Shown here: in pieces, positions 1 through 64,000 of the stretch | Layout: every line of letters starts with the position of its first letter | How positions within the stretch are numbered: the stretch's first letter is position 1 | Source of the DNA: Streptosporangium carneum | GTDB lineage: Bacteria; Actinomycetota; Actinomycetes; Streptosporangiales; Streptosporangiaceae | Length of the DNA: 64,000 nucleotides | Assembly (NCBI RefSeq): GCF_027922005.1 | Contig: NZ_BSEV01000004.1 | Location: 62,001-126,000 of the forward strand | Direction of reading: 5' to 3' | Notes under the pieces: model-generated | Told to the model about the DNA's origin: nothing | The model's input: only the letters and a program-made list of their open reading frames with translations | The model's database searches: none | Translations under genes and position numbers: made by a program

Positions 1-2
1 AC

Positions 3-611
3 CTCGCCCAGGCCGCGGCCGAGGCCGGAGTGCGGCACGTGGTCAAGATGTCGGTGATCGGCGCAGAATACGGATTCGGCGACCTGATGAGCACCTGGCA
101 CCTGGCCGGTGAACGCGCCATCCGGCAGGTGGGGCTGCCCTGGACGTTTCTCCGGCCCGGCGAGTTCATGTCCAACGCCCGTCTCTGGGCGGCGACCGTC
201 AAGTCCCAGGGGGTCGTCTACTGGCCGCACGGCCACGTCAAGGTGGCGGTGATCGACCCACGGGACATCGCCGCACTGGCCGTGGCGGCGCTCACCTCGC
301 CAGGACACGAGGGGAAGGCCTACCGGATCAGCGGCCCCGAGGCTCTGACCGTCGGAGAGAGAGTCGGCACGCTCGGCGCGGCGCTGGGCCGAGCGCTGCG
401 TCACGTCGAGATCCCGGTGTCCGCCGCGCGCGACGCCGCGGCCAGAGCGGGCAGGCAGCCGCTGGTGGTCGAGACCGCGCTGACCAACATGGGCAGTGAC
501 GACTACAGGGTCCCCTACGCCCAGGTGCTCCCCGTCTCCCGGGACGTCCTCGGGCGAGAACCCCGCACGTTCGCCGAATGGGCGGCCGACCACATCGGGC
601 TCTTCCGCTGA
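3..611 (+). CDS. NmrA-like NAD(P)-binding reductase, 5' end outside window
   Basis: The reading frame is open from base 3 and ends at TGA 609-611, so the N-terminal Rossmann GxxGxxG segment lies upstream of the window. The visible 202 residues include VKMSVIGAE and WTFLRPGEFMSNA, which match the core of atypical short-chain dehydrogenases of the NmrA/azoreductase-like group. These are NAD(P)-binding proteins that act as reductases or redox sensors. The C-terminal part (DPRDIAALAVAAL, then a GxAYRISGPEALT segment) is the usual substrate-side region. No catalytic YxxxK is visible, as is common in NmrA-like proteins, so enzyme activity is not assured. The substrate cannot be predicted. Confidence 0.75.
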   Translation, partial: LAQAAAEAGVRHVVKMSVIGAEYGFGDLMSTWHLAGERAIRQVGLPWTFLRPGEFMSNARLWAATVKSQGVVYWPHGHVKVAVIDPRDIAALAVAALTSPGHEGKAYRISGPEALTVGERVGTLGAALGRALRHVEIPVSAARDAAARAGRQPLVVETALTNMGSDDYRVPYAQVLPVSRDVLGREPRTFAEWAADHIGLFR

Positions 612-755
612 CCCGGCGCCGAGAGTCTGCGGATCGGGCGCCCTCGAGCCGCTGGCAGGGTGATACAAGCATTTTGTGAGGGATGTGTAAGGGCCCCCTC
701 CTAAATTCGTTCTCGCCTCACAGAAACCAGGAACAGAGGACGAATGGAGACGAAC

Positions 756-899
756 ATGCGTGCCGTCACATGGGGGCCGGTGAACGCGACAGCGTCGTAC
801 ACCGGCGGCGCGAACGGGTGCGGGGCGGGGACGTGGACCGGGCGGGCAGGGCGCACCGCGAACGTCCCGGCCGAGAGCGACAGCGTCCGGATCACCTGA
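756..899 (+). CDS. Possible 47-residue peptide
   Basis: An ATG at 756 follows a GGAGA ribosome-binding sequence about six bases upstream and opens a 47-codon frame ending in TGA 897-899. The product starts MRAVTWGPVNATASYTGG and ends ESDSVRIT. It is rich in Thr, Ser, Gly and Ala, with a single Cys and no membrane segment. I do not recognise a family. Two strong hairpins directly downstream suggest that a transcript really ends here. The gene faces the large SARP regulator. A structural or signalling peptide is possible, but there is no modifying enzyme beside it. Coding status is uncertain because GC-rich DNA has many chance frames. Confidence 0.4.
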   Translation: MRAVTWGPVNATASYTGGANGCGAGTWTGRAGRTANVPAESDSVRIT

Positions 900-916
900 G
901 CGCCGTCTGAGTGAGG

Positions 917-960
917 CCGGGAGGAGGGACGCCGGGGGGCGTCACGCTCCCTCCTCCCGG
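917..960 (+). terminator. Hairpin terminator after the small peptide gene
   Basis: Perfect 13-bp inverted repeat (CCGGGAGGAGGGA at 917-929 with its complement at 948-960) and an 18-base loop. It lies 17 bases after the peptide stop. There is no U tract, which is usual for high-GC actinomycetes. Confidence 0.6.
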
Positions 961-963
961 TCC

Positions 964-1014
964 GGGCGTGCCGCCCGCCCCCGCACACGGGGGGCGGGGA
1001 CGGGCGGCACGCCC
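964..1014. terminator. Second hairpin, shared by convergent genes
   Basis: Perfect 14-bp inverted repeat (GGGCGTGCCGCCCG at 964-977 with its complement at 1001-1014). It sits 30 bases beyond the stop of the minus-strand SARP gene and can serve both directions. Confidence 0.6.
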
Positions 1015-1043
1015 CTCAGCCCGTTCTCATGCGGGCCCGGCCC

Positions 1044-3863
1044 TCACGCCCGATGAAGGATCGCGGCGCGGGAGCCGGTCTCCGCCAGGCGCCGCCGCAC
1101 GGCGGTGGCCCGATCGTCGTCCAGCTCGACGAAGATCTCCTCGGCCTCCCGCCAGCGGGCCCACGCCCCCTCGAGGTCGCCGGAGCCGTACAGGGCCTCA
1201 CCCAGCAGGCTCAGCACGCCGGCCTCGCCCCTGCGGTCGTCGAACTCCCGCACCAGCTCCAGCGCCTCGCCGAAGAGCACGACGGCCTCGTCGAACCGGC
1301 CGAGCCCGGCGTTGGCGATGCCGAGGGTGCGCAGCGCCTCGCCCTTGCGATAGCGGTCGCCCAGCTCGGTGTAGAGGTCGAGCGCCGCGCGCGCCGCGGC
1401 CAGCGCCTCACCGTGACGGCCCCGCTCGTTGTCGTTGTCCGCGAGTTCGTTGAGCGTCTCGCCCTCCAGACAGCGGTCGCCGCTCTCCCGCGCGATGTTC
1501 AGCGCCTGGCCGTAGCAGGCGGCGGAGTCGGCGAAGCGGCCGAGCCTGAAACAGGTGGCGCCGAGGTTGAGCAGCACGTCTCCCTCCAGGTGGCGGTTCC
1601 CGACGTGCCGGGCGACCGCCAGCGCCTCGTCGTAGTGCGCGACGGCCTCCCCCAGACGGCCGAGGCCGGTGTTGACCCAGGCCAGGTGGTTCAGGGCGTA
1701 GCCCTCCTCGAAGAGCTCGCCGGCGGCCCTGGTCGCCTCGACCGCGACGCGGTAGAGGTCGACCCACGCCTCTCCCGGCACGTGGAAGTCGAGGAAGGCC
1801 CCCAGCATCCGGGGAATCCGCCAGGCGGGCTCGTGCCATCCCCGCGCCGCCGCGTGGTGGGCCGCCGCCATGAGATTGGCAAGCTCCTCCTCGTACCAGC
1901 CGACGGCGTCCTCGGGACGGTCGAAGCGCGGCAGGTCGAGGTCCTCGGGCGCGGGCCCGGTCGCCAGGCCCCCTCTGGCGGGCGGCAGGTGCTCGGCGGC
2001 GTTCCGCGCGGTGTGCAGGTACCAGTCCAGCACCCGGCCGAGCGCGGCGTCCTGGTCCTCTCCCTCCCGCGCCCGCTCCGCGGCGTAGCTGCGCAGCAGG
2101 TCGTGGAAGTCGTACCGGCCGGGAAACCGGGAACGGAGCAGGTGGTCGGCGGTGAGCCGGTCGAGCAGCCGGGTGACGTCCGCGGCCTCCTCGCCCATCA
2201 GGGCCGCCGCGGCCCCCGTGCTCACCTCGGGGCCCGGATGCAGGCCGAGCAGCCGGAACAGGCGCGCGGCGTCGGGGTCCAGCGCGCCGTAGGTCCAGGA
2301 GAACACCGCCCGCAGGTCGGTGTGGTCGCCGTCCCCCGCGTCGAGAGCCGTCAGCCGGGTGCGCTCGTCGCGCAGGTCCGCCACGAGCTTGCCGAGCGGG
2401 ACGCCGGGGAAGCGCGCCGCGCGCTCGGCGAAGATGCGCAGCGCCAGCGGAAGACGGGCGCACCGCTCCACGATCTCCGCGACCGCGTCCGGGGCCGAGG
2501 CCACGCGGTCCGCGCCGAGCACCTTCGCCAGCAGCTCGCTCGCCTCCTGCGGGGGCATCTGGTCGAGGACGACGCGCTGCGCGCCGTACTCGACGACGAG
2601 GCCGCGCAGCTGGTTGCGGCTGGTGACGACGACCATGCCGTCCGAGCCCGGGATCAACGGGCGGATCTGCTCGCTGCTGCCCGCGTTGTCGAGCAGGAGA
2701 AGGATCCGCTTGTCGGTCAGGAGCGTCCTGAACAGCGCGGAGCGCTCCTCGAGACCGGCGGGGATCCTGTCGGGCGGGGTGCCCAGGGCCCGCAGCAGCG
2801 TCTCCAGGGCCTTCGCCGGGTCGACGGGCGGCTCGGGGCCGTATCCGTGCAGGTCGAGGTAGAGCTGCCCGTCGGGGAAGCGCTCGGAGATCCGGCGCGC
2901 CCAGTGGACGGCCAGCGCCGTCTTGCCGGATCCCGCGGTGCCCTGCAACGACACGATCCACGGCCCCGTCCGGGTCGCGGACTCGGTGTCGTCGAACAGC
3001 CGGTCGAGCGAGGCCAGCTCGGCCCTGCGCCCGGCGAACCCCGGTATGTCGGGACGGAGCTGGCGGGGGACCGGGGGCGGGGTCTCCTCACGCGGCGCGG
3101 GACGCGCCTCCTGGAGGGAGGCGGGTGGGGCGTCGGTGAGGATCGCCTGGTAGGTGGCGCGCAGCGAGGGGCCGGGGTCGACGCCGAGCTCCTCGGCCAG
3201 CAACGCGCTCAGCGAGTGGTACGCCTGGAGCGCCTCCGCGTGCCGCCCGCTGCGGTGCAGGGAGAGCATCAGCAGCTCCCAGAACGGCTCACGCAGCGGG
3301 TGCGAGCGGGTCAGCTCCCGAAGCGTGGCGACCAGCTCCGCGTGCCTGCCGGTCCGCAGGCCGACGTCGAGCCACTGTTCCTGCAGACGCAGCCACTCCT
3401 CGGCCAGCGGCTCGACCTCCCGCTCGTGGAGCGTCGGCGAGTCCACGTTGGACAGCGCGGGCCCCCGCCACAGCTCGATCGCCTCCGACAACGCGTGCGA
3501 GGCCGACCGCAGGTCGCCGGCGTTCACCGCCCGCCGCCCCGCGCTCGCCAGGTCACGCAGCCGCAGCAGGTCCAGAGAGCCCGCGTCGACCTCGGCGCGG
3601 TAGCCGTCGGGCACCGTGCGGATGATCTCCCGCGCCCCGAGCCGCTGCCGCAGCCGGTTGACGTAGCTGTGCACGGTCGCCCTGGCCCTGTCGGGGTCGT
3701 CCGCGCCGTCCTCCCACAGCCACGAGACCAGCCGGGAGACGGGAACGGTCTCACCGGGACGCAGCAGCAGGCCGCCCAGCACCACGCGCAGCTTGTTGCC
3801 GCCGATCGGCACCTCCTGGCCTTCGGAGAGCACGGTCAGCGGACCGAGTACACGAAACCTCAC
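1044..3863 (-). CDS. AfsR/SARP-family transcriptional regulator (BTAD, NB-ARC, TPR)
   Basis: A 939-residue regulator of the AfsR/SARP class. In order: a winged-helix DNA-binding domain (residues 1-95, opening VRFRVLGPLTVLSEGQEVP), a bacterial transcriptional activation domain (about 96-245), an NB-ARC STAND ATPase with Walker A GTAGSGKTALAVHW near residue 306 and Walker B RILLLLDNAG near 386, and a C-terminal run of about six TPR repeats (about 690-930) with repeated LGRxxEAVxxY/F units. I chose GTG 3863 because AGGGG lies five bases upstream and the SARP domain starts at once; an earlier upstream start would add 24 residues with no conserved feature. Such proteins bind direct heptamer repeats and often control secondary metabolism. 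No biosynthetic cluster adjoins it, so the target is unknown. A Ser/Thr kinase partner, as for AfsR, is not visible here. Confidence 0.9.
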   Translation of the reverse strand: MRFRVLGPLTVLSEGQEVPIGGNKLRVVLGGLLLRPGETVPVSRLVSWLWEDGADDPDRARATVHSYVNRLRQRLGAREIIRTVPDGYRAEVDAGSLDLLRLRDLASAGRRAVNAGDLRSASHALSEAIELWRGPALSNVDSPTLHEREVEPLAEEWLRLQEQWLDVGLRTGRHAELVATLRELTRSHPLREPFWELLMLSLHRSGRHAEALQAYHSLSALLAEELGVDPGPSLRATYQAILTDAPPASLQEARPAPREETPPPVPRQLRPDIPGFAGRRAELASLDRLFDDTESATRTGPWIVSLQGTAGSGKTALAVHWARRISERFPDGQLYLDLHGYGPEPPVDPAKALETLLRALGTPPDRIPAGLEERSALFRTLLTDKRILLLLDNAGSSEQIRPLIPGSDGMVVVTSRNQLRGLVVEYGAQRVVLDQMPPQEASELLAKVLGADRVASAPDAVAEIVERCARLPLALRIFAERAARFPGVPLGKLVADLRDERTRLTALDAGDGDHTDLRAVFSWTYGALDPDAARLFRLLGLHPGPEVSTGAAAALMGEEAADVTRLLDRLTADHLLRSRFPGRYDFHDLLRSYAAERAREGEDQDAALGRVLDWYLHTARNAAEHLPPARGGLATGPAPEDLDLPRFDRPEDAVGWYEEELANLMAAAHHAAARGWHEPAWRIPRMLGAFLDFHVPGEAWVDLYRVAVEATRAAGELFEEGYALNHLAWVNTGLGRLGEAVAHYDEALAVARHVGNRHLEGDVLLNLGATCFRLGRFADSAACYGQALNIARESGDRCLEGETLNELADNDNERGRHGEALAAARAALDLYTELGDRYRKGEALRTLGIANAGLGRFDEAVVLFGEALELVREFDDRRGEAGVLSLLGEALYGSGDLEGAWARWREAEEIFVELDDDRATAVRRRLAETGSRAAILHRA

Positions 3864-4032
3864 ACCATCCCCTGTGACGCAGAGCCGATGAGCATCGCCG
3901 CTCGCGGCGGAAACGGCGGAAACGGCGGGCCACACGCTACCGCCGAAGGGCTCGGGGCGCGTACCTCGAGGGATCGCGGCTCCCGCGCGGGGAAAGGAGA
4001 CGCGAGGAGACGGAAGAGGCCCGGGCGGGGGC

Positions 4033-5049
4033 TCAGACGTCCCTGGCGAGAAGCTCCTTCAGCGCGTCGTCGATGAACTTCGTGTCCACCGGGTTGAGGC
4101 CCCCTCCGGCGAAGTGCCCCCAGGCACCCGGGATGACCCGCAGCTCCGCCGCCGGCATGTGCGCGACCTCCCACTCGTTGTCCTCGGGAGTGAAGTAGAG
4201 GTCCTGCAGCCCGGGCATGACGATCGCGGGCGCCGTGATCGAGGCGAGCGCCTCCTCGACGCCCCCGAACCCGGGAGTCGCGCCGATGTCGGCGTTCTGC
4301 CAGGTCCACAGCATCGCGAGCAGGTTGTTCGCGTCGCGCCTGACGAACAGCCCCTCCCAGAAGCCGACGAGGAAGTCCTCCAGGGAGCCGTAGCCGAGCG
4401 GGTCGCGCTCGTAGATCCTCTCCCGGTAGAACTGCTGGGAGAAACCCCAGCCCGCGTAGACGCGGGACAGGGCCCGCAGGCCGGTTCCCGGTTGCTCGCC
4501 GTACCAGCCGTTGGCCCATCCGGCGTCCGCGGTGAGCGCGGCCTTGACCCCCTCGAGGAAGACGATGTTGTGCAGGCTGGTCTTCGCGGCCCCGCAGAAG
4601 GGGAGGATCCGCCGGACCATCCCGGGATGGCTGACCGCCCACTGGTAGGTCTGGCCCGCCCCCATCGACCAGCCGGTGACGAGCTCGAGGCGCTCTATGC
4701 CGAACCGCTCGGTGACCAGCCGGTGCTGCGCCTCGACGTTGTCGTACATCGTCACGTGCGGGAACCGCGCGCGGTCGTGCGGCGGCGGGGTGTTGCTCGG
4801 CGACGAGGACAGGCCGTTGCCGAACATGTTCGGGATGACGATGAAGTATCTCGAGGGGTCGAGGGCCATGCCCTCGCCGATGAGCCACTCGTTGTCGTAG
4901 TGCTGGCCCGAGTACCACGTGGGGTAGACGATCGCGTTGCCCCGGTCCGCGTCGAGCTCGCCGTAGGTCTTGTAGGCGAGCTTGGCGTCGGGCAGCGTCG
5001 TGCCGTTCCGCAGCCGGAGGTCTCCCAGGTCGAACACGTCGTAGTCCAT
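4033..5049 (-). CDS. MetX-like alpha/beta-hydrolase (homoserine acetyltransferase family)
   Basis: A 338-residue alpha/beta-hydrolase that resembles homoserine O-acetyltransferase (MetX). The nucleophile elbow is GWSMGAGQ (Ser near residue 128). The candidate acid is in GLQDLYFTP (near 280) and the histidine in WGHFAGGG (near 311). The N-terminal part (LAYKTYGELDADRGNAIVYPTWYSG) is typical of the family. True MetX proteins usually carry GGSxGG and a GHDxFL histidine motif; both differ here, so a hydrolase or acyltransferase of another substrate is more likely than methionine synthesis. ATG 5049 is preceded by AGGAGG at five bases. It stands alone between the SARP gene and a MoaD-like gene, all on the minus strand. 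Confidence 0.8.
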   Translation of the reverse strand: MDYDVFDLGDLRLRNGTTLPDAKLAYKTYGELDADRGNAIVYPTWYSGQHYDNEWLIGEGMALDPSRYFIVIPNMFGNGLSSSPSNTPPPHDRARFPHVTMYDNVEAQHRLVTERFGIERLELVTGWSMGAGQTYQWAVSHPGMVRRILPFCGAAKTSLHNIVFLEGVKAALTADAGWANGWYGEQPGTGLRALSRVYAGWGFSQQFYRERIYERDPLGYGSLEDFLVGFWEGLFVRRDANNLLAMLWTWQNADIGATPGFGGVEEALASITAPAIVMPGLQDLYFTPEDNEWEVAHMPAAELRVIPGAWGHFAGGGLNPVDTKFIDDALKELLARDV

Positions 5050-5134
5050 CGTGGCCTCCTTGCCGACCACCGGTCTCGACCGCCCGATGTCACCTCCATG
5101 GTAGTCCCGGGCAGATCGAGCGCCCCGGTCCGGG

Positions 5135-5170
5135 GCGCGGCCCGGGAGGGCGCGGCCCGGGAGGGCGCGG
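5135..5170. repeat. 15-bp tandem repeat, about 2.4 copies
   Basis: The unit GCGCGGCCCGGGAGG occurs at 5135-5149 and 5150-5164 with a partial third copy to 5170. It lies upstream of the MetX-like gene, in the gap after the MoaD-like gene. No function is evident. Confidence 0.7.
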
Positions 5171-5248
5171 CGGGGCCGGGGGCTCCTGGAGGGCGGAGCC
5201 CGTCGAAGGCCTGGACGCGGCGCCGGGGAGCGCGGTCCCCGTCCGCGC

Positions 5249-5566
5249 TCAGCGCGCCCTGGTCAGGGCGGGCATGAGGTGAACCTCGGCGCCCGGCGGC
5301 AGGGCGCAGCCAAGGCCGCCGAGTCCTCTGGCGTTCTCGCCGCAGACGAACATGCCGATGTGGCGGCGGACGCGTCCCTGGTCGTCGCGGATCCTCCGCT
5401 CGATCGACGGGTGCGTACGGCAGAGCGTGTCGAGGGCGGCGCCCAGCGTGGGGTGACCGCCGTCGTGGTCGGCGACCGCGAAGACGCGGATCTCCACCAT
5501 GTCGCCCGCCCAGCGCCCCAGGGCGGAGGGAAGTACGAACGTCACAAGTGTGATGGGCTTGGCCAT
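5249..5566 (-). CDS. MoaD/ThiS-like ubiquitin-fold protein without terminal GlyGly
   Basis: A 105-residue protein with the beta-grasp pattern of the MoaD/ThiS family (VTFVLPSALGRWAG, then TLGAALDTLCRTHPSIERRI and RVRRHIGMFVCGEN). MoaD and ThiS act as sulfur carriers after adenylation and thiocarboxylation of a C-terminal GlyGly. This protein ends in MPALTRAR, with no diglycine, so it cannot be charged in the usual way unless it is processed. No MoeB-like activating enzyme or molybdopterin gene is adjacent. The next gene upstream, 103 bases away on the same strand, is a flavohemoprotein. Assignment to the superfamily is fairly firm; the role is unknown. Confidence 0.7.
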   Translation of the reverse strand: MAKPITLVTFVLPSALGRWAGDMVEIRVFAVADHDGGHPTLGAALDTLCRTHPSIERRIRDDQGRVRRHIGMFVCGENARGLGGLGCALPPGAEVHLMPALTRAR

Positions 5567-5669
5567 CGCTCTCCCTCCGGATGCGGCCTCATGCTGCCAT
5601 GTCGCGACCTGTCCCGTCTCGCGCTCGACGAATCACGCGGCGGATCGGGTGGTTGCTCCTGAATGTCGG

Positions 5670-6785
5670 TCAGTGTTCTCCGTGGACGAGGTCCCGGTGG
5701 ATGTCGGCGGGCGGCACGCCGTTGCGCTGGAGCCGGTGGACCGTCTCGTCGACCATGGCGGCGGGGCCGCACACGTAGACCTCGTGACCCGCCCAGGAAC
5801 GGAACCGTTCCATCACCTCCGGCACCTGCCCCCGGGCGCCGCCGTAGCCGGGCTCGCCGGAGACCACGGGGAGCACCTTCAGCCAGGGAAGGCGTGACTG
5901 CATCCTGATCAGGTCGGGCAGGTCGTAGAGCTCGCGCGAGGTGCGCGCGCCGCACAGCAGGTGGACGTTGGGCCGCCTGCCCGACTCGGCCACGTGCTCC
6001 ACGATGGCCTTCAGGGGCGCGAGTCCGGTGCCTCCCGCGACGCACAGGATGTCGCGCCCCGAGGCGGCGGGGGTCATCGTGCCGACCGGGGGGCCGAGCA
6101 TCAGTGTGTCTCCGGCCTGGGTGTGCTCGACCAGGGCGGTGGAGACCCAGCCGCCGGGGACCGCCCTGACGTGCAGACGGACGGTGTTGTCCCGCCGTGG
6201 CGCGTTGGCGATGGAGAACGGGCGCCACACCCGCGGCCAGCGCGCGCTCTGCACGTTGACGTACTGGCCGGGCAGGTACGGCAGGCGCTCGCCCGGCCGC
6301 AGCGTGATCACGGCGATGTCCGGAGTGCGGAGTTCGTGGTCGATCACCTCGGCCAGCCACCAGGCGGGGGAGACCCCCGAGTCCGAGTCGGCGGAGCCGA
6401 TCATGATGTCGGCGGCGGCGGTGTAGGCGGCCAGCCAGGCCGCCTCCACCTCGGTGGTCCACGCCTCGGCGGCGAACCGCCGCACCGTGGCCAGCAGCGC
6501 TCTGCCGACGACGGCGTAGTGCTCGGCGAGGACTCCGTACTTGCGGTGGTCGCGGCCGAGCTGGCCGAGGAACGACGACAGGCTGTCCGGACTGTCCAGG
6601 CTCCACACGATCCTGGTCAGCGCGCTGAACAGGCGGTCGCGCTGAACGTCCATCGACGGCGGGAACATCGCCCGCAGGTGCGGGCTCTCGGCGAACAGGC
6701 GGCCGTAGAAGTACGCGGCGGCCTTGTCCGCGACGGGCTGGATGACGGCGAAGCTTTCCTTCACGAGACGCGGATTCAAGGACAT
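5670..6785 (-). CDS. hmp: Flavohemoprotein (globin + FAD/NAD reductase)
   Basis: A 371-residue two-domain protein. Residues 1-130 form a globin with AYFYGRLF (B-helix tyrosine region) and GRDHRKYGVLAEHY, whose His near residue 78 should be the haem ligand. The rest is a ferredoxin-NADP-reductase-type module with FAD motif RPFSIANAP, the NAD motif CVAGGTGLAPLKAIVEH and the closing VYVCGPAAMVDETV. Flavohemoglobins oxidise nitric oxide to nitrate with oxygen and NAD(P)H in the cytosol. At 371 residues it is slightly shorter than the E. coli enzyme (about 396). The start ATG 6785 has GGGTGGG nine bases upstream. The long AT-rich leader region may hold its control site. Confidence 0.88.
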   Translation of the reverse strand: MSLNPRLVKESFAVIQPVADKAAAYFYGRLFAESPHLRAMFPPSMDVQRDRLFSALTRIVWSLDSPDSLSSFLGQLGRDHRKYGVLAEHYAVVGRALLATVRRFAAEAWTTEVEAAWLAAYTAAADIMIGSADSDSGVSPAWWLAEVIDHELRTPDIAVITLRPGERLPYLPGQYVNVQSARWPRVWRPFSIANAPRRDNTVRLHVRAVPGGWVSTALVEHTQAGDTLMLGPPVGTMTPAASGRDILCVAGGTGLAPLKAIVEHVAESGRRPNVHLLCGARTSRELYDLPDLIRMQSRLPWLKVLPVVSGEPGYGGARGQVPEVMERFRSWAGHEVYVCGPAAMVDETVHRLQRNGVPPADIHRDLVHGEH

Positions 6786-7322
6786 GTGCAGAACCCACCC
6801 TAATTGACCGGATCAAAAGTCCGATCACGCAGACCTACCTCCTGACGGCTCCGGGTGATGAGCGTCCGGCGGCCCCGGCGCACCGTGGCGCTCGAATTCG
6901 AGTCTTCCATCACCTTGTGGGCGTCACAACGGGTTCTCCGCAATATCCGCAATATGGTGGGAATTCAAACTATCCGTAATGGCAGGGCTATTTTGAGTGA
7001 CCGCGCCGCGAGGGGAGATGGGGAGTAAGTGAATGAGAATCACATTTACCCGAAGTCTGCGATTTAACCGATTCAGGGATATTTGTCATGTTCCTACGGT
7101 GAGTTCCCGGTGTGAGGATCCGTTCGTCCCGCGTTCGGCGGACGAGGCCGGGCTCCGCTCGCCCCGCGGCGGCGGACGGCGCCCGGCGAGACGACACTGA
7201 GACCTTCAGATACGTGACATAACCGAAATGGTGTGCGCCATGATAGGGGGGCTGCCGGAGACGGGATGGGGGCTGTCCGAAACACGGACGTCACCCTTCC
7301 GAATCGCCCTCTTGGAGACCGC
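6786..7322. other. Intergenic region with AT-rich core
   Basis: 537 bases between the divergent flavohemoprotein and C26-like genes. The part from about 6935 to 7095 is clearly less GC-rich than its surroundings. It contains a tandem 9-bp repeat (6938-6955). Short frames on both strands lack codon bias, so I call no gene. Confidence 0.6.
6938..6955. repeat. Tandem CCGCAATAT pair upstream of hmp
   Basis: CCGCAATAT is directly repeated at 6938-6946 and 6947-6955, and a related CCGTAATGG follows near 6975. It lies 153 bases upstream of the flavohemoprotein start and could be an operator, but no known NsrR-type site is recognisable. Confidence 0.4.
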
Positions 7323-8012
7323 ATGCCTCGACCCCTGATCGGTATCACCGCCTACCTCGAGGCCGCCCGCTGGGGCAACTGGGTTCGCGAAGCCGTCCTG
7401 TCGCCCCCCGCCTACGCCCGTGCGGTCGAGAAGGCAGGGGGGATCCCGGTGCTGCTCCCGCCCATGAGTCCGGGCGGCGCCGACGACTACGCGCGCGGCC
7501 TGTCCGGAGTGATCCTGGCGGGCGGCTGCGAGCTCGACCCCGCCCTGTACGGCGCGGCCCGCGACGAGCGGGTCGACGCCCCCCAGGACCATCGCGACCG
7601 CTTCGAGCTCGCCCTGGCCCGCGCCGCCGTCAAAGCGGGCCTGCCGCTGCTGGCGGTCGCCAGGGGCATGCACGTCCTCAACGTCGCCCAGGGCGGCTCC
7701 CTGATCCCGTGGCTGCCCGACGAGGTCGGCCATGACCGCCACTCGGAGGCGGGCCGTGCCCACCTCGTCCAGATCAGCGTGTCGAGCAGGCTGGGCAAGG
7801 CGCTCGGCGACCACGCCGAGGTGACCGCGCCGCACCACCAGGCCGTCAAGCGGCTCGGCGCCGACCTGCTCGCGGTGGCCTGGGCCGACGACCAGATCGT
7901 CGAGGGCGTCGAGCTGCAGGGACACCCCTTCGGCGTCGGCGTCCAGTGGCACCCCGAGCGCGGCGGCGAGAACCGGCTGGTCGAGGCTCTGGTGGAGGCC
8001 GCGGGGCGCTGA
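7323..8012 (+). CDS. Class C26 glutamine-amidotransferase-like protein lacking the catalytic Cys
   Basis: A 229-residue homologue of gamma-glutamyl-gamma-aminobutyrate hydrolase (PuuD/peptidase C26). PLIGITAYLE at the N-terminus, GVILAGGCELDPALYG and the QWHPE motif (His210, Glu212) all match the family. The nucleophile motif normally reads CRGxQ; here the sequence is AVARGMHVLNVAQGG, with codon GCC (Ala) at residue 113 in place of Cys and His in place of the following Gln. The triad is therefore broken and hydrolysis by the usual thioester route is not expected. ATG 7323 has GGAG six bases upstream. It may be a binding or regulatory protein, or a decaying gene, but the rest of the fold is intact. 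Confidence 0.82.
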   Translation: MPRPLIGITAYLEAARWGNWVREAVLSPPAYARAVEKAGGIPVLLPPMSPGGADDYARGLSGVILAGGCELDPALYGAARDERVDAPQDHRDRFELALARAAVKAGLPLLAVARGMHVLNVAQGGSLIPWLPDEVGHDRHSEAGRAHLVQISVSSRLGKALGDHAEVTAPHHQAVKRLGADLLAVAWADDQIVEGVELQGHPFGVGVQWHPERGGENRLVEALVEAAGR

Positions 8013-8101
8013 CCGGCACGACCCCGGCGCGCGAGGCGGACAAACGGGTCCGCGCGGGACGGGCGCGTCGAACCAGGCGGTCCCCGACAGATGAGACGAA
8101 G

Positions 8102-8107
8102 TATGGT
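8102..8107 (+). promoter_or_regulatory. -10 element of a leaderless esterase transcript
   Basis: TATGGT ends six bases before ATG 8114, and there is no Shine-Dalgarno sequence. This spacing puts +1 at the start codon. Confidence 0.5.
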
Positions 8108-8113
8108 TCCGTC

Positions 8114-9064
8114 ATGTCGCTGCATCCCCAGGCGCGGGCTTACGTGAAGCTGTTCCCGACCGACCTCGGCGTCCCGGTCTCCTCGCTCACGCCCGAGGTG
8201 ATCGCCCGGATGCGGGGAACGGACGGCCTCGCCGAGTGGCGGGGGCGGAAGGCGCCGCTGCCCGGCGTGGCGGACGGTGTCGTGGACAGTGTCCTGGACG
8301 GTGTCGTGGGCGGTGTCACGGCAGGGGTCCCGGTCCGGGTCTACCGCCCGCAGGAGGGCGGCGGCCCGTTCCCCGTGATCGTCTACTTCCACGGCGGCGG
8401 CTGGGTGTTCGGCAGCGTCGAGCGCAACGACGCCCTCGCCCGTGACCTGGCGGCGCGCAACAGAGCGGTCGTGATCTCCGTGGACTACCGCCTCGCTCCC
8501 GAGCACCCCTTCCCCGCCGCGGCCGACGACGCGCGGGCGGTCGTCGAGGACGTCTTCGCCCGTCCCGGGGAGTACGGGGCCGATCCCGCGCGGATCGCCG
8601 TCTGCGGTGACAGCGCCGGCGGCAATCTCGCGGCGGTCGCGGCCTGGCGGGCCAGGGACGCCGGGCTGCGCCTGGCGCACCAGATGCTGATCTACCCGGT
8701 GCTGGACGTGGCCATGGACACGCCGAGCTACCGGGAGTGCGCCGAGGGGTTCGGGCTCGGCGCCGACGAGATGGCCTGGTTCGCCGAGCAGTACGGCGGA
8801 GACCCCGCCGACCCCGCGCTGGCGCCGGTCCGCCTCGCGAGCAAGGCGGGGCTGCCCCCGGCCACGGTGATCACCGCGGAGTACGACCCGCTCAGGGACG
8901 AGGCGGAGACGTACGCCGCCCAGCTCGCGCGGGCGGGCGTCCCCGTCGAGCTCAGGCGCTTCGACGGCGCCGTTCACGGCTTCTACGGCCTGCCGGGCTT
9001 CTTCGACCAGGCGGAGGAGGCGCGCCGCTACACGACGGGACGGTTCGCGGAGGCCTTCGCCTGA
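8114..9064 (+). CDS. Hormone-sensitive-lipase-family esterase (alpha/beta-hydrolase)
   Basis: A 316-residue alpha/beta-hydrolase of the HSL (family IV) esterase group. The oxyanion motif HGGGW is near residue 93, the nucleophile motif GDSAGG near 165, the acid in TAEYDPLRDE and the histidine in AVHGFYGLPG near 287. Members hydrolyse short-chain esters in the cytosol. The stretch at residues 54-74 is low-complexity (repeated DGVV/GGV units) and is encoded by a DNA repeat at about 8270-8322. No ribosome-binding site precedes ATG 8114, whereas a TATGGT box at six bases suggests a leaderless message. The natural substrate is not predictable. Confidence 0.87.
   Translation: MSLHPQARAYVKLFPTDLGVPVSSLTPEVIARMRGTDGLAEWRGRKAPLPGVADGVVDSVLDGVVGGVTAGVPVRVYRPQEGGGPFPVIVYFHGGGWVFGSVERNDALARDLAARNRAVVISVDYRLAPEHPFPAAADDARAVVEDVFARPGEYGADPARIAVCGDSAGGNLAAVAAWRARDAGLRLAHQMLIYPVLDVAMDTPSYRECAEGFGLGADEMAWFAEQYGGDPADPALAPVRLASKAGLPPATVITAEYDPLRDEAETYAAQLARAGVPVELRRFDGAVHGFYGLPGFFDQAEEARRYTTGRFAEAFA
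8270..8322. repeat. Imperfect GGTGTCNTGG-type repeat inside the esterase gene
   Basis: Near-repeats of a 12-15-base unit (GGACGGTGTCGTGG, GACAGTGTCCTGG, GACGGTGTCGTGG, GGCGGTGTCACGG) encode an alternating Val/Gly/Asp run. A similar repeat occurs near 63277-63342 beside the ECF sigma gene. Confidence 0.55.
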
Positions 9065-9106
9065 CCGGCGCCCGATCCGGCCCCGCCGGACGGGCCGCCG
9101 CCCGGG

Positions 9107-10288
9107 TCAGAAGCTCCTGGGCAGCCCGAGCACCTGGGTGGCCAGGTGGTTGAGCAGGAGCTCCTCGGTGACCGGCGCGACTCTGCCGATGCGGGCGTCG
9201 GCCAGCAGCCGGGCGACCGGGTACTCCAGCGAGCAGGCCATCCCGCCGTGGGTCTGGAAGGCGTGGTCGGCGGCCTCCCAGGCCGCCTGCGAGGCGGTCA
9301 GCTTGGCGATGTTCGCCTCCGTCCCGCACGGCCGCCGGTTGTCGAACAGCCAGGCGGCCTTGTACAGCATCAGCCTGGCCAGCTCGATCTTCGCCTTGAC
9401 CTGGGCGAGGGGGAAGGCGATGGCCTGGTTGGCGCCGATCGGGCGGCCGAACACCTCGCGCTCCCGCGCGTACCGCACGGCCACTCCCAGGGCGACCTCG
9501 GCGCCGCCCAGCGCGGAGGCCGCGAGCAGGACGCGCTCGGGGTTGAGGATGTCCCACAGCACGAGCGCCCCCTGGTCCGCCTCGCCCACCACGTTCGCGG
9601 CGGGCACCCGGAGGTCGTCGAGGAAGACCGTGTTCGACGGCGTGGTGTTGGCGCCCATCTTCGGGATCGGGGCGAAGGAGAGCCGCCCCGAGGCGACGGC
9701 CTCGGGCACGTTCACCAGCAGGACCGTCAGGCCGTTCGTGCGGGGCCTGGCCTCGGCGGCGGGGACGGTCCTGGTGACCAGCAGCATCCAGGTCGCGCGC
9801 TGCACGCCGGTGATCCAGACCTTCTGGCCCCTGACGACGAACTCGTCGCCTTCACGCCTGGCGAAGGTGGAGATGCCCAGGGCGTTCGACCCGGCGTCCG
9901 GCTCGGTCAGGGCGAAGCAGGTCTCCAGCTCGCCGGTGGCCAGCCCGGGCAGCAGCTCCTCGCGCTGCCGCGGGCTGCCGTGCCTGGTCAGGGTCAGGGC
10001 GCCGAAGCCGGGGGTGAGGACGTAGGTGAACGCCGACCCGCCGGCCGCGCCGGAGGCCGACAGGGTCTCGGTGGCCACGGCCAGCTCGAGCAGTCCCTGG
10101 CCGCCTCCGCCGTACTCCTCGGGGACGGCCAGCCCGAGCCAGCCGCCCTCCGCCAGCTCCGTCCAGACCTCCTCGGGCCAGCGCCCGTCGCTCTCGCACC
10201 GCTGCCAGTAGTCCAGGTCGTAACGCGAGCAGATGCCGGCGACGCCGCGCCGGACGGCGAGCGCGCTCTCGGGAAGGGTGAAGTCCAT
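9107..10288 (-). CDS. Acyl-CoA dehydrogenase
   Basis: A 393-residue flavoprotein of the acyl-CoA dehydrogenase family. It begins MDFTLPESALAVRRGV. The FAD/substrate signature FALTEPDAGSNALG lies near residues 130-143, WITGVQRATW follows, and the C-terminal helical domain contains RVLLAASALGGAEVALGVAV and FQTHGGMACSLEYP. The enzyme oxidises an acyl-CoA at C2-C3 and passes electrons to ETF. The usual base glutamate cannot be fixed without alignment. ATG 10288 has GGAG nine bases upstream; an upstream TTG would add three residues. It stands alone, so the acyl chain cannot be inferred. Confidence 0.88.
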   Translation of the reverse strand: MDFTLPESALAVRRGVAGICSRYDLDYWQRCESDGRWPEEVWTELAEGGWLGLAVPEEYGGGGQGLLELAVATETLSASGAAGGSAFTYVLTPGFGALTLTRHGSPRQREELLPGLATGELETCFALTEPDAGSNALGISTFARREGDEFVVRGQKVWITGVQRATWMLLVTRTVPAAEARPRTNGLTVLLVNVPEAVASGRLSFAPIPKMGANTTPSNTVFLDDLRVPAANVVGEADQGALVLWDILNPERVLLAASALGGAEVALGVAVRYAREREVFGRPIGANQAIAFPLAQVKAKIELARLMLYKAAWLFDNRRPCGTEANIAKLTASQAAWEAADHAFQTHGGMACSLEYPVARLLADARIGRVAPVTEELLLNHLATQVLGLPRSF

Positions 10289-10366
10289 TGTGATCAACTC
10301 CGTTCCGGACGCGGCCGCAATCGTAGAACGGAGTTCGGTTCGACCTCCAGCCCTCCCGGGCCCCGC

Positions 10367-10981
10367 TCACGCCCCGGCGGAACCGGCCTCCGTGATCCTG
10401 GGCCTGCGCACGTGGTAGACGAAGGCGGGAGGGAGGTTGCCCCAGACCGTCCTGCCGACGACGACCTCCTCGAAGGTGGTGTGCAGGCGGTGACGGAAGC
10501 GCTGGGCGGGCCGCATGCGCTTGGCGAAGCTGTAGGCGAAGGTGGTGAAGGCCGTGTGCGGCGTCATGATCGCCACAACGGCGTCGAGCAGGCGCGTCTG
10601 CGTCTCCTCGGAGAACGCCGCCCAGGGGAGCCCGCTCACGATCGCGTCGGCCTTGTCGAGGCCCCGCTCCCGCAGCAGCTCCGGCAGCCGCGCGGCGTCG
10701 TCGACCACGACGTCGACCTTCGGGTGGCGGTCGGAGAGGAACGAGGCCAGCGCCGGGTTGATCTCGACGGCCAGGTGGTGCCCCCTGCCGTTCAGCCGCC
10801 GCTGGATCTCCGCGGTGAACGCCCCCGTGCCGGGACCGAGCTCGACGATCACGGGATCGCCCTGCTGGGGGACCGGGGTGGTCACCGTCTCGGCAAGCCG
10901 TCGAGAACTCGGAGCCACCGCCCCAACGGTTCCCGGGGAACGTAACCACTGTCCCAGGAAGAGCGTGGTGTCTTTGGTCAT
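10367..10981 (-). CDS. PmtA-like SAM-dependent methyltransferase
   Basis: A 204-residue class I methyltransferase. MTKDTTLFLGQWLRSPGTVG is followed by SAM motif I VIVELGPGTGAFTAEIQRRL and by ADAIVSGLPWAAFSE, an arrangement typical of phospholipid N-methyltransferase (PmtA)-like and rRNA-dimethylase-like proteins. RRLHTTFEEVVVGRTVWGNLPPA closes the domain. Methylation of phosphatidylethanolamine is one possible role, but this group has many uncharacterised members. The long upstream extension of the frame is rejected: ATG 10981 lies seven bases after a TACCCT -10 box, so the message is probably leaderless. Confidence 0.78.
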   Translation of the reverse strand: MTKDTTLFLGQWLRSPGTVGAVAPSSRRLAETVTTPVPQQGDPVIVELGPGTGAFTAEIQRRLNGRGHHLAVEINPALASFLSDRHPKVDVVVDDAARLPELLRERGLDKADAIVSGLPWAAFSEETQTRLLDAVVAIMTPHTAFTTFAYSFAKRMRPAQRFRHRLHTTFEEVVVGRTVWGNLPPAFVYHVRRPRITEAGSAGA

Positions 10982-10988
10982 GCTGTGA

Positions 10989-10994
10989 AGGGTA
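10989..10994 (-). promoter_or_regulatory. -10 element for the PmtA-like gene
   Basis: Minus-strand TACCCT ends seven bases before ATG 10981; no ribosome-binding site is present, which fits leaderless transcription. Confidence 0.45.
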
Positions 10995-11224
10995 GAGGCT
11001 GAATCGGGTCGAGTGGCCCCGTAATCCGGCTGATTTTCGGTCGAACCGGAGGATGAGGCCGTCGTGGCGGAACCTCCTTGAGGAGGAGGGAGCCGAAGCC
11101 TTCGCCGCGAATCCGCCATGGGGCGGATCGGCGGGTCACCCCTCAGGCTGACGACCCGGCGCTTCCGCGCGGCCACGATGTGTCCGAAACCCGGCCGCCG
11201 CAGGAAGCAGGAAGGACGCGTCTC

Positions 11225-11644
11225 ATGCAGGAGGTCGTCGCCCAGCCGAGCGGCGCGGGGGAGCGCGCGGTCTCGGCCGGCCCGCTGCACGGCCTGCGCG
11301 TCCTGGTCACCGCGCAGACGGTCGGGCTGCTGGTCGCGGCCTCCTTCGCGGGCCAGGCGGCGCGGGGCGGGGCGGATCTCGCCGAGACCCACGTCACGGT
11401 CGCGATGGTGGTGCACCTGATCGCCCTGCTGCAGGCCGTCGCGGCCCTGCTGGTCTGGCGTCCCGGCCGGGGCGCCGGGTGGCCCGCGCCGGCCAGCCTC
11501 GGCCTGTTCCTGGTCGGCGTGGGGCAGCACCTCAGCCGGGACCTGCCCGGCGCCCACGTGCCCGGCGGGCTCACCCTGATCGGGCTGACCGCGGCCATGC
11601 TCGTCTGGGTCTGGTCGCCCCGCGCCGCGCTGCGCCGTTCCTGA
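11225..11644 (+). CDS. Small four-helix membrane protein
   Basis: A 139-residue hydrophobic protein with four likely transmembrane segments: VLVTAQTVGLLVAASF, VAMVVHLIALLQAVAALLVW, ASLGLFLVGVGQHLS and LTLIGLTAAMLVWVW. Such proteins are common in actinomycete genomes with no known function. ATG 11225 is chosen because AGGAAGGA lies eight bases upstream; starts further upstream would add a polar, arginine-rich N-terminus with no ribosome-binding site. It is divergent from the PmtA-like gene. Confidence 0.65.
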   Translation: MQEVVAQPSGAGERAVSAGPLHGLRVLVTAQTVGLLVAASFAGQAARGGADLAETHVTVAMVVHLIALLQAVAALLVWRPGRGAGWPAPASLGLFLVGVGQHLSRDLPGAHVPGGLTLIGLTAAMLVWVWSPRAALRRS

Positions 11645-12057
11645 GGCGCGACGCCCGCCGCAGGAGCCCCGGCGGCGCGGGGCGACGACGCCCTCTGGCG
11701 GGACCCCTCGACGGGTGCGGCCGTACGGTGAACGGGCTCCGCCGTGCGACCGCGGCCCTCGTCGTGCCTCCGGCGCCCATTGCCTCGCGCGGGTAATTGA
11801 CAACGGCGGTTACGAAGAGTTAGATAGCACTTGGGTCAAGGAACATCCGTGGCCGGGTCCGTCACCCCGCCGTCCTTGCTCACTCGCTCGATGACGAGCG
11901 AAGCGTTCGGTGCGCCATGTGCACAGTTCCGGCCCCCTTTTCGATGTTGCGTGCGACGACGCCGCTTCATTGTACCCAAATGGTTCAACTTTCAATCAAA
12001 CGTCGACCTGTGGGTGCCGGTTCACCAGTAGAACTACATCGCAACAGGAGAGACGTC
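11645..12057 (+). other. Intergenic leader region of the DoxX gene
   Basis: 413 bases without a convincing gene. It contains a good sigma-A-type promoter at 11797-11826 and then a relatively AT-rich leader of about 230 bases. I see no known riboswitch fold. Confidence 0.6.
11797..11826 (+). promoter_or_regulatory. Strong SigA-type promoter upstream of doxX
   Basis: TTGACA (11797-11802), an 18-base spacer and TAGATA (11821-11826). The -35 box is a full consensus match, which is rare in this window. It implies a leader of roughly 225 bases before ATG 12058. Confidence 0.6.
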
Positions 12058-12492
12058 ATGTTGGAGAGAACCGGGCCCTACACCCTTCTGCTGGCGCGCG
12101 TCGTCGTCGGAATCGTCTTCATCGCACACGGTCTGCAGAAACTCCTCACCGACGGGATCGGCGCGGTCGCGGCGTCGTTCGACTCCCTCGGCATCCCCGC
12201 GGCCTCGCTGGCAGCCCCCCTCGTGGTGGCCAGCGAGATCATCGGAGGAGTCGCCTTCATCGTCGGCGCGGGGCTTCCGGTCTTCGGCGTCATCCTCGCC
12301 CTCGACATGGTCGGAGCCATCTTCTTCGTCCACCTGGACAAGGGTTTCTTCTCCCGCCAGGGCGGATACGAGTACGTCCTCGTCCTGACCGCCGTCTGCC
12401 TGGCCATCGGGTTCAGCGGCGGAGGGGCCCTGGCCCTGGACCGCCTCTGGCGGCGTGACCGCGCCCTGACGACCGTCAGGACCGCGCCCTGA
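12058..12492 (+). CDS. DoxX-family membrane protein
   Basis: A 144-residue membrane protein of the DoxX family with four predicted helices. The N-terminal LLLARVVVGIVFIAHGLQKL is the family signature; GGVAFIVGAGLPVFGVILAL and the aromatic segment ending in GYEYVLVLTAVCLAIGFSGG follow. DoxX proteins are linked to thiol and oxidative stress in mycobacteria (as part of the SodA-SseA complex) and to thiosulfate oxidation in archaea. ATG 12058 has AGGAG seven bases upstream. It is transcribed alone from a strong promoter and ends at a hairpin, so it looks monocistronic. Confidence 0.85.
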   Translation: MLERTGPYTLLLARVVVGIVFIAHGLQKLLTDGIGAVAASFDSLGIPAASLAAPLVVASEIIGGVAFIVGAGLPVFGVILALDMVGAIFFVHLDKGFFSRQGGYEYVLVLTAVCLAIGFSGGGALALDRLWRRDRALTTVRTAP

Positions 12493-12513
12493 CCGTCGAG
12501 GCCACGCGCTGAG

Positions 12514-12550
12514 CGGTCCCGGAACCGGCCTGGAGGAGGTTCCGGGACCG
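12514..12550 (+). terminator. Terminator after doxX
   Basis: Perfect 13-bp inverted repeat (CGGTCCCGGAACC at 12514-12526 with its complement at 12538-12550) and an 11-base loop, 22 bases after the doxX stop. Confidence 0.65.
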
Positions 12551-12645
12551 CGGGGAGCGCGCAGGCTCTTCGCCCCGCCACCTGCCGGATGCCGCGAACG
12601 GACGCAGTAGGGTCGGCATCAGGCACGGGGAGGGGAGACATTCGG

Positions 12646-13242
12646 GTGAATCCGGAAGCATCGGCAGCCGAAGACCGCATCTGGACGGTTCCCAACGCGT
12701 TGAGCCTGGCCAGGCTCCTCGGCGTCCCGGTCTTCCTCTGGCTGGTGCTGGGGCCGAAGGCCGACGGCTGGGCCGTCGCGTTGCTGATGCTGGCGGGCTT
12801 CTCCGACTGGCTCGACGGCAAGATCGCCCGCGCGTGGAACCAGACCAGCAGGCTCGGCCGTCTGCTCGATCCGCTGGCCGACCGCCTCTACATCCTGGCC
12901 ACCCTGCTGGGTCTCGCCATGCGCGAGATCATTCCCTGGTGGCTGGCGCTGGCGATCCCGCTGCGGGACGTCATGCTGCTGGGCATCCCGCTCATCCTGC
13001 GCCGTCTCGGGTACGGCCCCGCGCTGCCCGTGCACTTCCTCGGCAAGGCCGCGACGGCCAACCTGCTCTACGCCTTCCCTCTTCTCTTCCTCGCCCACCA
13101 CGACGCCTGGTACGCCGGTCCGGCCGGAATCGTGGGCTGGTCGCTCGCCATCTGGGGCACCGGCCTGTACTGGTGGTCAGGCGTCCTGTATTGGGTACAG
13201 GTGCGTCAGCTCATACGAGGAGCCGCACGCCTTAAGAGGTGA
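12646..13242 (+). CDS. CDP-alcohol phosphatidyltransferase
   Basis: A 198-residue integral membrane enzyme. The family catalytic motif DGX2ARX8GX3DX3D is seen as DGKIAR followed by GRLLDPLADR, with all four aspartates present. Hydrophobic segments surround it. It transfers a phosphatidyl group from CDP-diacylglycerol to an alcohol such as glycerol phosphate, so a PgsA-type phosphatidylglycerophosphate synthase is likely. GTG 12646 follows GGGGAG at about nine bases. It is three bases upstream of the GDP-mannose pyrophosphorylase gene, so the two are co-transcribed. In M. tuberculosis pgsA3 lies in the same garA neighbourhood, which supports orthology. Confidence 0.87.
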   Translation: MNPEASAAEDRIWTVPNALSLARLLGVPVFLWLVLGPKADGWAVALLMLAGFSDWLDGKIARAWNQTSRLGRLLDPLADRLYILATLLGLAMREIIPWWLALAIPLRDVMLLGIPLILRRLGYGPALPVHFLGKAATANLLYAFPLLFLAHHDAWYAGPAGIVGWSLAIWGTGLYWWSGVLYWVQVRQLIRGAARLKR

Positions 13243-13245
13243 TTT

Positions 13246-15744
13246 GTGAAGGCCGTCGTGATGGCGGGCGGGGAAGGGACACGGCTCCGGCCGATGACCG
13301 CGAACCAGCCCAAACCACTGCTACCTGTAATCAACCGGCCGATCATGGAGCATGTGCTGCGCCTGCTGAAGCGGCACGGGTTCACCGAGACCGTGGTGAC
13401 CGTGCAGTTCCTGGCGGCGCTGGTCCGCAATTACTTCGGTGACGGCGACGAGCTCGGCATGAGCCTGTACTACGCCACGGAGGACACCCCTCTCGGCACC
13501 GCGGGCAGCGTCAAGAACGCGGCCGACAAGCTCAGGGACGAGCGCTTCCTGGTCATCTCCGGCGACGCGCTCACCGACATCGACCTCACCGACATGGTCC
13601 GCTTCCACCGCGAGAACGGCGCGATGGTGACCATCGGGCTCAAGCGCGTCCCCAACCCGCTGGAGTTCGGCATCGTCATCGTCGACGACCACGGCAGGGT
13701 CGAGCGCTTCCTGGAGAAGCCCACCTGGGGCCAGGTCTTCTCCGACACCGTCAACACCGGCATCTACGTGATGGAGCCCGAGGTCCTCGACGAGATCGCC
13801 GGCGGCGAGCAGGTCGACTGGTCGGCGGACGTCTTCCCCCGCCTGCTGGCGCGCGGGGCCCCGCTGTACGGCTACGTCGCCGACGGCTACTGGGAGGACG
13901 TCGGCACCCACGAGAGCTACCTCAGGGCGCAGGCCGACGTCCTGTCGGGCCGGGTCAGGGTCGACACCGACGCCTTCGAGGTCTCGCCGGGCGTCTGGGT
14001 CGCCGAGGGGGCCTCCGTCGACGCGGACGCCGTACTCAAGGGCCCCCTGTACGTCGGAGACTACGCCAAGGTCGAGGCGGGGGCCGAGCTGCGGGAGTAC
14101 ACCGTGCTGGGCAGCAACGCGGTGGTCCGCGAGGGCGCGTTCCTGCACCGCGCGGTCGTCCACGACAACGTCTACGTCGGGCCGAGCGCCCATCTGCGCG
14201 GCTGCGTGATCGGCAAGAACACCGACCTGATGACCGGGGTCAGGATCGAGGAGAGCGCCGTCGTCGGAGACGAGTGCATCATCGAGGCCGAGGCGTACGT
14301 CTCCTCGGGCGTCAAGGTGTATCCGTTCAAGACCATCGAGGCGGGGGCGGTGGTCAACACCAGCGTCATCTGGGAGCCGAGGGGCCAGCGCAGCCTGTTC
14401 GGCCCGCGCGGGGTCTCCGGGCTGGTCAACGTGGAGATCACCCCCGAACTGTGCGTACGGCTCGCCAGCGCCTACGCGACCACCCTGAAGAAGGGCGCCT
14501 CGGTCATCACCTCCAGGGACTCCTCCCGCGCGGCCAGGGCCCTGAAACGGGCGGTGATCAGCGCGCTGAACGCCAGCGCGATCAACGTGCTCGACCTGGA
14601 GGCCGCCCCGCTGCCGGTCTCGCGCTTCCACACCGCCAGGGAGAACGCCGTGGGCGGCATCGCGCTGCGGACCACCCCCGGCGACCCGCAGAGCGTGGAC
14701 ATCGTCTTCATGGACGAGCGCGGCGCGGACCTCTCCCAGGGGGCGCAGCGGAAACTGGAGCGGGTCTTCTCACGCCAGGAGTTCCGCCGCGCCTTCCCCG
14801 GGGAGATCGCCGAGCTCAGCTTCCCCGCCAGGGCGGTCGAGGACTACACCCACGAGCTGCTGCGCTGCGTGGACATCGGCGGGGTCCGCGACGCCGACAT
14901 GAAGGTCGTGGTCGACTGCGCGGGCGGAACCTCCTCACTGGTGCTGCCCAGCCTCCTCGGCAGGGTCGGCGTCGAGGTGCTCACCGTCAACAACCGCCTG
15001 GACGACGCCTCGCCGACCGAGACCCTCGCCGAGCGCCGCCGCGCCCTGCAGCGCCTGTCCGAACTCGTCGGCTCCTCCAGGGCGGCCTTCGGGGTGCGGT
15101 TCGACCCCGTGGGGGAGCGGGTCACGCTGGTGGACGAGATGGGCCAGCTGATCAGCGACGAGCGAGCCCTGCTGGTGGTGCTGGACCTGGTCGCCGCGGA
15201 ACGGCGCGGCGGCAGGGTCGCGCTGCCGGTCACCACGACCCGGGTGGCCGAGCAGGTCTCCCGCTTCCACGGGGTGCAGGTCGAGTGGACCTCGACCGCG
15301 GTCGACGCGCTGACCGCCTCGGCCAGGGGACACGACATGATCTTCGCCGCGGACGGGCGCGGCGGCTTCGTGGTGCCCGAGTTCGCCCCGACGGTCGACG
15401 GCCTCGCGGTGTTCCTGCGCCTGCTCGGCCTGGTCGCCAGGACCCGTCTCTCGCTCAGCCAGATCGACGCCAGGATCCCCGAGGCCAGGCTACTGCGCCG
15501 TACCGTGCCGACTCCGTGGGCGGCGAAGGGCGTGGTGATGCGCTCGGTCATCGAGGCCGCCGAGTCCTACGGCATCGACACCACCGACGGGGTGCGCGTC
15601 GTGGCGGAGGACGGCAGCTGGGCGCTGGTCCTGCCGGACCCGGCGGAGGCGGTCACCCACCTGTGGGCCGAGGCCGCGGACGTGGACTCGGCGCAGAGTC
15701 TGCTGGAGCACTGGGCCAGGGTCGTCGAGGAGGCGGCCACCTGA
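13246..15744 (+). CDS. Mannose-1-phosphate guanylyltransferase fused to degenerate phosphomannomutase
   Basis: An 832-residue fusion. Residues 1-235 are a nucleotidyltransferase with the signature GGEGTRLRPMTANQPKPLLP and the later YWEDVGTHESYLRA. Residues 245-370 are left-handed beta-helix hexapeptide repeats. Residues about 385-832 have the phosphohexomutase fold but not its active site. The phosphoserine loop (TASHNP in true enzymes) reads RTTPGDPQS, and the metal loop DGDGDR reads DPVGER. The first half should make GDP-mannose (or another NDP-sugar) for mannosylated lipids or glycans, while the second half is likely structural or regulatory. GTG 13246 follows AGAGGTG. It is in an operon with the upstream phosphatidyltransferase. 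Confidence 0.87.
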   Translation: MKAVVMAGGEGTRLRPMTANQPKPLLPVINRPIMEHVLRLLKRHGFTETVVTVQFLAALVRNYFGDGDELGMSLYYATEDTPLGTAGSVKNAADKLRDERFLVISGDALTDIDLTDMVRFHRENGAMVTIGLKRVPNPLEFGIVIVDDHGRVERFLEKPTWGQVFSDTVNTGIYVMEPEVLDEIAGGEQVDWSADVFPRLLARGAPLYGYVADGYWEDVGTHESYLRAQADVLSGRVRVDTDAFEVSPGVWVAEGASVDADAVLKGPLYVGDYAKVEAGAELREYTVLGSNAVVREGAFLHRAVVHDNVYVGPSAHLRGCVIGKNTDLMTGVRIEESAVVGDECIIEAEAYVSSGVKVYPFKTIEAGAVVNTSVIWEPRGQRSLFGPRGVSGLVNVEITPELCVRLASAYATTLKKGASVITSRDSSRAARALKRAVISALNASAINVLDLEAAPLPVSRFHTARENAVGGIALRTTPGDPQSVDIVFMDERGADLSQGAQRKLERVFSRQEFRRAFPGEIAELSFPARAVEDYTHELLRCVDIGGVRDADMKVVVDCAGGTSSLVLPSLLGRVGVEVLTVNNRLDDASPTETLAERRRALQRLSELVGSSRAAFGVRFDPVGERVTLVDEMGQLISDERALLVVLDLVAAERRGGRVALPVTTTRVAEQVSRFHGVQVEWTSTAVDALTASARGHDMIFAADGRGGFVVPEFAPTVDGLAVFLRLLGLVARTRLSLSQIDARIPEARLLRRTVPTPWAAKGVVMRSVIEAAESYGIDTTDGVRVVAEDGSWALVLPDPAEAVTHLWAEAADVDSAQSLLEHWARVVEEAAT

Positions 15745-15839
15745 CGCCGGGACGGAAAGAAGGACGGCGGGAACGCGCCGGGCCGTGGTGACAGGGGCGG
15801 AGAGGGCCGGTCACAGAGTGCAGCGAGTGTGAAAACCCA

Positions 15840-15869
15840 GCGCGGCGGCATGGACCGGGGACGCCGCGC
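15840..15869 (+). terminator. Possible terminator of the phosphatidyltransferase operon
   Basis: Eight-bp perfect arms (GCGCGGCG at 15840-15847, complement at 15862-15869) with a 14-base loop, 95 bases beyond the stop codon and upstream of the garA promoter. Confidence 0.35.
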
Positions 15870-15914
15870 GGCGGTAACTTTGTCACCGACCGAACCCGCG
15901 GTCGAGCGTCAGCC

Positions 15915-15943
15915 TTGATCTTTGTGTCTCCTCGGTGTATGTT
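15915..15943 (+). promoter_or_regulatory. SigA-type promoter of the garA operon
   Basis: TTGATC (15915-15920), a 17-base spacer and TATGTT (15938-15943). It predicts a leader of about 95 bases before ATG 16046. Confidence 0.55.
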
Positions 15944-16045
15944 GCGGCATTCGCAGTCTGAGCAAATACTTGAGAAGCGATGAAGCGAGGCGCGCATCAC
16001 TGAGTACCGTTGCCGCGTCTTCGCGGTAGGAGGCCGAGCCGATCG

Positions 16046-16558
16046 ATGCCGAGCGTCTACTGCACGCAGTGCGGTCATGCCAACCCTGAGGATGCCCGTT
16101 TCTGTTCACGATGCGGGTCGCCGCTGACCAGGTCCGAGCCCCCGGGAGACAGCACTTCGACGATCTCCCTGTCCGGGATCGAGGCCTACGAGGCGGAGAC
16201 GGGAGAGACGCTCCTCGCCGAGCGGCAGGCCGTCGAGCAGTTGCCCCCGGGCACCGCGCTGCTCGTCGCCATGCGCGGTCCGAACGCGGGCAGCCGTTTC
16301 CTGCTGGACAGCGACCTGACCACGGTGGGCCGTCACCCTGAGAGCGACATCTTCCTCGACGACATCACCGTCTCGCGCCGTCACGTGGAGTTCTACCGGC
16401 GCGGCGGAGGGGTGTTCACCGTCCGTGACGTCGGCAGCCTCAACGGCACCTACGTCAACCGCGAGCGGATCGAGGAGGTCCCGCTGTACGGCGGCGACGA
16501 GGTGCAGATCGGCAAGTTCAGGCTGGTCTTCCTCACCCGTGGCGCCGCTGGAGGATGA
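16046..16558 (+). CDS. garA: GarA/OdhI-type FHA protein with N-terminal zinc ribbon
   Basis: A 170-residue protein. Residues 1-30 form a zinc ribbon (CTQCGHANPEDARFCSRCG, two CxxC knuckles). Residues about 80-165 form an FHA domain with VGRHPESDIFLDDITVSRRH and VGSLNGTYVNRE, nearly identical to mycobacterial GarA. GarA/OdhI bind and inhibit 2-oxoglutarate dehydrogenase and tune glutamate metabolism until phosphorylated on an N-terminal ETTS motif by PknB/PknG-type kinases. No ETTS is seen here; a Thr/Ser-rich GDSTSTISLSG at residues 37-47 may take its place. AGGAGG lies 12 bases before ATG 16046, a longish spacing. The downstream ftsR gene overlaps its stop. Confidence 0.88.
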   Translation: MPSVYCTQCGHANPEDARFCSRCGSPLTRSEPPGDSTSTISLSGIEAYEAETGETLLAERQAVEQLPPGTALLVAMRGPNAGSRFLLDSDLTTVGRHPESDIFLDDITVSRRHVEFYRRGGGVFTVRDVGSLNGTYVNRERIEEVPLYGGDEVQIGKFRLVFLTRGAAGG

Positions 16559-17235
16559 TGAGCTCCCAGGCGGCTCGTTCGCACATGAGCATCGGGGAGG
16601 TGCTCGCCCTCCTGCAGGGTGAGTTCCCCGACGTCAGCATCTCCAAGATCCGTTTTCTGGAGGGCGAGGGGCTGATCGAGCCGGAGCGCAGTCCCTCCGG
16701 CTACCGGAAGTTCAGCTATGCCGACGTCGAACGGCTGCGCTACATCCTCAGTGAGCAGCGTGACCGCTACCTTCCGCTGCGCGTGATCAAGGATCGGCTG
16801 GAGGCGGCGGACCGCGAGGAGCGTCCCGTCGCCCGTCCGCGTGCGGTCCCGGACGAGGCGACGCCTGAGATCCGCCTCACCCGCGAGGAGCTGCTGGCCG
16901 CCGCCGAGCTCGACGAGGCGACCCTCGCCGAGCTCGAGGACTTCGGCCTGCTGGCCGCCGTGGCCCGCTACTACGACGCCGAGGCGCTCGCCGTCGCCCG
17001 CAGTGTCGGGGCCCTGGCCGCCTTCGGGCTGCGGGCGCGCCACCTGCGGGTCGTCAAGGCCGCCGCCGAGCGCGAGGCCGGGCTCGTCGAGCAGGCCGTC
17101 GCCCCCCTGTTACGCCGTAGAGGCCCTGGCGCCATCGACCGGGCCGACGAGACGGCCAGGGAGATTTCCGGCCTCCTGCTGGAATTGCACGCCTCGCTGC
17201 TGCGTTCCGCCGTGCGTGGGGTCTTGGGCCGGTGA
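16555..17235 (+). CDS. ftsR: MerR-family regulator FtsR
   Basis: A 226-residue MerR-like regulator. The HTH region MSIGEVLALLQGEFPDVSISKIRFLEGEGLIEPERSPSGYR is the hallmark of the actinobacterial FtsR group (M. tuberculosis Rv1828), shown here as its opening MSIGEVLALL and core SKIRFLEGEGLIEPERSPSG. The C-terminal half is helical and lacks metal-binding cysteines. In Corynebacterium FtsR activates ftsZ. The start could be ATG 16555 or ATG 16558 (GGAGG immediately upstream favours the second); either way it overlaps or abuts the garA stop, so the genes are translationally coupled. Confidence 0.86.
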   Translation: MMSSQAARSHMSIGEVLALLQGEFPDVSISKIRFLEGEGLIEPERSPSGYRKFSYADVERLRYILSEQRDRYLPLRVIKDRLEAADREERPVARPRAVPDEATPEIRLTREELLAAAELDEATLAELEDFGLLAAVARYYDAEALAVARSVGALAAFGLRARHLRVVKAAAEREAGLVEQAVAPLLRRRGPGAIDRADETAREISGLLLELHASLLRSAVRGVLGR

Positions 17236-17314
17236 GAACCTGACCAGGCACTCGTACCCTCGCGAGTGTTACGTTGAACAAACCGGTCGTAATCCAGCGA
17301 AGACGGAGCAGCCC

Positions 17315-17785
17315 GTGTTGCAGATGGAGGTCGTGGGCGTTCGGGTTGAGATGCCCTCAAACCAGCCTATTGTCCTGCTGAAGGAGGCACATGGGGAGCG
17401 TTACCTGCCGATCTGGATCGGCATGACGGAGGCGACGGCGATCGCCATGGCCCAGGCCGAAGAACCGCCGCCCCGGCCACTCACCCATGACCTCTTCCGC
17501 GACGTGCTCGACGCGCTCGGCGTCCGGCTGAGCACGGTGAACATCGTCGCACTCCGTGATGGGATCTTCTTTGCCGATCTCGTGTTCTCGAACGGGGTCG
17601 AGGTGAGCGCCCGGCCCTCGGACTCGATAGCCCTGGCGTTGCGTACGGGTGCCCGCATCTTCGCCAGCGAGGACGTCGTCCGTGAGGCGGGGGTGATCAT
17701 TCCCGACGACCAGGAGGACGAGGTGGAGAAGTTCAGGGAGTTCCTTGACACGATCACACCCGAGGACTTCGGTCGCGCGGGGTAG
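17315..17785 (+). CDS. Bifunctional-nuclease-family (DUF151) protein
   Basis: A 156-residue protein of the DUF151/bifunctional nuclease family (M. tuberculosis Rv1829). It starts with MEVVGVRVEMPSNQPIVLL, then YLPIWIGMTEATAIAMAQ and SARPSDSIALALRTGARIF, the conserved core. Plant members have RNase and DNase activity in vitro; the bacterial role is not settled. I chose GTG 17315 with GGAG six bases upstream; TTG 17318 and ATG 17324 are close alternatives. Its position between ftsR and the ResR-type gene is conserved in mycobacteria. Confidence 0.86.
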   Translation: MLQMEVVGVRVEMPSNQPIVLLKEAHGERYLPIWIGMTEATAIAMAQAEEPPPRPLTHDLFRDVLDALGVRLSTVNIVALRDGIFFADLVFSNGVEVSARPSDSIALALRTGARIFASEDVVREAGVIIPDDQEDEVEKFREFLDTITPEDFGRAG

Positions 17786-17929
17786 GAATTTCGGTGCATT
17801 TACGCTTCACGACGCGCCGGGTAGGGTCGTTGACTGATCTTGGTCCCAGTCCTACGGTGCAAGTGAAACCCGTGGCCGTGCGCAAACCCCCAGATCAGGC
17901 CGCGGGATGAGAGAAAGCCGGAGGTCCGC

Positions 17930-18550
17930 GTGGCGGTCAGCAGCGGCGAGGGTAGAAACGCCGACCAGGATGACCCGGCACGGCGCGGGGAGGCACGCCA
18001 GCGCGCGGGTGAAGAGGGTCTGCTGTTCGACGGGCAGCCGGTGAAACTGCCCGCCGACATCGGATACCGCGGCCCCACCGCCTGCGCCGCGGCCGACATC
18101 ACCTATCGGCAACTGGACTACTGGGCGCGCACCGGTCTGGTCGAGCCCACCGTGAGGGCGGCCCACGGCTCCGGTTCCCAGCGCCTGTACGGCTTCCGCG
18201 ACATCCTGGTGCTCAAGGTCGTCAAGCGGCTGCTCGACACGGGCGTGTCCCTCCAGCAGATCCGCATCGCCGTCCAGCACCTGCGTGACCGCGGCGTCAA
18301 CGACCTCGCCCAGATCACCCTCATGAGCGACGGGGTGAGCGTCTACGAGTGCACCTCGCCCGACGAGGTGATCGACCTGCTGCAGGGCGGTCAGGGCGTC
18401 TTCGGCATCGCGCTCGGCCGGGTGTGGCAGGAGGTGGAGGGCTCCCTGGCGGACCTTCCCGGAGAGCGTGCGGAGTCCGGCCAGGGCCCTTTAGGCGATC
18501 ACCACGCGGATGAGCTGGCCCGTCGTCGCAGGGCTCGCCGCACCGGGTAA
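17930..18550 (+). CDS. resR: MerR-family regulator of the ResR/McdR group
   Basis: A 206-residue MerR-type regulator. A variable 45-residue N-terminus precedes the HTH (ITYRQLDYWARTGLVEP, then SGSQRLYGFRDILVLKVVKR). The C-terminal effector part has ITLMSDGVSVYECTSPDEV and LLQGGQGVFGIALGRVW, which match M. tuberculosis Rv1830 (ResR/McdR), a regulator tied to growth, cell size and antibiotic recovery. GTG 17930 has GGAGG six bases upstream. The gene ends nearly on top of the glycine riboswitch that precedes gcvP, so the riboswitch promoter probably lies within its 3' end or the riboswitch acts on a read-through transcript. Confidence 0.85.
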   Translation: MAVSSGEGRNADQDDPARRGEARQRAGEEGLLFDGQPVKLPADIGYRGPTACAAADITYRQLDYWARTGLVEPTVRAAHGSGSQRLYGFRDILVLKVVKRLLDTGVSLQQIRIAVQHLRDRGVNDLAQITLMSDGVSVYECTSPDEVIDLLQGGQGVFGIALGRVWQEVEGSLADLPGERAESGQGPLGDHHADELARRRRARRTG

Positions 18551-18569
18551 GGTTGGTCTCGCTGCTGAC

Positions 18570-18762
18570 TCTGCGCGGGAGAGACCCCGACATGATCGGG
18601 GCGCCGAAGGAGCAACCTCCCCGGAATCTCTCAGGCACCCGGTACCGCGCGGGCGAGGCGACTCTGGAAAGCAGGTGCGTCCGCCAGGCGCGTCTCACCG
18701 ACGGTGAAAGCCTCCCACCCGAGGGGGGTGAAACTCTCAGGTCGAGATGACAGAGGGGGAGA
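18570..18762 (+). promoter_or_regulatory. Tandem glycine riboswitch upstream of gcvP
   Basis: Two consecutive glycine-aptamer cores. The first has GGGAGAGACC near 18577, GCCGAAGGAGCAA near 18602, GGAATCTCTCAGGCAC near 18622 and ACTCTGGAAAGCAG near 18660. The second has CACCGACGGTGAAAG near 18685 and GGTGAAACTCTCAGGTC near 18727, and it closes with GATGACAGAGGGGGAG near 18746-18761. The arrangement is the classic cooperative tandem that switches glycine-cleavage genes on when glycine is plentiful. The gcvP start follows about 55 bases later. No terminator hairpin is obvious, so control may be at translation or by an alternative fold hiding the GGGAGG ribosome-binding site. Confidence 0.9.
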
Positions 18763-18815
18763 TCCGGCATACGCCCGCGCCCAGCGCCGGTCTCCACCGC
18801 CTCGGGAGGCTTTCC

Positions 18816-21671
<2,856 letters not shown>

Positions 21672-21763
21672 TCCGCCCCGTAAGATCCACTTCGTATGTC
21701 GGGAGACGAGCACGGCCCCGGGTCGTTAGGCTCGGGGCGATTCCTTACCCGGAAGGACCCTGC

Positions 21764-22546
21764 ATGCCAGAGGTGGACACGCGTCCCTTGGACACCGCGC
21801 GGAAGCTGGCCGAGGACGGTGACCTGGAGGGCGCTGCGACGATCTTCGCGGAGCTGGCCGCGGACACCGCCGGGCCCGACCGGGCGCAGGCGGCCGTCGG
21901 ACTCGCGGTCGTGTTGCAGGAGGGCGGCGACGTGACGGGCGCGAGGGCCGCCGCCCGCGCCGCGCTTGCGACGGGGCATCCCGAGTTCGCCGCGCAGGCG
22001 GCCTGCCTGCTCGCCAGAAGCTTCGAGCGGGAGGACCTGGTCGACCAGGCCAGGGCGGCCTGGCAGGCCGCCCTGGGCGCGGGAAACCCCGCCTACGTCC
22101 CGCTGGCGCACATGGGGCTGGCGAGGCTCGCGACGGGGAGCCAGGAGGCCCAGGAGGCCCTGAGGGCCGCGCTGGCGACCGGGGAGCCCGAGATCTCCTC
22201 GAGGGCGGCCCAGTGGCTGGCCGAGCTTCTGATCGAGGAGGGAGAGACGGCCGAGGCGGCGGGGGTGCTCGTGGACGCCCTGTCCGTGCCGGACGTCGCG
22301 GACGTGGCGAGGCTGCGGGTGCTGCTCGGCATCGCCCACCTGGAGCTGGCGTGCGTCGAGCTCACCAGGGCGGTCGAGGAGGGCGGCGACGTCGAGACCG
22401 GCGCGCTGGCCATCGAGCTCCTGGCCCGCACCCTCCCGCTGAGAGGCCGTGACGAGGACGCCGAGCAGGTGTGGCGCTACGGCCTGGACAGCGCGGACGA
22501 GCACCTCGCGGAGGAGGTCCGGCTCAGGCGTGGCCGCGACGGCTGA
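21764..22546 (+). CDS. TPR-repeat protein of unknown role
   Basis: A 260-residue, helix-rich protein with repeated 30-40-residue units (for example ARKLAEDGDLEGAATIFAEL and AAVGLAVVLQEGGDVTGARA) typical of TPR/Sel1-like solenoids. It has no signal peptide or membrane segment and no catalytic motif. ATG 21764 is preceded by GGAAGG. A TAGGCT box at 21727-21732 suggests its own promoter with a leader of about 25 bases. It is probably a cytosolic scaffold; nothing ties it to gcvP beyond position. Confidence 0.75.
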   Translation: MPEVDTRPLDTARKLAEDGDLEGAATIFAELAADTAGPDRAQAAVGLAVVLQEGGDVTGARAAARAALATGHPEFAAQAACLLARSFEREDLVDQARAAWQAALGAGNPAYVPLAHMGLARLATGSQEAQEALRAALATGEPEISSRAAQWLAELLIEEGETAEAAGVLVDALSVPDVADVARLRVLLGIAHLELACVELTRAVEEGGDVETGALAIELLARTLPLRGRDEDAEQVWRYGLDSADEHLAEEVRLRRGRDG

Positions 22547-22566
22547 CCGTCGCGGTCAGCCGTCGC
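22536..22566. terminator. Bidirectional terminator overlapping the TPR stop
   Basis: Perfect 13-bp arms (GCGACGGCTGACC at 22536-22548, complement at 22554-22566) and a five-base loop. The TPR stop codon lies within the left arm. The minus-strand membrane-protein gene ends 75 bases away. Confidence 0.7.
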
Positions 22567-22641
22567 TCTCGTGGCTCGCCTCCCCGCCGGGCCCGCCGCC
22601 CGGGCCCCTTCCCCGAAACCTCGTTCCCCGTGGGGCGTCTG

Positions 22642-23013
22642 TCAGTCGCGGGCGCGCCAGCGGCCGATGGCGTGGGCGAAGTTGATCGCCACGATGCCCC
22701 CCCACGCCAGCAGGAGCCCCGCGGTGCCCGCGCTGCCCGCCCCGATGGCGGTCAGCGGGACGCCGATGCCCATCGAGCCCAGGGCGATCGCGATGCTGGG
22801 GTTGGCGCCCTTGCGCTGCGGGGGATGCTGGGCGTGCGGCTGCTGAGGGTGGAAGCCGTTGCCCTGTATCTCGGCTCGCACGCGGGCGGCGATGGTCGCG
22901 TCGAGGCGTTCGACGAACGACTCGACGAGAGCGGCCTCGTAGTCGGGGCCGAGGTCGCGCCTGGCCTCGATGGTGGCGCGCATGTCCTGTCGGATATCGT
23001 GATGCTCCTGCAC
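22642..23013 (-). CDS. Conserved actinobacterial membrane protein (two helices)
   Basis: A 123-residue protein. The soluble N-terminal half (RQDMRATIEARRDLGPDYEA, then LVESFVERLDATIAARVRAE) is a charged helix conserved in streptomycete homologues. After a Gln/His/Pro-rich linker come two hydrophobic segments, SIAIALGSMGIGVPLTAIG and GTAGLLLAWGGIVAINFAHA. I set the start at GTG 23013 because homologues as I recall them begin close to this helix and the remaining 82 bases can then hold divergent promoters; ATG 23077 is the alternative. It is probably a cytoplasmic-membrane protein with an inward N-terminus. Function unknown. Confidence 0.65.
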   Translation of the reverse strand: MQEHHDIRQDMRATIEARRDLGPDYEAALVESFVERLDATIAARVRAEIQGNGFHPQQPHAQHPPQRKGANPSIAIALGSMGIGVPLTAIGAGSAGTAGLLLAWGGIVAINFAHAIGRWRARD

Positions 23014-23095
23014 CTTGCGATTGTCCGCCCGTTCCCGGGCCGTGGCATCGGCCGTTAGGACTAGATCTGTGTCCATCCGAAGTACGGCGTCGTCC

Positions 23096-23701
23096 ATGGA
23101 GATCACGACCGCCCACGGCCCGGCCAGGGTGGAGATCGACGAGGCCGCCGATCCGCGTTTCCTCCTGGTGCTCACCCATGGCTCGGCCGGGGGAGTCGAG
23201 GCGCCGGACCTGTTGGCCGTGCGGGAGGCGGTGACGCCGATCGGCGGGGTGGTCGCGCGGGTGCTCCAGCCGTTCCGGCTGCGGGGGGCGCGGGCGCCCG
23301 GCTCCCCGGTCAAGCAGGACGAGGCCTGGACCGAGCTGGTGGCCGAGATCCGCCGCCACAGGCCGGGGCTGCCGCTGGTGCAGGGCGGGCGGAGCAACGG
23401 GGCCCGGGTCGCCTGCCGTACCGCCGTGGGCGTGGGAGCCGAGGCGGTCGTCGCGCTGGCCTTCCCCCTGCACCCGCCGGGCAAGCCCGACAGGTCCCGC
23501 GTGGGCGAGCTGCGCGCGGCGGGCGTGGAGGTGCTGGCGGTCAGCGGGGAGCGCGACCCGTTCGGCGTTCCGGAGGCGACGGACGCCTCGCGCCTGGTGG
23601 TGCTGCCCGGTGAGGGGCACGATCTCAACAGGGATCCCGCCAGGGTGGGCGAGGCGGTCGCGCGGTGGCTCGGCGAGAGGACGCCGGGCCCGGGGAGATG
23701 A
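23096..23701 (+). CDS. KANL3/Tex30-type alpha/beta-hydrolase
   Basis: A 201-residue compact alpha/beta-hydrolase. FLLVLTHGSAGG is followed by the nucleophile elbow QGGRSNGARVACRTA, then SGERDPFG (acid) and PGEGHDL (histidine). This order and length match the bacterial KANL3/Tex30-like family, whose substrates are unknown. ATG 23096 gives the N-terminus MEITTAHGPARVEIDEA; there is no good ribosome-binding site. It is divergent from the small membrane protein. Confidence 0.78.
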   Translation: MEITTAHGPARVEIDEAADPRFLLVLTHGSAGGVEAPDLLAVREAVTPIGGVVARVLQPFRLRGARAPGSPVKQDEAWTELVAEIRRHRPGLPLVQGGRSNGARVACRTAVGVGAEAVVALAFPLHPPGKPDRSRVGELRAAGVEVLAVSGERDPFGVPEATDASRLVVLPGEGHDLNRDPARVGEAVARWLGERTPGPGR

Positions 23702-23732
23702 TCAGGTGATCACCGGTACGACGACCAGATGA

Positions 23733-23924
23733 TCAGGAGACGCCGGCCAGTGGCCGGTGCGGCTCGATGACGGCGCCGTCGGGCAGGAGCTCGCCGGTGT
23801 CCTCGAACAGCACCACACCGTTGCAGAGCAGGCTCCATCCCTGCTCGGGGTGTGCTGCCATCGTGCGGGCGGCTTCACGGTCCAGCGCCTCGGCGGACGG
23901 ACAGGACGGCTGATGCGGGCACAT
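23733..23924 (-). CDS. DUF5999-family small cysteine-containing protein
   Basis: A 63-residue protein beginning MCPHQPSCPSAEALDREAAR and continuing HPEQGWSLLCNGVVLFEDTG, which I recognise as the DUF5999 family of actinomycetes. Three cysteines (two in the N-terminal CPHQPSC motif) might bind metal. ATG 23924 has GGAGG seven bases upstream, so the longer upstream frame is rejected. An elaborate dyad (24079-24117) sits upstream of it. Homologues are common in streptomycetes; I know of no firm function. Confidence 0.82.
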   Translation of the reverse strand: MCPHQPSCPSAEALDREAARTMAAHPEQGWSLLCNGVVLFEDTGELLPDGAVIEPHRPLAGVS

Positions 23925-24285
23925 CGGCGTGCCTCCGGATCTTTCTCGTCGGCTCGCTTGGATCGGCGTCGGAGAGCCGGTGGGCACCGCGTCTCCGACG
24001 GGATCGTTCCCATCGTTCGACGGGTGACGAGCATCTGGTGTGGACATGTGGCTGTACGCGCCTCGAACGGGGTGAGGCTCGCACATCAAGCAGATCAAGT
24101 GTGCGATCTGGATCGCATCCCGGGACATAGCCCGTTAGGACTGTTTACGAACCCTGCTGGGTGGTCCTGTAGGAGCCCTTCGGGGTGTGACCTTTAGCAC
24201 AGGATGCCTCATAAGCGGACAACTGGCCAAGGGGGACGCGCGGTCTGTCAGGTAAAAAAGGATCGGCCACGAGTTTCTTTACCGT
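23925..24285 (-). other. Control region upstream of the DUF5999 gene
   Basis: 361 bases without a gene. It carries the overlapping dyads at 24079-24117. The stretch 24118-24285 holds nothing I can identify. Confidence 0.5.
24079..24117. promoter_or_regulatory. Overlapping dyad operators upstream of DUF5999
   Basis: TCGCACA (24079-24085) pairs with TGTGCGA (24100-24106) across 14 bases that contain ATCAAG twice. The right half-site is reused in a second dyad, TGCGATC (24102-24108) and GATCGCA (24111-24117), with a two-base centre. Such shared half-sites suggest competing or cooperative regulator binding. The regulator is unknown. Confidence 0.45.
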
Positions 24286-24873
24286 TCAGCCTGCGTTTAG
24301 GCCCGCGAGAAGCGCGGTCAGGCCGCGTTCGAAGTCGGCGTCGGCCGCTGCGGAGCCGCCGCCCCTCGACGGAGGCAGCCACGGCTCGTCGTCCTCTCCC
24401 GACGGTTCGGCCCAGCCGGACTGCTGCACCTCGACCGCGACGGCGCCGAAGACGTAGGCGCGCAGCGCCCGCACCGCCTGGGCCGCCTCGGCGAGTCCCG
24501 CGTCGGCGAGCTGCTCGGTCTGCTCCCTGACGGCGATCGCGGCGCGGCCCTTCGGCGGCTTGGTGAGCGCCAGGGCAAGCACTCCCGGATGCTCCCTGAG
24601 CGCGGCGCGGCTCGCCCGGCACCAGGCCCTCGCGCTGTCCTGCCAGCTTTCCCCGGGTTCGGCGTGGACGGCCGTGACGTGCTCGGCGAGGGCGTCCATG
24701 AGGGCGTCCTTGCCCCGGGGGAGGTGGTGGTAGATGGCCATGGCCTCCACCTGGAGCGCGTCGCCGAGACGCCGCATCGTCAGCCGGCGCAGCCCCTGGC
24801 TGTCGGCGATGTGCAGGGCGGCCTCGATGATGCGCTCCCTGGAGAGCGGGACGGGCGGTCGCTTGGCGGGCAT
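24286..24873 (-). CDS. TetR-family regulator
   Basis: A 195-residue repressor. The HTH spans SRERIIEAALHIADSQG, then MRRLGDALQVEAMAIYHHLP. The C-terminal domain (HPGVLALALTKPPKGRAA) resembles the TetR_C type that binds tetracycline-like or aromatic ligands. ATG 24873 is used. A TTAC-N3-GTAA dyad at 24898-24908, just upstream, is a likely autoregulatory operator. The divergent gene is an excisionase-type HTH protein with an alpha/beta-hydrolase, which are probable targets. Confidence 0.85.
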   Translation of the reverse strand: MPAKRPPVPLSRERIIEAALHIADSQGLRRLTMRRLGDALQVEAMAIYHHLPRGKDALMDALAEHVTAVHAEPGESWQDSARAWCRASRAALREHPGVLALALTKPPKGRAAIAVREQTEQLADAGLAEAAQAVRALRAYVFGAVAVEVQQSGWAEPSGEDDEPWLPPSRGGGSAAADADFERGLTALLAGLNAG

Positions 24874-24897
24874 GGGGCGATCCTGCCACCGGCGACC

Positions 24898-24908
24898 TTA
24901 CTAGGTAA
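24898..24908. promoter_or_regulatory. Putative TetR operator
   Basis: TTAC-TAG-GTAA, a perfect 4-3-4 dyad that extends imperfectly to CCTTAC/GTAAAGG. It lies 25 bases upstream of the TetR start. Confidence 0.4.
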
Positions 24909-24987
24909 AGGGCGCCGCGCCGAGAAGATCGAGCACCCGGGCGGTCCGAGACGGCCGCTCGATCGATCCCCGAAACTCCCTAACATT

Positions 24988-25010
24988 ACCTATCCTTCTC
25001 TTGGATAGGT
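24988..25010. promoter_or_regulatory. ACCTATCC-N7-GGATAGGT operator
   Basis: Perfect 8-bp arms at 24988-24995 and 25003-25010, ending 16 bases before ATG 25027. Its left arm contains TTACCTA, which also occurs on the minus strand of the TetR-proximal dyad, so one regulator could bind both. Confidence 0.5.
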
Positions 25011-25026
25011 GCATTAAGGTGCTTTT

Positions 25027-25452
25027 ATGGAATCCAGGCTCTACTCCGTGGACCAGGTCGCCGATCTGCTCGGCCTGCACGTGCGAACGGTCCGCGGCTA
25101 CGTGCGCGACGGCAAGCTCAAAGCCACCCGCATCGGCAAGCAGTACCGGATCGCGCAGGAGGATCTTGAGGCGTTCACCGGGCGACCGGCGCCGGCGGGC
25201 GAGACGGTGCGGCGGCGTCGGCACGTCGAGGTGTCGAGCATCGTCGAGATCGACGCGATCAGCGCCGAGGCGGCCGGCCGCGTGACCGCCCTTCTCATGG
25301 GGGCCTCCGCGAGCCGCCGCTCCGGTGAGGCGCCGCTGCGGGTGGAGACGGCCTACGACGAGGACAGGGGCCGTATGAAGGTCATCGTCCTGGGCGGCCT
25401 GGGCGACAGCGCGCGGCTGCTGGAGTACATCGGCACGGTGGTGGAGCCATGA
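25027..25452 (+). CDS. Excisionase-type (MerR-like) helix-turn-helix protein
   Basis: A 141-residue DNA-binding protein. Its first 55 residues are an excisionase/BldC-like winged HTH (LYSVDQVADLLGLHVRTVRG, then RIGKQYRIAQEDLEAF). The C-terminal 70 residues form a small alpha/beta domain (VEVSSIVEIDAISAEAAGRV) that I do not recognise and that may bind a ligand. It overlaps the next gene by ATGA (25449-25452), so it is translationally coupled to the alpha/beta-hydrolase. The dyad just upstream may be its own operator. Confidence 0.8.
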   Translation: MESRLYSVDQVADLLGLHVRTVRGYVRDGKLKATRIGKQYRIAQEDLEAFTGRPAPAGETVRRRRHVEVSSIVEIDAISAEAAGRVTALLMGASASRRSGEAPLRVETAYDEDRGRMKVIVLGGLGDSARLLEYIGTVVEP

Positions 25453-26318
25453 CCGCCGTCTACAGGACCGAGGCCGGCGCACAGGCGGTCCGCGAGCGAT
25501 ACGTCCGGACCTTGCGCGGATGGCCCGTCCCCTGCGAGCACCGGCGCGTGCCGACGCGCGAGGGGGAGACCTTCGTCGTGGTCTCCGGCCGCGAGCACGC
25601 GCCACCCCTGCTGCTGTTCCACGGCTCGGGCACCAACACGGCGATGTGGATCGGAGACGTCGCCTCCTGGGCGGAGCACTTCCGCGTCTACGCCGTCGAC
25701 ATGATCGGTGAATCCGGACTGAGCGCCCCCTCCCGCCCGCCGCTGGACTCCGAGGCGTACGCCTGCTGGCTGGACGACGTCCTGCGAGGGCTCGGGGTGA
25801 CCCGGGCGTCCATGGTCGGCGCCTCACTCGGCGCCTGGCTGGCGCTGGACTACGTCATCCGCCGCCCGGGCCGTGTGGACTGCCTGGCACTGCTGTGCCC
25901 CGGCGGCGTCGGCAGACAGAGACGGGGCTGGATGTTCAAGGCTCTGCTGCTGAAGCCGTTCGGGCGTTGGGGGCTGCGCAGAACGCTCAGGACGGTCGCG
26001 GGCCTCGACATGCCGGGTTCGGGGGAGTTCCTCGAGGGCATGGCGCTCACCTTCCGGCAGTTCCGGCCGCGAAAGGAGCGGTTGCCGGTGTTCTCCGACG
26101 CCGCGCTGCGACGTCTGACCATGCCCGTGCTGGTCATCGCCGGAGAACGTGACGCCATGCTCGACTCGCGGGACACCGCCCGACGCCTGGCCGGTGCCGT
26201 CCCGCACGCGGAGGTGCGGCTGCTGCCGGGAGTGGGGCACTCCGTGGTGGGCCAGAGCGAGGCCGTCCTCACCCACCTGAGGAAGGCGACGGCGTCAGGC
26301 GGCGCTGAGCGTCGATGA
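25449..26318 (+). CDS. Alpha/beta-hydrolase
   Basis: A 289-residue alpha/beta-hydrolase of the carboxylesterase/lactonase type. PPLLLFHGSGTNTAMW carries the oxyanion region, MVGASLGAWLALDYV the nucleophile Ser near residue 122, VIAGERDAMLD the acid and LPGVGHSVVG the His. It is coupled to the preceding HTH gene, so the hydrolase substrate or product may be the signal read by that regulator. No metabolic gene nearby narrows the substrate. Confidence 0.85.
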   Translation: MTAVYRTEAGAQAVRERYVRTLRGWPVPCEHRRVPTREGETFVVVSGREHAPPLLLFHGSGTNTAMWIGDVASWAEHFRVYAVDMIGESGLSAPSRPPLDSEAYACWLDDVLRGLGVTRASMVGASLGAWLALDYVIRRPGRVDCLALLCPGGVGRQRRGWMFKALLLKPFGRWGLRRTLRTVAGLDMPGSGEFLEGMALTFRQFRPRKERLPVFSDAALRRLTMPVLVIAGERDAMLDSRDTARRLAGAVPHAEVRLLPGVGHSVVGQSEAVLTHLRKATASGGAERR

Positions 26319-26456
26319 CGGGGGTCCGGTGACCGCCTCCATGCCCGGTGTCCCCGGGCGCGCTGCTCCCTGAGTGGGTGGTCCGGGGGCGGACGGCGTA
26401 GGCTACAGCCGTGATCTGCCGGGGCGTGCCCGGCGAAGGGCGAGAGAGGGCAGACG

Positions 26457-26858
26457 ATGGCGTTTTTCCGACCGAGCGTGAGCCGGGAGGCGGAGGTTCG
26501 TCACCACGCTGACCAGGAGGTCGGGAAGAGCTTCCCCGAGCTCCTTGAGAAGGCGCGCGTCGCCGAGGCCGCGCTGCGCGGCGCGCAGGCCGCCGGGGGC
26601 TCCCCCGAGCACCTCAGGGCCGCGGGGCTGGCCTTCGACGCGGCGCTGACCGAGGCGCTGCGCGCAGCCGAGGCGGGCCAGCGGGCGACGTTCGGCGTCA
26701 AGGCCTACGACGACCGGATCCGTCGCCGCAAGGGCAAGGCCACCCCCAAGGGCGCCGAGTGGACCGCGGAGGTCGACCGCCTGCGCACCCTCCGCGAGCA
26801 GAACCGCCTGACCGGCATCGCCCGCGTCCCGCGTCCGGTCACCGCCTCCGCGCGCTGA
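26457..26858 (+). CDS. Hypothetical helical protein
   Basis: A 133-residue protein that starts MAFFRPSVSREAEVRHHADQ. It is Ala/Glu/Arg-rich and mostly helical (ELLEKARVAEAALRGAQAAG), with a basic segment DRIRRRKGKATPKGAE. It has no membrane segment or known motif. A TAGGCT box at 26399-26404 and GAGAGAGGG before ATG 26457 support expression, and a perfect palindrome follows the stop. I do not recognise the family. Confidence 0.6.
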   Translation: MAFFRPSVSREAEVRHHADQEVGKSFPELLEKARVAEAALRGAQAAGGSPEHLRAAGLAFDAALTEALRAAEAGQRATFGVKAYDDRIRRRKGKATPKGAEWTAEVDRLRTLREQNRLTGIARVPRPVTASAR

Positions 26859-26859
26859 C

Positions 26860-26883
26860 GACCGCCGCGTCGACGCGGCGGTC
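26860..26883. terminator. Perfect 24-bp palindrome after the helical protein gene
   Basis: The 12-bp arm GACCGCCGCGTC at 26860-26871 is followed directly by its complement at 26872-26883, two bases after the stop. It is probably a terminator hairpin and faces the convergent GntR gene. Confidence 0.6.
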
Positions 26884-27034
26884 CCGGGCCTTGCACGGTG
26901 CCGGCACGGCGAGCGGTGCGGCGGACTCGACCTGCGGCGGGAGACGTCAGAGGCGGTCCCGGCGCACCGCCGTCGTCGTCTCCTCCGGCGCCGCGGCCCG
27001 CCGCGCCGGTGTCCTTGGGAGGCCTCCGGCGGGG

Positions 27035-27661
27035 TCAGGCGGGCGGCAGGGGGGCGGCGTGACCGAGGACGTGGTCGCGGAGCATCCGCGGCGTCGCCGG
27101 GTCGCGTCGCCGGAACGCCTCGACGATCGGCTCGTGGTCCGCGGCGTTCTCGTGGAGCTCGACACGGAACAGGCGGACGGACAGGTGGGTCCACACCTCG
27201 ACGCCGAGGGACTCCCACACCTCCCGCAGCACGCGGTTGCCCGAGGAGCGGACGATCTCGCGGTGGAAGGCCACGCCGTGCTCGACCTGCCCGGCCGTGT
27301 CGCCGCCCCGCGCCGCCTCGTGCAGCCGTGTCACATGGCCGGCCAGCGCCTCCGGGTCGACCGACGGCAGCGCCAGGGCGGCCGCGGTCTCCTCAAGGCC
27401 CGCCCTGACCTGGTAGACCTCGCGAAGGTCCGCCTCGGTGAAGGCCCGCACCCTGGCGCCCTTGTTGGGAGTCGACTCGATCAGGCGGAGTGACTCCAGC
27501 TCCCTGAGCGCTTCGCGGACCGGTGCTTGACTGACCTCCAGCTCGGCCGCGATCCGTCGCTCGACGATGCGTTCGCCGGGCTGCCAGCGCCCGCTGACCA
27601 GGCCGTCCAGCAGAACCCTGCGGATCTGGTCGCGCAGCGGGGCACGCACGAGAGAGGTCAT
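27035..27661 (-). CDS. GntR-family regulator (FadR/FCD subfamily)
   Basis: A 208-residue regulator. The winged HTH (LRDQIRRVLLDGLVSGRWQP, then LEVSQAPVREALRELESLRL) is followed by an FCD ligand domain with the metal-site spacing expected from FHREIVRSSGNRVLREVWE and a late DHEPIVEAFRRRD. FCD regulators sense organic acids. Its N-terminal FTEADLREVYQVRAGLEE is canonical. No metabolic gene adjoins it, so the effector is unknown. A perfect palindrome 37 bases upstream of ATG 27661 is a candidate operator. Confidence 0.86.
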   Translation of the reverse strand: MTSLVRAPLRDQIRRVLLDGLVSGRWQPGERIVERRIAAELEVSQAPVREALRELESLRLIESTPNKGARVRAFTEADLREVYQVRAGLEETAAALALPSVDPEALAGHVTRLHEAARGGDTAGQVEHGVAFHREIVRSSGNRVLREVWESLGVEVWTHLSVRLFRVELHENAADHEPIVEAFRRRDPATPRMLRDHVLGHAAPLPPA

Positions 27662-27697
27662 CGCGCCACTCTATCGAAGCGGCTCCGTTTTTACGCG

Positions 27698-27709
27698 ATG
27701 ATCGATCAT
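27698..27709. promoter_or_regulatory. ATGATCGATCAT palindrome upstream of GntR gene
   Basis: A perfect 12-bp palindrome at 27698-27709, placed to act on the GntR promoter. Short palindromes arise by chance, so this is tentative. Confidence 0.35.
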
Positions 27710-27774
27710 TGCGCATCCTGAACGGAGGCGGCGGCTCGGGGTCGGGAAGGGGGGCGGCCCCTGAGTCGCCTATG

Positions 27775-27803
27775 TGGACATCATGTCCGCTTGTCGCTAT
27801 GGT
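27775..27803 (+). promoter_or_regulatory. Promoter of the azoreductase-exporter operon
   Basis: TGGACA (27775-27780), a 17-base spacer and TATGGT (27798-27803). The -35 box lies inside the first of two operator copies. Confidence 0.55.
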
Positions 27804-27824
27804 GATTAAGCGGACACGATGTCC
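27776..27824. promoter_or_regulatory. Twin GGACA-N3-TGTCC operators
   Basis: GGACATCATGTCC at 27776-27788 and GGACACGATGTCC at 27812-27824, centres 36 bp apart. They flank the -10 box, with one over the -35 and one over the initial transcribed region. This layout is typical of a dimeric repressor such as HxlR, MarR or TetR; none is adjacent except the GntR gene. Confidence 0.6.
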
Positions 27825-27853
27825 ATATGTTTGGCCTCGATGATCGGAGACCC

Positions 27854-28498
27854 ATGAGCCGCCTGCTGCACCTGGACGCCAGCGCCCGCAAGGAGTCCTT
27901 CTCCCGCACCCTGTCGGGGATCTACGCCACGTCGTGGCGTGCCGCCAACCCCGGCGGCGAGTACTCCTACCGGGACCTGGCGGCCGACCCCGTCCCGCAC
28001 ATCGGCCAGGCGTGGACCGAGCTGTGCGACCATGTCCTGGCCAACGGGATCACCGACGTCGGCCGCTACCGCGAGGCGGTGAGCACTCCGGAGCAGGCCG
28101 AGGCCTGGGCGGTCGTGGAGCCGCTGCTCGAGGAACTGGTGGCCGCCGACGTCGTGCTGATCGGCACGCCGATGTACAACTACTCCGTCCCGTCGGCGCT
28201 GAAGGCCTGGATCGACCAGGTGACCTTCCCCAGGATGAGGCTGACCGGACGGAGGTTCGTCGTCGCGGGAGCCAGGGGCGGGGCGTACGGTCCCGGCACG
28301 CCCAGGGAGCCCTTCGACCACGAGGAACGCTACCTGCGCGACTTCTTCCTCGGGCACTTCGCCGTCGAGGACGTCACGTTCGTCCACGCCGAGCTGACCA
28401 ACGCGCTGGTCGACCCCGCGCTCGCCGGCCTGCGGACCGAGCACGAGGAGTCGCACGCGGCCGCGCGGGAGCTCGCGGGGAAGCTGGCCGTCCGATGA
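27854..28498 (+). CDS. azoR: FMN-dependent NADH-azoreductase
   Basis: A 214-residue flavodoxin-fold reductase. LHLDASARKESFSRTLSG is the FMN phosphate loop and GTPMYNYSVPSALKAWIDQV the diagnostic AzoR motif; GGAYGPGTPREPFDHEERYL follows. The enzyme reduces azo dyes and quinones with NADH and probably serves in quinone or electrophile detoxification. ATG 27854 has GGAG upstream. It overlaps the exporter gene by ATGA (28495-28498). Twin operators control the pair. Confidence 0.9.
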   Translation: MSRLLHLDASARKESFSRTLSGIYATSWRAANPGGEYSYRDLAADPVPHIGQAWTELCDHVLANGITDVGRYREAVSTPEQAEAWAVVEPLLEELVAADVVLIGTPMYNYSVPSALKAWIDQVTFPRMRLTGRRFVVAGARGGAYGPGTPREPFDHEERYLRDFFLGHFAVEDVTFVHAELTNALVDPALAGLRTEHEESHAAARELAGKLAVR

Positions 28499-28812
28499 GC
28501 TGGCTCCTGCTCGTCGCGGCGGGGCTGGTGGAGATCGCCTGGTCGCAGAGCATCAAGCCGACCGAGGGGTTCACCCGGCCCGTGCCCACGCTGATCTGCT
28601 TCGCCCTGGGGGCCCTCGCGGTGTGGCTGCTGTCGAAGGCCATGCAGCAGGGACTTCCCGTCGGCACCGCCTACGCCGTCTTCACGGGCATCGGCGCGGT
28701 CGGAGCCGTCATTCTCGGAGTGGTGCTGCACGGAGACCCGATCGGGGCCGGTCGCGTCGCGGCGCTCGCGCTGATCGTCGGCGGGGTCGTACTGGCCCGG
28801 GCCCTCGTGTGA
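28495..28812 (+). CDS. gdx: SMR-family exporter, SugE/Gdx type
   Basis: A 105-residue, four-helix small multidrug resistance protein. The membrane-embedded glutamate is in LLLVAAGLVEIAWSQSIK (Glu13). The pattern W..SIK.TEGFTRPVPT and LPVGTAYAVFTGIGAVGAV matches the SugE/Gdx branch, which exports guanidinium against protons, rather than EmrE. No guanidine riboswitch precedes it; instead it is translationally coupled to an azoreductase under a protein operator, so substituted guanidines or cationic dyes may be the substrates here. Confidence 0.87.
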   Translation: MSWLLLVAAGLVEIAWSQSIKPTEGFTRPVPTLICFALGALAVWLLSKAMQQGLPVGTAYAVFTGIGAVGAVILGVVLHGDPIGAGRVAALALIVGGVVLARALV

Positions 28813-28883
28813 CCGGCGGGACCGGACGCGCGGCGGCGCCCGCCGTACGGGCCCGGGGAGCGGGGGCGCCCGGGAGAGCGGAA

Positions 28884-28916
28884 AGGCGCCGCGGACGGGG
28901 AACGTCCGCGGCGCCT
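28884..28916. terminator. Strong hairpin between gdx and the sigma gene
   Basis: Perfect 14-bp arms (AGGCGCCGCGGACG at 28884-28897, complement at 28903-28916) and loop GGGAA. It serves the convergent exporter and sigma-factor genes. Confidence 0.75.
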
Positions 28917-28927
28917 CGCGCGTGCGA

Positions 28928-30289
28928 TCAGCTGGCCCAGTCGAGCAGCGGCCGTGTGTTGCTGGGGTGGCGCAGCTTGGACAGGGACTCCTTCTCGAGC
29001 TGGCGGATGCGCTCGCGGGTCAGGCCCAGGTGCTTACCGATCTCGTCGAGAGTGTGGGGCTTGCCGTCGACGAGGCCGAAGCGCAGAGCCATGATCTTGG
29101 CCTCCCTGGGGGAGAGGTTGCCCAGCACCCCGCGCAGCTGCTCGCCGAGCAGCTGACGGTCCACCACCTCGGAGGCCTCGGGCGAGTCGACGTCCTCGAT
29201 CAGGTCGCCGATGGTGGTCTCGCCGTCGTCGCCGATGGTGGCGTTGAGGCTGATCGGCTGACGGCTGGTGCGCAGCAGCTCCTCGATCTGGTCGGGAGTC
29301 CTGTCCAGCTCGACCGCCAGCTCCTCGGGGGTGGGCTCGCGGCCCAGGCGCTGGTGCATGTCACGCTCGACGCGCGAGAGCTTGGAGAGCATCTCCAGCA
29401 CGTGGACCGGCAGGCGGATGGTGCGCGCGGAGTCGGCGAAACCGCGCTGGATGGCCTGGCGGATCCACCACATGGCGTAGGTGGAGAACTTGTAGCCCTT
29501 GGTGTAGTCGAACTTCTCCACGGCGCGGATCAGGCCGAGGTTGCCCTCCTGGACCACGTCCAGCAGCGCCATGCCGCGGTCGGTGTACTTCTTCGCGACG
29601 GAGACGACCAGGCGGAGGTTGGCCTCCAGCATGTGGTCCTTGGCGCGGCGGCCGTCCTCGGCTATCCACTCCAGATCGTCGCGCATGGCGGCCGACAGGC
29701 CCGGCTCGGCCTCGAGCTTGGACTCGGCGTACAGGCCCGCCTCGATCCGCTTGGCGAGCTCGACCTCCTGGGCCGCGGTGAGCAGGGTGCGGCGGCCGAT
29801 CGACTTGAGATAGGTGTGGACGGAGTCGCCCATGACCGAGGACTGGTCGTCCAGGTCCATCGTGGGCTCGGCCTCGAGCTCCGCCTCGTCGGCGGCGCTC
29901 CACTCCTCCTCGTCGGCGTCGTGGGCGAGGTCGGTCAGGTCCCGCCTGGGCTCCGCGGGCGCCTGGGCGGCGGGCTCCGCCTTCGCGGCCGAGGTCCTCT
30001 TCGCGGGGGCGGCCTTGGCCTTGCGGGTCGTGCTCTTGCGCGCCGTCGGCTTGGCCGCGGCCTTCTTGGTCGCGGCGGCGAGCGTGGGCTCGTCCTCGGC
30101 GGCCAGGCTGACGCCCGCCTCGGTGAGCTCCCGCAGGATCGATCGGCCCTCGGTGGGGCTGACCCCCGCCTCGGCGAAGGCGTGACGCAGCTCCGCGAGG
30201 GAAAGGTGACCCTGGACTCGCCCTCGGTCAAGGAGCTGCTCGAGGGTCGTCGGGGCCTCCGATGAGGTCGCCACGGCGGTTTGGGGCAT
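28928..30289 (-). CDS. Primary-type sigma-70 factor (HrdB/SigA-like)
   Basis: A 453-residue sigma factor. A sigma-1.1-like helix block (about 15-65) and a Lys/Ala-rich linker (73-115) precede region 1.2 ([20 protein letters not shown]), region 2 ([20 protein letters not shown], then [18 protein letters not shown]), region 3 and region 4 ([20 protein letters not shown]). Promoter-reading region 2.4 has RQAIQR where E. coli and HrdB have RQAITR, so the residue equivalent to T440 is Gln. The C-terminus ends RPLLDWAS and differs from the HrdB ending RDYLD. It is thus either the main sigma factor or a close group 2 paralogue with changed -12 preference. ATG 30289 is the natural start. Confidence 0.88.
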
Positions 30290-30424
30290 GAGGACACCTC
30301 CTCCATCACGGAGTCGTCTGCTTACAGGTTGTTGGGTGGGGCGGCCTGGGAGCCGCTCAACGCACCAGTACCAATAACCCCAGCCAAGAACTTTATGTTC
30401 CCGACTTGACGGGGAAAATATGAT

Positions 30425-30452
30425 GGGTGGATCGCTCCGACGCGATCCACCC
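30425..30452 (-). terminator. Intrinsic terminator with U tract (minus strand)
   Basis: Perfect 11-bp arms (GGGTGGATCGC at 30425-30435, complement at 30442-30452) with a six-base loop. On the minus strand it is followed by ATCATATTTT, a rare true U-rich tail in this genome. It ends the secreted-protein gene before the sigma promoter. Confidence 0.8.
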
Positions 30453-30474
30453 TGTCATCGGTGCAGGTCAGAGG

Positions 30475-30840
30475 TTATTCGGACCCGTCCACCCGGCCCT
30501 CGTCGATGCTGCCGACTTCGGGCATGGGGAACGGGTTGGCCTCCCGCAGGCGTTGCTCGGTCCAGTAGGTCGTGACCTGCCCTGGATCGGGGTTCACATC
30601 CCTGGAGACCACGGAGTCGTCCGGCGGCACGGACGTCGGCTGCGAGGCGGGCGGGGCGTCCGTGGCGGGCGGGTCCGTCCTCGGCGAGGCCGCGGGCACG
30701 GGGGTCGCGCTCCTGTCGGCGTCTCTGCCCGCGCTCCTGTCGGCGTGACCGGCCGAGGCCGCCGCCGTCACGGAGACGCCGCCCGCGAGGATCGCGCTGA
30801 CGATTCCGGCGGAGACCCATGTCTTGCGGGTGATGTGCAT
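30475..30840 (-). CDS. Secreted Pro/Thr-rich protein with protease-propeptide-like C-terminus
   Basis: A 121-residue exported protein. MHITRKTWVSAGIVSAILAG plus VSVTAAASA is a signal peptide with an AxA-type cleavage site near residue 30. A disordered Pro/Thr/Ser/Asp region follows to about residue 75. The tail VTTYWTEQRLREANPFP resembles the YWTPERM-like stretch found just before the catalytic domain of many actinobacterial trypsin-like proteases, but the frame stops 16 residues later. ATG 30840 has AGGAAGGA nine bases upstream. It may be a stand-alone inhibitor/prodomain or the stump of a protease gene. Confidence 0.7.
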   Translation of the reverse strand: MHITRKTWVSAGIVSAILAGGVSVTAAASAGHADRSAGRDADRSATPVPAASPRTDPPATDAPPASQPTSVPPDDSVVSRDVNPDPGQVTTYWTEQRLREANPFPMPEVGSIDEGRVDGSE

Positions 30841-30889
30841 CGGGCTCGTCCTTCCTGCGTCGGCTGTCTGTTTGACGCGCCGGGGTCCC

Positions 30890-32065
30890 TCACGGTTCCC
30901 GGGCAAGACCATAACGGAGGGCGGCGAGGTCCGGCTTACCGTTGGACAGAAGTGGTATTTCGGTCATGACAACCAGCTCGGCGGGGGCCGCGTAGGCGGG
31001 CAGCCGCTCCTTGACGAAGGCGCGCAGGTCGTCCAGGGGCGGGGGAGCGGGCGAGACGACGACGGCGACCACCCGCTCGCCCCATTCGGGATCGGGACGG
31101 CCGACCACGACGGCGTCGGTGATCGCGGGATGCTCGGCGACGGCGGCCGCGACGGCGGCCGCGACGACCTTCTCGCCTCCGGTGTTGATGACGTCGTCCG
31201 AGCGGCCGAACACGCGCAGCCGCCCGTCGCTCAGCGCGCCGAGGTCCGAGGTGAGGAACCAGTCGCCGTCACGGGCGGCCGAGGTCAGGTCGGGGCGCAG
31301 CCGGTAGCCGGAGAACAGCACGGGGCCCGCGACGCGGATCCGTCCGTCGTCGCCGATTTTCAGATCTACATCGTAAAGGGGCTCGCTGTCGTAAACACAC
31401 CCCCCGCAGGTCTCGCTCATGCCGTAGGAGGTCACGACCCTGGCGCCCGCGTCCCCGGCGGCCTCGAGAAGGCCGGGGGGAGCGGCGGCCCCGCCGAGCA
31501 GGATCGTCTTGAAAACCGACAGGTCGGCCGGGAGCAGGCGGCGCAGCTGCGTCGGCACCAGCGAGACGTGCCGGGCCCCGCTGGACAGCACCGCCTCGGG
31601 GGAGAAGCCGTCGTGCACGATCGGCTCCGTCCCTCCCAGCAGCGACCTGACGAGCACCTGCAGTCCCGAGACGTGCGAGGGAGGCAGGCAGCACAGCCAG
31701 CGCTCCCCGGGGCGGGCGTCCAGACGGCGCAGCGAGGCCGAGGCGGACGCGCGCAGGGCGGCGGCCGACAGCTGGACCCCCTTGGGGGCGCCGGTGCTTC
31801 CGCTGGTGGCGATGACGACGGCCACCTCCTCCGGCACGCCGACGCCGCGCTCGTTCCGCACCCCGTTGACACGGGTCGGACGCAGCGCGTCGAGCGCGGC
31901 CCGCAGCGCGGGGGCGGGAAGGGAGGGCGACAGGGGCAGCACCGCGGGGCCTCCGTCGAGCGCCGCGCCGACGGCCCTGAACAGCTCGGGTCCCGCGGGC
32001 AGCACGAGGGCGTGCAGCTCCCGCTGCGGGGAAGGCGACTCCGCGTGCACGGGACCGGTCATCAC
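30890..32065 (-). CDS. menE: O-succinylbenzoate-CoA ligase
   Basis: A 391-residue member of the ANL (AMP-binding) superfamily. The P-loop-like motif VVIATSGSTGAPKGVQL, the core VTSYGMSETCGGCVYD, GDWFLTSDLG and the C-terminal lysine in LLSNGKPD are all present. It is short, as is usual for actinobacterial MenE. It activates o-succinylbenzoate to its CoA ester in menaquinone synthesis. The divergent neighbour is menD, which supports the assignment. A TAACCT box lies seven bases before GTG 32065, suggesting a leaderless start there; ATG 32062 is the alternative. Confidence 0.9.
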   Translation of the reverse strand: MMTGPVHAESPSPQRELHALVLPAGPELFRAVGAALDGGPAVLPLSPSLPAPALRAALDALRPTRVNGVRNERGVGVPEEVAVVIATSGSTGAPKGVQLSAAALRASASASLRRLDARPGERWLCCLPPSHVSGLQVLVRSLLGGTEPIVHDGFSPEAVLSSGARHVSLVPTQLRRLLPADLSVFKTILLGGAAAPPGLLEAAGDAGARVVTSYGMSETCGGCVYDSEPLYDVDLKIGDDGRIRVAGPVLFSGYRLRPDLTSAARDGDWFLTSDLGALSDGRLRVFGRSDDVINTGGEKVVAAAVAAAVAEHPAITDAVVVGRPDPEWGERVVAVVVSPAPPPLDDLRAFVKERLPAYAAPAELVVMTEIPLLSNGKPDLAALRYGLAREP

Positions 32066-32436
32066 AGTCGTAAGGTTAGTGCCGGGAAATCGGATAACGG
32101 CCGGGGAGTCCTCGGCGCGGCGGAAGGGGCGCGGTCATCGTGAGCACGGAACGAGTCGAGCCGGGCACTGGTGAGCGGGTGGCGGGCGAGGCCGGACCCG
32201 TGCCGCAGAGCGTCCGTGCGCGCGCCGCCGTCATGAGCGGGGAGGGGCGTGCCGCGTTCAGGGAGAAGCGGGTCCCCGGCTTCGGCGCGTTCCCGCGCAG
32301 GCCGTAACGGGCCTGTCGTCATGAACCGAACCCGGGCCGGTCTCGGAGCGTGCCGTCCCGGGACGAAAGGGGCGGCGCGGGACCGCCGCCAGAGGCGTCC
32401 GAACATCAGGACGCGACGACTTCAGGAGGCAGTGCG
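32066..32436. other. menE-menD divergent intergenic region
   Basis: 371 bases. It holds the menE -10 box at its left end and the menD ribosome-binding site at its right end. Open frames inside are arginine-rich and without codon bias, so I call none. Confidence 0.55.
32073..32078 (-). promoter_or_regulatory. -10 element of menE
   Basis: Minus-strand TAACCT seven bases before GTG 32065; no Shine-Dalgarno is present, which fits a leaderless mRNA. Confidence 0.45.
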
Positions 32437-34092
32437 GTGAACCCCGCCACCGCGCTCGCGACCGTGCTGGTCGACGAACTCGTGCGCTGCGGCCTTACCG
32501 ACGTGGTGCTCGCGCCGGGCTCCCGCTCGGCTCCGCTCGCCCTCGCCGCGCACGCCGACAGCCGGGTCCGGCTGCACGTGCGCATCGACGAGCGTTCCGC
32601 GTCCTTCCTCGCCCTGGGGCTGGCCAGGCGCGGCGAGCGGCCGGTCGCGCTGATGTGCACCTCGGGCACCGCGGCGGCGAACTTCCACCCCGCGGTCGTC
32701 GAGGCGCACGAGTCGGGCGTGCCGCTGCTGCTGCTCACCGCCGACCGGCCGCCGGAGCTGCGCGACACCGGCGCCAGCCAGACCATCGACCAGGTCAAGC
32801 TGTACGGCACGGCGGTCCGCTGGTTCAGCGAGGTCGGCGTGCCCGAGGACCGCCCCGGCCAGGTCGCCTACTGGCGTTCCCTGGCCTGCCGCGCCTACCA
32901 GCGGTCGCTGGGGCCGTCCGACCCGGGTCCCGTCCACCTGAACCTCGCCTTCCGCGAGCCGCTCATCCCGGACGGCGACGCCTCCTGGTGCGAGTCCCTC
33001 GAGGGCGACGCGAACGGGCCGTGGATCAGGGCCAGGGTCGCGCCTCCCGCGGTGGCGCTGCACCTGCCGCCGACCCGCAGGGGAGTGCTCGTCGTCGGGG
33101 ACGGCGCCGCCAACGTGCGCAGGTACGTCGCGGCGGCGGGCATGGCCGGGTGGCCGGTCCTGTCCGAGCCGAACGGCGGCGCCCGCTACGGCGACCACGC
33201 GATGTCTGCCTACCACTTCCTGCTCGGCACCCCTGAGTTCGCCGACCGGCACCGCCCCGAGGTGGTGGTCACGCTGGGCCGTCCCGGCCTTTCGCGGCCC
33301 CTGCTGAACTGGCTCAGGCACGCCGAGGAGCACATCGTCGTCGCCCCCGACCTGACCCGCTGGCCCGACCCGACCCGTTCCGCCACCCAGGTGGCGCAGG
33401 CGGTGGAGATCCCGGTGGCCGCTGGGGACGACGCCTGGCTGCGGTCGTGGCGCCGCGCCGACGCCGCGGCCAGGGCCGCGGTGGACGAGGTGCTGGACGG
33501 CGCAGGGCTCAGCGAGCCGCGCGTCGCCCGCGACCTGGTGGAGCTGCTGCCCAACGGCTCGCTGCTGTTCTGCGGCTCCTCGATGCCGATCCGCGACCTC
33601 GACCAGGCGATGCGTCCCCGCCGGGGGCTGCGGGTCCTGTCCAACCGGGGCGCAGCGGGGATCGACGGGGTCGTCTCCTCCGCCATGGGCGCGGCGCTGG
33701 CGCACAACGGCCCCACCTACGCGCTGATGGGCGACCTGACGTTCCTGCACGACCAGAACGGGCTGATCCTCGGCCCCCGCGAGCCCCGCCCCGACCTGTG
33801 CCTGGTCGTGGTGAACAACGACGGCGGCGGGATCTTCTCGCTGCTGCCCCAGGCGGCGCTGCGCGACCCGTTCGAGCGGGTCTTCGGCACCTCTCACGGG
33901 GTGGACCTGGCCCACGTCGCCGCGGCGACCGGCACGCCGTACACCTTCGTCGGCGAGCCCGACCAACTCCCCAAGGCGCTGCGCGGGGAGGGGGTGCGGA
34001 TCGTCGAGGTCCGCACCGACAGGGAGCCGAACGCCGTGCTGCACGCCATGATGCGGGACGCGGCCCACGCCGCGATCCGCCGCGTCATCTGA
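32437..34092 (+). CDS. menD: SEPHCHC synthase (MenD)
   Basis: A 551-residue thiamine-diphosphate enzyme. VVLAPGSRSAPLALAAH and DERSASFLALGLAR are the MenD N-terminal signature; the ThDP/Mg site is formed by YALMGDLTFLHDQNGLIL and VVNNDGGGIFSLLPQ. It joins 2-oxoglutarate and isochorismate to make SEPHCHC, the first committed step of menaquinone synthesis. GTG 32437 has AGGAGG seven bases upstream; the longer upstream frame lacks conserved sequence. With divergent menE and the isochorismate synthase at the right edge it points to a menaquinone-respiring actinomycete. Confidence 0.95.
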   Translation: MNPATALATVLVDELVRCGLTDVVLAPGSRSAPLALAAHADSRVRLHVRIDERSASFLALGLARRGERPVALMCTSGTAAANFHPAVVEAHESGVPLLLLTADRPPELRDTGASQTIDQVKLYGTAVRWFSEVGVPEDRPGQVAYWRSLACRAYQRSLGPSDPGPVHLNLAFREPLIPDGDASWCESLEGDANGPWIRARVAPPAVALHLPPTRRGVLVVGDGAANVRRYVAAAGMAGWPVLSEPNGGARYGDHAMSAYHFLLGTPEFADRHRPEVVVTLGRPGLSRPLLNWLRHAEEHIVVAPDLTRWPDPTRSATQVAQAVEIPVAAGDDAWLRSWRRADAAARAAVDEVLDGAGLSEPRVARDLVELLPNGSLLFCGSSMPIRDLDQAMRPRRGLRVLSNRGAAGIDGVVSSAMGAALAHNGPTYALMGDLTFLHDQNGLILGPREPRPDLCLVVVNNDGGGIFSLLPQAALRDPFERVFGTSHGVDLAHVAAATGTPYTFVGEPDQLPKALRGEGVRIVEVRTDREPNAVLHAMMRDAAHAAIRRVI

Positions 34093-34130
34093 CGCGACGG
34101 GACGCGGACCACGGGCGCGGCGTGACGCAA

Positions 34131-34136
34131 TAAGGT
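34131..34136 (+). promoter_or_regulatory. -10 element of the first DedA gene
   Basis: TAAGGT ends seven bases before ATG 34144, matching leaderless spacing, although its AAGG part could also act as a ribosome-binding site if transcription begins earlier. Confidence 0.4.
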
Positions 34137-34143
34137 GACTGGC

Positions 34144-34788
34144 ATGCATGTCGACGAGTGGCTCCAGGCGATCCCCGCCGTGTGGATCTGCGTCCTGGTC
34201 GGGCTGGTGATCGGGATCGAGAGCCTGGGCATCCCGCTGCCCGGTGAGATCGTCCTGGTCAGCTCCGCGCTGCTGGCGGCCAAGGGCGTGGTCGACCCGC
34301 TCTGGGTCGGGATCTGCGCCAGCGTCGGCGCGATCGTCGGCGACTCGATCGGCTACGCCATCGGGCGCAGGGGCGGCAAGCCCATGTTCGACCGCCTCGG
34401 CCGGAGGTTCCCCAAGCACTTCGGCCCCTCCCACATCGGCAAGGCGGAACGTTACTTCCACCGTTACGGCATGTGGACGGTGTTCTTCGGCAGGTTCGTC
34501 GCGCTGTTGCGCATCCTGGCGGGCCCGCTCGCGGGGGCGCTGCGCATGCCGTACTGGAGGTTCCTGGTCGCCAACGTGCTCGGCGGGATCGTCTGGGCGG
34601 GCGGGACCACCGCGGTGATCTACTACCTGGGCATGGCGGCGGAGAAGTGGCTTCGAGGCTTCTCCTGGGTGGCGCTGGTGGTCGCGCTGCTGTTCGGTGT
34701 CCTGACCACGCTGCTCCTGCGGCGCAGGGCCGCCAGGATGGCCGCGGAGGAGACGCAGGAGCCGGGAGAGCCGGTCGGCGCGGCCTGA
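34144..34788 (+). CDS. DedA-family membrane protein
   Basis: A 214-residue polytopic membrane protein of the DedA/SNARE-associated family. IESLGIPLPGEIVLVSSALL carries the acidic signature residues and ERYFHRYGMWTVFFGRFVALLRIL the conserved arginines (GRF...R). DedA proteins flip phosphatidylethanolamine or undecaprenyl phosphate across the membrane. The C-terminus is a basic cytosolic tail. It lies 51 bases after menD but appears to have its own promoter. Confidence 0.87.
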   Translation: MHVDEWLQAIPAVWICVLVGLVIGIESLGIPLPGEIVLVSSALLAAKGVVDPLWVGICASVGAIVGDSIGYAIGRRGGKPMFDRLGRRFPKHFGPSHIGKAERYFHRYGMWTVFFGRFVALLRILAGPLAGALRMPYWRFLVANVLGGIVWAGGTTAVIYYLGMAAEKWLRGFSWVALVVALLFGVLTTLLLRRRAARMAAEETQEPGEPVGAA

Positions 34789-34865
34789 TTACCAGACCTG
34801 GGGATGTGCGGGCGTCGCGGCCTGGTCACGCTGGGTGGTACGAACCCACCGTGAAGGGGAGCGGC

Positions 34866-35348
34866 ATGCTATCTGACCAGACTCTGACCGGCTATGAGTC
34901 GATAGCCACGTACGGCACTTACCCGGAAGCCCAGCGAGCCGTCGACTACCTGTCGGACCAGCGGTTCCCCGTCGAGCACGCGATGATCGTCGGGATGGAC
35001 CTCCGGATGGTGGAGAAGGTGCTCGGCCGGCTGACCTACCTGCGCGCCGCCGGGATGGGGGCGGCGACCGGTGCCTGGCTCGGACTGCTGATCGGCCTGT
35101 TCTTCGCGATCTTCACCCCTGGCAGGTTCCCGTGGACCCTGGTCCTGTGGAGCCTGCTCTGGGGCGCGGTGGCGGGAGCCATCTTCGGGCTCATCGCCCA
35201 CGCGTTCACCGGGGGCAAGCGGGACTACCTCTCCTCAAGCGCCATCGTCGCCAACCGCTACGAACTCCGCGTCACGACACCCCAGGCCGCCGAGGCGCGC
35301 CGGCTGCTCGAGACCGGCATACCTCAACACCACGTAGCCGGGACATGA
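34866..35348 (+). CDS. General-stress-protein-17M-like membrane protein
   Basis: A 160-residue protein. The N-terminal YESIATYGTYPEAQRAVDYL matches the general stress protein 17M-like domain. Then come two hydrophobic segments, GAWLGLLIGLFFAIFTPG and LVLWSLLWGAVAGAIFGLI, and a C-terminal RYELRVTTPQAAEARRLL of the same alpha/beta half-domain. ATG 34866 follows GGGGAG. Proteins of this type are stress-linked in actinobacteria but unstudied. It precedes the chaperone operon on the same strand by 230 bases. Confidence 0.8.
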   Translation: MLSDQTLTGYESIATYGTYPEAQRAVDYLSDQRFPVEHAMIVGMDLRMVEKVLGRLTYLRAAGMGAATGAWLGLLIGLFFAIFTPGRFPWTLVLWSLLWGAVAGAIFGLIAHAFTGGKRDYLSSSAIVANRYELRVTTPQAAEARRLLETGIPQHHVAGT

Positions 35349-35405
35349 CACCAGGGGGCCTCGGGGCGTCGTCCGCCCCCGGGCCCGTCGTCCGGCACAG
35401 CGCCT

Positions 35406-35516
35406 TCTCACAGGCCTCTCACAGGCTTCGTCACGGGCATGTGACGTGCTCCGCCGTGGTGCTTTCGTCCTCCCGGCCCGCCGAGGCGCACAACCGTCAG
35501 GTCTGAGGATGTGACG
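35406..35516. promoter_or_regulatory. Candidate control sites of the dnaK operon
   Basis: TCTCACAGGC is directly repeated (35406-35415 and 35417-35426, 11-bp period). A dyad CGTCAC-N6-GTGACG follows (35429-35446), and its half ATGTGACG recurs at 35509-35516. No CTTGAGT-N7-ACTCAAG (HAIR, HspR site) and no CIRCE element is present. Confidence 0.4.
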
Positions 35517-35578
35517 AGACCGCGAGAGAGCCAGTGTCGGCGGTACAGCCCCGCAACAGGCCACAACGGGAGGCCAGC

Positions 35579-37516
35579 ATGGCTAAAGCAGTCGGGATCG
35601 ACCTGGGCACCACCAACTCGGTGATCGCCACGATGGAGGGCGACAAGCCCACCGTGATCCCCAACGCCGAAGGATCGCGGACGACGCCCTCGGTCGTGGC
35701 CTTCACCGACGACGGCGAGCGCCTGGTGGGACAGCTGGCCCGGCGCCAGGCGATCCTCAACCCCAAGGGCACGATCTACTCGGCCAAGCGCTTCATCGGA
35801 CGCCGTTACGACGAGGTCACCAGCGAGATGAACGCCGTGTCGTTCGACGTGGTGCCGGGGCCCGACGGAGCGGTCCGCTTCCAGGTGCGCGGCAAGCAGT
35901 ACGCGCCGGAGGAGGTCGCCGCCCTGGTGCTGCGCAAGCTGGTCGACGACGCCTCCAAGTTCCTCGGGGAGAAGGTCACCGAGGCGGTCATCACCGTGCC
36001 CGCCTACTTCAACGACTCCCAGCGGCAGGCGACCAAGGACGCGGGGAAGATCGCGGGTCTCGAGGTGCTGCGGATCATCAACGAGCCGACCGCCGCGGCC
36101 CTCGCCTACGGTCTGGACCGCAAGGAGAACGAGACCGTGCTCGTCTTCGACCTGGGCGGCGGGACGTTCGACGTGAGCATCCTGAGCATCGGCGACGGCG
36201 TCGTCGAGGTGCGCTCGACCGCGGGCGACACCCATCTCGGCGGCGACGACTTCGACCGCCGCATCGTCGACTACCTCGCCGACGAGTTCCAGCGCGACAA
36301 CGGCGTCGACCTGCGCGCCGACCCGCAGGCCCTGCAACGCCTCTTCGAGGCGGCGGAGAAGGCCAAGGTCGAGCTGTCCTCGGTCAGCCAGACGCAGGTC
36401 AACCTGCCCTTCATCACGGCCGACGCCTCGGGGCCCAAGCACCTGAACACCACGCTGCGGCGGGCGACGTTCGAGGAGATCACCGCCGACCTGCTGGAAC
36501 GGTGCAGAGGACCGGTCGAGCAGGCGATGTCCGACGCGCGGCTCACCGCCGACGACATCGACGAGGTGATCCTGGTCGGCGGCTCGACCAGGATGCCCGC
36601 CGTGCAGAACCTGGTGCGCCGGATGACCGGCGGCAAGGACCCGAACATGACGGTCAACCCCGACGAGGTCGTGGCGCTGGGCGCGGCGGTGCAGGCGGCC
36701 GTCATCAAGGGTGAGCTGAAGGACGTCGTGCTGCTCGACGTGACGCCGCTGTCGCTGGGCATCGAGACGCTCGGCGGGATCATGACGAAGGTCATCGACC
36801 GCAACACGACGATTCCGGCCCGTCGCGGCGAGGTGTTCAGCACCGCGGAGGACAACCAGAGCGCCGTCGACGTCGTGGTGCTCCAGGGGGAGCGCGAGCG
36901 CGCCGCGGACAACCGGGCGCTCGGCCGGTTCCGGCTGGAGAACATCAGGCCCGCGCCGCGTGGCGTGCCGCAGATCGACGTCACCTTCGACGTCGACGCC
37001 AACGGCATCCTGAACGTCTCGGCCAAGGACAAGGACACCGGGGCCGAGCAGCGCATCACCATCAGCGAGAGCTCGAACCTCGACCAGGGCGAGGTCGAGC
37101 GGATGGTCGCCGACGCCGAGCGGCACCGGGAGGAGGACCTGCGGCTGCGGCAGGTGGTGGACGCGAGGAACGAGCTCGACAGCATCGCCTACCGGGTGGA
37201 ACGGCGCCTGGCCGAGCTGGGGGAGGCGGTGCCCGTCCACGAGAAGGCCCGGGCCGAGATGCTCGTGTCCGACGCCCGGGAGGCGATCAAACAGCAGGAC
37301 GCGCCGATCGACCGGCTGCGGTCCCTGACCGCCGAGTTGGAGCAGGTCTACCAGAGCATCGGCGCGTCTTCGGGCGGCGCAGGAGGGGCAGGAGGCGCCG
37401 CCGGCGGTCCCGGCGGTCCCGGCGGCCCTGGCGGTCCCGGCGGCGCGGGTGGCGCGGGTGGCGCCGGCGGGCAGGACGACGACGTCATCGACGCGGAGTT
37501 CACGACCGATGAGTGA
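35579..37516 (+). CDS. dnaK: Chaperone DnaK (Hsp70)
   Basis: A 645-residue Hsp70. The nucleotide-binding domain starts [20 protein letters not shown] and has [14 protein letters not shown] and [14 protein letters not shown]. The linker [19 protein letters not shown] and the substrate domain with the helical lid follow. A Gly-rich tail (about residues 605-632) ends [13 protein letters not shown], a usual C-terminus. ATG 35579 has GGGAGG five bases upstream. The first gene of the chaperone-redox operon, it overlaps grpE by eight bases. The genome probably has another dnaK, since this operon is atypical, but that is not visible here. Confidence 0.96.
37402..37472. repeat. 9-bp tandem repeat encoding the DnaK Gly-rich tail
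   Basis: About eight copies of GGCGGTCCC-like units (later GGCGCGGGT/GGCGCCGGC), coding GGP then GGA triplets. Such slippage-prone tracts can vary in length between strains without breaking the frame. Confidence 0.8.
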
Positions 37517-38099
37517 GTCGTCCAGGCGGCACGACGCCGAGGCGCGGCAGGCCGCAGGGGAGGCCGCGGGGGAGGCCTCGGTGCGGGAGACGGACGCCGG
37601 GAGCACGGTCGACCCGCGGACGGGCACGCCGGAAGGCGCCGCCGGTTCCCAGGAGCGGATCGCCGAACTCCAGGAGCGGGCCGCCGAGCTGGAGGACCGG
37701 TGGCGGCGCGCCCTGGCTGATCTCGACAACCTACGCAAACGAGTCAGCCGCGACGCCGCGCGGGTGCGGGCGGAGGAACGGGCGAGGGCCGCCGCCGAGT
37801 GGCTGCCCGTCCTGGACAACCTGGAACGCGCCCTCGACCACGCGGACACCGACCCGGCCTCCGTCGTCGAGGGGTTGCGGGCGATCCGCGACCAGGCGCT
37901 GGACGTGCTGGCCCGTCTCGGCTTCCCGCGCCGCGACGACACCGGCACGAGGTTCGACCCCGCCAGGCACGAGGCGGTCGGCGTGCTCGCCCAGGAGGGC
38001 ACGCCGGACGGAACGGTCCTGCACGTGGTACAGCCCGCGTACGGGGAGGGCGAACAGCAGCTGCGGCCCGCCCTGGTCGTCGTCTCCAAGGCGGAATGA
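37509..38099 (+). CDS. grpE: Nucleotide exchange factor GrpE
   Basis: A 196-residue GrpE. A disordered acidic N-terminus (1-50) leads to the long dimerising helix ([20 protein letters not shown], then [20 protein letters not shown]) and to the beta-domain ([20 protein letters not shown] and VLHVVQPAY). It speeds ADP release from DnaK. ATG 37509 lies within the end of dnaK and the stop overlaps the dnaJ start by ATGA, so the proteins are made in step. Confidence 0.93.
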
Positions 38100-39067
38100 T
38101 GCCACCGAAACGGAACTTCTACGAGATCCTCGGCCTGCCCAGGAACGCGAGCCAGGAGGACATCCAGCGCGCCTACCGCAAGCTCGCGCGGGCCAACCAC
38201 CCCGACGTCAACAAGGACCCGGCGGCCGAGGACCGCTTCAAGGACATCTCCGAGGCCTACAGCGTCCTGTCCGACCCCAAGACCCGCCGCCGCTACGACG
38301 CCTTCGGGCCCGACTTCCGTCAGGTGCCGGAGGACGTGGACCCCGAGACCTGGGCGCGTGCCGGGGCCGGGCGCGCGGGGGCCGGACGGGCCGGGGCGGG
38401 CAGGGGCCAGGGCGGGTGGACCGGCCAGGCGGGACCGTCGGGCTTCGAGGGCGTCGACATCGACGACCTCCTGGAAGGGCTCTTCTCCGGCAGAGCGGGC
38501 CGGACCGGCGCGGGAGGCAGGGCGGGCCCGGGCTGGGGACCGATCCCCGGCGCCGACCAGGAGGCCGAGATCGAGCTGGGCGTCGAGGACGCCTACCGGG
38601 GAGGACGCAAGGCGATCACCGTGGGCGGCCGCAGGATCGAGGTCGACATCCCCGCCGGGGTGACGGACGGCCAGCGGATCCGGCTGGCCGGACAGGGCGG
38701 CAGGGGCGGCGACGGGGCTCCCGCGGGAGACCTCTACCTGATCGTCAGGATCGCGCGCCATCCCCGCTACCGGGTCGAAGGACGCGACATCCACCTCCGG
38801 CTCCCCGTCACACCCTGGGAGGGGGCGCTCGGCGCGACCGTCGCCGTCGAGACGCCGGGTGGCGAGGCCAAGGTCAAGGTGCCGCCCGGCACCTCGAGCG
38901 GGCGGAGGCTGCGGCTGCGAGGCCGGGGGATGCCGAACCCGAGGGGCCAGCCGGGCGACCTGTTCGCCGAAATAAGGATCATGGTCCCGCCCCGGCTCGG
39001 CGACGAGGAGCGGCGACTGTTCGAGCAGCTCGCGGCGGTCTCGACGTTCGATCCAAGGAGGCAGTGA
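38096..39067 (+). CDS. DnaJ-family co-chaperone of CbpA type (no zinc finger)
   Basis: A 323-residue class B J-protein. The J domain is residues 5-70 with the HPD motif in [11 protein letters not shown] Gly/Ala/Arg linker with AGAGR repeats (about 91-140) follows, and two beta-barrel C-terminal domains ([20 protein letters not shown] and the later [16 protein letters not shown] region [17 protein letters not shown]). The CxxCxGxG zinc repeats of classical DnaJ are absent, so it corresponds to CbpA. The following gene encodes a CbpM-like partner, which fits. Start ATGATG at 38096 overlaps the grpE stop. Confidence 0.92.
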
Positions 39068-39387
39068 TGACCTACTCCCTGGCCAGGCCGGAACGCCTGG
39101 ACATCGAGTCGTTCGCCAGGGCGACCGGGACGCATCCCGAGCTGGTGCGGCGCCTGGTCGTCCTCGGCGTGCTCGACGCGCAGCGCGACGCGGCGGGACG
39201 CATGTGGTTCTCCGCCTCCCAACTGCTCGCCATGGCCAGGATCCAGCGCCTGCGCGCGGGGTTCGCCCTCAACTACGCCGCACTCGGCCTCGTGGTCGAC
39301 CTGCTCGACCGCATCGCCGAGCTGGAGACGGCCGTGCGCGACCTTTCCCCGATCACAGGAGGACCGAAGTGGACGTCAACCAGCTGA
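39067..39387 (+). CDS. cbpM: Chaperone modulator CbpM-like (MerR-fold)
   Basis: A 106-residue MerR-like helical protein: [40 protein letters not shown] and a C-terminal coiled coil [20 protein letters not shown]. In E. coli CbpM binds the J domain of CbpA and blocks its use of DnaK. Its place directly after the CbpA-type gene supports the same role; it is not HspR, which has a longer MerR form and a typical DNA-binding wing. AGGAGG precedes ATG 39067. The gene overlaps the dnaJ stop by one base and the clpB start by 19 bases. Confidence 0.85.
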
Positions 39388-41975
39388 CCCAGAAGTCGCA
39401 GGAGGCGCTGCACGACGCGCAGACCAAGGCTCTTCGCTTCGGCCACACCGAGGTCGACGGGGAGCACCTGTTGCTGGCACTGCTCGACCAGCCGGAGGGG
39501 CTCATACCGCGGCTGCTCCTGCGCGCCTCCGTCGACACCGACCGGCTCAGGACCGACCTGGAGGCCGTGCTGAACCGGATGCCCAGGGTCAGCGGCCCCG
39601 GCGTCGACCCGGGCCAGGTACGGGTGACCCGGCGCCTGTCGCGGCTGCTGGAGACCGCCAAGAGGGAGGCCGACCGGCTCAAGGACGAGTATGTCTCGGT
39701 CGAGCACCTGCTCGTCGCCCTTCTGGAGGAGGGCAGCGGGACCGCCGCGGGACGGCTGCTGCACCAGCAGGGGCTGACCAAGGACGGTTTCCTGCAGGCG
39801 CTCACCGCCATCCGGGGCAACCAGCGGGTCACCTCGGCGATGCCCGAGGTCGCCTACGAGGCGCTGGCCAAGTACGGGCGGGACCTGGTGGCGGCCGCCG
39901 CCTCCGGCAAGCTCGACCCGGTCATCGGACGCGACGCCGACATCCGTCGCGTCATCCAGATCCTGTCCCGCAAGACCAAGAACAACCCGGTGCTGGTCGG
40001 CGACCCCGGAGTCGGCAAGACCGCCATCGTGGAGGGTCTCGCCCAGCGGATCAGCAACGGCGACGTCCCCGAGGGGCTCAAGGACAAGGTGATCTTCAGT
40101 CTCGACATGGGCGCGCTCGTCGCGGGGGCGAAGTACCGGGGCGAGTTCGAGGAACGCCTCAAGGCGGTGCTCACCGAGGTCGTGGCCGCGGAGGGGCGGA
40201 TCCTGCTGTTCGTCGACGAGCTGCACACGGTCGTCGGGGCGGGCGCGGCCGAGGGCGCCATGGACGCGGGAAACATGCTCAAGCCCATGCTGGCCCGCGG
40301 CGAGCTGCACATGATCGGGGCGACGACCCTGGAGGAGTACCGCAAGCACATCGAGAAGGACGCCGCCCTGGAACGTCGTTTCCAGCCCGTCATGATCGAC
40401 GAGCCTTCCGTCGAGGACGCCGTCTCGATCCTGCGCGGCCTGCGCGAGCGGCTGGAGGTCTTCCACGGTGTGACGATCCAGGACGCGGCGCTGGTCGCCG
40501 CCGTGGTGCTGAGCCACCGCTACATCTCCGACCGCTTCCTGCCGGACAAGGCGATCGACCTGGTCGACGAGGCCTGCGCGATGCTCAGGACCGAGATCGA
40601 CTCGATGCCCGCCGAGCTCGACGAGCTCACCCGCAGGGTGATGCGCCTGGAGATCGAGGAGGCCGCGCTGGCCAAGGAGGAGGACCAGGCGAGCCGGGCC
40701 CGCCTTGAGGAACTGCGCAAGGAGCTCGTCGACCTGCGTGCCGAGGCCGACGCCATGCGCGCCCAGTGGGAGGCGGAACGGCAGGCCCTTCGCGGAGTCC
40801 AGACGCTGCGCGAGGAGATGGAGCGCGTGCGTGCGGAAGCCGAGCGGGCCGAGCGCGACTACGACCTCAACCGGGCCGCCGAGCTGCGGCACGGCAGGCT
40901 GCCCGAGCTGGAACGGCGGCTGCGCTCCGAGGAGGAGCGCCTGCGCAGCAAGCAGGGAATCGGGCGGCTGCTGCGCGAGGTCGTGACCGAGGACGAGATC
41001 GCGATGATCGTCTCCAGGTGGACGGGCATCCCGGTGAGCCGTCTGCAGGAGGGGGAGCGCGAGAAGCTCCTGCACCTGGACGAGGTCCTGCACGAGCGGG
41101 TGATCGGCCAGGACGAGGCCGTGCAGTCGGTGTCCGACGCGATCATCCGGGCCCGCTCGGGAATCAAGGACCCGCGTCGTCCGATCGGGTCGTTCATCTT
41201 CCTCGGGCCGACGGGCGTCGGCAAGACCGAGCTGGCCAAGGCCCTGGCGGCGGCGTTGTTCGACACCGAGGACAACATGGTTCGCATCGACATGAGCGAG
41301 TACCAGGAGCGCCACAGCGTCAGCCGTCTGGTCGGGGCCCCTCCCGGCTACGTGGGATACGACGAGGGCGGCCAGCTCACCGAGGCCGTGCGGCGCAAGC
41401 CGTACTCGGTCGTGCTCTTCGACGAGATCGAGAAGGCGCACCCCGACGTGTTCAACACGCTGCTGCAGGTCCTCGACGACGGGCGGCTGACCGACGCGCA
41501 GGGCAGGACCGTCGACTTCCGCAACACCATTCTGATCATGACCTCCAACATCGGCTCGGTCTACCTGCTGGAGGGCGTCACCTCGAGCGGGGAGATCAAG
41601 CAGGACACCCAGGAGCGGGTCCTGGCCGAGCTGCGCTCGCACTTCCGGCCCGAGTTCCTCAACCGCGTCGACGACATCGTGATCTTCAAGCCGCTCACCG
41701 AGGAGGAGATCGAACGCATCGTCGAGCTGATGTTCGGCGAACTGCGGGTCCGTCTCGAGGAGCGGGGGATAGGGCTGGAGGTCTCGCCGCAGGCGCGCAG
41801 GCACATCGCCGAGCGCGGGTACGACCCGGTGTACGGCGCGCGCCCGCTGCGCCGGTTCATCGCCAGGGAGGTCGAGACCCGCATCGGACGCGCGCTGCTC
41901 ACCGGTGACGCGCGCGAGGGCGCCGTGGTCCGGGTCGACCTGGTGGAAGGAGAGCTCGTCGTCACCTACGAGTAG
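39369..41975 (+). CDS. clpB: ATP-dependent disaggregase ClpB
   Basis: An 868-residue Hsp100. The Clp N-domain repeats ([20 protein letters not shown]) are followed by AAA-1 with Walker [14 protein letters not shown] near residue 212 and [18 protein letters not shown]. The coiled-coil M domain (about 395-530) is full length, so this is ClpB and not ClpA/C. AAA-2 has [13 protein letters not shown] near 613 and [15 protein letters not shown]. It pulls proteins out of aggregates with DnaK/DnaJ/GrpE, all encoded just upstream. GTG 39369 has AGGAGG nine bases upstream inside cbpM. Confidence 0.95.
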
Positions 41976-42035
41976 CTTCTCGACGCCGACCTGTGAGACG
42001 CCGACCCGTGAGACAGGGGGAAGGAGACAACGGCC

Positions 42036-42491
42036 ATGTCGACGAACATCGTGCGGTGCGGTGACTGCGGGAAGAGGAACCGGGTGCCCGCCGCCGCGGC
42101 GGGCGTGCCGCGCTGCGGGGAGTGCGGCGGCCCGCTGCCGTGGATCGTCGAGGCCGGTGACGGCGACTTCGCCGACGTGGTCGAGGCCTCGGCCGTTCCC
42201 GCGATCGTGGACTTCTGGGCGTCGTGGTGCGGGCCGTGCCGGATGGTCGGCCCGGCGCTCGACCGGATCGCCGAGGACCTCGCGGGACAGGTGAAGCTCG
42301 TCAAGGTCGACGTGGACAGGGCGCCCGGGCTCTCCGAGCGTTTCGCGATCAGGAACATCCCCTACCTGATGGTGGTGCGCGGCGGGGACGTCGTGGCCGA
42401 GCGGGCGGGCGCCGCCCCCGCCCCCGAGTTGCGCGCCTGGGTCGACCAGGCGCGCAACTCGGGGGCGACGGCGGGACGGGAGAGTGGCTGA
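42036..42491 (+). CDS. trxC: Thioredoxin with N-terminal zinc ribbon (Trx2/TrxC type)
   Basis: A 151-residue thioredoxin. Residues 8-35 carry two CxxC knuckles (RCGDCGKRN and RCGECGG) as in E. coli thioredoxin 2, whose zinc site is redox-sensitive. The thioredoxin fold follows with FWASWCGPCRMVGPALDRIA (active WCGPC near residues 63-67) and cis-proline RNIPYLMVV. It should reduce disulfides in the cytosol. It lies 60 bases after clpB and one base before the reductase-like gene, pointing to a redox arm of the chaperone operon. Confidence 0.93.
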   Translation: MSTNIVRCGDCGKRNRVPAAAAGVPRCGECGGPLPWIVEAGDGDFADVVEASAVPAIVDFWASWCGPCRMVGPALDRIAEDLAGQVKLVKVDVDRAPGLSERFAIRNIPYLMVVRGGDVVAERAGAAPAPELRAWVDQARNSGATAGRESG

Positions 42492-42492
42492 C

Positions 42493-44160
42493 ATGGACGC
42501 GTTCGCGGAGACGCCCGACCACCAAGGGGCGTTTCCCCGGCTGGAGGAGGCGCAGACCGCCAGGCTCGCCCTCCACGGAACCCGGCGCCCGGCCAGGCCC
42601 GGCGACGTGTTGATCAGGGAGGGAAAGGAGGTTCCCGACTTCTTCGTCGTCCTGGCGGGCAAGGTCGCCGTCATCGAGGGCGAGCGGGTGGCGCGGGTTC
42701 ACGGCCCCGGACGCCTCCTCGGCGAGATCGGGATGCTCACCGGCCAGAAGGCCTCCGTGACCTCGGTCGTCTGCGAGGCGGGCGAGGTCCTCGCGATCCC
42801 CGTCGACGCCCTGCGGCACGTCGTCGCCCGTGATCCCGACCTCGGCGACCTGATCCTGCGGGCCCTGGTGATCCGCCGTTCGCCGCTGATCGGCGGCGGG
42901 GCAGGCCTGAGGATCATCGGTTCCCGCTATTCGCCGGAGACCCGGCGGCTGCGCGAGTTCGCCGCCCGCAACCGGCTGCCGCACCGGTGGGTCGACCTGG
43001 AGGAGGACGAGGAGGCCGAGGCGCTGGTCCGCACCCTCGGCATCACGCCGCAGGAGACGCCGATCGTGATCCTGGGCGGCACCCGGGTCCTGCGCCATCC
43101 CACCGACGTCGAGCTGGCCCGCGCCGTCGGGCTGTCGGCGCCGTCCGCGCGCGGAGACCTGTTCGACCTCGTCGTCGTGGGAGCGGGGCCCGCGGGTCTC
43201 GCCGCCGCGGTGTACGGGGCGTCCGAGGGGCTGCGCACGCTGGTGCTCGACGCGGTCGCGACCGGCGGTCAGGCGGGTGCCTCCTCCCGCGTCGAGAACC
43301 ACCTCGGCTTTCCCGCGGGGATCTCCGGCGGGCAGCTCGCCGAGCGGGCCGTCATCCAGGCCAGGAGGTTCGGGGCCCGCATCGGCGTGCCCGCGGAGGC
43401 GACCTCGCTCGAACGGCAGGACGGGTGCTACTCCGTCGGGCTTGGCGACGAGCCGCCGGTCCAGGGCCGCACGGTCGTCATCGCCACCGGAGCGCGCTAC
43501 CGCAGGCTCGACGTGCCCCGTCTCGAGGACTTCGAGGGCGACGGCGTCCACTACGCCGCGACCCTGACGGAAGCCGGCCTCTGCGCCGGCGAGCAGGTCG
43601 TGGTCGTGGGCGGGGGGAACTCGGCGGGGCAGGCGGCGATCTTCCTTTCCGGGCACGCCTCGTCGGTGCGCCTGCTGGTCCGCGGCGACGACCTCGAGGA
43701 GAACATGTCGCGCTACCTCGTCGACCGGATCGCGCGCGCCCCCAGGGTCGAGGTGGCGCTCCGCACGGAGGTCCGCGAGCTGGTGGGAAACGGCGGGCTG
43801 GAGGCCGTCGTGGCCGTGGACACGCGCACCGGGCTGCGGCAGCGCGTGGACACCCGGGCCATGTTCGTCCTCATCGGGGCGCAACCGTGCACGGCCTGGC
43901 TCGCCTCCGCGCTCACCGTCGACGACAGGGGGTTCGTCGTGACCGGGTTCGACGGCGGCCTGCCGCTGGAGACCAGCCTGCCGGGCGTCTTCGCGGTGGG
44001 CGACGTCAGGAGCCAGTCGGTCAAACGGGTCGCCTCCGCGGTGGGCGAGGGGGCGATGGCCGTCCGGCTGGTGTACGAGCACTTCGCCCGTGAGACGCCC
44101 CGGAGCCCCCAGTCCCCCGATCTCGTGGGGGCGGCCGGGGCCGCCCGCCCGTACCGCTAG
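42493..44160 (+). CDS. Cyclic-nucleotide-binding / glutaredoxin-like / thioredoxin-reductase-like fusion
   Basis: A 555-residue fusion. Residues about 15-135 form a Crp-type cyclic-nucleotide-binding barrel (DFFVVLAGKVAVIEGE, GEIGMLTGQKASVTSV). Residues about 143-218 form a thioredoxin-fold module (LRIIGSRYSPETRRLREFAA, TPIVILGG). From 225 on it is a TrxR-like flavoprotein with FAD loop VVVGAGPAGLAAAVYGASEG, NAD loop VVVVGGGNSAGQAAIFLSG and closing GVFAVGDVRSQSVKRVASAV. Key residues are missing: the Arg of the cNMP phosphate cassette (KAS in place of ERS), the CxxC of the glutaredoxin module (SRYS), and the CxxC of TrxR (YAATLTEA in place of YCATCDG). ATG 42493 is preferred over GTG 42484, which would sit on top of GGGAG. 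It ends at a hairpin and closes the operon. Confidence 0.88.
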   Translation: MDAFAETPDHQGAFPRLEEAQTARLALHGTRRPARPGDVLIREGKEVPDFFVVLAGKVAVIEGERVARVHGPGRLLGEIGMLTGQKASVTSVVCEAGEVLAIPVDALRHVVARDPDLGDLILRALVIRRSPLIGGGAGLRIIGSRYSPETRRLREFAARNRLPHRWVDLEEDEEAEALVRTLGITPQETPIVILGGTRVLRHPTDVELARAVGLSAPSARGDLFDLVVVGAGPAGLAAAVYGASEGLRTLVLDAVATGGQAGASSRVENHLGFPAGISGGQLAERAVIQARRFGARIGVPAEATSLERQDGCYSVGLGDEPPVQGRTVVIATGARYRRLDVPRLEDFEGDGVHYAATLTEAGLCAGEQVVVVGGGNSAGQAAIFLSGHASSVRLLVRGDDLEENMSRYLVDRIARAPRVEVALRTEVRELVGNGGLEAVVAVDTRTGLRQRVDTRAMFVLIGAQPCTAWLASALTVDDRGFVVTGFDGGLPLETSLPGVFAVGDVRSQSVKRVASAVGEGAMAVRLVYEHFARETPRSPQSPDLVGAAGAARPYR

Positions 44161-44178
44161 TCCGCGGCCGTGGTCTCC

Positions 44179-44217
44179 GGCAGGCCCGGACGGCCGCTTC
44201 GCGGGGCCGGGCCTGCC
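44179..44217. terminator. Terminator at the end of the chaperone-redox operon
   Basis: Perfect 11-bp arms (GGCAGGCCCGG at 44179-44189, complement at 44207-44217) between the convergent fusion-reductase and LAL genes. Confidence 0.65.
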
Positions 44218-44268
44218 CGCCGTCACGGTCGCCGCGCGCCGCTCCTCGCGTCCGGGGCCTCGCGGCCG

Positions 44269-46539
44269 TCAGCGGCCCGGCTGCCCCTCCCGCTCCACGG
44301 AGAGCCTGGCCAGCTCGACACGCGAGTGGATGCCCAGCTTGCGGAAGACCTGGCGCAGGTGGAAGGCGACGGTGTGCTCGCTGATGAACATCTGCTCGGC
44401 GGCCTGACGGTTGGTCAGCCCCCCGGCGACCAGGTCGCAGACGGTGTGCTCGGTTCCGGTCAGGCTGTCCCAGCCGGACACCGGGTGGTCGGTCCTGACC
44501 CAGTGGCGGCGGCGCTTGCCGAGTCCCCGCAGCCTGCCGCGCACCCGCGCCGCGTCACGGGCCGCCTTCATCGCCTCGTAGCGGGACAGCGCGTCGTAGA
44601 GGGTCTCGACGGCCAGTTCGCGGCAGTCGTCGTCGGCGCTGAGCAGCACACCCAGGTCCTCGGCGGCCGAGGCCCTGGCCCAGGGGTCGGTGTGCTCGGC
44701 CACGGCGCGGCCCAGCGCCTGCCTGTCGCGCTCGCGCAGCCCCCGGGCGTGCGCGGCGGACACCGCGGGGTTGGGCAGGCCGGGGTTGCGCCAGGCGATG
44801 CCCTCCGCGGCGTCGACCACGGCGTCGGCCCTGCGCTCGTCGTCCACCGCCATGGCCACCCGCACCAGCCACGCCGCGGCGGTCGGCTCGCTGGTGAGCG
44901 CCCCGGTGTGCCGGGGGAGCGCGTCGTAGACCCGGCCCAGCGAGCTCATCCCGCCCGCGGCCCCGTCGCGGGCCTCGCTGATCCGGCCCGCCGCCAGCTC
45001 CGAACGCAGCCGCGCGTACGGCGGCGCGTCGCGAGCCCCCCGGGCCAGCTCGCTCTCCAGGCATCTGATCGCCCGGGGGAGGTCTCCGGCCCGCAGCGAG
45101 GCGGTGCCCAGCACCGACAGCGCGGAGGACGCCAGGGCGGGGACCCCCAGGGTCTCGGCGGCGGTCAGGCCGCTCTCCGCCTGCTCGATCGCGCTGCCGA
45201 ACCGGCCCGCGGCCAGTTCGAGGCGGGCGCGCAGGACGGGGATCTCCGCGGCCCACGCCGGGTGGCCGACCGCCTCCGCCGTGGCGCTCGCCGTCACCGC
45301 CTCCGCCTCGTCGAGGAGCCAGAGGTCGGCGAGCATGGTCGCCAGTACGGCCCGCGGCTGCGGATAGTGCCCGTTGCCCGGCCGTTCCGCGGCCTCACGG
45401 GCGAGCTCGAGCCCGCGGGTGAGCCTGCCCTCGTCCCAGGCGAGCAGGGCGAGCAGCACGAGCGTCTCGGCCGTCGCGCTCTGCGCCACCTGACGCCCGC
45501 GTGCGAGCCTGGGCGGCGCGGCCTGCTCGACCTGGTCGCGCAACGCCCGCCGTACTGGGGCGGGGACCGTCTCGACGACGGAGCGCCACAGCAGCTCGTG
45601 CCGGAACGACAGCTCGTCCGGAGTGGCGACGAGCACGCCCGCCGCCAGCGCCTCCTCGAGGGCGGGCAGCAGGGCGGCGGGGGTCTCGCCCAGCATCTCC
45701 GCGGCGTACGCGGGGGAGAAGGAGCGGCCGAGCACGGCGGTGGCCTCGAGCAGGTACCTGGTCCTGGTGCTCACCTCGTCCAGGCGGCGCCGTACCGCGG
45801 TGTGCACGCGGCGGGGCAGCGCGGAGCCGGTGAGCCGGGCGACGCCCGCCTCGACGCTGACGGCGTTTTCCTCGCGCAGCCCGGTGAGCAGTTCGAGGAG
45901 CAGGAACGGGTTGCCTCCGGCCTGCGCCGCCAGCATCGTCAGCTCCTCGTCGGGGACGGCTCCCAGCGTGTCCGCGGCCACTTCGGCCACGGCCGCCTCG
46001 CTGAGGGGGCGCAGGTCGATCCTCGTGGCCCCCTCGCGGTGCAGCAGGTCGAACAGCCGGGCGTCGTCGGTGCCGTCGGCGGTGCGGCGGGCCAGCAGCC
46101 ACGCCAGGGGACGGTCCGCCAGCTGGGACGGCAGTGTCCGCAGCGCCATGAGCGTGGCGGGATCGGCCCACTGGAGATCGTCCAGGGTCACCAGCAGCGG
46201 TCCCCTGTCGGCGCGCCGCTCCAGCGCGCTCCGCACCTGCCCGGCCAGCCATATCAGCAGGCCCGGCCCGTCGGGCACGGCGCTTCTGGTGACGGCCATG
46301 GCGGACGGAGACTCCTCGAGCGCCGACAGCAGCGGCCCCAGCGGCATCAGCCGCCCGAGCACGTCGGCCCGGCCCGCCGCGACCGCCGTTCCCCTGGCGG
46401 ACGCGACGGTCGCGGCCTCGGCGAGCATGAGGCTCTTGCCCGCCCCGGGGTCGCCCTCGACGAGGGTCACGTTTCCTGTCGTGCCCGCGGCCCGCAGCTG
46501 TCGCAGAACCGTCGTCCACTCATCGGCGCGGCCGCGCAT
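44269..46539 (-). CDS. LAL-type LuxR-family regulator (AAA ATPase)
   Basis: A 756-residue large ATP-binding LuxR regulator. Residues 1-30 give MRGRADEWTTVLRQLRA and Walker A VEGDPGAGKSLMLAEA; Walker B is LLVTLDDLQWADPATL. A long helical/TPR-like middle follows. The C-terminal LuxR HTH (LTGTEHTVCDLVAGGLTNRQ, then EHTVAFHLRQVFRKLGIHSR) lies at about 685-745. LALs such as MalT, PikD or RapH activate sugar use or antibiotic genes. The product of this gene may act on the divergent LanC-like gene, with which it shares a 351-base control region. Confidence 0.9.
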   Translation of the reverse strand: MRGRADEWTTVLRQLRAAGTTGNVTLVEGDPGAGKSLMLAEAATVASARGTAVAAGRADVLGRLMPLGPLLSALEESPSAMAVTRSAVPDGPGLLIWLAGQVRSALERRADRGPLLVTLDDLQWADPATLMALRTLPSQLADRPLAWLLARRTADGTDDARLFDLLHREGATRIDLRPLSEAAVAEVAADTLGAVPDEELTMLAAQAGGNPFLLLELLTGLREENAVSVEAGVARLTGSALPRRVHTAVRRRLDEVSTRTRYLLEATAVLGRSFSPAYAAEMLGETPAALLPALEEALAAGVLVATPDELSFRHELLWRSVVETVPAPVRRALRDQVEQAAPPRLARGRQVAQSATAETLVLLALLAWDEGRLTRGLELAREAAERPGNGHYPQPRAVLATMLADLWLLDEAEAVTASATAEAVGHPAWAAEIPVLRARLELAAGRFGSAIEQAESGLTAAETLGVPALASSALSVLGTASLRAGDLPRAIRCLESELARGARDAPPYARLRSELAAGRISEARDGAAGGMSSLGRVYDALPRHTGALTSEPTAAAWLVRVAMAVDDERRADAVVDAAEGIAWRNPGLPNPAVSAAHARGLRERDRQALGRAVAEHTDPWARASAAEDLGVLLSADDDCRELAVETLYDALSRYEAMKAARDAARVRGRLRGLGKRRRHWVRTDHPVSGWDSLTGTEHTVCDLVAGGLTNRQAAEQMFISEHTVAFHLRQVFRKLGIHSRVELARLSVEREGQPGR

Positions 46540-46559
46540 CGTCTTGCCTCGAATCCGAG

Positions 46560-46565
46560 ATCATA
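46560..46565 (-). promoter_or_regulatory. -10 element of the LAL gene
   Basis: Minus-strand TATGAT 20 bases upstream of ATG 46539; the -35 box is weak, as expected for an activated promoter. Confidence 0.45.
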
Positions 46566-46834
46566 TGGAGATTTTTCTACCCCATGTCCTTTTTGGGGAT
46601 GTCCTTGCGGGGCAAAACATCGCGTCAAGTCGGATTCGCGGGATCGAGTCCCTCGGTGGTCCGGCGGGGCGGAAAGGCGGGGCGTTCGTCCAGGGGGATC
46701 GCCGCCCGGCATGGGGGCGCGCACACGGAATCGCCCGGTCCGCGAATACGGCCTCCGGGGCGGCGGCGGGCGTAGTAGCCTGCCGTTTGTATCCGGGGAG
46801 ACGTCGCCGACCTCGTGAATCTCAGTATTACCTA

Positions 46835-46862
46835 TTGATCCTGTAGGAAATGGGGGTAAACT
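46835..46862 (+). promoter_or_regulatory. Promoter of the LanC-like gene
   Basis: TTGATC (46835-46840), a 16-base spacer and TAAACT (46857-46862), giving a leader of about 20 bases before ATG 46891. Confidence 0.5.
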
Positions 46863-46890
46863 GGTGGTCTCGCCGTACGAAGGAGCCTCC

Positions 46891-48213
46891 ATGAGCCCGG
46901 AACCCGGAACCGAGAGCCCGTTGCTCGCGGCGACCAGGGCCGCGCGATGGATCCGCTCCGCGGCCGTCGACGACGAGCGGGGCAGGCACTGGCGGGCGAA
47001 CCCGGATCCGCGGGGCAAGGCCGCCCTGCCGGGCCAGCCGCTGTCGCTGTACTCGGGGGCGGCGGGGATCGTCCTGTTCTTCCTCGAGCTCGCCGCCGCG
47101 ACCGGAGACGACGGCTACCTCGACGACGCGAGGGCGGGGGCCCGTTATCTCGCCGCCACCTGGCGGGACCAGGCAGACCTCTCCCTCCATCACGGCCTGT
47201 CCGGAGTGATGTTCGCGCTCGCCGAGGCCGGATGGGCCACCGGCGAGGAGTCCTTCGAGATCGAGGCGGGCGCGGTCGCCGACCACGTCGTGCGCAGCGC
47301 CCGCTCGATCGACGGCGGTCTCGGCTGGACCGGCGACCCCGCCCAGCGCGGTGACGGCGGCATCATCCTCGCCCTGCTGCACGCCGCGGGCATCCTGGGC
47401 GTCCCCGCCTACCAGGAGATCGCGGTCGAGGCGGGCGCGCGCATCGCCGTCCTCGCCGTGCCCGGCCACCGCTTCGGCGGCGGAGCCTGCGCGGACCTGC
47501 CCCTCGACGCCGTCACGCCGGGCTTCCTGTCCGGCACCGCGGGCACCGCCTTCCTGCTCGCCCGGCTCTACGGCGTGACCGGGGAGACCCGCTTCCTGAA
47601 CGCCGCGAGGAGGGGAGCCGACTTCGTCCGCGCGATCAGCGCCGTGACCGACCGGTGCGCGCTGGTCCCGCACCACATCCCGCAGGGCCGTGACCTGCAC
47701 TATCTCGGATTCTGCTCGGGCTCTGCGGGGGTCGCGCGGATGTTCTACGAGCTGTACCGGGTGGCGGGCGACGCGGGGGACCTCGACTGGGTCGAGCGGC
47801 TGGCCAGGGGGATAGTCCGCAGCGGGGTTCCGGGGCGTCAGACCGAGGGCTACTGGAACGTCGCCTGCCAGTGCTGCGGCACGGCGGGCCTGGTCGAGCT
47901 GTTCGTCGGGCTCTGGGCGGCGACAGGCCGCCCCGCCCATCTGGAGTTCGCCCACGAACTGGGGGAGAACCTCATCGGCAGGGCGACCCGGCACGACGAG
48001 CGAGGCTCGCGGTGGTATCAGGCCTACCGCAGGCTGCGGCCCTGGGAGGTCACCGCGGACACCGGTTACATGATCGGCGCCGCGGGGATCGCGACCGCGC
48101 TGCTCCACCTGGACGCCACCATGCGGCCCGAGGAGGCGCGCAGGCTCGTCCTGCCGCCGGACAACCCGTTCCCCGCCATCCCGCTCCCCACGGCGACGCT
48201 TCGCCAGTCCTGA
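46891..48213 (+). CDS. Stand-alone LanC-like cyclase with Cys-Cys-Cys zinc site
   Basis: A 440-residue alpha/alpha-toroid of the lanthionine synthetase C family. The repeating GxxG turns are seen in LSLYSGAAGIVLFFLEL, LSLHHGLSGVMFALAE, PGFLSGTAGTAFLLARL and ADTGYMIGAAGIATALL. Zinc ligands are read as Cys in LGFCSGSAG and the pair in CQCCGTAG. Ordinary LanC enzymes have Cys...Cys-His (CHG); here the His is Cys, as in the promiscuous ProcM group. No dehydratase (LanB/LanM) or precursor is nearby. ATG 46891 has AAGGAG six bases upstream. It could cyclise a peptide made elsewhere or act on glutathione-type adducts as eukaryotic LanCL proteins do. Confidence 0.85.
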   Translation: MSPEPGTESPLLAATRAARWIRSAAVDDERGRHWRANPDPRGKAALPGQPLSLYSGAAGIVLFFLELAAATGDDGYLDDARAGARYLAATWRDQADLSLHHGLSGVMFALAEAGWATGEESFEIEAGAVADHVVRSARSIDGGLGWTGDPAQRGDGGIILALLHAAGILGVPAYQEIAVEAGARIAVLAVPGHRFGGGACADLPLDAVTPGFLSGTAGTAFLLARLYGVTGETRFLNAARRGADFVRAISAVTDRCALVPHHIPQGRDLHYLGFCSGSAGVARMFYELYRVAGDAGDLDWVERLARGIVRSGVPGRQTEGYWNVACQCCGTAGLVELFVGLWAATGRPAHLEFAHELGENLIGRATRHDERGSRWYQAYRRLRPWEVTADTGYMIGAAGIATALLHLDATMRPEEARRLVLPPDNPFPAIPLPTATLRQS

Positions 48214-48524
48214 GCACCGGGGCGCCTCCCGGGGAAGAGCAGAGGTGACCATCACGTGAAACCCGCTGCGAACACCCTCCGCCTCCCCGGGCGCGCGACC
48301 GCTTCACGCCCCTCCCGGTGCCACTGCCTGCGCCGATGCCGGTACAGAGCTCGGCGCGGGTCACTTACCCTTCGACACATGCCAAAGGCACGCCGGATCG
48401 TGCCGCCCCGGCGAAGGTCAGGCAGCGACCGCTGGCGATCCTCGCACGGGAGGTCCTGAAGGCGGTCTTATCCCATGATCGTCAAAGGGCGACCAAAGTT
48501 CGTGACCATGATTGGTGATTCTTC
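48214..48524 (+). other. Intergenic region after the LanC-like gene
   Basis: 311 bases. The right part (48470-48524) is AT-richer and includes ACCAA-N15-TTGGT just before the next gene. An arginine-rich frame (48256-48459) lacks coding character and is not called. Confidence 0.45.
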
Positions 48525-49454
48525 GTGAGCACTGCGCAAGCTCTGCCTACCGTCGATGTCGTGCTGACAATCGAGGATCTTCTGCCCGACCCTGACCGTT
48601 CCGTGGTGGCCGTCGAACCAGCCGAGTCGCTTGCCGGGCACTGGGCCGGCGCCCCCAGCGCGGTGGCGAGCGACGGGTTCGTCTACCTCGCCTACCGGTT
48701 GCGCAGGCCAGTCGGCGAAGGGCGCGGCTACGCGGTCGCCGTCGCCCGCTCCGAGGACGGCGAGCGCTTCGAGACGCTGCTCACGATCCACCAGCGGGAG
48801 ATGGACACCGAGTCGCTGGAGCGCCCCACCCTGGTGCGCACCCCGCAGGGCCGCTGGCGTCTCTACCTCAGCTGCGCCACCCACGGCACCAAGCACTGGC
48901 GCGTCGAGGTGCTCGAGGCCGACGACCCGGCGGGCTTCGACCCCGCACGCCGTCAGGTCGTGCTTCCCGGAGACCCGAAGACCGGCGTCAAGGACCCCGT
49001 GATCGTACGGCATGGCGACGTGTGGCACCTGTGGGCCTCCTGCCACCCGCTGGCCGAGCCGGAGGAGGCCGACCAGATGGTGAGCGACTACGCCACCAGC
49101 GCCGACGGGCTCGAGTGGACCTGGCAGGGCACGGCGCTTAGCGGCAGGCCCGGCAGCTGGGACGCCAGAGGGACCAGGATCGCCGCCGTCCGCTTCCTCG
49201 GCGACAGGGTGGTGGCGCTGTACGACGGCCGGGCCACCGCGGCGGAGAACTACGAGGAGAAGACGGGCGTCGCGATCGGAGACGATCCCGCCGAGCTGAC
49301 CCCGGTCGGCACGGAGCCCGCCGCCGCGTCCCCGCACGCGGGCGGCGGCCTGCGCTACATGGACATCGTGGACCTGCCGGACGGCGGGCGACGTCTCTAC
49401 TACGAGTACACCCGTGCGGACGGGGCTCACGAACTGCGCACCGAACTGCGCTGA
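48525..49454 (+). CDS. Five-bladed beta-propeller, glycosidase-like (GH43-type fold)
   Basis: A 309-residue protein with the sequence rhythm of GH43/GH62/GH130-type propellers: [60 protein letters not shown] and [20 protein letters not shown]. These blades commonly hold acidic catalytic residues (for example the Asp of VKDPV). No signal peptide is present, so it acts in the cytosol or is not an export-type glycanase. GTG 48525 lacks a strong ribosome-binding site. The true substrate is unknown; sugar phosphorylase or hydrolase activity is possible. Confidence 0.7.
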
Positions 49455-49472
49455 CACGAGGGCCTGCGGCGT

Positions 49473-49501
49473 GGCCGGCGCCCGTGACGAGGGCGCCGGC
49501 C
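49473..49501. terminator. Bidirectional terminator between propeller and sulfotransferase genes
   Basis: Perfect 11-bp arms (GGCCGGCGCCC at 49473-49483, complement at 49491-49501) with a seven-base loop, between convergent stop codons. Confidence 0.75.
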
Positions 49502-49504
49502 CGC

Positions 49505-50491
49505 TCATGCCTTCGGCCGCCCGTTGCGGGCCTGGCGCTGGCCGTCGGGACGGGTGCCGACCAGGCCGCCGGAGCGCTCGCGGGGGAGCAGCCAGTCGCT
49601 GAAGTCCTCGCCGGTCACCTCCTGCAGCAGCGCCACGTCGTCGGCGAAATAGCCGATCAGCTGCTCGCGCTGCTCCCAGGTCAGGGGCTGCCTCGAGCGG
49701 GCGCGCTGCTGCAGCCGCCGCTCCAGCGGATCGGTCAGGGCGCCGCTCACCTGCGGAGGCAGGAAGCGGCCGATCGTCGCCCCGGCGCGCAGCACCCGTG
49801 ACAGCAGCTGGTGGCCGCGCGTCGACTCGGGATGGGCGGTCACGTTCTCGCGCGGCACCTCGGCGACGACTCCTGGTTCGACGCCGAGGAAACGGCAGAT
49901 CCGGTCAAGGGTGTCGACCGGCCGGTCGACCAGATCCCGGTAGCGGAAGATCAGCACCTGCTCGCGGGGGAAGAGGGTGAACAGGTGCTCCAGCTGCTCG
50001 CCGTAGCGGCCGAGCGCGCGGTAGTGCCAGAAAGGCGCCCAGCCCGCCGCGACGCGGCGTTCCTCCTCCTCGCAGGCCCGCACCACGTCGCCGATCGGCT
50101 CGAGCCCCGCCGACCACAGGTGCGTCCAGTTGGAGTGCGCCCGTTCGATCGGGTCACGCAGCGCGGCGATCAGCCTGGCCTCGGGGAGCGCGGCCCGGAT
50201 GCGCCGCTGGGCGTCCAGGTCGTAGAGGTAGAACGGCGTGGACTCGCCCTTCAGCGTCCCCGGCGGAGCGCCGGAGAACAGCGCCTCGTACTCCTCACGC
50301 CTCCAGACGTGCTCGCGGTAGGTCTGGGCGTCGCCGGGGCCGCCCCTGGTCGGGGGTGGCCCGTCGCTGAGGAAGAACTTCGGCTCCTTCACCGGTGAGA
50401 GGAAGAGCCCCGGGTGGCGGGACAGCGCGGCGTGCAGCGCCGTCGTCCCGGCCTTCGGGGCGCCGATCGTGAGGAAGTCTGGCAGGGGCAT
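49505..50491 (-). CDS. PAPS-dependent sulfotransferase
   Basis: A 328-residue sulfotransferase. The 5'-phosphosulfate loop is FLTIGAPKAGTTALHAALSR (residues 6-25), the 3'-phosphate motif ALRDPIERAHSNWTHLW near residue 110, and SPVKEPKFFLSDGPP is typical of the heparan/Stf0-like bacterial group. It transfers sulfate from PAPS to a hydroxyl on a carbohydrate, lipid or small molecule. ATG 50491 has AAGGG about nine bases upstream. The promoter region is unusually AT-rich for this genome, which hints at horizontal acquisition or special control. Confidence 0.87.
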   Translation of the reverse strand: MPLPDFLTIGAPKAGTTALHAALSRHPGLFLSPVKEPKFFLSDGPPPTRGGPGDAQTYREHVWRREEYEALFSGAPPGTLKGESTPFYLYDLDAQRRIRAALPEARLIAALRDPIERAHSNWTHLWSAGLEPIGDVVRACEEEERRVAAGWAPFWHYRALGRYGEQLEHLFTLFPREQVLIFRYRDLVDRPVDTLDRICRFLGVEPGVVAEVPRENVTAHPESTRGHQLLSRVLRAGATIGRFLPPQVSGALTDPLERRLQQRARSRQPLTWEQREQLIGYFADDVALLQEVTGEDFSDWLLPRERSGGLVGTRPDGQRQARNGRPKA

Positions 50492-50874
50492 CTCTATTAC
50501 CCTTAATCCCTACTGCTTTTATGGTAAATATAACCTCTTCCCAGGCAAAGACAAGCGCTGTGCGCCGGGTGAGCGCAGCGCTTGGAGGGATCTTCGATCA
50601 AGAGGGTTCTGGCCACCGTCACGGGTGTGCTGGGCGTGGTGGACGGCGACGCCGTCTCCTTCCACGCGTTCGGGGTCGGCGCCTTTCCCTGGTCGCGGAG
50701 CGCCGAGCCGGTCGTGAACCCTCAGGATACCCGCTCCCGCCGGTGGGGTGCGGGCGCGGGCCCGAGTCGTCCCCCGTGCCGCGGCCGACCAAAGTACCGT
50801 CTCTCGCGACTTCGGTATCGTTCGCCGCTCACGGCGAGGCCGCCCTCCCCGCGCGACCGTAGGCTCCGGGGAGG
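50492..50874. other. Divergent control region of sulfotransferase and histidine kinase genes
   Basis: 383 bases. Positions 50492-50550 are AT-rich, followed by a hairpin with arms AAGCGCTG (50553-50560) and CAGCGCTT (50576-50583), extended by GCGC pairs across one bulge. The remainder is GC-rich with no gene I can support. Confidence 0.5.
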
Positions 50875-52032
50875 ATGAACAGAACTGCGACCGTGCCCGC
50901 GCCCCGGCGACCCCTCCGTGACAGGCTCGTGGACACCGGCCTGTTCCTGCTCGCCTCCGCCTTCGGGCTCCTGCTGTCCGCCATGCGTCTGGACTCGGCC
51001 GCCCTGCCGGAACCGAGATGGCTGTTCGACCTCGACCAGGTCACCGGCGCGCTGGGCTGCGCCGCGCTGTGGCTGCGCCGCCGCAGGCCGGTCGAGCTGG
51101 CCCTGGCGCTGGTCGCCGCGTCGGCGTTCTCCGAGCTCGTCGCCGGCGCGATGCTGGTGGCGCTGTTCACGGTCGCGGTGCACCGGTCTCCGCGGACCAC
51201 GACGGCCGTCTTCGCGCTGAGCCTGCCGTCCGCGCTCGTCTACGTCGTGTTGCGCCCCGAGCCGGACGTCCCCCCTCTGCCGCTGCTGGCGTTCGGCGTC
51301 GTGATCCAGGGCGCCGCGGTCGGCTGGGGCCTGTTCGTCCACCACAGGCGCAGGCTCACGCTGTCGCTGCGCGAGCGCGCGGTCCGTGTCGAGACCGAGG
51401 CCCGCCTGCGCGCGGAGCAGGCTCAGCACCGCGCCCGCGAAGTGATCGCGAGGGAGATCCACGACGTGCTCGGCCACCGCCTCTCGTTGCTGAGCGTGCA
51501 CGCGGGCGCGCTGGAGTACCACCCCGACGCCCCGCCGGAGGACGTCGCCCGCGCGGCCAGGGTGATCAGGGAGAGCGCCCACCAGGCGTTGCAGGACCTG
51601 CGCGAGGTCATCGGCGTGCTCCGCGCGCCGGTCGGCGAGTTGCCCCAGCCCACCCTCGCCGACCTCGGCCAGCTCGCCGCCGAGTCGGAGACGGCCGGGA
51701 CGCGGATCGACCTGCGTGAGGAGGTCGACGGCCCGGTCCCGGAGGGGACGGGCCGCACCGCCTACCGGATCGTGCAGGAAGGCCTGACCAACGCCCGCAA
51801 GCACGCCCCGGGCGCCGAGGTGCGCGTGAGCGTGGCGGGGGCGTGTGGCCGGGGGCTGACCGTCGAGGTGCGCAACGCCGCCCCCGCCGCCGTGCCCTCG
51901 GCGGGCGCGGGCTCGGGCCAGGGCCTGGTGGGCCTGGCCGAACGCGTCGCCCTGGCGGGGGGAAGCCTGGAGCACGGACCGGCCGCAGGAGGTGGCTGGC
52001 GGCTCTCCGCCTGGCTACCCTGGCCGCCATGA
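50875..52032 (+). CDS. NarL/DesK-type sensor histidine kinase
   Basis: A 385-residue kinase. The N-terminal half has about five membrane segments (LFLLASAFGLLLSAMRL, LALALVAASAFSELVAG, LPLLAFGVVIQGAAVGWGL). The HisKA_3 phosphoacceptor helix AREVIAREIHDVLGHRLSLL has His near residue 196. The ATPase domain contains RIVQEGLTNARKHAPG (N box) and GQGLVGLAERVALAGG (G box). It should sense a membrane or envelope signal and phosphorylate the coupled response regulator, which overlaps it by ATGA. GGGGAGG lies directly before ATG 50875. Confidence 0.93.
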   Translation: MNRTATVPAPRRPLRDRLVDTGLFLLASAFGLLLSAMRLDSAALPEPRWLFDLDQVTGALGCAALWLRRRRPVELALALVAASAFSELVAGAMLVALFTVAVHRSPRTTTAVFALSLPSALVYVVLRPEPDVPPLPLLAFGVVIQGAAVGWGLFVHHRRRLTLSLRERAVRVETEARLRAEQAQHRAREVIAREIHDVLGHRLSLLSVHAGALEYHPDAPPEDVARAARVIRESAHQALQDLREVIGVLRAPVGELPQPTLADLGQLAAESETAGTRIDLREEVDGPVPEGTGRTAYRIVQEGLTNARKHAPGAEVRVSVAGACGRGLTVEVRNAAPAAVPSAGAGSGQGLVGLAERVALAGGSLEHGPAAGGGWRLSAWLPWPP

Positions 52033-52712
52033 CCGCATCGGACTCCTGGACGATCGGCGTGCTCGTCGCCGACGACGACCCGCTGGTGCGCGCCGGCCTG
52101 GCGATGATGCTGCGCGGAGCCCCCGACGTCCGCGTGGTCGCGGAGGCGGGCGACGGCGCCCAGGCGTTGCTCATGGCCGATCGGCACACCCCCGACGTGG
52201 TCCTGATGGACATCCGGATGCCCGTGATGGACGGCCTGGCCGCGACCGAGGCCCTGCGCGCACGCGGGCGCCCGCCCGAGGTCATCGTCCTGACCACCTT
52301 CGACGCCGACGAGCACGTCCTGCGCGCCCTCCGCGCGGGAGCGGCCGGCTTCCTCCTCAAGGACACCCCGCCCGACGAGATCGTGGCCGCGGTACGCCAG
52401 GTGGTCCAGGGCCACCCGGTGCTGTCCCCGGCGGTGACCAGACGCCTCATCTCCCGGGTCGCGGACGCGGGCCAGGACCGGCGCCGCCTGTGGGCCAGGG
52501 AACGCCTGGCGCTGCTGAACGACCGCGAACGCGAGGTCGCCGCCGCCCTCGGCGAGGGCAGGTCCAACGCCGAGGTCGGGGCACTGCTCCATCTCAGCGT
52601 CCCCACGGTCAAGACCCATGTCTCCAGCGTCCTGACCAAGCTCGACCTGAACAACCGCGTCCAGATCGCGCTGCTGGTCCACGACGCCGGACTGCTGGAC
52701 GAGCGGCGGTGA
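52029..52712 (+). CDS. NarL-family response regulator
   Basis: A 227-residue regulator. The receiver domain starts GVLVADDDPLVRAGLAMML and has the phosphorylated Asp in VVLMDIRMPVMDG near residue 60 and Lys in FLLKDTPPDEI. The C-terminal LuxR-type HTH is REREVAAALGEGRSNAEVGA, then LSVPTVKTHVSSVLTKLDLN. Its ATG overlaps the kinase stop. Targets are unknown; the SnoaL-like gene 158 bases downstream is one candidate. Confidence 0.94.
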   Translation: MTASDSWTIGVLVADDDPLVRAGLAMMLRGAPDVRVVAEAGDGAQALLMADRHTPDVVLMDIRMPVMDGLAATEALRARGRPPEVIVLTTFDADEHVLRALRAGAAGFLLKDTPPDEIVAAVRQVVQGHPVLSPAVTRRLISRVADAGQDRRRLWARERLALLNDREREVAAALGEGRSNAEVGALLHLSVPTVKTHVSSVLTKLDLNNRVQIALLVHDAGLLDERR

Positions 52713-52791
52713 CGGGCCGTGAGACCCGCCGCCCCCGGCGCGGGCGCGCCGGAGCTGGGCTGGCGGCGTGTCCCGTCCCGGCAGAGACGTG

Positions 52792-52806
52792 ATCTACTTT
52801 GTACAG
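52792..52806 (+). promoter_or_regulatory. Copy 1 of the ATCTACTTTGTANAG motif
   Basis: ATCTACTTTGTACAG upstream of the SnoaL-like gene. The same 15-base sequence with one change occurs at 60265-60279 between the MarR and YigZ genes. Confidence 0.5.
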
Positions 52807-52870
52807 GGCGGCGGCCGGTACGGCCTGCCCGTACCGTGAAGAGACAACCGATCTGCGAAAGAGAGACGAA

Positions 52871-53239
52871 GTGGCGCGCGAAGCCGTCTGGGCGGTCATC
52901 ACCGAGATGTACGACGCCTACCGGCGCGGCGACCGGGCGGGGATCGACCGGTTGCTACACCCGGACGCGACGATCTGGGACTCGGCGGACCCGGTGCTGA
53001 TCACCAGCAGGGAGCAGCTCGAGAAGGTCCGTGACGCCCGGCCGGCGGACGGTCCCGAGGAGACCGGCGTACACGCCTACGACGAGGTCGTCGACGTCTG
53101 GCAGGACGCCGCGCTCGCCCGCTACCTGCTTCGCGTCGACTTCGCCGAAGGGGAGCCCGAGATCGTGCGGACCACCACCGTGCTCCGGCTGGTCGACGGC
53201 GAATGGCTCATCGTGCACGTCCATGAGAACACGCTCTGA
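52871..53239 (+). CDS. SnoaL-like (NTF2-fold) protein
   Basis: A 122-residue protein with the NTF2 cone fold pattern: VITEMYDAYRRGDRAGIDRL, HPDATIWDSADP, ARYLLRVDFAEGEPEIVRTT and VLRLVDGEWLIVHVHENT. Family members include small-molecule isomerases, dehydratases and ligand binders. GTG 52871 is taken as start; it has only a weak GAGAG ribosome-binding site. A TACCGT box at 52832-52837 may be the -10. The upstream 15-base motif shared with the MarR/YigZ region suggests MarR control. Confidence 0.8.
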   Translation: MAREAVWAVITEMYDAYRRGDRAGIDRLLHPDATIWDSADPVLITSREQLEKVRDARPADGPEETGVHAYDEVVDVWQDAALARYLLRVDFAEGEPEIVRTTTVLRLVDGEWLIVHVHENTL

Positions 53240-53408
53240 ACTGCGGATTTCCTGAACGGCAGGCCCTCGGCCCGGGCTGACGCGGTGGGCGGGTACGTTC
53301 ACGGGGCCGTCGCCTTCGTCGCCGAGCCGCCCGCGGCCTTCCCGCGCCTCGGGTTCGTCGCGGCAGGCGACCTCGCCGAGCCACTCGCAGGCCATGGCGC
53401 GTCTGACC

Positions 53409-55082
53409 TCAGAGGGCCTTCAGGAACCTCGCGGCGATCGGCGCGGCCACCGCGCCGCCGCTGCCTCCGTTCTGGACGAACACCGCGAAGGCCAGGGAGC
53501 CCCGGTAGCCGATGAACCAGGCGTGGGGCCGTCCGCCGACCACCTCGGCCGTGCCGGTCTTGCCCATGGTGTCCGGTGGCAGCCCCGCCCTGGCGGCGGT
53601 GCCCTGGGTGACCACGGCGCTCATCATCGTCCGCAGCCCCTCGGCCACGCCGTCGTCCAGCGGCACGGGAGGCGGCGAGTCGGCGGAGGGCTCGGCGGTC
53701 ATGACGGCCGGTTTCCAGACGCCCCCGGCGACCGCGGCCGCGACCTCGGCCATGCACAGCGGACTCGCCTGCACGGAGTTCTGCCCGATGGAGTCCGAGC
53801 CGAGCTCGTTCAGATCGTTGTGCGGCTTGATCCGGCAGTAGCTCAGACCGGGCTTCTCCCTGAACCCGAACCGGTCGGCGGCCTCGGCGCGCAGCCCGCC
53901 CTCGCGCAGCCGTTCGTAGGTCTGCTGGACGAAGGTGGTGTTGCAGGACAGCGCGAAAGCCGTGACGAGGGGCACGGCGCCGTGGTCGGTGCGGTCGTCG
54001 TCGGTGAAGGTCCTGGCGTTCGGGATGGTGTAGGAGGCGGGGCACGGGACCGGTGACTGCGCGGTCAGGCCGCTGCGGAGCAGCGCGGCGGCGGTGACCA
54101 CCTTGAACGTCGAGCCGGGCGGATAGAGGCCGATGAACGCCTGTTTGCCTCCCAGGGTGTCCGCGACCGCGCGCACCTGGCGGGTGCGGACGTCCACCAC
54201 CACGACCGCCGCCGGCTGTGACAGGCCGTCGAGGGCGCGGGCGGCCGCCGCCTGCACGGGCTGGGAGATCGTGGTCCTGGTTCCGGCCGTCCGCCGGGAC
54301 GGGGAGGCGAGCAGCACGCGCCCCGAGGGCACCTCCTGCACCGCCAGTTCGACCGTCGTGCCGTCGAGCCCGCCGAAGTATTCGTCCGCCCTGCTGTCGC
54401 GGGGGAACGGCAGGCCCTCGAGGGTGAGGGTGGCGGGCCGTCTGACCCGGCTCTCCCTGAGCCGCAGGCTGACACCGTCCCTGAGCGAGGGGTGCAGCGT
54501 CTGCGGAGTCCAGAGCACCTTCCACCTGCCGCCTCGCAGCGCCAGGCGCAGGGCCGAGGAGAAGCTCCACCTGCCCAGTCCTGCCACCTCCCGCGTCCCC
54601 TGGAAGGGCACCTGGGCCTCCAGGGCGTTCTGGCGGCGCAGCGGGCCCGGGACGAGGGACGGCGACGAGGTCCGCAGCTCGGTGTCGAAGCGCCGGTGCC
54701 GTTCGGCGAAGTCGGCGGGGGGAGCGGAGACCAGGCCGGCCATGGAGGTCAGGTCGCCGATCTGCCACGCGGCGAAATAGCGCGCCGCGACCGCCTCGGG
54801 GCCGTCCTGCGCGGTGGGTGAGGGCGAGGCCTGCGCAGGGGGCTGTGAGGGGACGGGGGACAGCAGGAGGGTCGGCGCGGCGGACGCCGTCGGCGCGACC
54901 TGGGCGAGAGCGGTCGTGGACTCGGGCTCGGGGTCCGAGGAGCGTCCGGCTGTCTCTCCGGAGACGTCCCGCCGTGGCGGGGAGGTCGTTGTTTCTCCGG
55001 TGACGGACAGCACGCCGTACACGCCGAAGGCGGTGACCGCCAGCGCCAGGGCGATCAACATGAGGAGCCGTCGACTGCGCAT
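53409..55082 (-). CDS. Penicillin-binding protein (transpeptidase with NTF2-like N-domain)
   Basis: A 557-residue class B-like PBP. LMLIALALAVTAFGVYGVLS is a membrane anchor, a disordered Pro/Ser region runs to about 95, and an NTF2-like (MecA_N-type) domain covers about 100-200 (AVAARYFAAWQIGDLTSMAG). The transpeptidase has SxxK in PPGSTFKVVTAAALL near 320, SxN in FALSCNTTFVQQTY near 378 and KTG in MGKTGTAEVVGG near 506. It cross-links peptidoglycan outside the membrane. The N-domain type is linked with low beta-lactam affinity in PBP2a-like enzymes. ATG 55082 has AGGAG eight bases upstream. Confidence 0.9.
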   Translation of the reverse strand: MRSRRLLMLIALALAVTAFGVYGVLSVTGETTTSPPRRDVSGETAGRSSDPEPESTTALAQVAPTASAAPTLLLSPVPSQPPAQASPSPTAQDGPEAVAARYFAAWQIGDLTSMAGLVSAPPADFAERHRRFDTELRTSSPSLVPGPLRRQNALEAQVPFQGTREVAGLGRWSFSSALRLALRGGRWKVLWTPQTLHPSLRDGVSLRLRESRVRRPATLTLEGLPFPRDSRADEYFGGLDGTTVELAVQEVPSGRVLLASPSRRTAGTRTTISQPVQAAAARALDGLSQPAAVVVVDVRTRQVRAVADTLGGKQAFIGLYPPGSTFKVVTAAALLRSGLTAQSPVPCPASYTIPNARTFTDDDRTDHGAVPLVTAFALSCNTTFVQQTYERLREGGLRAEAADRFGFREKPGLSYCRIKPHNDLNELGSDSIGQNSVQASPLCMAEVAAAVAGGVWKPAVMTAEPSADSPPPVPLDDGVAEGLRTMMSAVVTQGTAARAGLPPDTMGKTGTAEVVGGRPHAWFIGYRGSLAFAVFVQNGGSGGAVAAPIAARFLKAL

Positions 55083-55715
55083 GCCGTTCACTCCTCGAGG
55101 TCCGACTGGGGCACCGGAGAGAAGATCGTAGAGCCGGTCACAGAGACGAGTCAGGCTTTTCACCCAACACCCGCGTGATTGTGCACTAAAAGCAATGAAA
55201 ACGCACAATCCAAGTGCGCGAGAATAACGCCGCTCGAACGAAAGCGCTACCGGAGGTAATCGATTCGGCGTGACGTTCTCCGGGGAATCCCGTCGGCTGC
55301 CCGAAAAGCGGCCTGCCCTGAGGATGTTTTCACGGTGAATCCGGGGACTCGCGCCGGTCTTCTTCGCGGGAAGGCCGAAAGCCCGCCCGCCACGTCGCCG
55401 CGCGGACCGCCGATTTCGACGCGGCGGCGCCGGACGGCCCCGGCCACCGGTCATCCGGCGTTCGCGGCCACCGGCGGTGAAAGGGGCGGTTCGGCTCCGA
55501 ACCGTGAACCCGTGCGGTCGCGACGTCGGCGGAAAAACGGCGGATCACCATGAAAGTCTGGCGTTGCGGGAATGTCCCAGAGGATGCCGAGGGCTGGAGC
55601 CGGTCCGCGGACTCCTGTGACCGCGTCGAGCCGTAAAGCAACGGTGAGCCGTTTTTCGAACCCGCCATGTGATGGGGGGTGCGCGCTGTCAGGCCAGGAT
55701 GGGGCTTTGCCGCGT
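55083..55715. other. Gene-free region between PBP and GNAT genes
   Basis: 633 bases. The 55160-55260 part is AT-richer and holds the dyad at 55177-55210. The remainder (55340-55715) contains several short frames, none with a ribosome-binding site and codon bias I would trust. Confidence 0.5.
55177..55210. promoter_or_regulatory. GATTGTGC dyad upstream of the PBP gene
   Basis: GATTGTGC (55177-55184) and its complement GCACAATC (55203-55210) are separated by an A-rich 18-base centre, 95 bases upstream of the PBP start. It could be an operator or a 5'-leader hairpin. Confidence 0.4.
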
Positions 55716-56243
55716 TCAGGGCTCCGCCGAGGTGTCGTGCAGGTCGAGGGTCCAGTTCTGGCCGATCAGGTCGTGGCCGAAGCTGTGGTGGGGCTCCTGG
55801 TCGGTGAGGGTGAAGCCGAAGCTCTCGTAGATCCTGCGGGCGGAGACCAGGACGTCGTTGGTCCACAACGTCACCTGCCGGTAGCCGGCCTGGCGGGCGA
55901 AGGCCAGGCATTCGCCGACGAGACGGGCGCCGAGGCCGAGGCCCCTGGAGGCCGGGGTGACGAGCAGGATGCGCAGCCTGGCCACCCCCGGTTCGTCGCC
56001 GGAGACCAGGAAGACGCAGCCTGCGCGCCGGCCGTCCACTTCGGCGATCCAGGCCGCTTCGGCGGCCGGGTCGTGCTTGGCGGCGTACTCGGCGACGATC
56101 TTGGCGACCAGGGCCTCGAAGTCGGTGTTCCAGCCGAACTGCTGGTCGTAGATCTCGCCGTGGGCCATCACCGTCCAGCCCAGATCTCCGGGACGGTCGG
56201 CGCGGCGCACGATGACGTGCGGCTGGTGATCCCGCTCCGGCAT
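55716..56243 (-). CDS. GNAT-family N-acetyltransferase
   Basis: A 175-residue acetyltransferase. The acetyl-CoA loop is in LLVTPASRGLGLGARLVGEC, with AWIAEVDGRRAGCVFLVSGD before it and ARRIYESFGFTLTDQEPHHS after. The N-terminal GEIYDQQFGWNTDFEALVAK is typical of GNAT domains that elsewhere are fused to MarR domains. The substrate is unknown. It is divergent from a TetR gene with a strong operator in the 72-base gap, so it is very likely under TetR control. Confidence 0.88.
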   Translation of the reverse strand: MPERDHQPHVIVRRADRPGDLGWTVMAHGEIYDQQFGWNTDFEALVAKIVAEYAAKHDPAAEAAWIAEVDGRRAGCVFLVSGDEPGVARLRILLVTPASRGLGLGARLVGECLAFARQAGYRQVTLWTNDVLVSARRIYESFGFTLTDQEPHHSFGHDLIGQNWTLDLHDTSAEP

Positions 56244-56275
56244 ACGTAACCCCTCGTGATCGTTGACTTCGCACT

Positions 56276-56301
56276 GCTACTGACACGAGTGTGTCAGTAG
56301 C
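56276..56301. promoter_or_regulatory. TetR operator GCTACTGACAC-N4-GTGTCAGTAGC
   Basis: Perfect 11-bp arms (56276-56286 and 56291-56301) around GAGT. It overlaps the -35/spacer of the TetR promoter and is 33 bases upstream of the GNAT start. Confidence 0.7.
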
Positions 56302-56309
56302 TTTAGGCT
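56280..56309 (+). promoter_or_regulatory. Leaderless promoter of the TetR gene
   Basis: CTGACA (56280-56285), an 18-base spacer and TAGGCT (56304-56309), six bases before ATG 56316, with no ribosome-binding site. Confidence 0.55.
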
Positions 56310-56315
56310 AGGGCC

Positions 56316-56894
56316 ATGTCCAGGAGAACGCCAACCCCGTCCGCGCGGCAGGTCGAACTGCTGGAGGCCGCCTACCGGTACGTGCTCGCCCACGGTCTGG
56401 CCGATCTGTCGCTGCGCCCGCTGGCCGAGGCCGTCGGCTCCAGCACCCGGGTGCTGATGTTCCTGTTCGGCAGCAAGGACGGCCTGGTGCGGGCACTGCT
56501 GGCCCGCGCTCGCGACGATGAGCTGGCGATCCTGGACCGCCTCAGACAGGCCGACCAGCCCATCGGCCTGGTTCTGGCGAGCGGCCGCGTGTGGGCGTGG
56601 CTCGCCGCCGAGGAGCACCGCCCCCTGCTGCGGCTGTGGGCCGAGGCCTACGCCCGCTCCCTGGTCGAGCCCGACGGCGCCTGGGCCGGGTTCGCCCGCG
56701 CCACCGTCGACGACTGGCTCGACGTCCTCGCCGCCTGCCAGCCACGACCGGAGCGGGACGGTCAGGACGGCGCCGTTCGCCGCACCCTGGCGCTGGCGGT
56801 GCTCCGGGGAGCCCTGCTCGACCTCCTCGCGACGGACGATGAGCCCCGGGTCACCGCCGCCGTCCACCGGCACCTCGCCCTGCTGCGCGGCTGA
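56316..56894 (+). CDS. TetR-family regulator
   Basis: A 192-residue repressor. The HTH is ARQVELLEAAYRYVLAHGLA, then LRPLAEAVGSSTRVLMFLFG, followed by a helical ligand domain (RPLLRLWAEAYARSLVEPDG). The divergent GNAT gene and the 26-base operator between them indicate autoregulation and control of the acetyltransferase. The ligand is unknown. It ends at a compact hairpin. Confidence 0.88.
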   Translation: MSRRTPTPSARQVELLEAAYRYVLAHGLADLSLRPLAEAVGSSTRVLMFLFGSKDGLVRALLARARDDELAILDRLRQADQPIGLVLASGRVWAWLAAEEHRPLLRLWAEAYARSLVEPDGAWAGFARATVDDWLDVLAACQPRPERDGQDGAVRRTLALAVLRGALLDLLATDDEPRVTAAVHRHLALLRG

Positions 56895-56923
56895 GACGTC
56901 CCGGCCCGGACCGTCCGGCCGTG

Positions 56924-56944
56924 CCGGCCGCGAACCGCGGCCGG
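56924..56944 (+). terminator. Terminator after the TetR gene
   Basis: Perfect 9-bp arms CCGGCCGCG (56924-56932) and complement (56936-56944) with a three-base loop, followed by GTTCTCT. Confidence 0.55.
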
Positions 56945-56954
56945 GTTCTCTCAT

Positions 56955-56989
56955 GCGCCTCGCGGCGCCGGACGACGCCCGCGAGGCGC
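56955..56989. terminator. Second hairpin between TetR and GntR genes
   Basis: Perfect 11-bp arms GCGCCTCGCGG (56955-56965) and complement (56979-56989). Lies between convergent genes. Confidence 0.45.
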
Positions 56990-57122
56990 CGCGCGGCCTG
57001 CCCGGGTGCCGGTTGCCGGGCCGTGAGGCCGGCCGCCCATGCCGTGAGCCGTCACCACGCCGGAATTCCGGCGTCCGCGCGCGTCGTCGTGCTCTGGTGG
57101 CGTTCGAGGCGTGCTTTCGCCG

Positions 57123-57803
57123 TCAGAAGGCGTTCTCCGGCGACCAGTTCGCCACCGAGGGCGTGCGCAACACCGCCAGCGTGCCGTTCAGGTGCGCCGC
57201 CAGCGCCGAGGCCGCCCGTGCGGCGTCTCCGGAGCGGATGCCCTCGACGATCGCGGCGTGTTCGGCCAGCACCGTCCTGGCCCGGTCCTCGGCCGCGGCG
57301 ACGGCCCGCAGGCCCATCCGGACCTGGCGGTCGCGCAACGTCTCGTAGAACTCGGCCAGGACCGGGTTGCCCGCCGCGCGCACGATCGCGCGGTGAAAGG
57401 CCCGGTCGCACTCGATGAAGGCCAGGTGGTCCTCCAGCAGCGTCTCCTGCCGGTCCACCAGCCTCTCCAGTTCGGGCGCGAGGCTGTCGGCCAGCGGGAC
57501 CGCCCTGCGCACGCACCAGTCCTCCACCAGCTCGCGCGCCTGCATCACCGCCTCTATCTCGGCGTCGGATACCGGCGGCACGAACGCGCCCTTCTTGGGC
57601 ATGATCTGCAGGAAGCCCTCGGTCTCCAGCCGCAGCAGAGCCTCCCGCACGGGCGTTCGCGACATCCCCGTCGCCTCGCACACCTCCGCCTCGGTCAGAA
57701 ACGTGCCCTCGTGCCGGGGCAGCGACCCGATGTGGTGTTTCAACCAGCGATATGTGCTGTCCTGAGCGCTTTCGCGTCCAGCGTGCGACCTTCTCATGGA
57801 CAT
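57123..57803 (-). CDS. GntR-family regulator (FCD subfamily)
   Basis: A 226-residue regulator. The winged HTH (EAEVCEATGMSRTPVREALL, then GFLQIMPKKGAFVPPVSD) is followed by an FCD domain with DRAFHRAIVRAAGNPVLAEF and EHAAIVEGIRSGD. FCD proteins bind organic acids through a metal held by Asp/His residues. A TGTATACA palindrome lies immediately upstream of ATG 57803 and is a standard GntR/FadR-type site, so autoregulation is likely. ATG 57797 is an alternative start. No partner operon is obvious. Confidence 0.86.
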   Translation of the reverse strand: MSMRRSHAGRESAQDSTYRWLKHHIGSLPRHEGTFLTEAEVCEATGMSRTPVREALLRLETEGFLQIMPKKGAFVPPVSDAEIEAVMQARELVEDWCVRRAVPLADSLAPELERLVDRQETLLEDHLAFIECDRAFHRAIVRAAGNPVLAEFYETLRDRQVRMGLRAVAAAEDRARTVLAEHAAIVEGIRSGDAARAASALAAHLNGTLAVLRTPSVANWSPENAF

Positions 57804-57805
57804 AA

Positions 57806-57813
57806 TGTATACA
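57806..57813. promoter_or_regulatory. TGTATACA GntR-type operator
   Basis: Perfect 8-bp palindrome directly upstream of the GntR start, resembling the TNGTATACNA sites of FCD-type GntR regulators. Confidence 0.5.
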
Positions 57814-57963
57814 ACACGTCTACCAGGAGCAACGTGCAGTCCGCGCCCTGGGGACGGGTCCGCTCGCCGGTCGGCCTCGGGGCGGACTCGGAGGGCGGGT
57901 TCGAGGTCGTGGCGTGCGGTCAGGTCGCCGTTGGGTCGGTCTCGGCCTATCGGCGTCAGGCTG

Positions 57964-57977
57964 CCTTGACGTCAAGG
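57964..57977. promoter_or_regulatory. CCTTGACGTCAAGG palindrome
   Basis: A perfect 14-bp palindrome at 57964-57977 followed by another CTTGACG half-site at 57981-57987. It is placed to control the HTH-epoxide hydrolase operon and contains a possible -35 (TTGACG). Confidence 0.5.
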
Positions 57978-58000
57978 TAGCTTGACGGCATGCTCGGATC

Positions 58001-58438
58001 ATGTCTACTCCGGACGAGCTCGAAGGCCGGTTCACGCTGCTGACCGCGGCCGCGCGCTATGACGCGCTACGCGTCCGTGACGCCCTGGCGTTACCGATCG
58101 ACGAGGACGACTCGGCGCTCACCCCGCCCGACCCCGACGCGGAGCCCCTGACCCGGAGCGAGGCGCTGGAACTTCTCGCCCTGGGCGAGGTGATCGCGCG
58201 AAAGGCGGGCTACGGACGCCAGCTCTCCGTGCGTTCCGCCCGCAGGTCCGGTGCCTCGTGGTCGCAGATCGGCGCAGCCCTGGGAACCAGCAAGCAGGCG
58301 GCGTGGGAGGCCCACAACCGATGGATCGACGAACAGGCGGGGGAGCACCGGGGCGACGGCCACTGGGGCTGGGACGAGAAGGAGGCGGCGGCCGCGCGCG
58401 CACTCGCCGGTGATCCCGAGGGCGAGGACGCGGGATGA
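58001..58438 (+). CDS. Small HTH protein coupled to an epoxide hydrolase
   Basis: A 145-residue protein. [20 protein letters not shown] is followed by a helix-turn-helix [20 protein letters not shown] and [20 protein letters not shown]. The pattern is found in many small actinomycete HTH proteins of unknown function. It overlaps the epoxide hydrolase start by ATGA (58435-58438). The upstream 14-bp palindrome could be its operator. Start ATG 58001 has no clear ribosome-binding site. Confidence 0.78.
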
Positions 58439-59598
58439 ACGGACACGCCGAGACCGTCGTCCGCCCCTTCGTCCTCGACGTCCCGCAGGCCGAACTGGAC
58501 GACCTGGCCCGCCGCCTGGCCGCGACCAGGTGGCCCGACGAGCCGGCCGGTGCGGGCTGGTCCCAGGGCGTGCCGATGACCTACCTCAAGGAACTGGCCG
58601 CGTACTGGCGCACCGTCTACGACTGGCGGGAACACGAGGCGCATCTCAACCGGTTCCCGCAGTTCACGACCACCATCGACAACGCCAACGTTCACTTCCT
58701 GCACATCCGTTCCGCCAGGACCGACGCGCTGCCACTGCTGATCACCCATGGCTGGCCCGGGTCCGTCGTGGAGTTCCTCGACGTCATCGGGCCCCTGACC
58801 GACCCCCGGGCCCACGGTGGGGACCCGGCCGACGCCTTCCACCTGGTGATCCCCTCGATCCCGGGATACGGGCTGTCGGGGCCGACCCGCGAGGGCGGCT
58901 GGGACGTGCACCGGGTCGCCAGGGCCTGGGCCGAGCTGATGCGGCGACTGGGGTACCGCCGCTACGGCGCGCAGGGCGGCGACTGGGGCCACGCGATCAC
59001 CCGGGAGCTGGCCGTCCTCGACGGCGCCCATGTCGTCGGAGTGCACCTCAACACCCTGCTGACGCCGCCTCCCGGCGACCCCGCGGAGGCCGCCGCGCTC
59101 ACCGTCGACGACAGGGCCCGTCTTGACCGGCTGGCCGCCGCGGAACCGGAGATGTCGGGCTACGCGAAGATCCAGGGGACCCGGCCCCAGACGCTGGCCT
59201 ACGCGCTCACCGACTCCCCGGTCGGGCAGCTCGCCTGGATCGTCGAGAAGTTCAAGGAGTGGACGGACTGCGCAGACCTGCCCGAGGAGGCGGTCTCCCG
59301 CGACCGGCTCCTGACCAACGTGATGCTCTACTGGCTCACCGCGACCGCTGGATCGTCGGCTCGCCACTACTGGGAGGCGTTCCACCCCTCCCGGCCGCCG
59401 CGCACCGAGCCGCTGGCGACGCCCACCGCGGTGGCGGTCTTCGCCGCGGACCCGGCCCGCCCCGTCCGGCGGCTCGCCGGGCGCGACAACAACGTCGTCC
59501 ACTGGTCGGAGTTCGACCGGGGCGGTCATTTCGCCGCGATGGAGGAACCTGACCTGTTCGCCGACGACGTCCGGACGTTCTTCCGCCGGTTTCGCTGA
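58435..59598 (+). CDS. Epoxide hydrolase (EHN-type, microsomal-like)
   Basis: A 387-residue alpha/beta-hydrolase with an N-terminal EHN lid domain (about 5-105: [34 protein letters not shown]). The oxyanion motif [10 protein letters not shown] is near 104, the nucleophile Asp in [12 protein letters not shown] near 183 and the catalytic His in [12 protein letters not shown] near 363. It opens epoxides with water through an alkyl-enzyme ester. Coupled translation with the HTH protein suggests substrate-responsive control. Confidence 0.92.
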
Positions 59599-59619
59599 CG
59601 CCCCCCGGGACAACCCCGG

Positions 59620-60147
59620 TCACGGCGGTCTCGCCCCTGCCGTGCCCGCGGAGGGGGAGTCGTCGCCGAACGCCAGCGCCGCATCGGCGATCCGCAGGCG
59701 GAACGGGCGGCGCTCCAGTGCCTCGGACAGCGCCGAGAGCACCTCGCCCAGCGGGCACGGCAGCTCGTCGTCGAGCGCGGCCGCCGCGGCGCTCGTCGCC
59801 GCCCATTCGGCCTGGATCGCGGGGAGCATCGACCGCGCCCTCGCGGTCAGGTGCACGATGTGCTGCCGGGCGTCCTCGCCCGGCTCGAGCAGGACGAGAC
59901 CGCTCCTGCTCATCTGCGCCACCGTCTGGCTCGCCGCGGAGTGGGTGACCGACGTCGCGCGCGCCAGGTCACGGATGGAGCACGGGCCCAGCTCGACGAG
60001 CGCCCGCACGATCGGAGAGAACCGGGGCCGGTAGTCCTGCAGCCCGAGGTCGGCGCAGGCCCTGGCGACATCGCCGTCCATCAGCTCCAGGAGATGTCGC
60101 AGCTGAGTGCCCAAACCCTTGAAACCGCCCTGCGAAGACACGTCCAC
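59620..60147 (-). CDS. MarR-family regulator
   Basis: A 175-residue winged-helix regulator. FSPIVRALVELGPCSIRDLA, ATSVTHSAASQTVAQMSRSG and LVLLEPGEDARQHIVHLTAR form the HTH and wing. GTG 60147 is chosen because a TATAGT -10 box ends six bases upstream, implying a leaderless message; GTG 60141 is possible. It is divergent from the YigZ gene. The ATCTACTTTGTAAAG site in the shared gap and its second copy near 52.8 kb suggest a small regulon. Confidence 0.86.
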   Translation of the reverse strand: MDVSSQGGFKGLGTQLRHLLELMDGDVARACADLGLQDYRPRFSPIVRALVELGPCSIRDLARATSVTHSAASQTVAQMSRSGLVLLEPGEDARQHIVHLTARARSMLPAIQAEWAATSAAAAALDDELPCPLGEVLSALSEALERRPFRLRIADAALAFGDDSPSAGTAGARPP

Positions 60148-60153
60148 GGCGTG

Positions 60154-60159
60154 ACTATA
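60154..60159 (-). promoter_or_regulatory. -10 element of the MarR gene
   Basis: Minus-strand TATAGT, six bases before GTG 60147. Confidence 0.5.
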
Positions 60160-60264
60160 ACGACCGTCGCTGCGTCCCTTGGCGTCCCTCGCCATGCCGG
60201 GCGCACGGCCCGGTGTGTCCGCCAGGGCGGTCCGCACCCGTCGCCCAGCGGACGGGCCATGAGA

Positions 60265-60279
60265 ATCTACTTTGTAAAG
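60265..60279 (+). promoter_or_regulatory. Copy 2 of the ATCTACTTTGTANAG motif
   Basis: ATCTACTTTGTAAAG, containing the CTTT-GT-AAAG dyad, just upstream of the YigZ -10 box. A MarR operator is the simplest reading. Confidence 0.5.
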
Positions 60280-60284
60280 GCGAG

Positions 60285-60290
60285 TAGCCT
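60285..60290 (+). promoter_or_regulatory. -10 element of the YigZ gene
   Basis: TAGCCT, six bases before ATG 60297; GAAGGG abuts the ATG too closely to act as a ribosome-binding site. Confidence 0.5.
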
Positions 60291-60296
60291 GAAGGG

Positions 60297-60926
60297 ATGG
60301 CCGAGCCCTACCTGACACCGGAGAGCCTCACCGAACACGAGATCGAGATCAAACGGTCGCGGTTCGTCTGCGCCCTCGCCCCGGTGTCCTCAGAGGAGGC
60401 CGCCCGCGCGTTCGTCGCGGGCCGCAGGGAGCTTCACGCCGACGCCACCCACAACTGCTCGGCCTACGTGATCGGCGGGGACCGGCGTCTGCAGAAGGCC
60501 GACGACGACGGCGAGCCCGGCGGCACCGCGGGGACCCCGATGCTGGAGACCCTGCTGCGACGGGGCCTCGGCGACGTGGTCGCGGTGGTCACACGTTACT
60601 TCGGCGGGGTGAAGCTGGGGGCGGGCGGCCTGGTCCGCGCGTACGGCTCGGCGGTCGGCAAGACGCTGGACCTCGCACCCCTGACCGAGATGGTTCCGGC
60701 GAAGGTGATGACGGTGACGGTCGACCACGTCCGGGCGGGCCGGCTGGAGAACGACCTGCGCGCCTCGCCGTACGAGGTCAGGGAGGTCGGCTACGGCGCC
60801 GAGGTCGCCTTCGTGGTCGCGGTCCGCGAGCCGGACCTGGTCGTCTTCCCCGGCTGGGTCGCCACGCTGACCGCGGGACAGGCGGCGGTCGAGCCGGGGG
60901 AGACGGTCTACCTCAGAAGGGCGTGA
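60297..60926 (+). CDS. YigZ/IMPACT-family protein
   Basis: A 209-residue protein of the UPF0029/IMPACT family. The signature runs from KRSRFVCALAPVSSEEAARA through ATHNCSAYVIG, DDDGEPGGTAGTPMLE and VTRYFGGVKLGAGGLVRAYG. The C-terminal half is the DUF1949-like domain. Eukaryotic IMPACT blocks Gcn2 activation; the bacterial protein may bind ribosomes or nucleic acid, but the role is unresolved. Complete and of normal length. Under a leaderless promoter that carries a possible MarR site. Confidence 0.92.
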   Translation: MAEPYLTPESLTEHEIEIKRSRFVCALAPVSSEEAARAFVAGRRELHADATHNCSAYVIGGDRRLQKADDDGEPGGTAGTPMLETLLRRGLGDVVAVVTRYFGGVKLGAGGLVRAYGSAVGKTLDLAPLTEMVPAKVMTVTVDHVRAGRLENDLRASPYEVREVGYGAEVAFVVAVREPDLVVFPGWVATLTAGQAAVEPGETVYLRRA

Positions 60927-61329
60927 CCGGGGCGGGGGGTCGCGCAGGACGGGCGCGGGGCGGTCACCTCCGGAGGCGGCCCCGTGCCTGATGGCCGCCG
61001 CTTCTCGAAGAGGGGCGGGCCGGTCGGTCGAGGGGGGCGTCGGCGGTGTGCGGTGCCGGAAGGATGTGGGATGAATCACGCGAGGAACGGGAACTTCCCC
61101 GGGGAAACGGTCGCCCGTGCGCGGGCAGCCCGCCGGCGATCGGCGGGCCCGGGGGCGCGAGCGGCAGGAGCAGGGCTCTGACGTGCGGAAATCGCCGGGA
61201 ACCCGCGAGGCGTGCGATGGCGTGTCGTAGGACTGGGTTTTCCGTACCTCCGGTGCCGGGGTACGGGGGAGGTGAACGCCGTGTTCTTCCTCATACCTGG
61301 CGTATCCCGCCGTGCCTAGCCTTTGGGAC
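60927..61329. other. Gene-free region between YigZ and DedA genes
   Basis: 403 bases of mostly GC-rich sequence. Several short frames exist, but none has a believable start plus family resemblance. The right end holds the DedA promoter. Confidence 0.5.
61317..61322 (+). promoter_or_regulatory. -10 element of the second DedA gene
   Basis: TAGCCT, seven bases before ATG 61330 and without a ribosome-binding site, so probably leaderless. Confidence 0.5.
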
Positions 61330-61968
61330 ATGAGTTCAACGACTGCCGATGGAATCGCCGGATGGGCGATCAACCTCATGGAGACCCTTGGGGCACCCGG
61401 AGCGGGGGTGGCGATCGCGCTGGAGAACCTTTTCCCGCCTCTGCCGAGCGAGGTGATCCTGCCGCTGGCGGGGTTCACGGCGAGCAAGGGCAACATGACC
61501 TTGTTCGACGCGGTGCTCTGGACCACGCTCGGCTCGGTGGTCGGCGCGTTGGCGCTCTACGGGGTCGGGGCGCTGCTGGGGCGTGAGCGGGTGGTGGCGA
61601 TCGCGGCGAAGCTGCCGCTGGTCAGCGTCTCGGACATCGAGAAGACCGAGGCCTGGTTCGCCAGGCACGGCAGGAAGACGGTGTTCTTCGGGCGGATGAT
61701 CCCCATCTTCCGAAGCCTCATCTCGATCCCGGCGGGGGTCGAGCGCATGCCGATCACGGTCTTCACCCTGCTCACCACGCTGGGCAGCCTCATCTGGAAC
61801 ACGGCCTTCGTGATGGCCGGATACCTGCTGGGGGAGAACTGGTCGCTGGTCGAGGACTACGTGGGCATCCTCTCCAAGGTCGTGCTGGGCGTCGTCGTGC
61901 TCGCGATGGTGATCTTCGTGGCGATCCGGCTCGCCGACAGGCGCAAGGGCAGCCACCGCGCCCGGTGA
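61330..61968 (+). CDS. DedA-family membrane protein (second copy)
   Basis: A 212-residue polytopic membrane protein. IALENLFPPLPSEVILPLAG carries the acidic signature and FARHGRKTVFFGRMIPIFRS the conserved arginine motif; helices FTLLTTLGSLIWNTAFVMAG and VVLGVVVLAMVIFVAIRL follow. It is only distantly similar to the copy at 34.1 kb and belongs to the branch with ENLFPPLPSE. A lipid-carrier flippase role is likely from family knowledge. It ends at a very strong bidirectional hairpin. Confidence 0.9.
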   Translation: MSSTTADGIAGWAINLMETLGAPGAGVAIALENLFPPLPSEVILPLAGFTASKGNMTLFDAVLWTTLGSVVGALALYGVGALLGRERVVAIAAKLPLVSVSDIEKTEAWFARHGRKTVFFGRMIPIFRSLISIPAGVERMPITVFTLLTTLGSLIWNTAFVMAGYLLGENWSLVEDYVGILSKVVLGVVVLAMVIFVAIRLADRRKGSHRAR

Positions 61969-61978
61969 GGGGCGGCGT

Positions 61979-62023
61979 CCGGCCCGTGGCCGCCTCGTCG
62001 TGAGCGGGGCGGCCACGGGCCGG
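61979..62023. terminator. 16-bp bidirectional hairpin
   Basis: Perfect arms CCGGCCCGTGGCCGCC (61979-61994) and complement (62008-62023), loop 13. It separates convergent dedA and ECF sigma genes. Confidence 0.75.
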
Positions 62024-62028
62024 CCGGT

Positions 62029-63273
62029 TCATCGGTCGTCCGCCAGGCGGGCGGCCCTGGCGTGCAGGTAGCGCCGCTGTGGCGAGGCGGCCGTCCGCAG
62101 GGCCGCCGCCCGATAGGAGTCGCGCGCGGCCACGCGGTCACCGGCCATCTCCAGCAGGTGCGCGCGGACCGCGTGCAGCCGGTGGTCCTCGGCGATCCGC
62201 TCGTCGGCCCCGAGCCCCTCGAGCAGGTCGAGCCCGGCGCGCGCGCCCCGGACCATGGCCACCGCGACGGCGTGGCTCAGCGCCACCACGGGGTTGTCGG
62301 AGATCCGCATCAGCAACTCGTACAGCGCCGCGATCTGCGGCCAGTCGGTCTCCTCCGCGCTCGGCGCCTCGTCGTGGAGCGCGGCGATCGCCGCCTGGAG
62401 CTGGTAGGGGCCAGGCGCTCCCAGGGTGAGCGCGCCGGTGACGAGCGCCACGCCCTCGGCCACGAGGTCCGCGTTCCATAGGCTTCGATCCTGCTCGGCC
62501 ATCGGCACCAGGCCGCCGTCGGGGCCGGTGCGCGCGGGACGGCGCGCGTCCGTGAGCAGCATGAGCGCGAGCAGCCCCGTCACCTCGCCGTCGCCGGGCA
62601 GCAGCCGGTGGACCATGCGTGCCAGCCGGATCGCCTCCGCCGACAGCTCGGCGCGGTGCAGGCTCGGCCCCGACGTGCTGACGTAGCCCTCGTTGAAGAT
62701 CAGGTAGAGCGTGTGGAGAACCGCGCCGAGCCGTTCGGCGCGGTCGGCGGCGGGGGGCATGCCGAAGGGGATGCCGCTGTCCCTGACGCGCCGCTTGGCC
62801 CGGCTGACGCGCCGGGTCATGGTCGCCTCGGGGACGAGGAAGGCGCGGGCGATCTCCGCGGTGGTCAGGCCGCCGACCGCCCGCAGCGTGAGCGCGATCT
62901 GTGAGGCGGGTGTCAGCGACGGGTGACAGCACATGAACAGCAGGACGAGCGTGTCGTCCGAGTCCTGCGGCCGGCTGTCGGCCGCGGGCGCCGGCCACCG
63001 GCCGGGCAGCTCCCACCGGGCGGCGGCGTCCTCGCGATGCCGCCGGGCCTGCTCGCCGCGCAGCAGGTCGGTCAGCCTGCGCGAGGCGACGGTGATCAGC
63101 CAGCCTCGGGGGTTGTCCGGGACGCCCTCCTGGGGCCACCGTGTGGCGGCCGCCAGGAGCGCCTCCTGCGTCGCGTCCTCCGCGGTGTCGAAATGCCCGT
63201 ATCGCCGTACCAGCGCGCCGAGGACCTGCGGCGCCAGGTGGCGCAGCAGGTCCTCCAGCCCGGTGCCGGTCAC
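62029..63273 (-). CDS. ECF42-type sigma factor with C-terminal extension
   Basis: A 414-residue sigma factor. Region 2 is YGHFDTAEDATQEALLAAAT and RGWLITVASRRLTDLLRGEQ; region 4 is ALTLRAVGGLTTAEIARAFL and ATMTRRVSRAKRRVR. A long TPR-like/DUF6596 C-terminal domain (about 185-414: LYLIFNEGYVSTSG) replaces an anti-sigma factor. This, with the YCII/DGPF protein encoded next to it, defines the ECF42 group. The C-terminal extension is required for activity in streptomycete members. GTG 63273 is the start. A 12-bp tandem repeat fills the gap to the YCII gene. Confidence 0.9.
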   Translation of the reverse strand: MTGTGLEDLLRHLAPQVLGALVRRYGHFDTAEDATQEALLAAATRWPQEGVPDNPRGWLITVASRRLTDLLRGEQARRHREDAAARWELPGRWPAPAADSRPQDSDDTLVLLFMCCHPSLTPASQIALTLRAVGGLTTAEIARAFLVPEATMTRRVSRAKRRVRDSGIPFGMPPAADRAERLGAVLHTLYLIFNEGYVSTSGPSLHRAELSAEAIRLARMVHRLLPGDGEVTGLLALMLLTDARRPARTGPDGGLVPMAEQDRSLWNADLVAEGVALVTGALTLGAPGPYQLQAAIAALHDEAPSAEETDWPQIAALYELLMRISDNPVVALSHAVAVAMVRGARAGLDLLEGLGADERIAEDHRLHAVRAHLLEMAGDRVAARDSYRAAALRTAASPQRRYLHARAARLADDR

Positions 63274-63276
63274 GTC

Positions 63277-63342
63277 GGCACGGTGTCGGCCACGGTGTCG
63301 GCCACGGTGTCAGGCACGGGGTCGGGCACGGGGTCGGGCACA
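63277..63342. repeat. 12-bp minisatellite between ECF42 and YCII genes
   Basis: About five units of GGCCACGGTGTC, drifting to GGCACGGGGTCG. It occupies nearly all of the 74-base gap, so copy changes would alter the spacing between the co-transcribed genes. Confidence 0.75.
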
Positions 63343-63347
63343 GGACG

Positions 63348-63770
63348 TCAGACGTCCAGGTCGGCGTGGCCGTCGACGATCGGCCGGACGTCCACGTACC
63401 AGTCGTGGTCCAGGACAGCACCCTCGGGGCGAGGGGTGTCCGCCAGGCGCGCGGCGATCTCGGTCGCCCGGTCGAAGCTCTCGCACTCGACGATCGTGTA
63501 GCCGGCGAGGACCTCCTGCGTCTCGGGGTAGGGGCCGTCGGTCACGACGGGGACCCCGTCGCGCAGCTCGACCCTTCTGGCGTGCACGGGGGCGCTCAGC
63601 CCCTGGGCGTCGACGAACTCCCCTGACTCGACCAGGTCGTTGTTCCACTTCTCCATGAAGGCGTGCATCGTCGCGACGTCCTCGGGTGACCAGGCGCTCG
63701 CGCCGCTGGACTGACCGGCCAGCATGTCGTGGTCCCGCTGCGAGCCGTAGATCAGGATCATGTACTTCAC
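63348..63770 (-). CDS. YCII/DGPF-family protein
   Basis: A 140-residue YCII-fold protein. It starts MKYMILIYGSQRDHDMLAGQ and contains the family motif as VTDGPYPETQEVLAGYTIVE (DGPY for DGPF), then FDRATEIAARLAD. YCII proteins are small dimeric enzymes or ligand binders with a catalytic His/Asp; in this setting they are the typical target and partner of ECF42 sigma factors. GTG 63770 has AGGAGAG four to five bases upstream. It is transcribed with the sigma gene. Confidence 0.9.
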   Translation of the reverse strand: MKYMILIYGSQRDHDMLAGQSSGASAWSPEDVATMHAFMEKWNNDLVESGEFVDAQGLSAPVHARRVELRDGVPVVTDGPYPETQEVLAGYTIVECESFDRATEIAARLADTPRPEGAVLDHDWYVDVRPIVDGHADLDV

Positions 63771-63886
63771 GGTCTCTCCTGTTTCTCTGCCGGCACCTAT
63801 GGGGTGCCTGTCACCGGAGACGTCGAAGCCGCGGGCCCGTTTCGGACATCCCGGCCGCGACCTGAGCGTGAATTCTTCGCGCGGGT

Positions 63887-64000
63887 TCAGCCCTCCAGGG
63901 CGTACTGCATCACGCGCAGCTTGGCCTGGGCCTCGGCGAGCTCGGCGGCGGGGACGGAGTCGCCCATGATGCCGCAGCCCGCGAACAGGCGGGCCCTCGC
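63887..64000 (-). CDS. Isochorismate synthase, C-terminal end only
   Basis: The last 37 codons of a minus-strand gene that continues past the window. The residues RARLFAGCGIMGDSVPAAEL and AEAQAKLRVMQYALEG match the end of chorismate-using isochorismate synthases (MenF/EntC/DhbC). Since menD and menE are on the same chromosome segment, MenF in menaquinone synthesis is most likely, though a siderophore-type EntC cannot be excluded from so short a piece. Confidence 0.75.
   Translation of the reverse strand, partial: ARARLFAGCGIMGDSVPAAELAEAQAKLRVMQYALEG

Follow-up and report, generated by a model that had tools for sequence, protein, structure and literature searches.

The window analysed here, a stretch of 64,000 nucleotides from Streptosporangium carneum, contains a chaperone operon that ends in two redox genes, for a thioredoxin and a fusion flavoprotein, and raises the question of whether protein disaggregation is coupled there to disulfide reduction, as an initial annotation had proposed. 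Seven genes lie on the + strand in the order dnaK-grpE-dnaJ-cbpM-clpB-trx-fusion, and the gene order, overlaps, gaps and domains given in that annotation agree with the open reading frame coordinates and profile matches. The second dnaK of the genome (35579..37516; PRK00290, 959.8 bits, cut-off 648), whose other full copy is on contig C1, is overlapped by 8 bases by grpE (37509..38099; PF01025, 120.5 bits, cut-off 25.8). The gene for a CbpA-type J-protein with J and DnaJ_C domains (38096..39067) overlaps grpE by 4 bases; the GrpE, DnaJ and DnaJ_C matches all exceed the Pfam cut-offs, and the domain profile search found no zinc finger in the J-protein. A cbpM-like MerR_2 gene (39067..39387; PF13591, 48.3 bits, cut-off 29) has a 1-base overlap with dnaJ and is itself overlapped by 19 bases by a clpB of a second type, ClpB2 (39369..41975; TIGR03346, 1336.1 bits, cut-off 1232.1). 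By profile score, full-length DnaK, GrpE, J-protein and ClpB are thus all present, as in a DnaK-ClpB bichaperone set. The zinc-ribbon thioredoxin gene (42036..42491) follows after a gap of 60 bases, and the gene for the CNB/Grx-fold/TrxR-like fusion (42493..44160; PF00027 and PF07992) after a gap of 1 base; an alternative in-frame GTG start at 42484 would give an 8-base overlap with trx. While these seven genes were listed correctly at the outset, the list omitted the fusion's missing TrxR and Grx cysteines and an upstream gene for a YflT-domain general stress protein (34866..35348, + strand; PF11181, 83.9 bits, cut-off 26.2). The latter is the first gene of a conserved cluster and mostly precedes the chaperone unit: it is immediately 5' of dnaK in nine of eleven plasmid stretches with relatives of the operon (elsewhere in one, unannotated in one) and is also found 5' of dnaK in several chromosomal loci.

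The protein first named CbpM has a MerR_2 profile above cut-off but falls under the curated cut-offs for both the CbpM equivalog (PRK10265, 29.0 bits against 138) and HspR (25.3 bits against 105), and is called only CbpM-like here because of the former. Its plasmid relatives are annotated as "chaperone modulator CbpM", and its gene occupies the place of hspR in the classical actinobacterial operon. The claim that HspR and its HAIR site are absent holds for the scan used: with a HAIR consensus and up to three mismatches, one match (at -1500) was found across 31 regions reaching up to 1.6 kb 5' of dnaK, of which region L039 precedes only a dnaK fragment. The same scan picks up sites at -93 and -42 of the genome's housekeeping dnaK operon. 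Scans with SigR-, SigB-like and CIRCE consensus sequences did not exceed shuffled controls at the operon, and no shared promoter motif was accepted from the upstream motif search; upstream 9-mers and 10-mers near dnaK exceed a crude block shuffle, with few supporting rows, some of them related. A search of the + strand between 34700 and 44400 revealed nothing resembling a terminator, and the predicted RNA fold of the gap between clpB and trx is weaker than that of 194 of 200 shuffles, so that no hairpin terminator is indicated there. A G+C-rich inverted repeat without a T-run, found after yflT by the repeat search (35356..35386, + strand), is a possible end of the yflT transcript.

The DnaK-GrpE-CbpA-CbpM-ClpB set is a conserved second unit of actinobacteria. 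ClpB2 is present in 27 of 246 genomes of the class, including that of S. carneum, and in 19 plasmid records; its relatives are 73-84% identical (one 66%), while other ClpB proteins reach at most 61% and the housekeeping ClpB of S. carneum 58%. Relatives of the unit sit on plasmids in several soil actinobacteria, where transposase or Tn7-type genes accompany them in eight of eleven stretches. The same eleven stretches contain a trypsin-like peptidase in seven, Hsp20 in three, and FtsH, PsiE and M48 in one each, and in plasmid relatives extras such as proteases may follow clpB instead of the redox genes.

The redox genes are linked to this unit more often than expected by chance, and they are optional: the chaperones occur without them, and each of the two occurs without the other. 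Both are linked to clpB2 in 11 of the 27 genomes, the fusion alone in 8, the thioredoxin alone in 2, and neither in 6. Full-length copies of the fusion (at least 55% identity) number 22 in 21 of the 246 genomes, and 19 of these are within 10 kb of a ClpB2-type clpB; three partial matches at the same threshold, G142 (residues 112-539), G072:C25 (residues 121-488) and G085:C74 (residues 4-304), were left out of the count. The G142 partial match adjoins a divergent dnaK-grpE-cbpA-cbpM group. In 13 of the 14 genomes with a match to the thioredoxin subfamily, that match is 38-79 bases from the clpB2 match; in the remaining genome it is on a contig without clpB2. Fourteen plasmid records carry full-length versions of both trx (at least 55%) and the fusion (at least 56%), while the redox genes are missing from 6 of the 19. 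With the clpB-trx-fusion linkage recurring across several families and on plasmids, the arrangement is not confined to one genome; such confinement is what the initial annotation had named as fatal to its proposal.

The thioredoxin has two CxxC motifs in the zinc ribbon and CGPC at 42228-42239, matches TIGR01068 (98.4 bits, cut-off 96.8), and shares its cysteine pattern, including CGPC, with all 11 operon-type relatives read. The fusion has a CNB domain (PF00027, 56.8 bits, cut-off 27.5), a Grx fold (42904..43128, + strand) with S-P-E-T in place of the CxxC, and FAD and NADP Rossmann domains of the TrxR fold with conserved FAD and NADP motifs. Aligned with the canonical TrxR found elsewhere in the genome, whose active site is CATC, the fusion has AAT at that position, within the segment AATLTEAGLC (43555..43584, + strand). 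Among the matches listed, none of 120 homologues has a CxxC anywhere, and no catalytic Grx cysteine appears at columns 147-150 in the residues displayed for these homologues, nor at that place in A3; Glu360 is conserved in all 120 and Cys364 in 119. Because the listed homologues all lack the motif that the genome's own TrxR has, it is improbable that the fusion acts as a thioredoxin reductase, and reduction of the thioredoxin would need another reductase, such as the canonical one. The score for TIGR01292 (224.7 bits, cut-off 343.45) points the same way. The structures matched by the C-terminal part are those of TrxR, the listed rows of one search covering residues 219-536, and the top Foldseek row is AhpF. 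The family comprises at least 7,997 proteins at 1e-30 or below, possibly including TrxR proper, and its members are often named thioredoxin reductase in source records. The phosphate-binding-cassette arginine usual in CNB domains is not seen at position 87, which is A, S, V, E or G (mostly A) in 118 of the 120 listed homologues; the adjacent position 86 carries R in 6 of them and K in 14.

The neighbours of the fusion family also differ from those of TrxR-only loci. Outside the operon no thioredoxin is beside the fusion in the 30 named loci examined, against a thioredoxin match in 14 of 50 TrxR-only loci. A UBP-type zinc-finger gene adjoins the fusion gene in many relatives. This gene is missing beside the fusion in the window, the only one found in S. 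carneum being on another contig, and in family member G087; in 45 of 76 Grx-containing loci it was not found within 1.5 kb. These absences count against the explanation preferred below, as does the lack of a shared promoter motif.

The operon is best explained, and this is judged likely, as an accessory, horizontally exchanged proteostasis operon in which the thioredoxin is an add-on and the fusion is not its reductase. DnaK2, GrpE2, CbpA and ClpB2 would amount to a complete second Hsp70-Hsp100 disaggregase, which the cell probably produces under stress on top of the housekeeping set. By analogy with CbpM of Escherichia coli, which restrains CbpA by binding its J-domain, the CbpM-like protein probably restrains the operon's CbpA in the same way. 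The thioredoxin could reduce disulfide bonds in proteins that are aggregated or have been extracted, and be recharged by the housekeeping TrxR. With FAD and NADPH motifs kept and no CxxC in either the TrxR-like or the Grx-like domain, the fusion would most likely take hydride or electrons from NADPH and hand them on, by way of its FAD, to an acceptor other than a disulfide.

The built-in redox pair first proposed, in which the fusion regenerates the thioredoxin and thereby couples disaggregation to disulfide reduction, is very improbable. The two genes adjoin, the C-terminal structure matches and source names are those of TrxR, and the fourteen plasmid records with both genes fit a functional couple. 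Eight of the 19 linked fusions without a thioredoxin beside clpB, and the two thioredoxins without a linked fusion, do not fit such a couple, and the lost CxxC, the TIGR01292 score, the canonical TrxR already in the genome and the loci of the wider family all argue that the two are probably not a pair. Of the initial proposal, the recurring linkage, the lack of a terminator-like site and that of HAIR-like sites in the scan used are supported; the fusion as thioredoxin reductase is not. Whether the redox genes are instead bystanders in the stress-gene neighbourhood of an ordinary paralogous heat-shock operon is a fair question, in view of the 6 of 27 genomes in which both are absent or not linked, the 6 of 19 plasmid records that lack them and the proteases or other extras that can take their place, but the tight spacing of trx to clpB2 makes this somewhat unlikely. 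The loss of cysteines from both fusion domains, with the usual CNB arginine not seen at position 87 while the FAD and NADP motifs are kept, would also suit a redox sensor or regulator that, with the zinc-finger protein, gates the chaperones without catalytic turnover; this is unlikely, as the conserved Glu360 and Cys364, placed where the active site once was, point to chemistry and the signalling partners considered were neighbours only. A bolder version of the accessory-operon reading, possible yet doubtful, is that actinobacteria have their own mobile DnaK-ClpB rescue island with a new CxxC-less NADPH-flavin module and UBP zinc finger, the module occurring in several phyla as a redox sensor or electron donor to a non-thiol target and being recruited beside the disaggregase.

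The operon was also suggested to be an undescribed system. This is partly right: among the literature entries listed none treats the operon, yet it resembles the proteobacterial tLST, a described system and its closest analogue. The tLST genes named in PMC8290217 and PMC5347186 include sHsp20, FtsH, PsiE, an M48 protease and DegP. The tLST and the actinobacterial relatives share a disaggregase with a thioredoxin on plasmids or islands and IS3, IS5 and Tn7-type genes, and Hsp20, HtrA-like and M48 proteases, FtsH and PsiE occur near the operon on single plasmids. The operon is not a tLST, because it is built on DnaK-ClpB and not on ClpG: its ClpB is above its own cut-off and scores 790.4 bits for ClpK and 766.3 for ClpG against 1900. 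It has a DnaK-GrpE-CbpA-ClpB core in place of dna-hsp20-ClpG, with YflT, CbpM, the CNB/TrxR-like fusion and often a zinc finger and DUF1931 as its own extras. With the classical dnaK-grpE-dnaJ-hspR operon, of which the genome's own copy is on contig C1, the second operon shares the chaperones and has a gene of MerR type where hspR stands; it differs in its CbpA-type J-protein, its distinct ClpB and the lack of HAIR-like sites near dnaK in the scan used. As in cbpA-cbpM of E. coli, a J-protein without a zinc finger is followed by a MerR-like modulator, here under the CbpM equivalog cut-off and embedded in a dnaK/clpB operon. The fusion shares fold and FAD and NADP motifs with low-molecular-weight TrxR and AhpF, the latter also having a Trx-fold N-terminal part, but has no CxxC and an additional CNB domain. 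If correct, soil actinobacteria would trade complete protein-rescue kits on plasmids as enterobacteria do with tLST, via a different disaggregase; a large family often named thioredoxin reductase is flagged, its best-matching members being unable to use known TrxR chemistry, and it gains a candidate partner in the zinc finger and a setting in disaggregation. A scan of genome contigs gave matches at 80 or more loci; those listed are at most 50% identical, with no operon-type orthologue among them. The PADLOC matches are generic AAA and CNB only. In a sample of ten neighbour proteins of chromosomal loci, L050 has an Hsp20, and L052 and L045 have ADH, aldehyde dehydrogenase and cyclase-like genes.

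Sequence and profile matches bear out the seven same-strand genes of the initial annotation (dnaK, grpE, CbpA-type dnaJ, a cbpM-like gene, clpB, the zinc-ribbon thioredoxin gene (trx) at 42036-42491 and the CNB/Grx-fold/TrxR-like fusion gene at 42493-44160), with every overlap and gap between neighbours. A YflT-domain general stress gene (34866-35348) upstream of dnaK is also part of the conserved cluster. The assignment of CbpM stands only in part: the product is a MerR_2 protein, which misses the equivalog cut-offs of both CbpM and HspR. The nearest named homologues of the fusion, at 72-80% identity, are from the genus Streptosporangium. The genome carries a further dnaK-grpE-dnaJ-clpB group on contig C1, and a large LuxR-type AAA_16 regulator gene (window 44269-46539) is convergent with the operon.

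The proposed linkage of clpB with the two redox genes extends beyond one genome. The class sample comprised 246 genomes, own genome included, with the best few candidates per genome scored and the counts of ClpB, fusion and Trx being lower bounds. ClpB resembling that of the operon (ClpB2, at least 73% identity) occurs in at least 27 of the 246 genomes; among the matches listed, the remaining ClpB proteins reach 61% identity at most, with one case at 66%. The spread of ClpB2 is patchy, with two of 21 genomes in genus g29 and two of 13 in g15 having it among the matches listed. Full-length fusions (at least 55% identity) number at least 22 copies in 21 genomes, three partial rows being left out; a ClpB2 gene is found no more than 10 kb from 19 of these copies, and no more than 1 kb from 12 of the 19. 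The contigs of two further copies have no ClpB2: one stops about 0.4 kb past the fusion gene, and the other is 4.2 kb long. Trx (at least 52% identity) is found in at least 14 genomes, 38-79 bases from the clpB2 match in 13 and, in the fourteenth, beside a fusion on one of the contigs without ClpB2. All 11 operon-type Trx relatives whose sequence was read have CGPC. Both redox genes are linked in at least 11 of the 27 ClpB2 genomes; among the matches listed, eight others have the fusion alone, two Trx alone and six neither. The remaining fusion copy is the own-genome paralogue (G000:C4:144150-145841; L037:9877-12137), 40 kb from the first, which follows a decayed thioredoxin-like open frame devoid of CxxC, is followed in turn by a DUF1931 gene, and so persists without an intact neighbouring Trx. 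The phage-integrase match upstream of it is weak, its 15.2 bits falling short of the cut-off.

The claimed absence of HspR and its HAIR site agrees with the MerR_2 protein falling below the HspR cut-off and with a scan of 31 upstream regions, in which the only HAIR-like site before the second operon was at -1500. Upstream of the housekeeping dnaK group, HAIR-like sites (up to three mismatches) occur at -93 and -42, beside an exact GGAAT-N18-GTT site (a SigR/SigH-like consensus) 116 bases before dnaK (L076); no such GGAAT-N18-GTT site was found before the second operon. The CIRCE scan gave no match, no other shared upstream motif was accepted, and neither a forward-strand terminator-like site nor a sigma-70-like promoter was found in 34700-44400.

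ClpB2 at 75% identity or more occurs in 19 plasmid records from Rhodococcus, Nocardia, Streptomyces, Gordonia and Arthrobacter, and the fusion at 56% or more in 14, two of them as two pieces; these records are partly non-independent, because several are derivatives of one Rhodococcus strain. The same 14 have full-length Trx (at least 55%) among the Trx matches listed (3/34 plasmid matches partial, four records outside those listed), and 13 of the 19 ClpB2 records belong to them. Eleven plasmid stretches were read, six picked for fusion presence (14 kb flanks) and five in which the fusion was not among the matches listed (9 kb flanks). Among the six, the genes typically run yflT-dnaK-grpE-cbpA-cbpM-clpB-trx-UBP zinc finger-fusion, with the zinc finger in five and DUF1931 after the fusion in four. 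In the other five, clpB is followed by M48 and PDZ trypsin-like proteases (Nocardia farcinica HB204), IS elements (Gordonia), a trypsin-like gene (Arthrobacter) or, in two Rhodococcus plasmids, what is left of trx (residues 1-76) and of the fusion (residue 299 onward; L165:11649-12601, L166:11649-12598). Transposase or Tn7-type genes are present in eight of the 11 stretches (L159-L162, L164-L167) and a site-specific integrase gene in L163. In the ClpB tree (26 rows), the two N. farcinica plasmids fall in different starred clades: HB204 in that of the window (eight rows, support 100/99) and SZ1509, which shares 98.3% identity with R. pyridinivorans and 97.6% with Gordonia, in the Rhodococcus-type clade (10 rows, support 100/99). 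This split indicates horizontal transfer of the operon's relatives. Plasmid pDK2 of Rhodococcus DK17 has an extra dnaK fragment and clpB fragment (L157:5365-5581 and 28262-29653), and a Dyp peroxidase-encapsulin pair lies close to the clpB fragment.

The nearest known system is tLST/LHR/TLPQC, for which excerpts of the published accounts list sHsp20, ClpG/ClpK, FtsH, YfdX, HdeD, thioredoxin, KefB, PsiE, and M48-type and DegP-type proteases, flanked by IS5, IS3 and Tn7 (PMC8290217, PMC8129007, PMC5347186). The 11 plasmid stretches contain genes for trypsin-like peptidase (7), Hsp20 (3), FtsH (1), PsiE (1) and M48 (1). Against those excerpts, several tLST genes are common to both, but the ClpG core is absent from the actinobacterial regions, so the operon looks like a tLST counterpart rather than a tLST. 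No paper on the operon or its fusion was found in open-licence PMC literature, judged by title and abstract start, and PMC13386940 had no bearing on the question. The operon is best read as a spare, transferable Hsp70-Hsp100 disaggregase, presumably stress-induced and subject to CbpM action, in which thioredoxin, reduced again by the housekeeping TrxR, would serve as an optional aid and the fusion, which lacks CxxC, would be a flavoprotein with chemistry different from TrxR. Gene content, linkage, the relatives' mobility and the loss of cysteines are observed; all these activities are predicted.

Of 76 loci whose TrxR-like protein has a Grx-type domain, 31 have a same-strand UBP-type zinc-finger gene (PF02148) within 1.5 kb, not all independent because several rows are closely related; none of 50 named TrxR-only loci has one. 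For 13 of the 31 (eight and five from two separate comparisons), the stretch contains nothing that matches the chaperone operon, the five including Winogradskyella and Dyadobacter. In Paraburkholderia (L097:10001-14023) a Grx/TrxR-like gene and zinc finger accompany an opposite-strand Clp ATPase match (44% identity, residues 24-851). Adjacency to CxxC-less TrxR-like genes spans several phyla (L041-L048, L050, L051, L056-L059, L079, L082, L087, L097, L157-L159, L161, L162); L060 is not among these loci. The zinc finger is absent next to the fusion in the window, G087 (a family member), the Streptomyces plasmid L160, L049 and L052-L055, and the one PF02148 gene found in the own genome (G000:C19:10248-10433; L177) is unlinked to the fusions on C4 and C32. 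In 80 named loci, Trx matches accompany 14 of 50 TrxR-only loci whereas none of 30 Grx-containing loci has one; the fusion family is thus not seen beside Trx outside the operon. In several loci a DUF1931 gene comes immediately after the fusion (L040:10034-10522, L044:8581-9105, L157:15679-16119). One genome group has dehydrogenase and cyclase-like genes between or beside fusion and dnaK (L052:7879-14508, L045:4244-9335), and one of the L045 frames has an additional match to acetate kinase.
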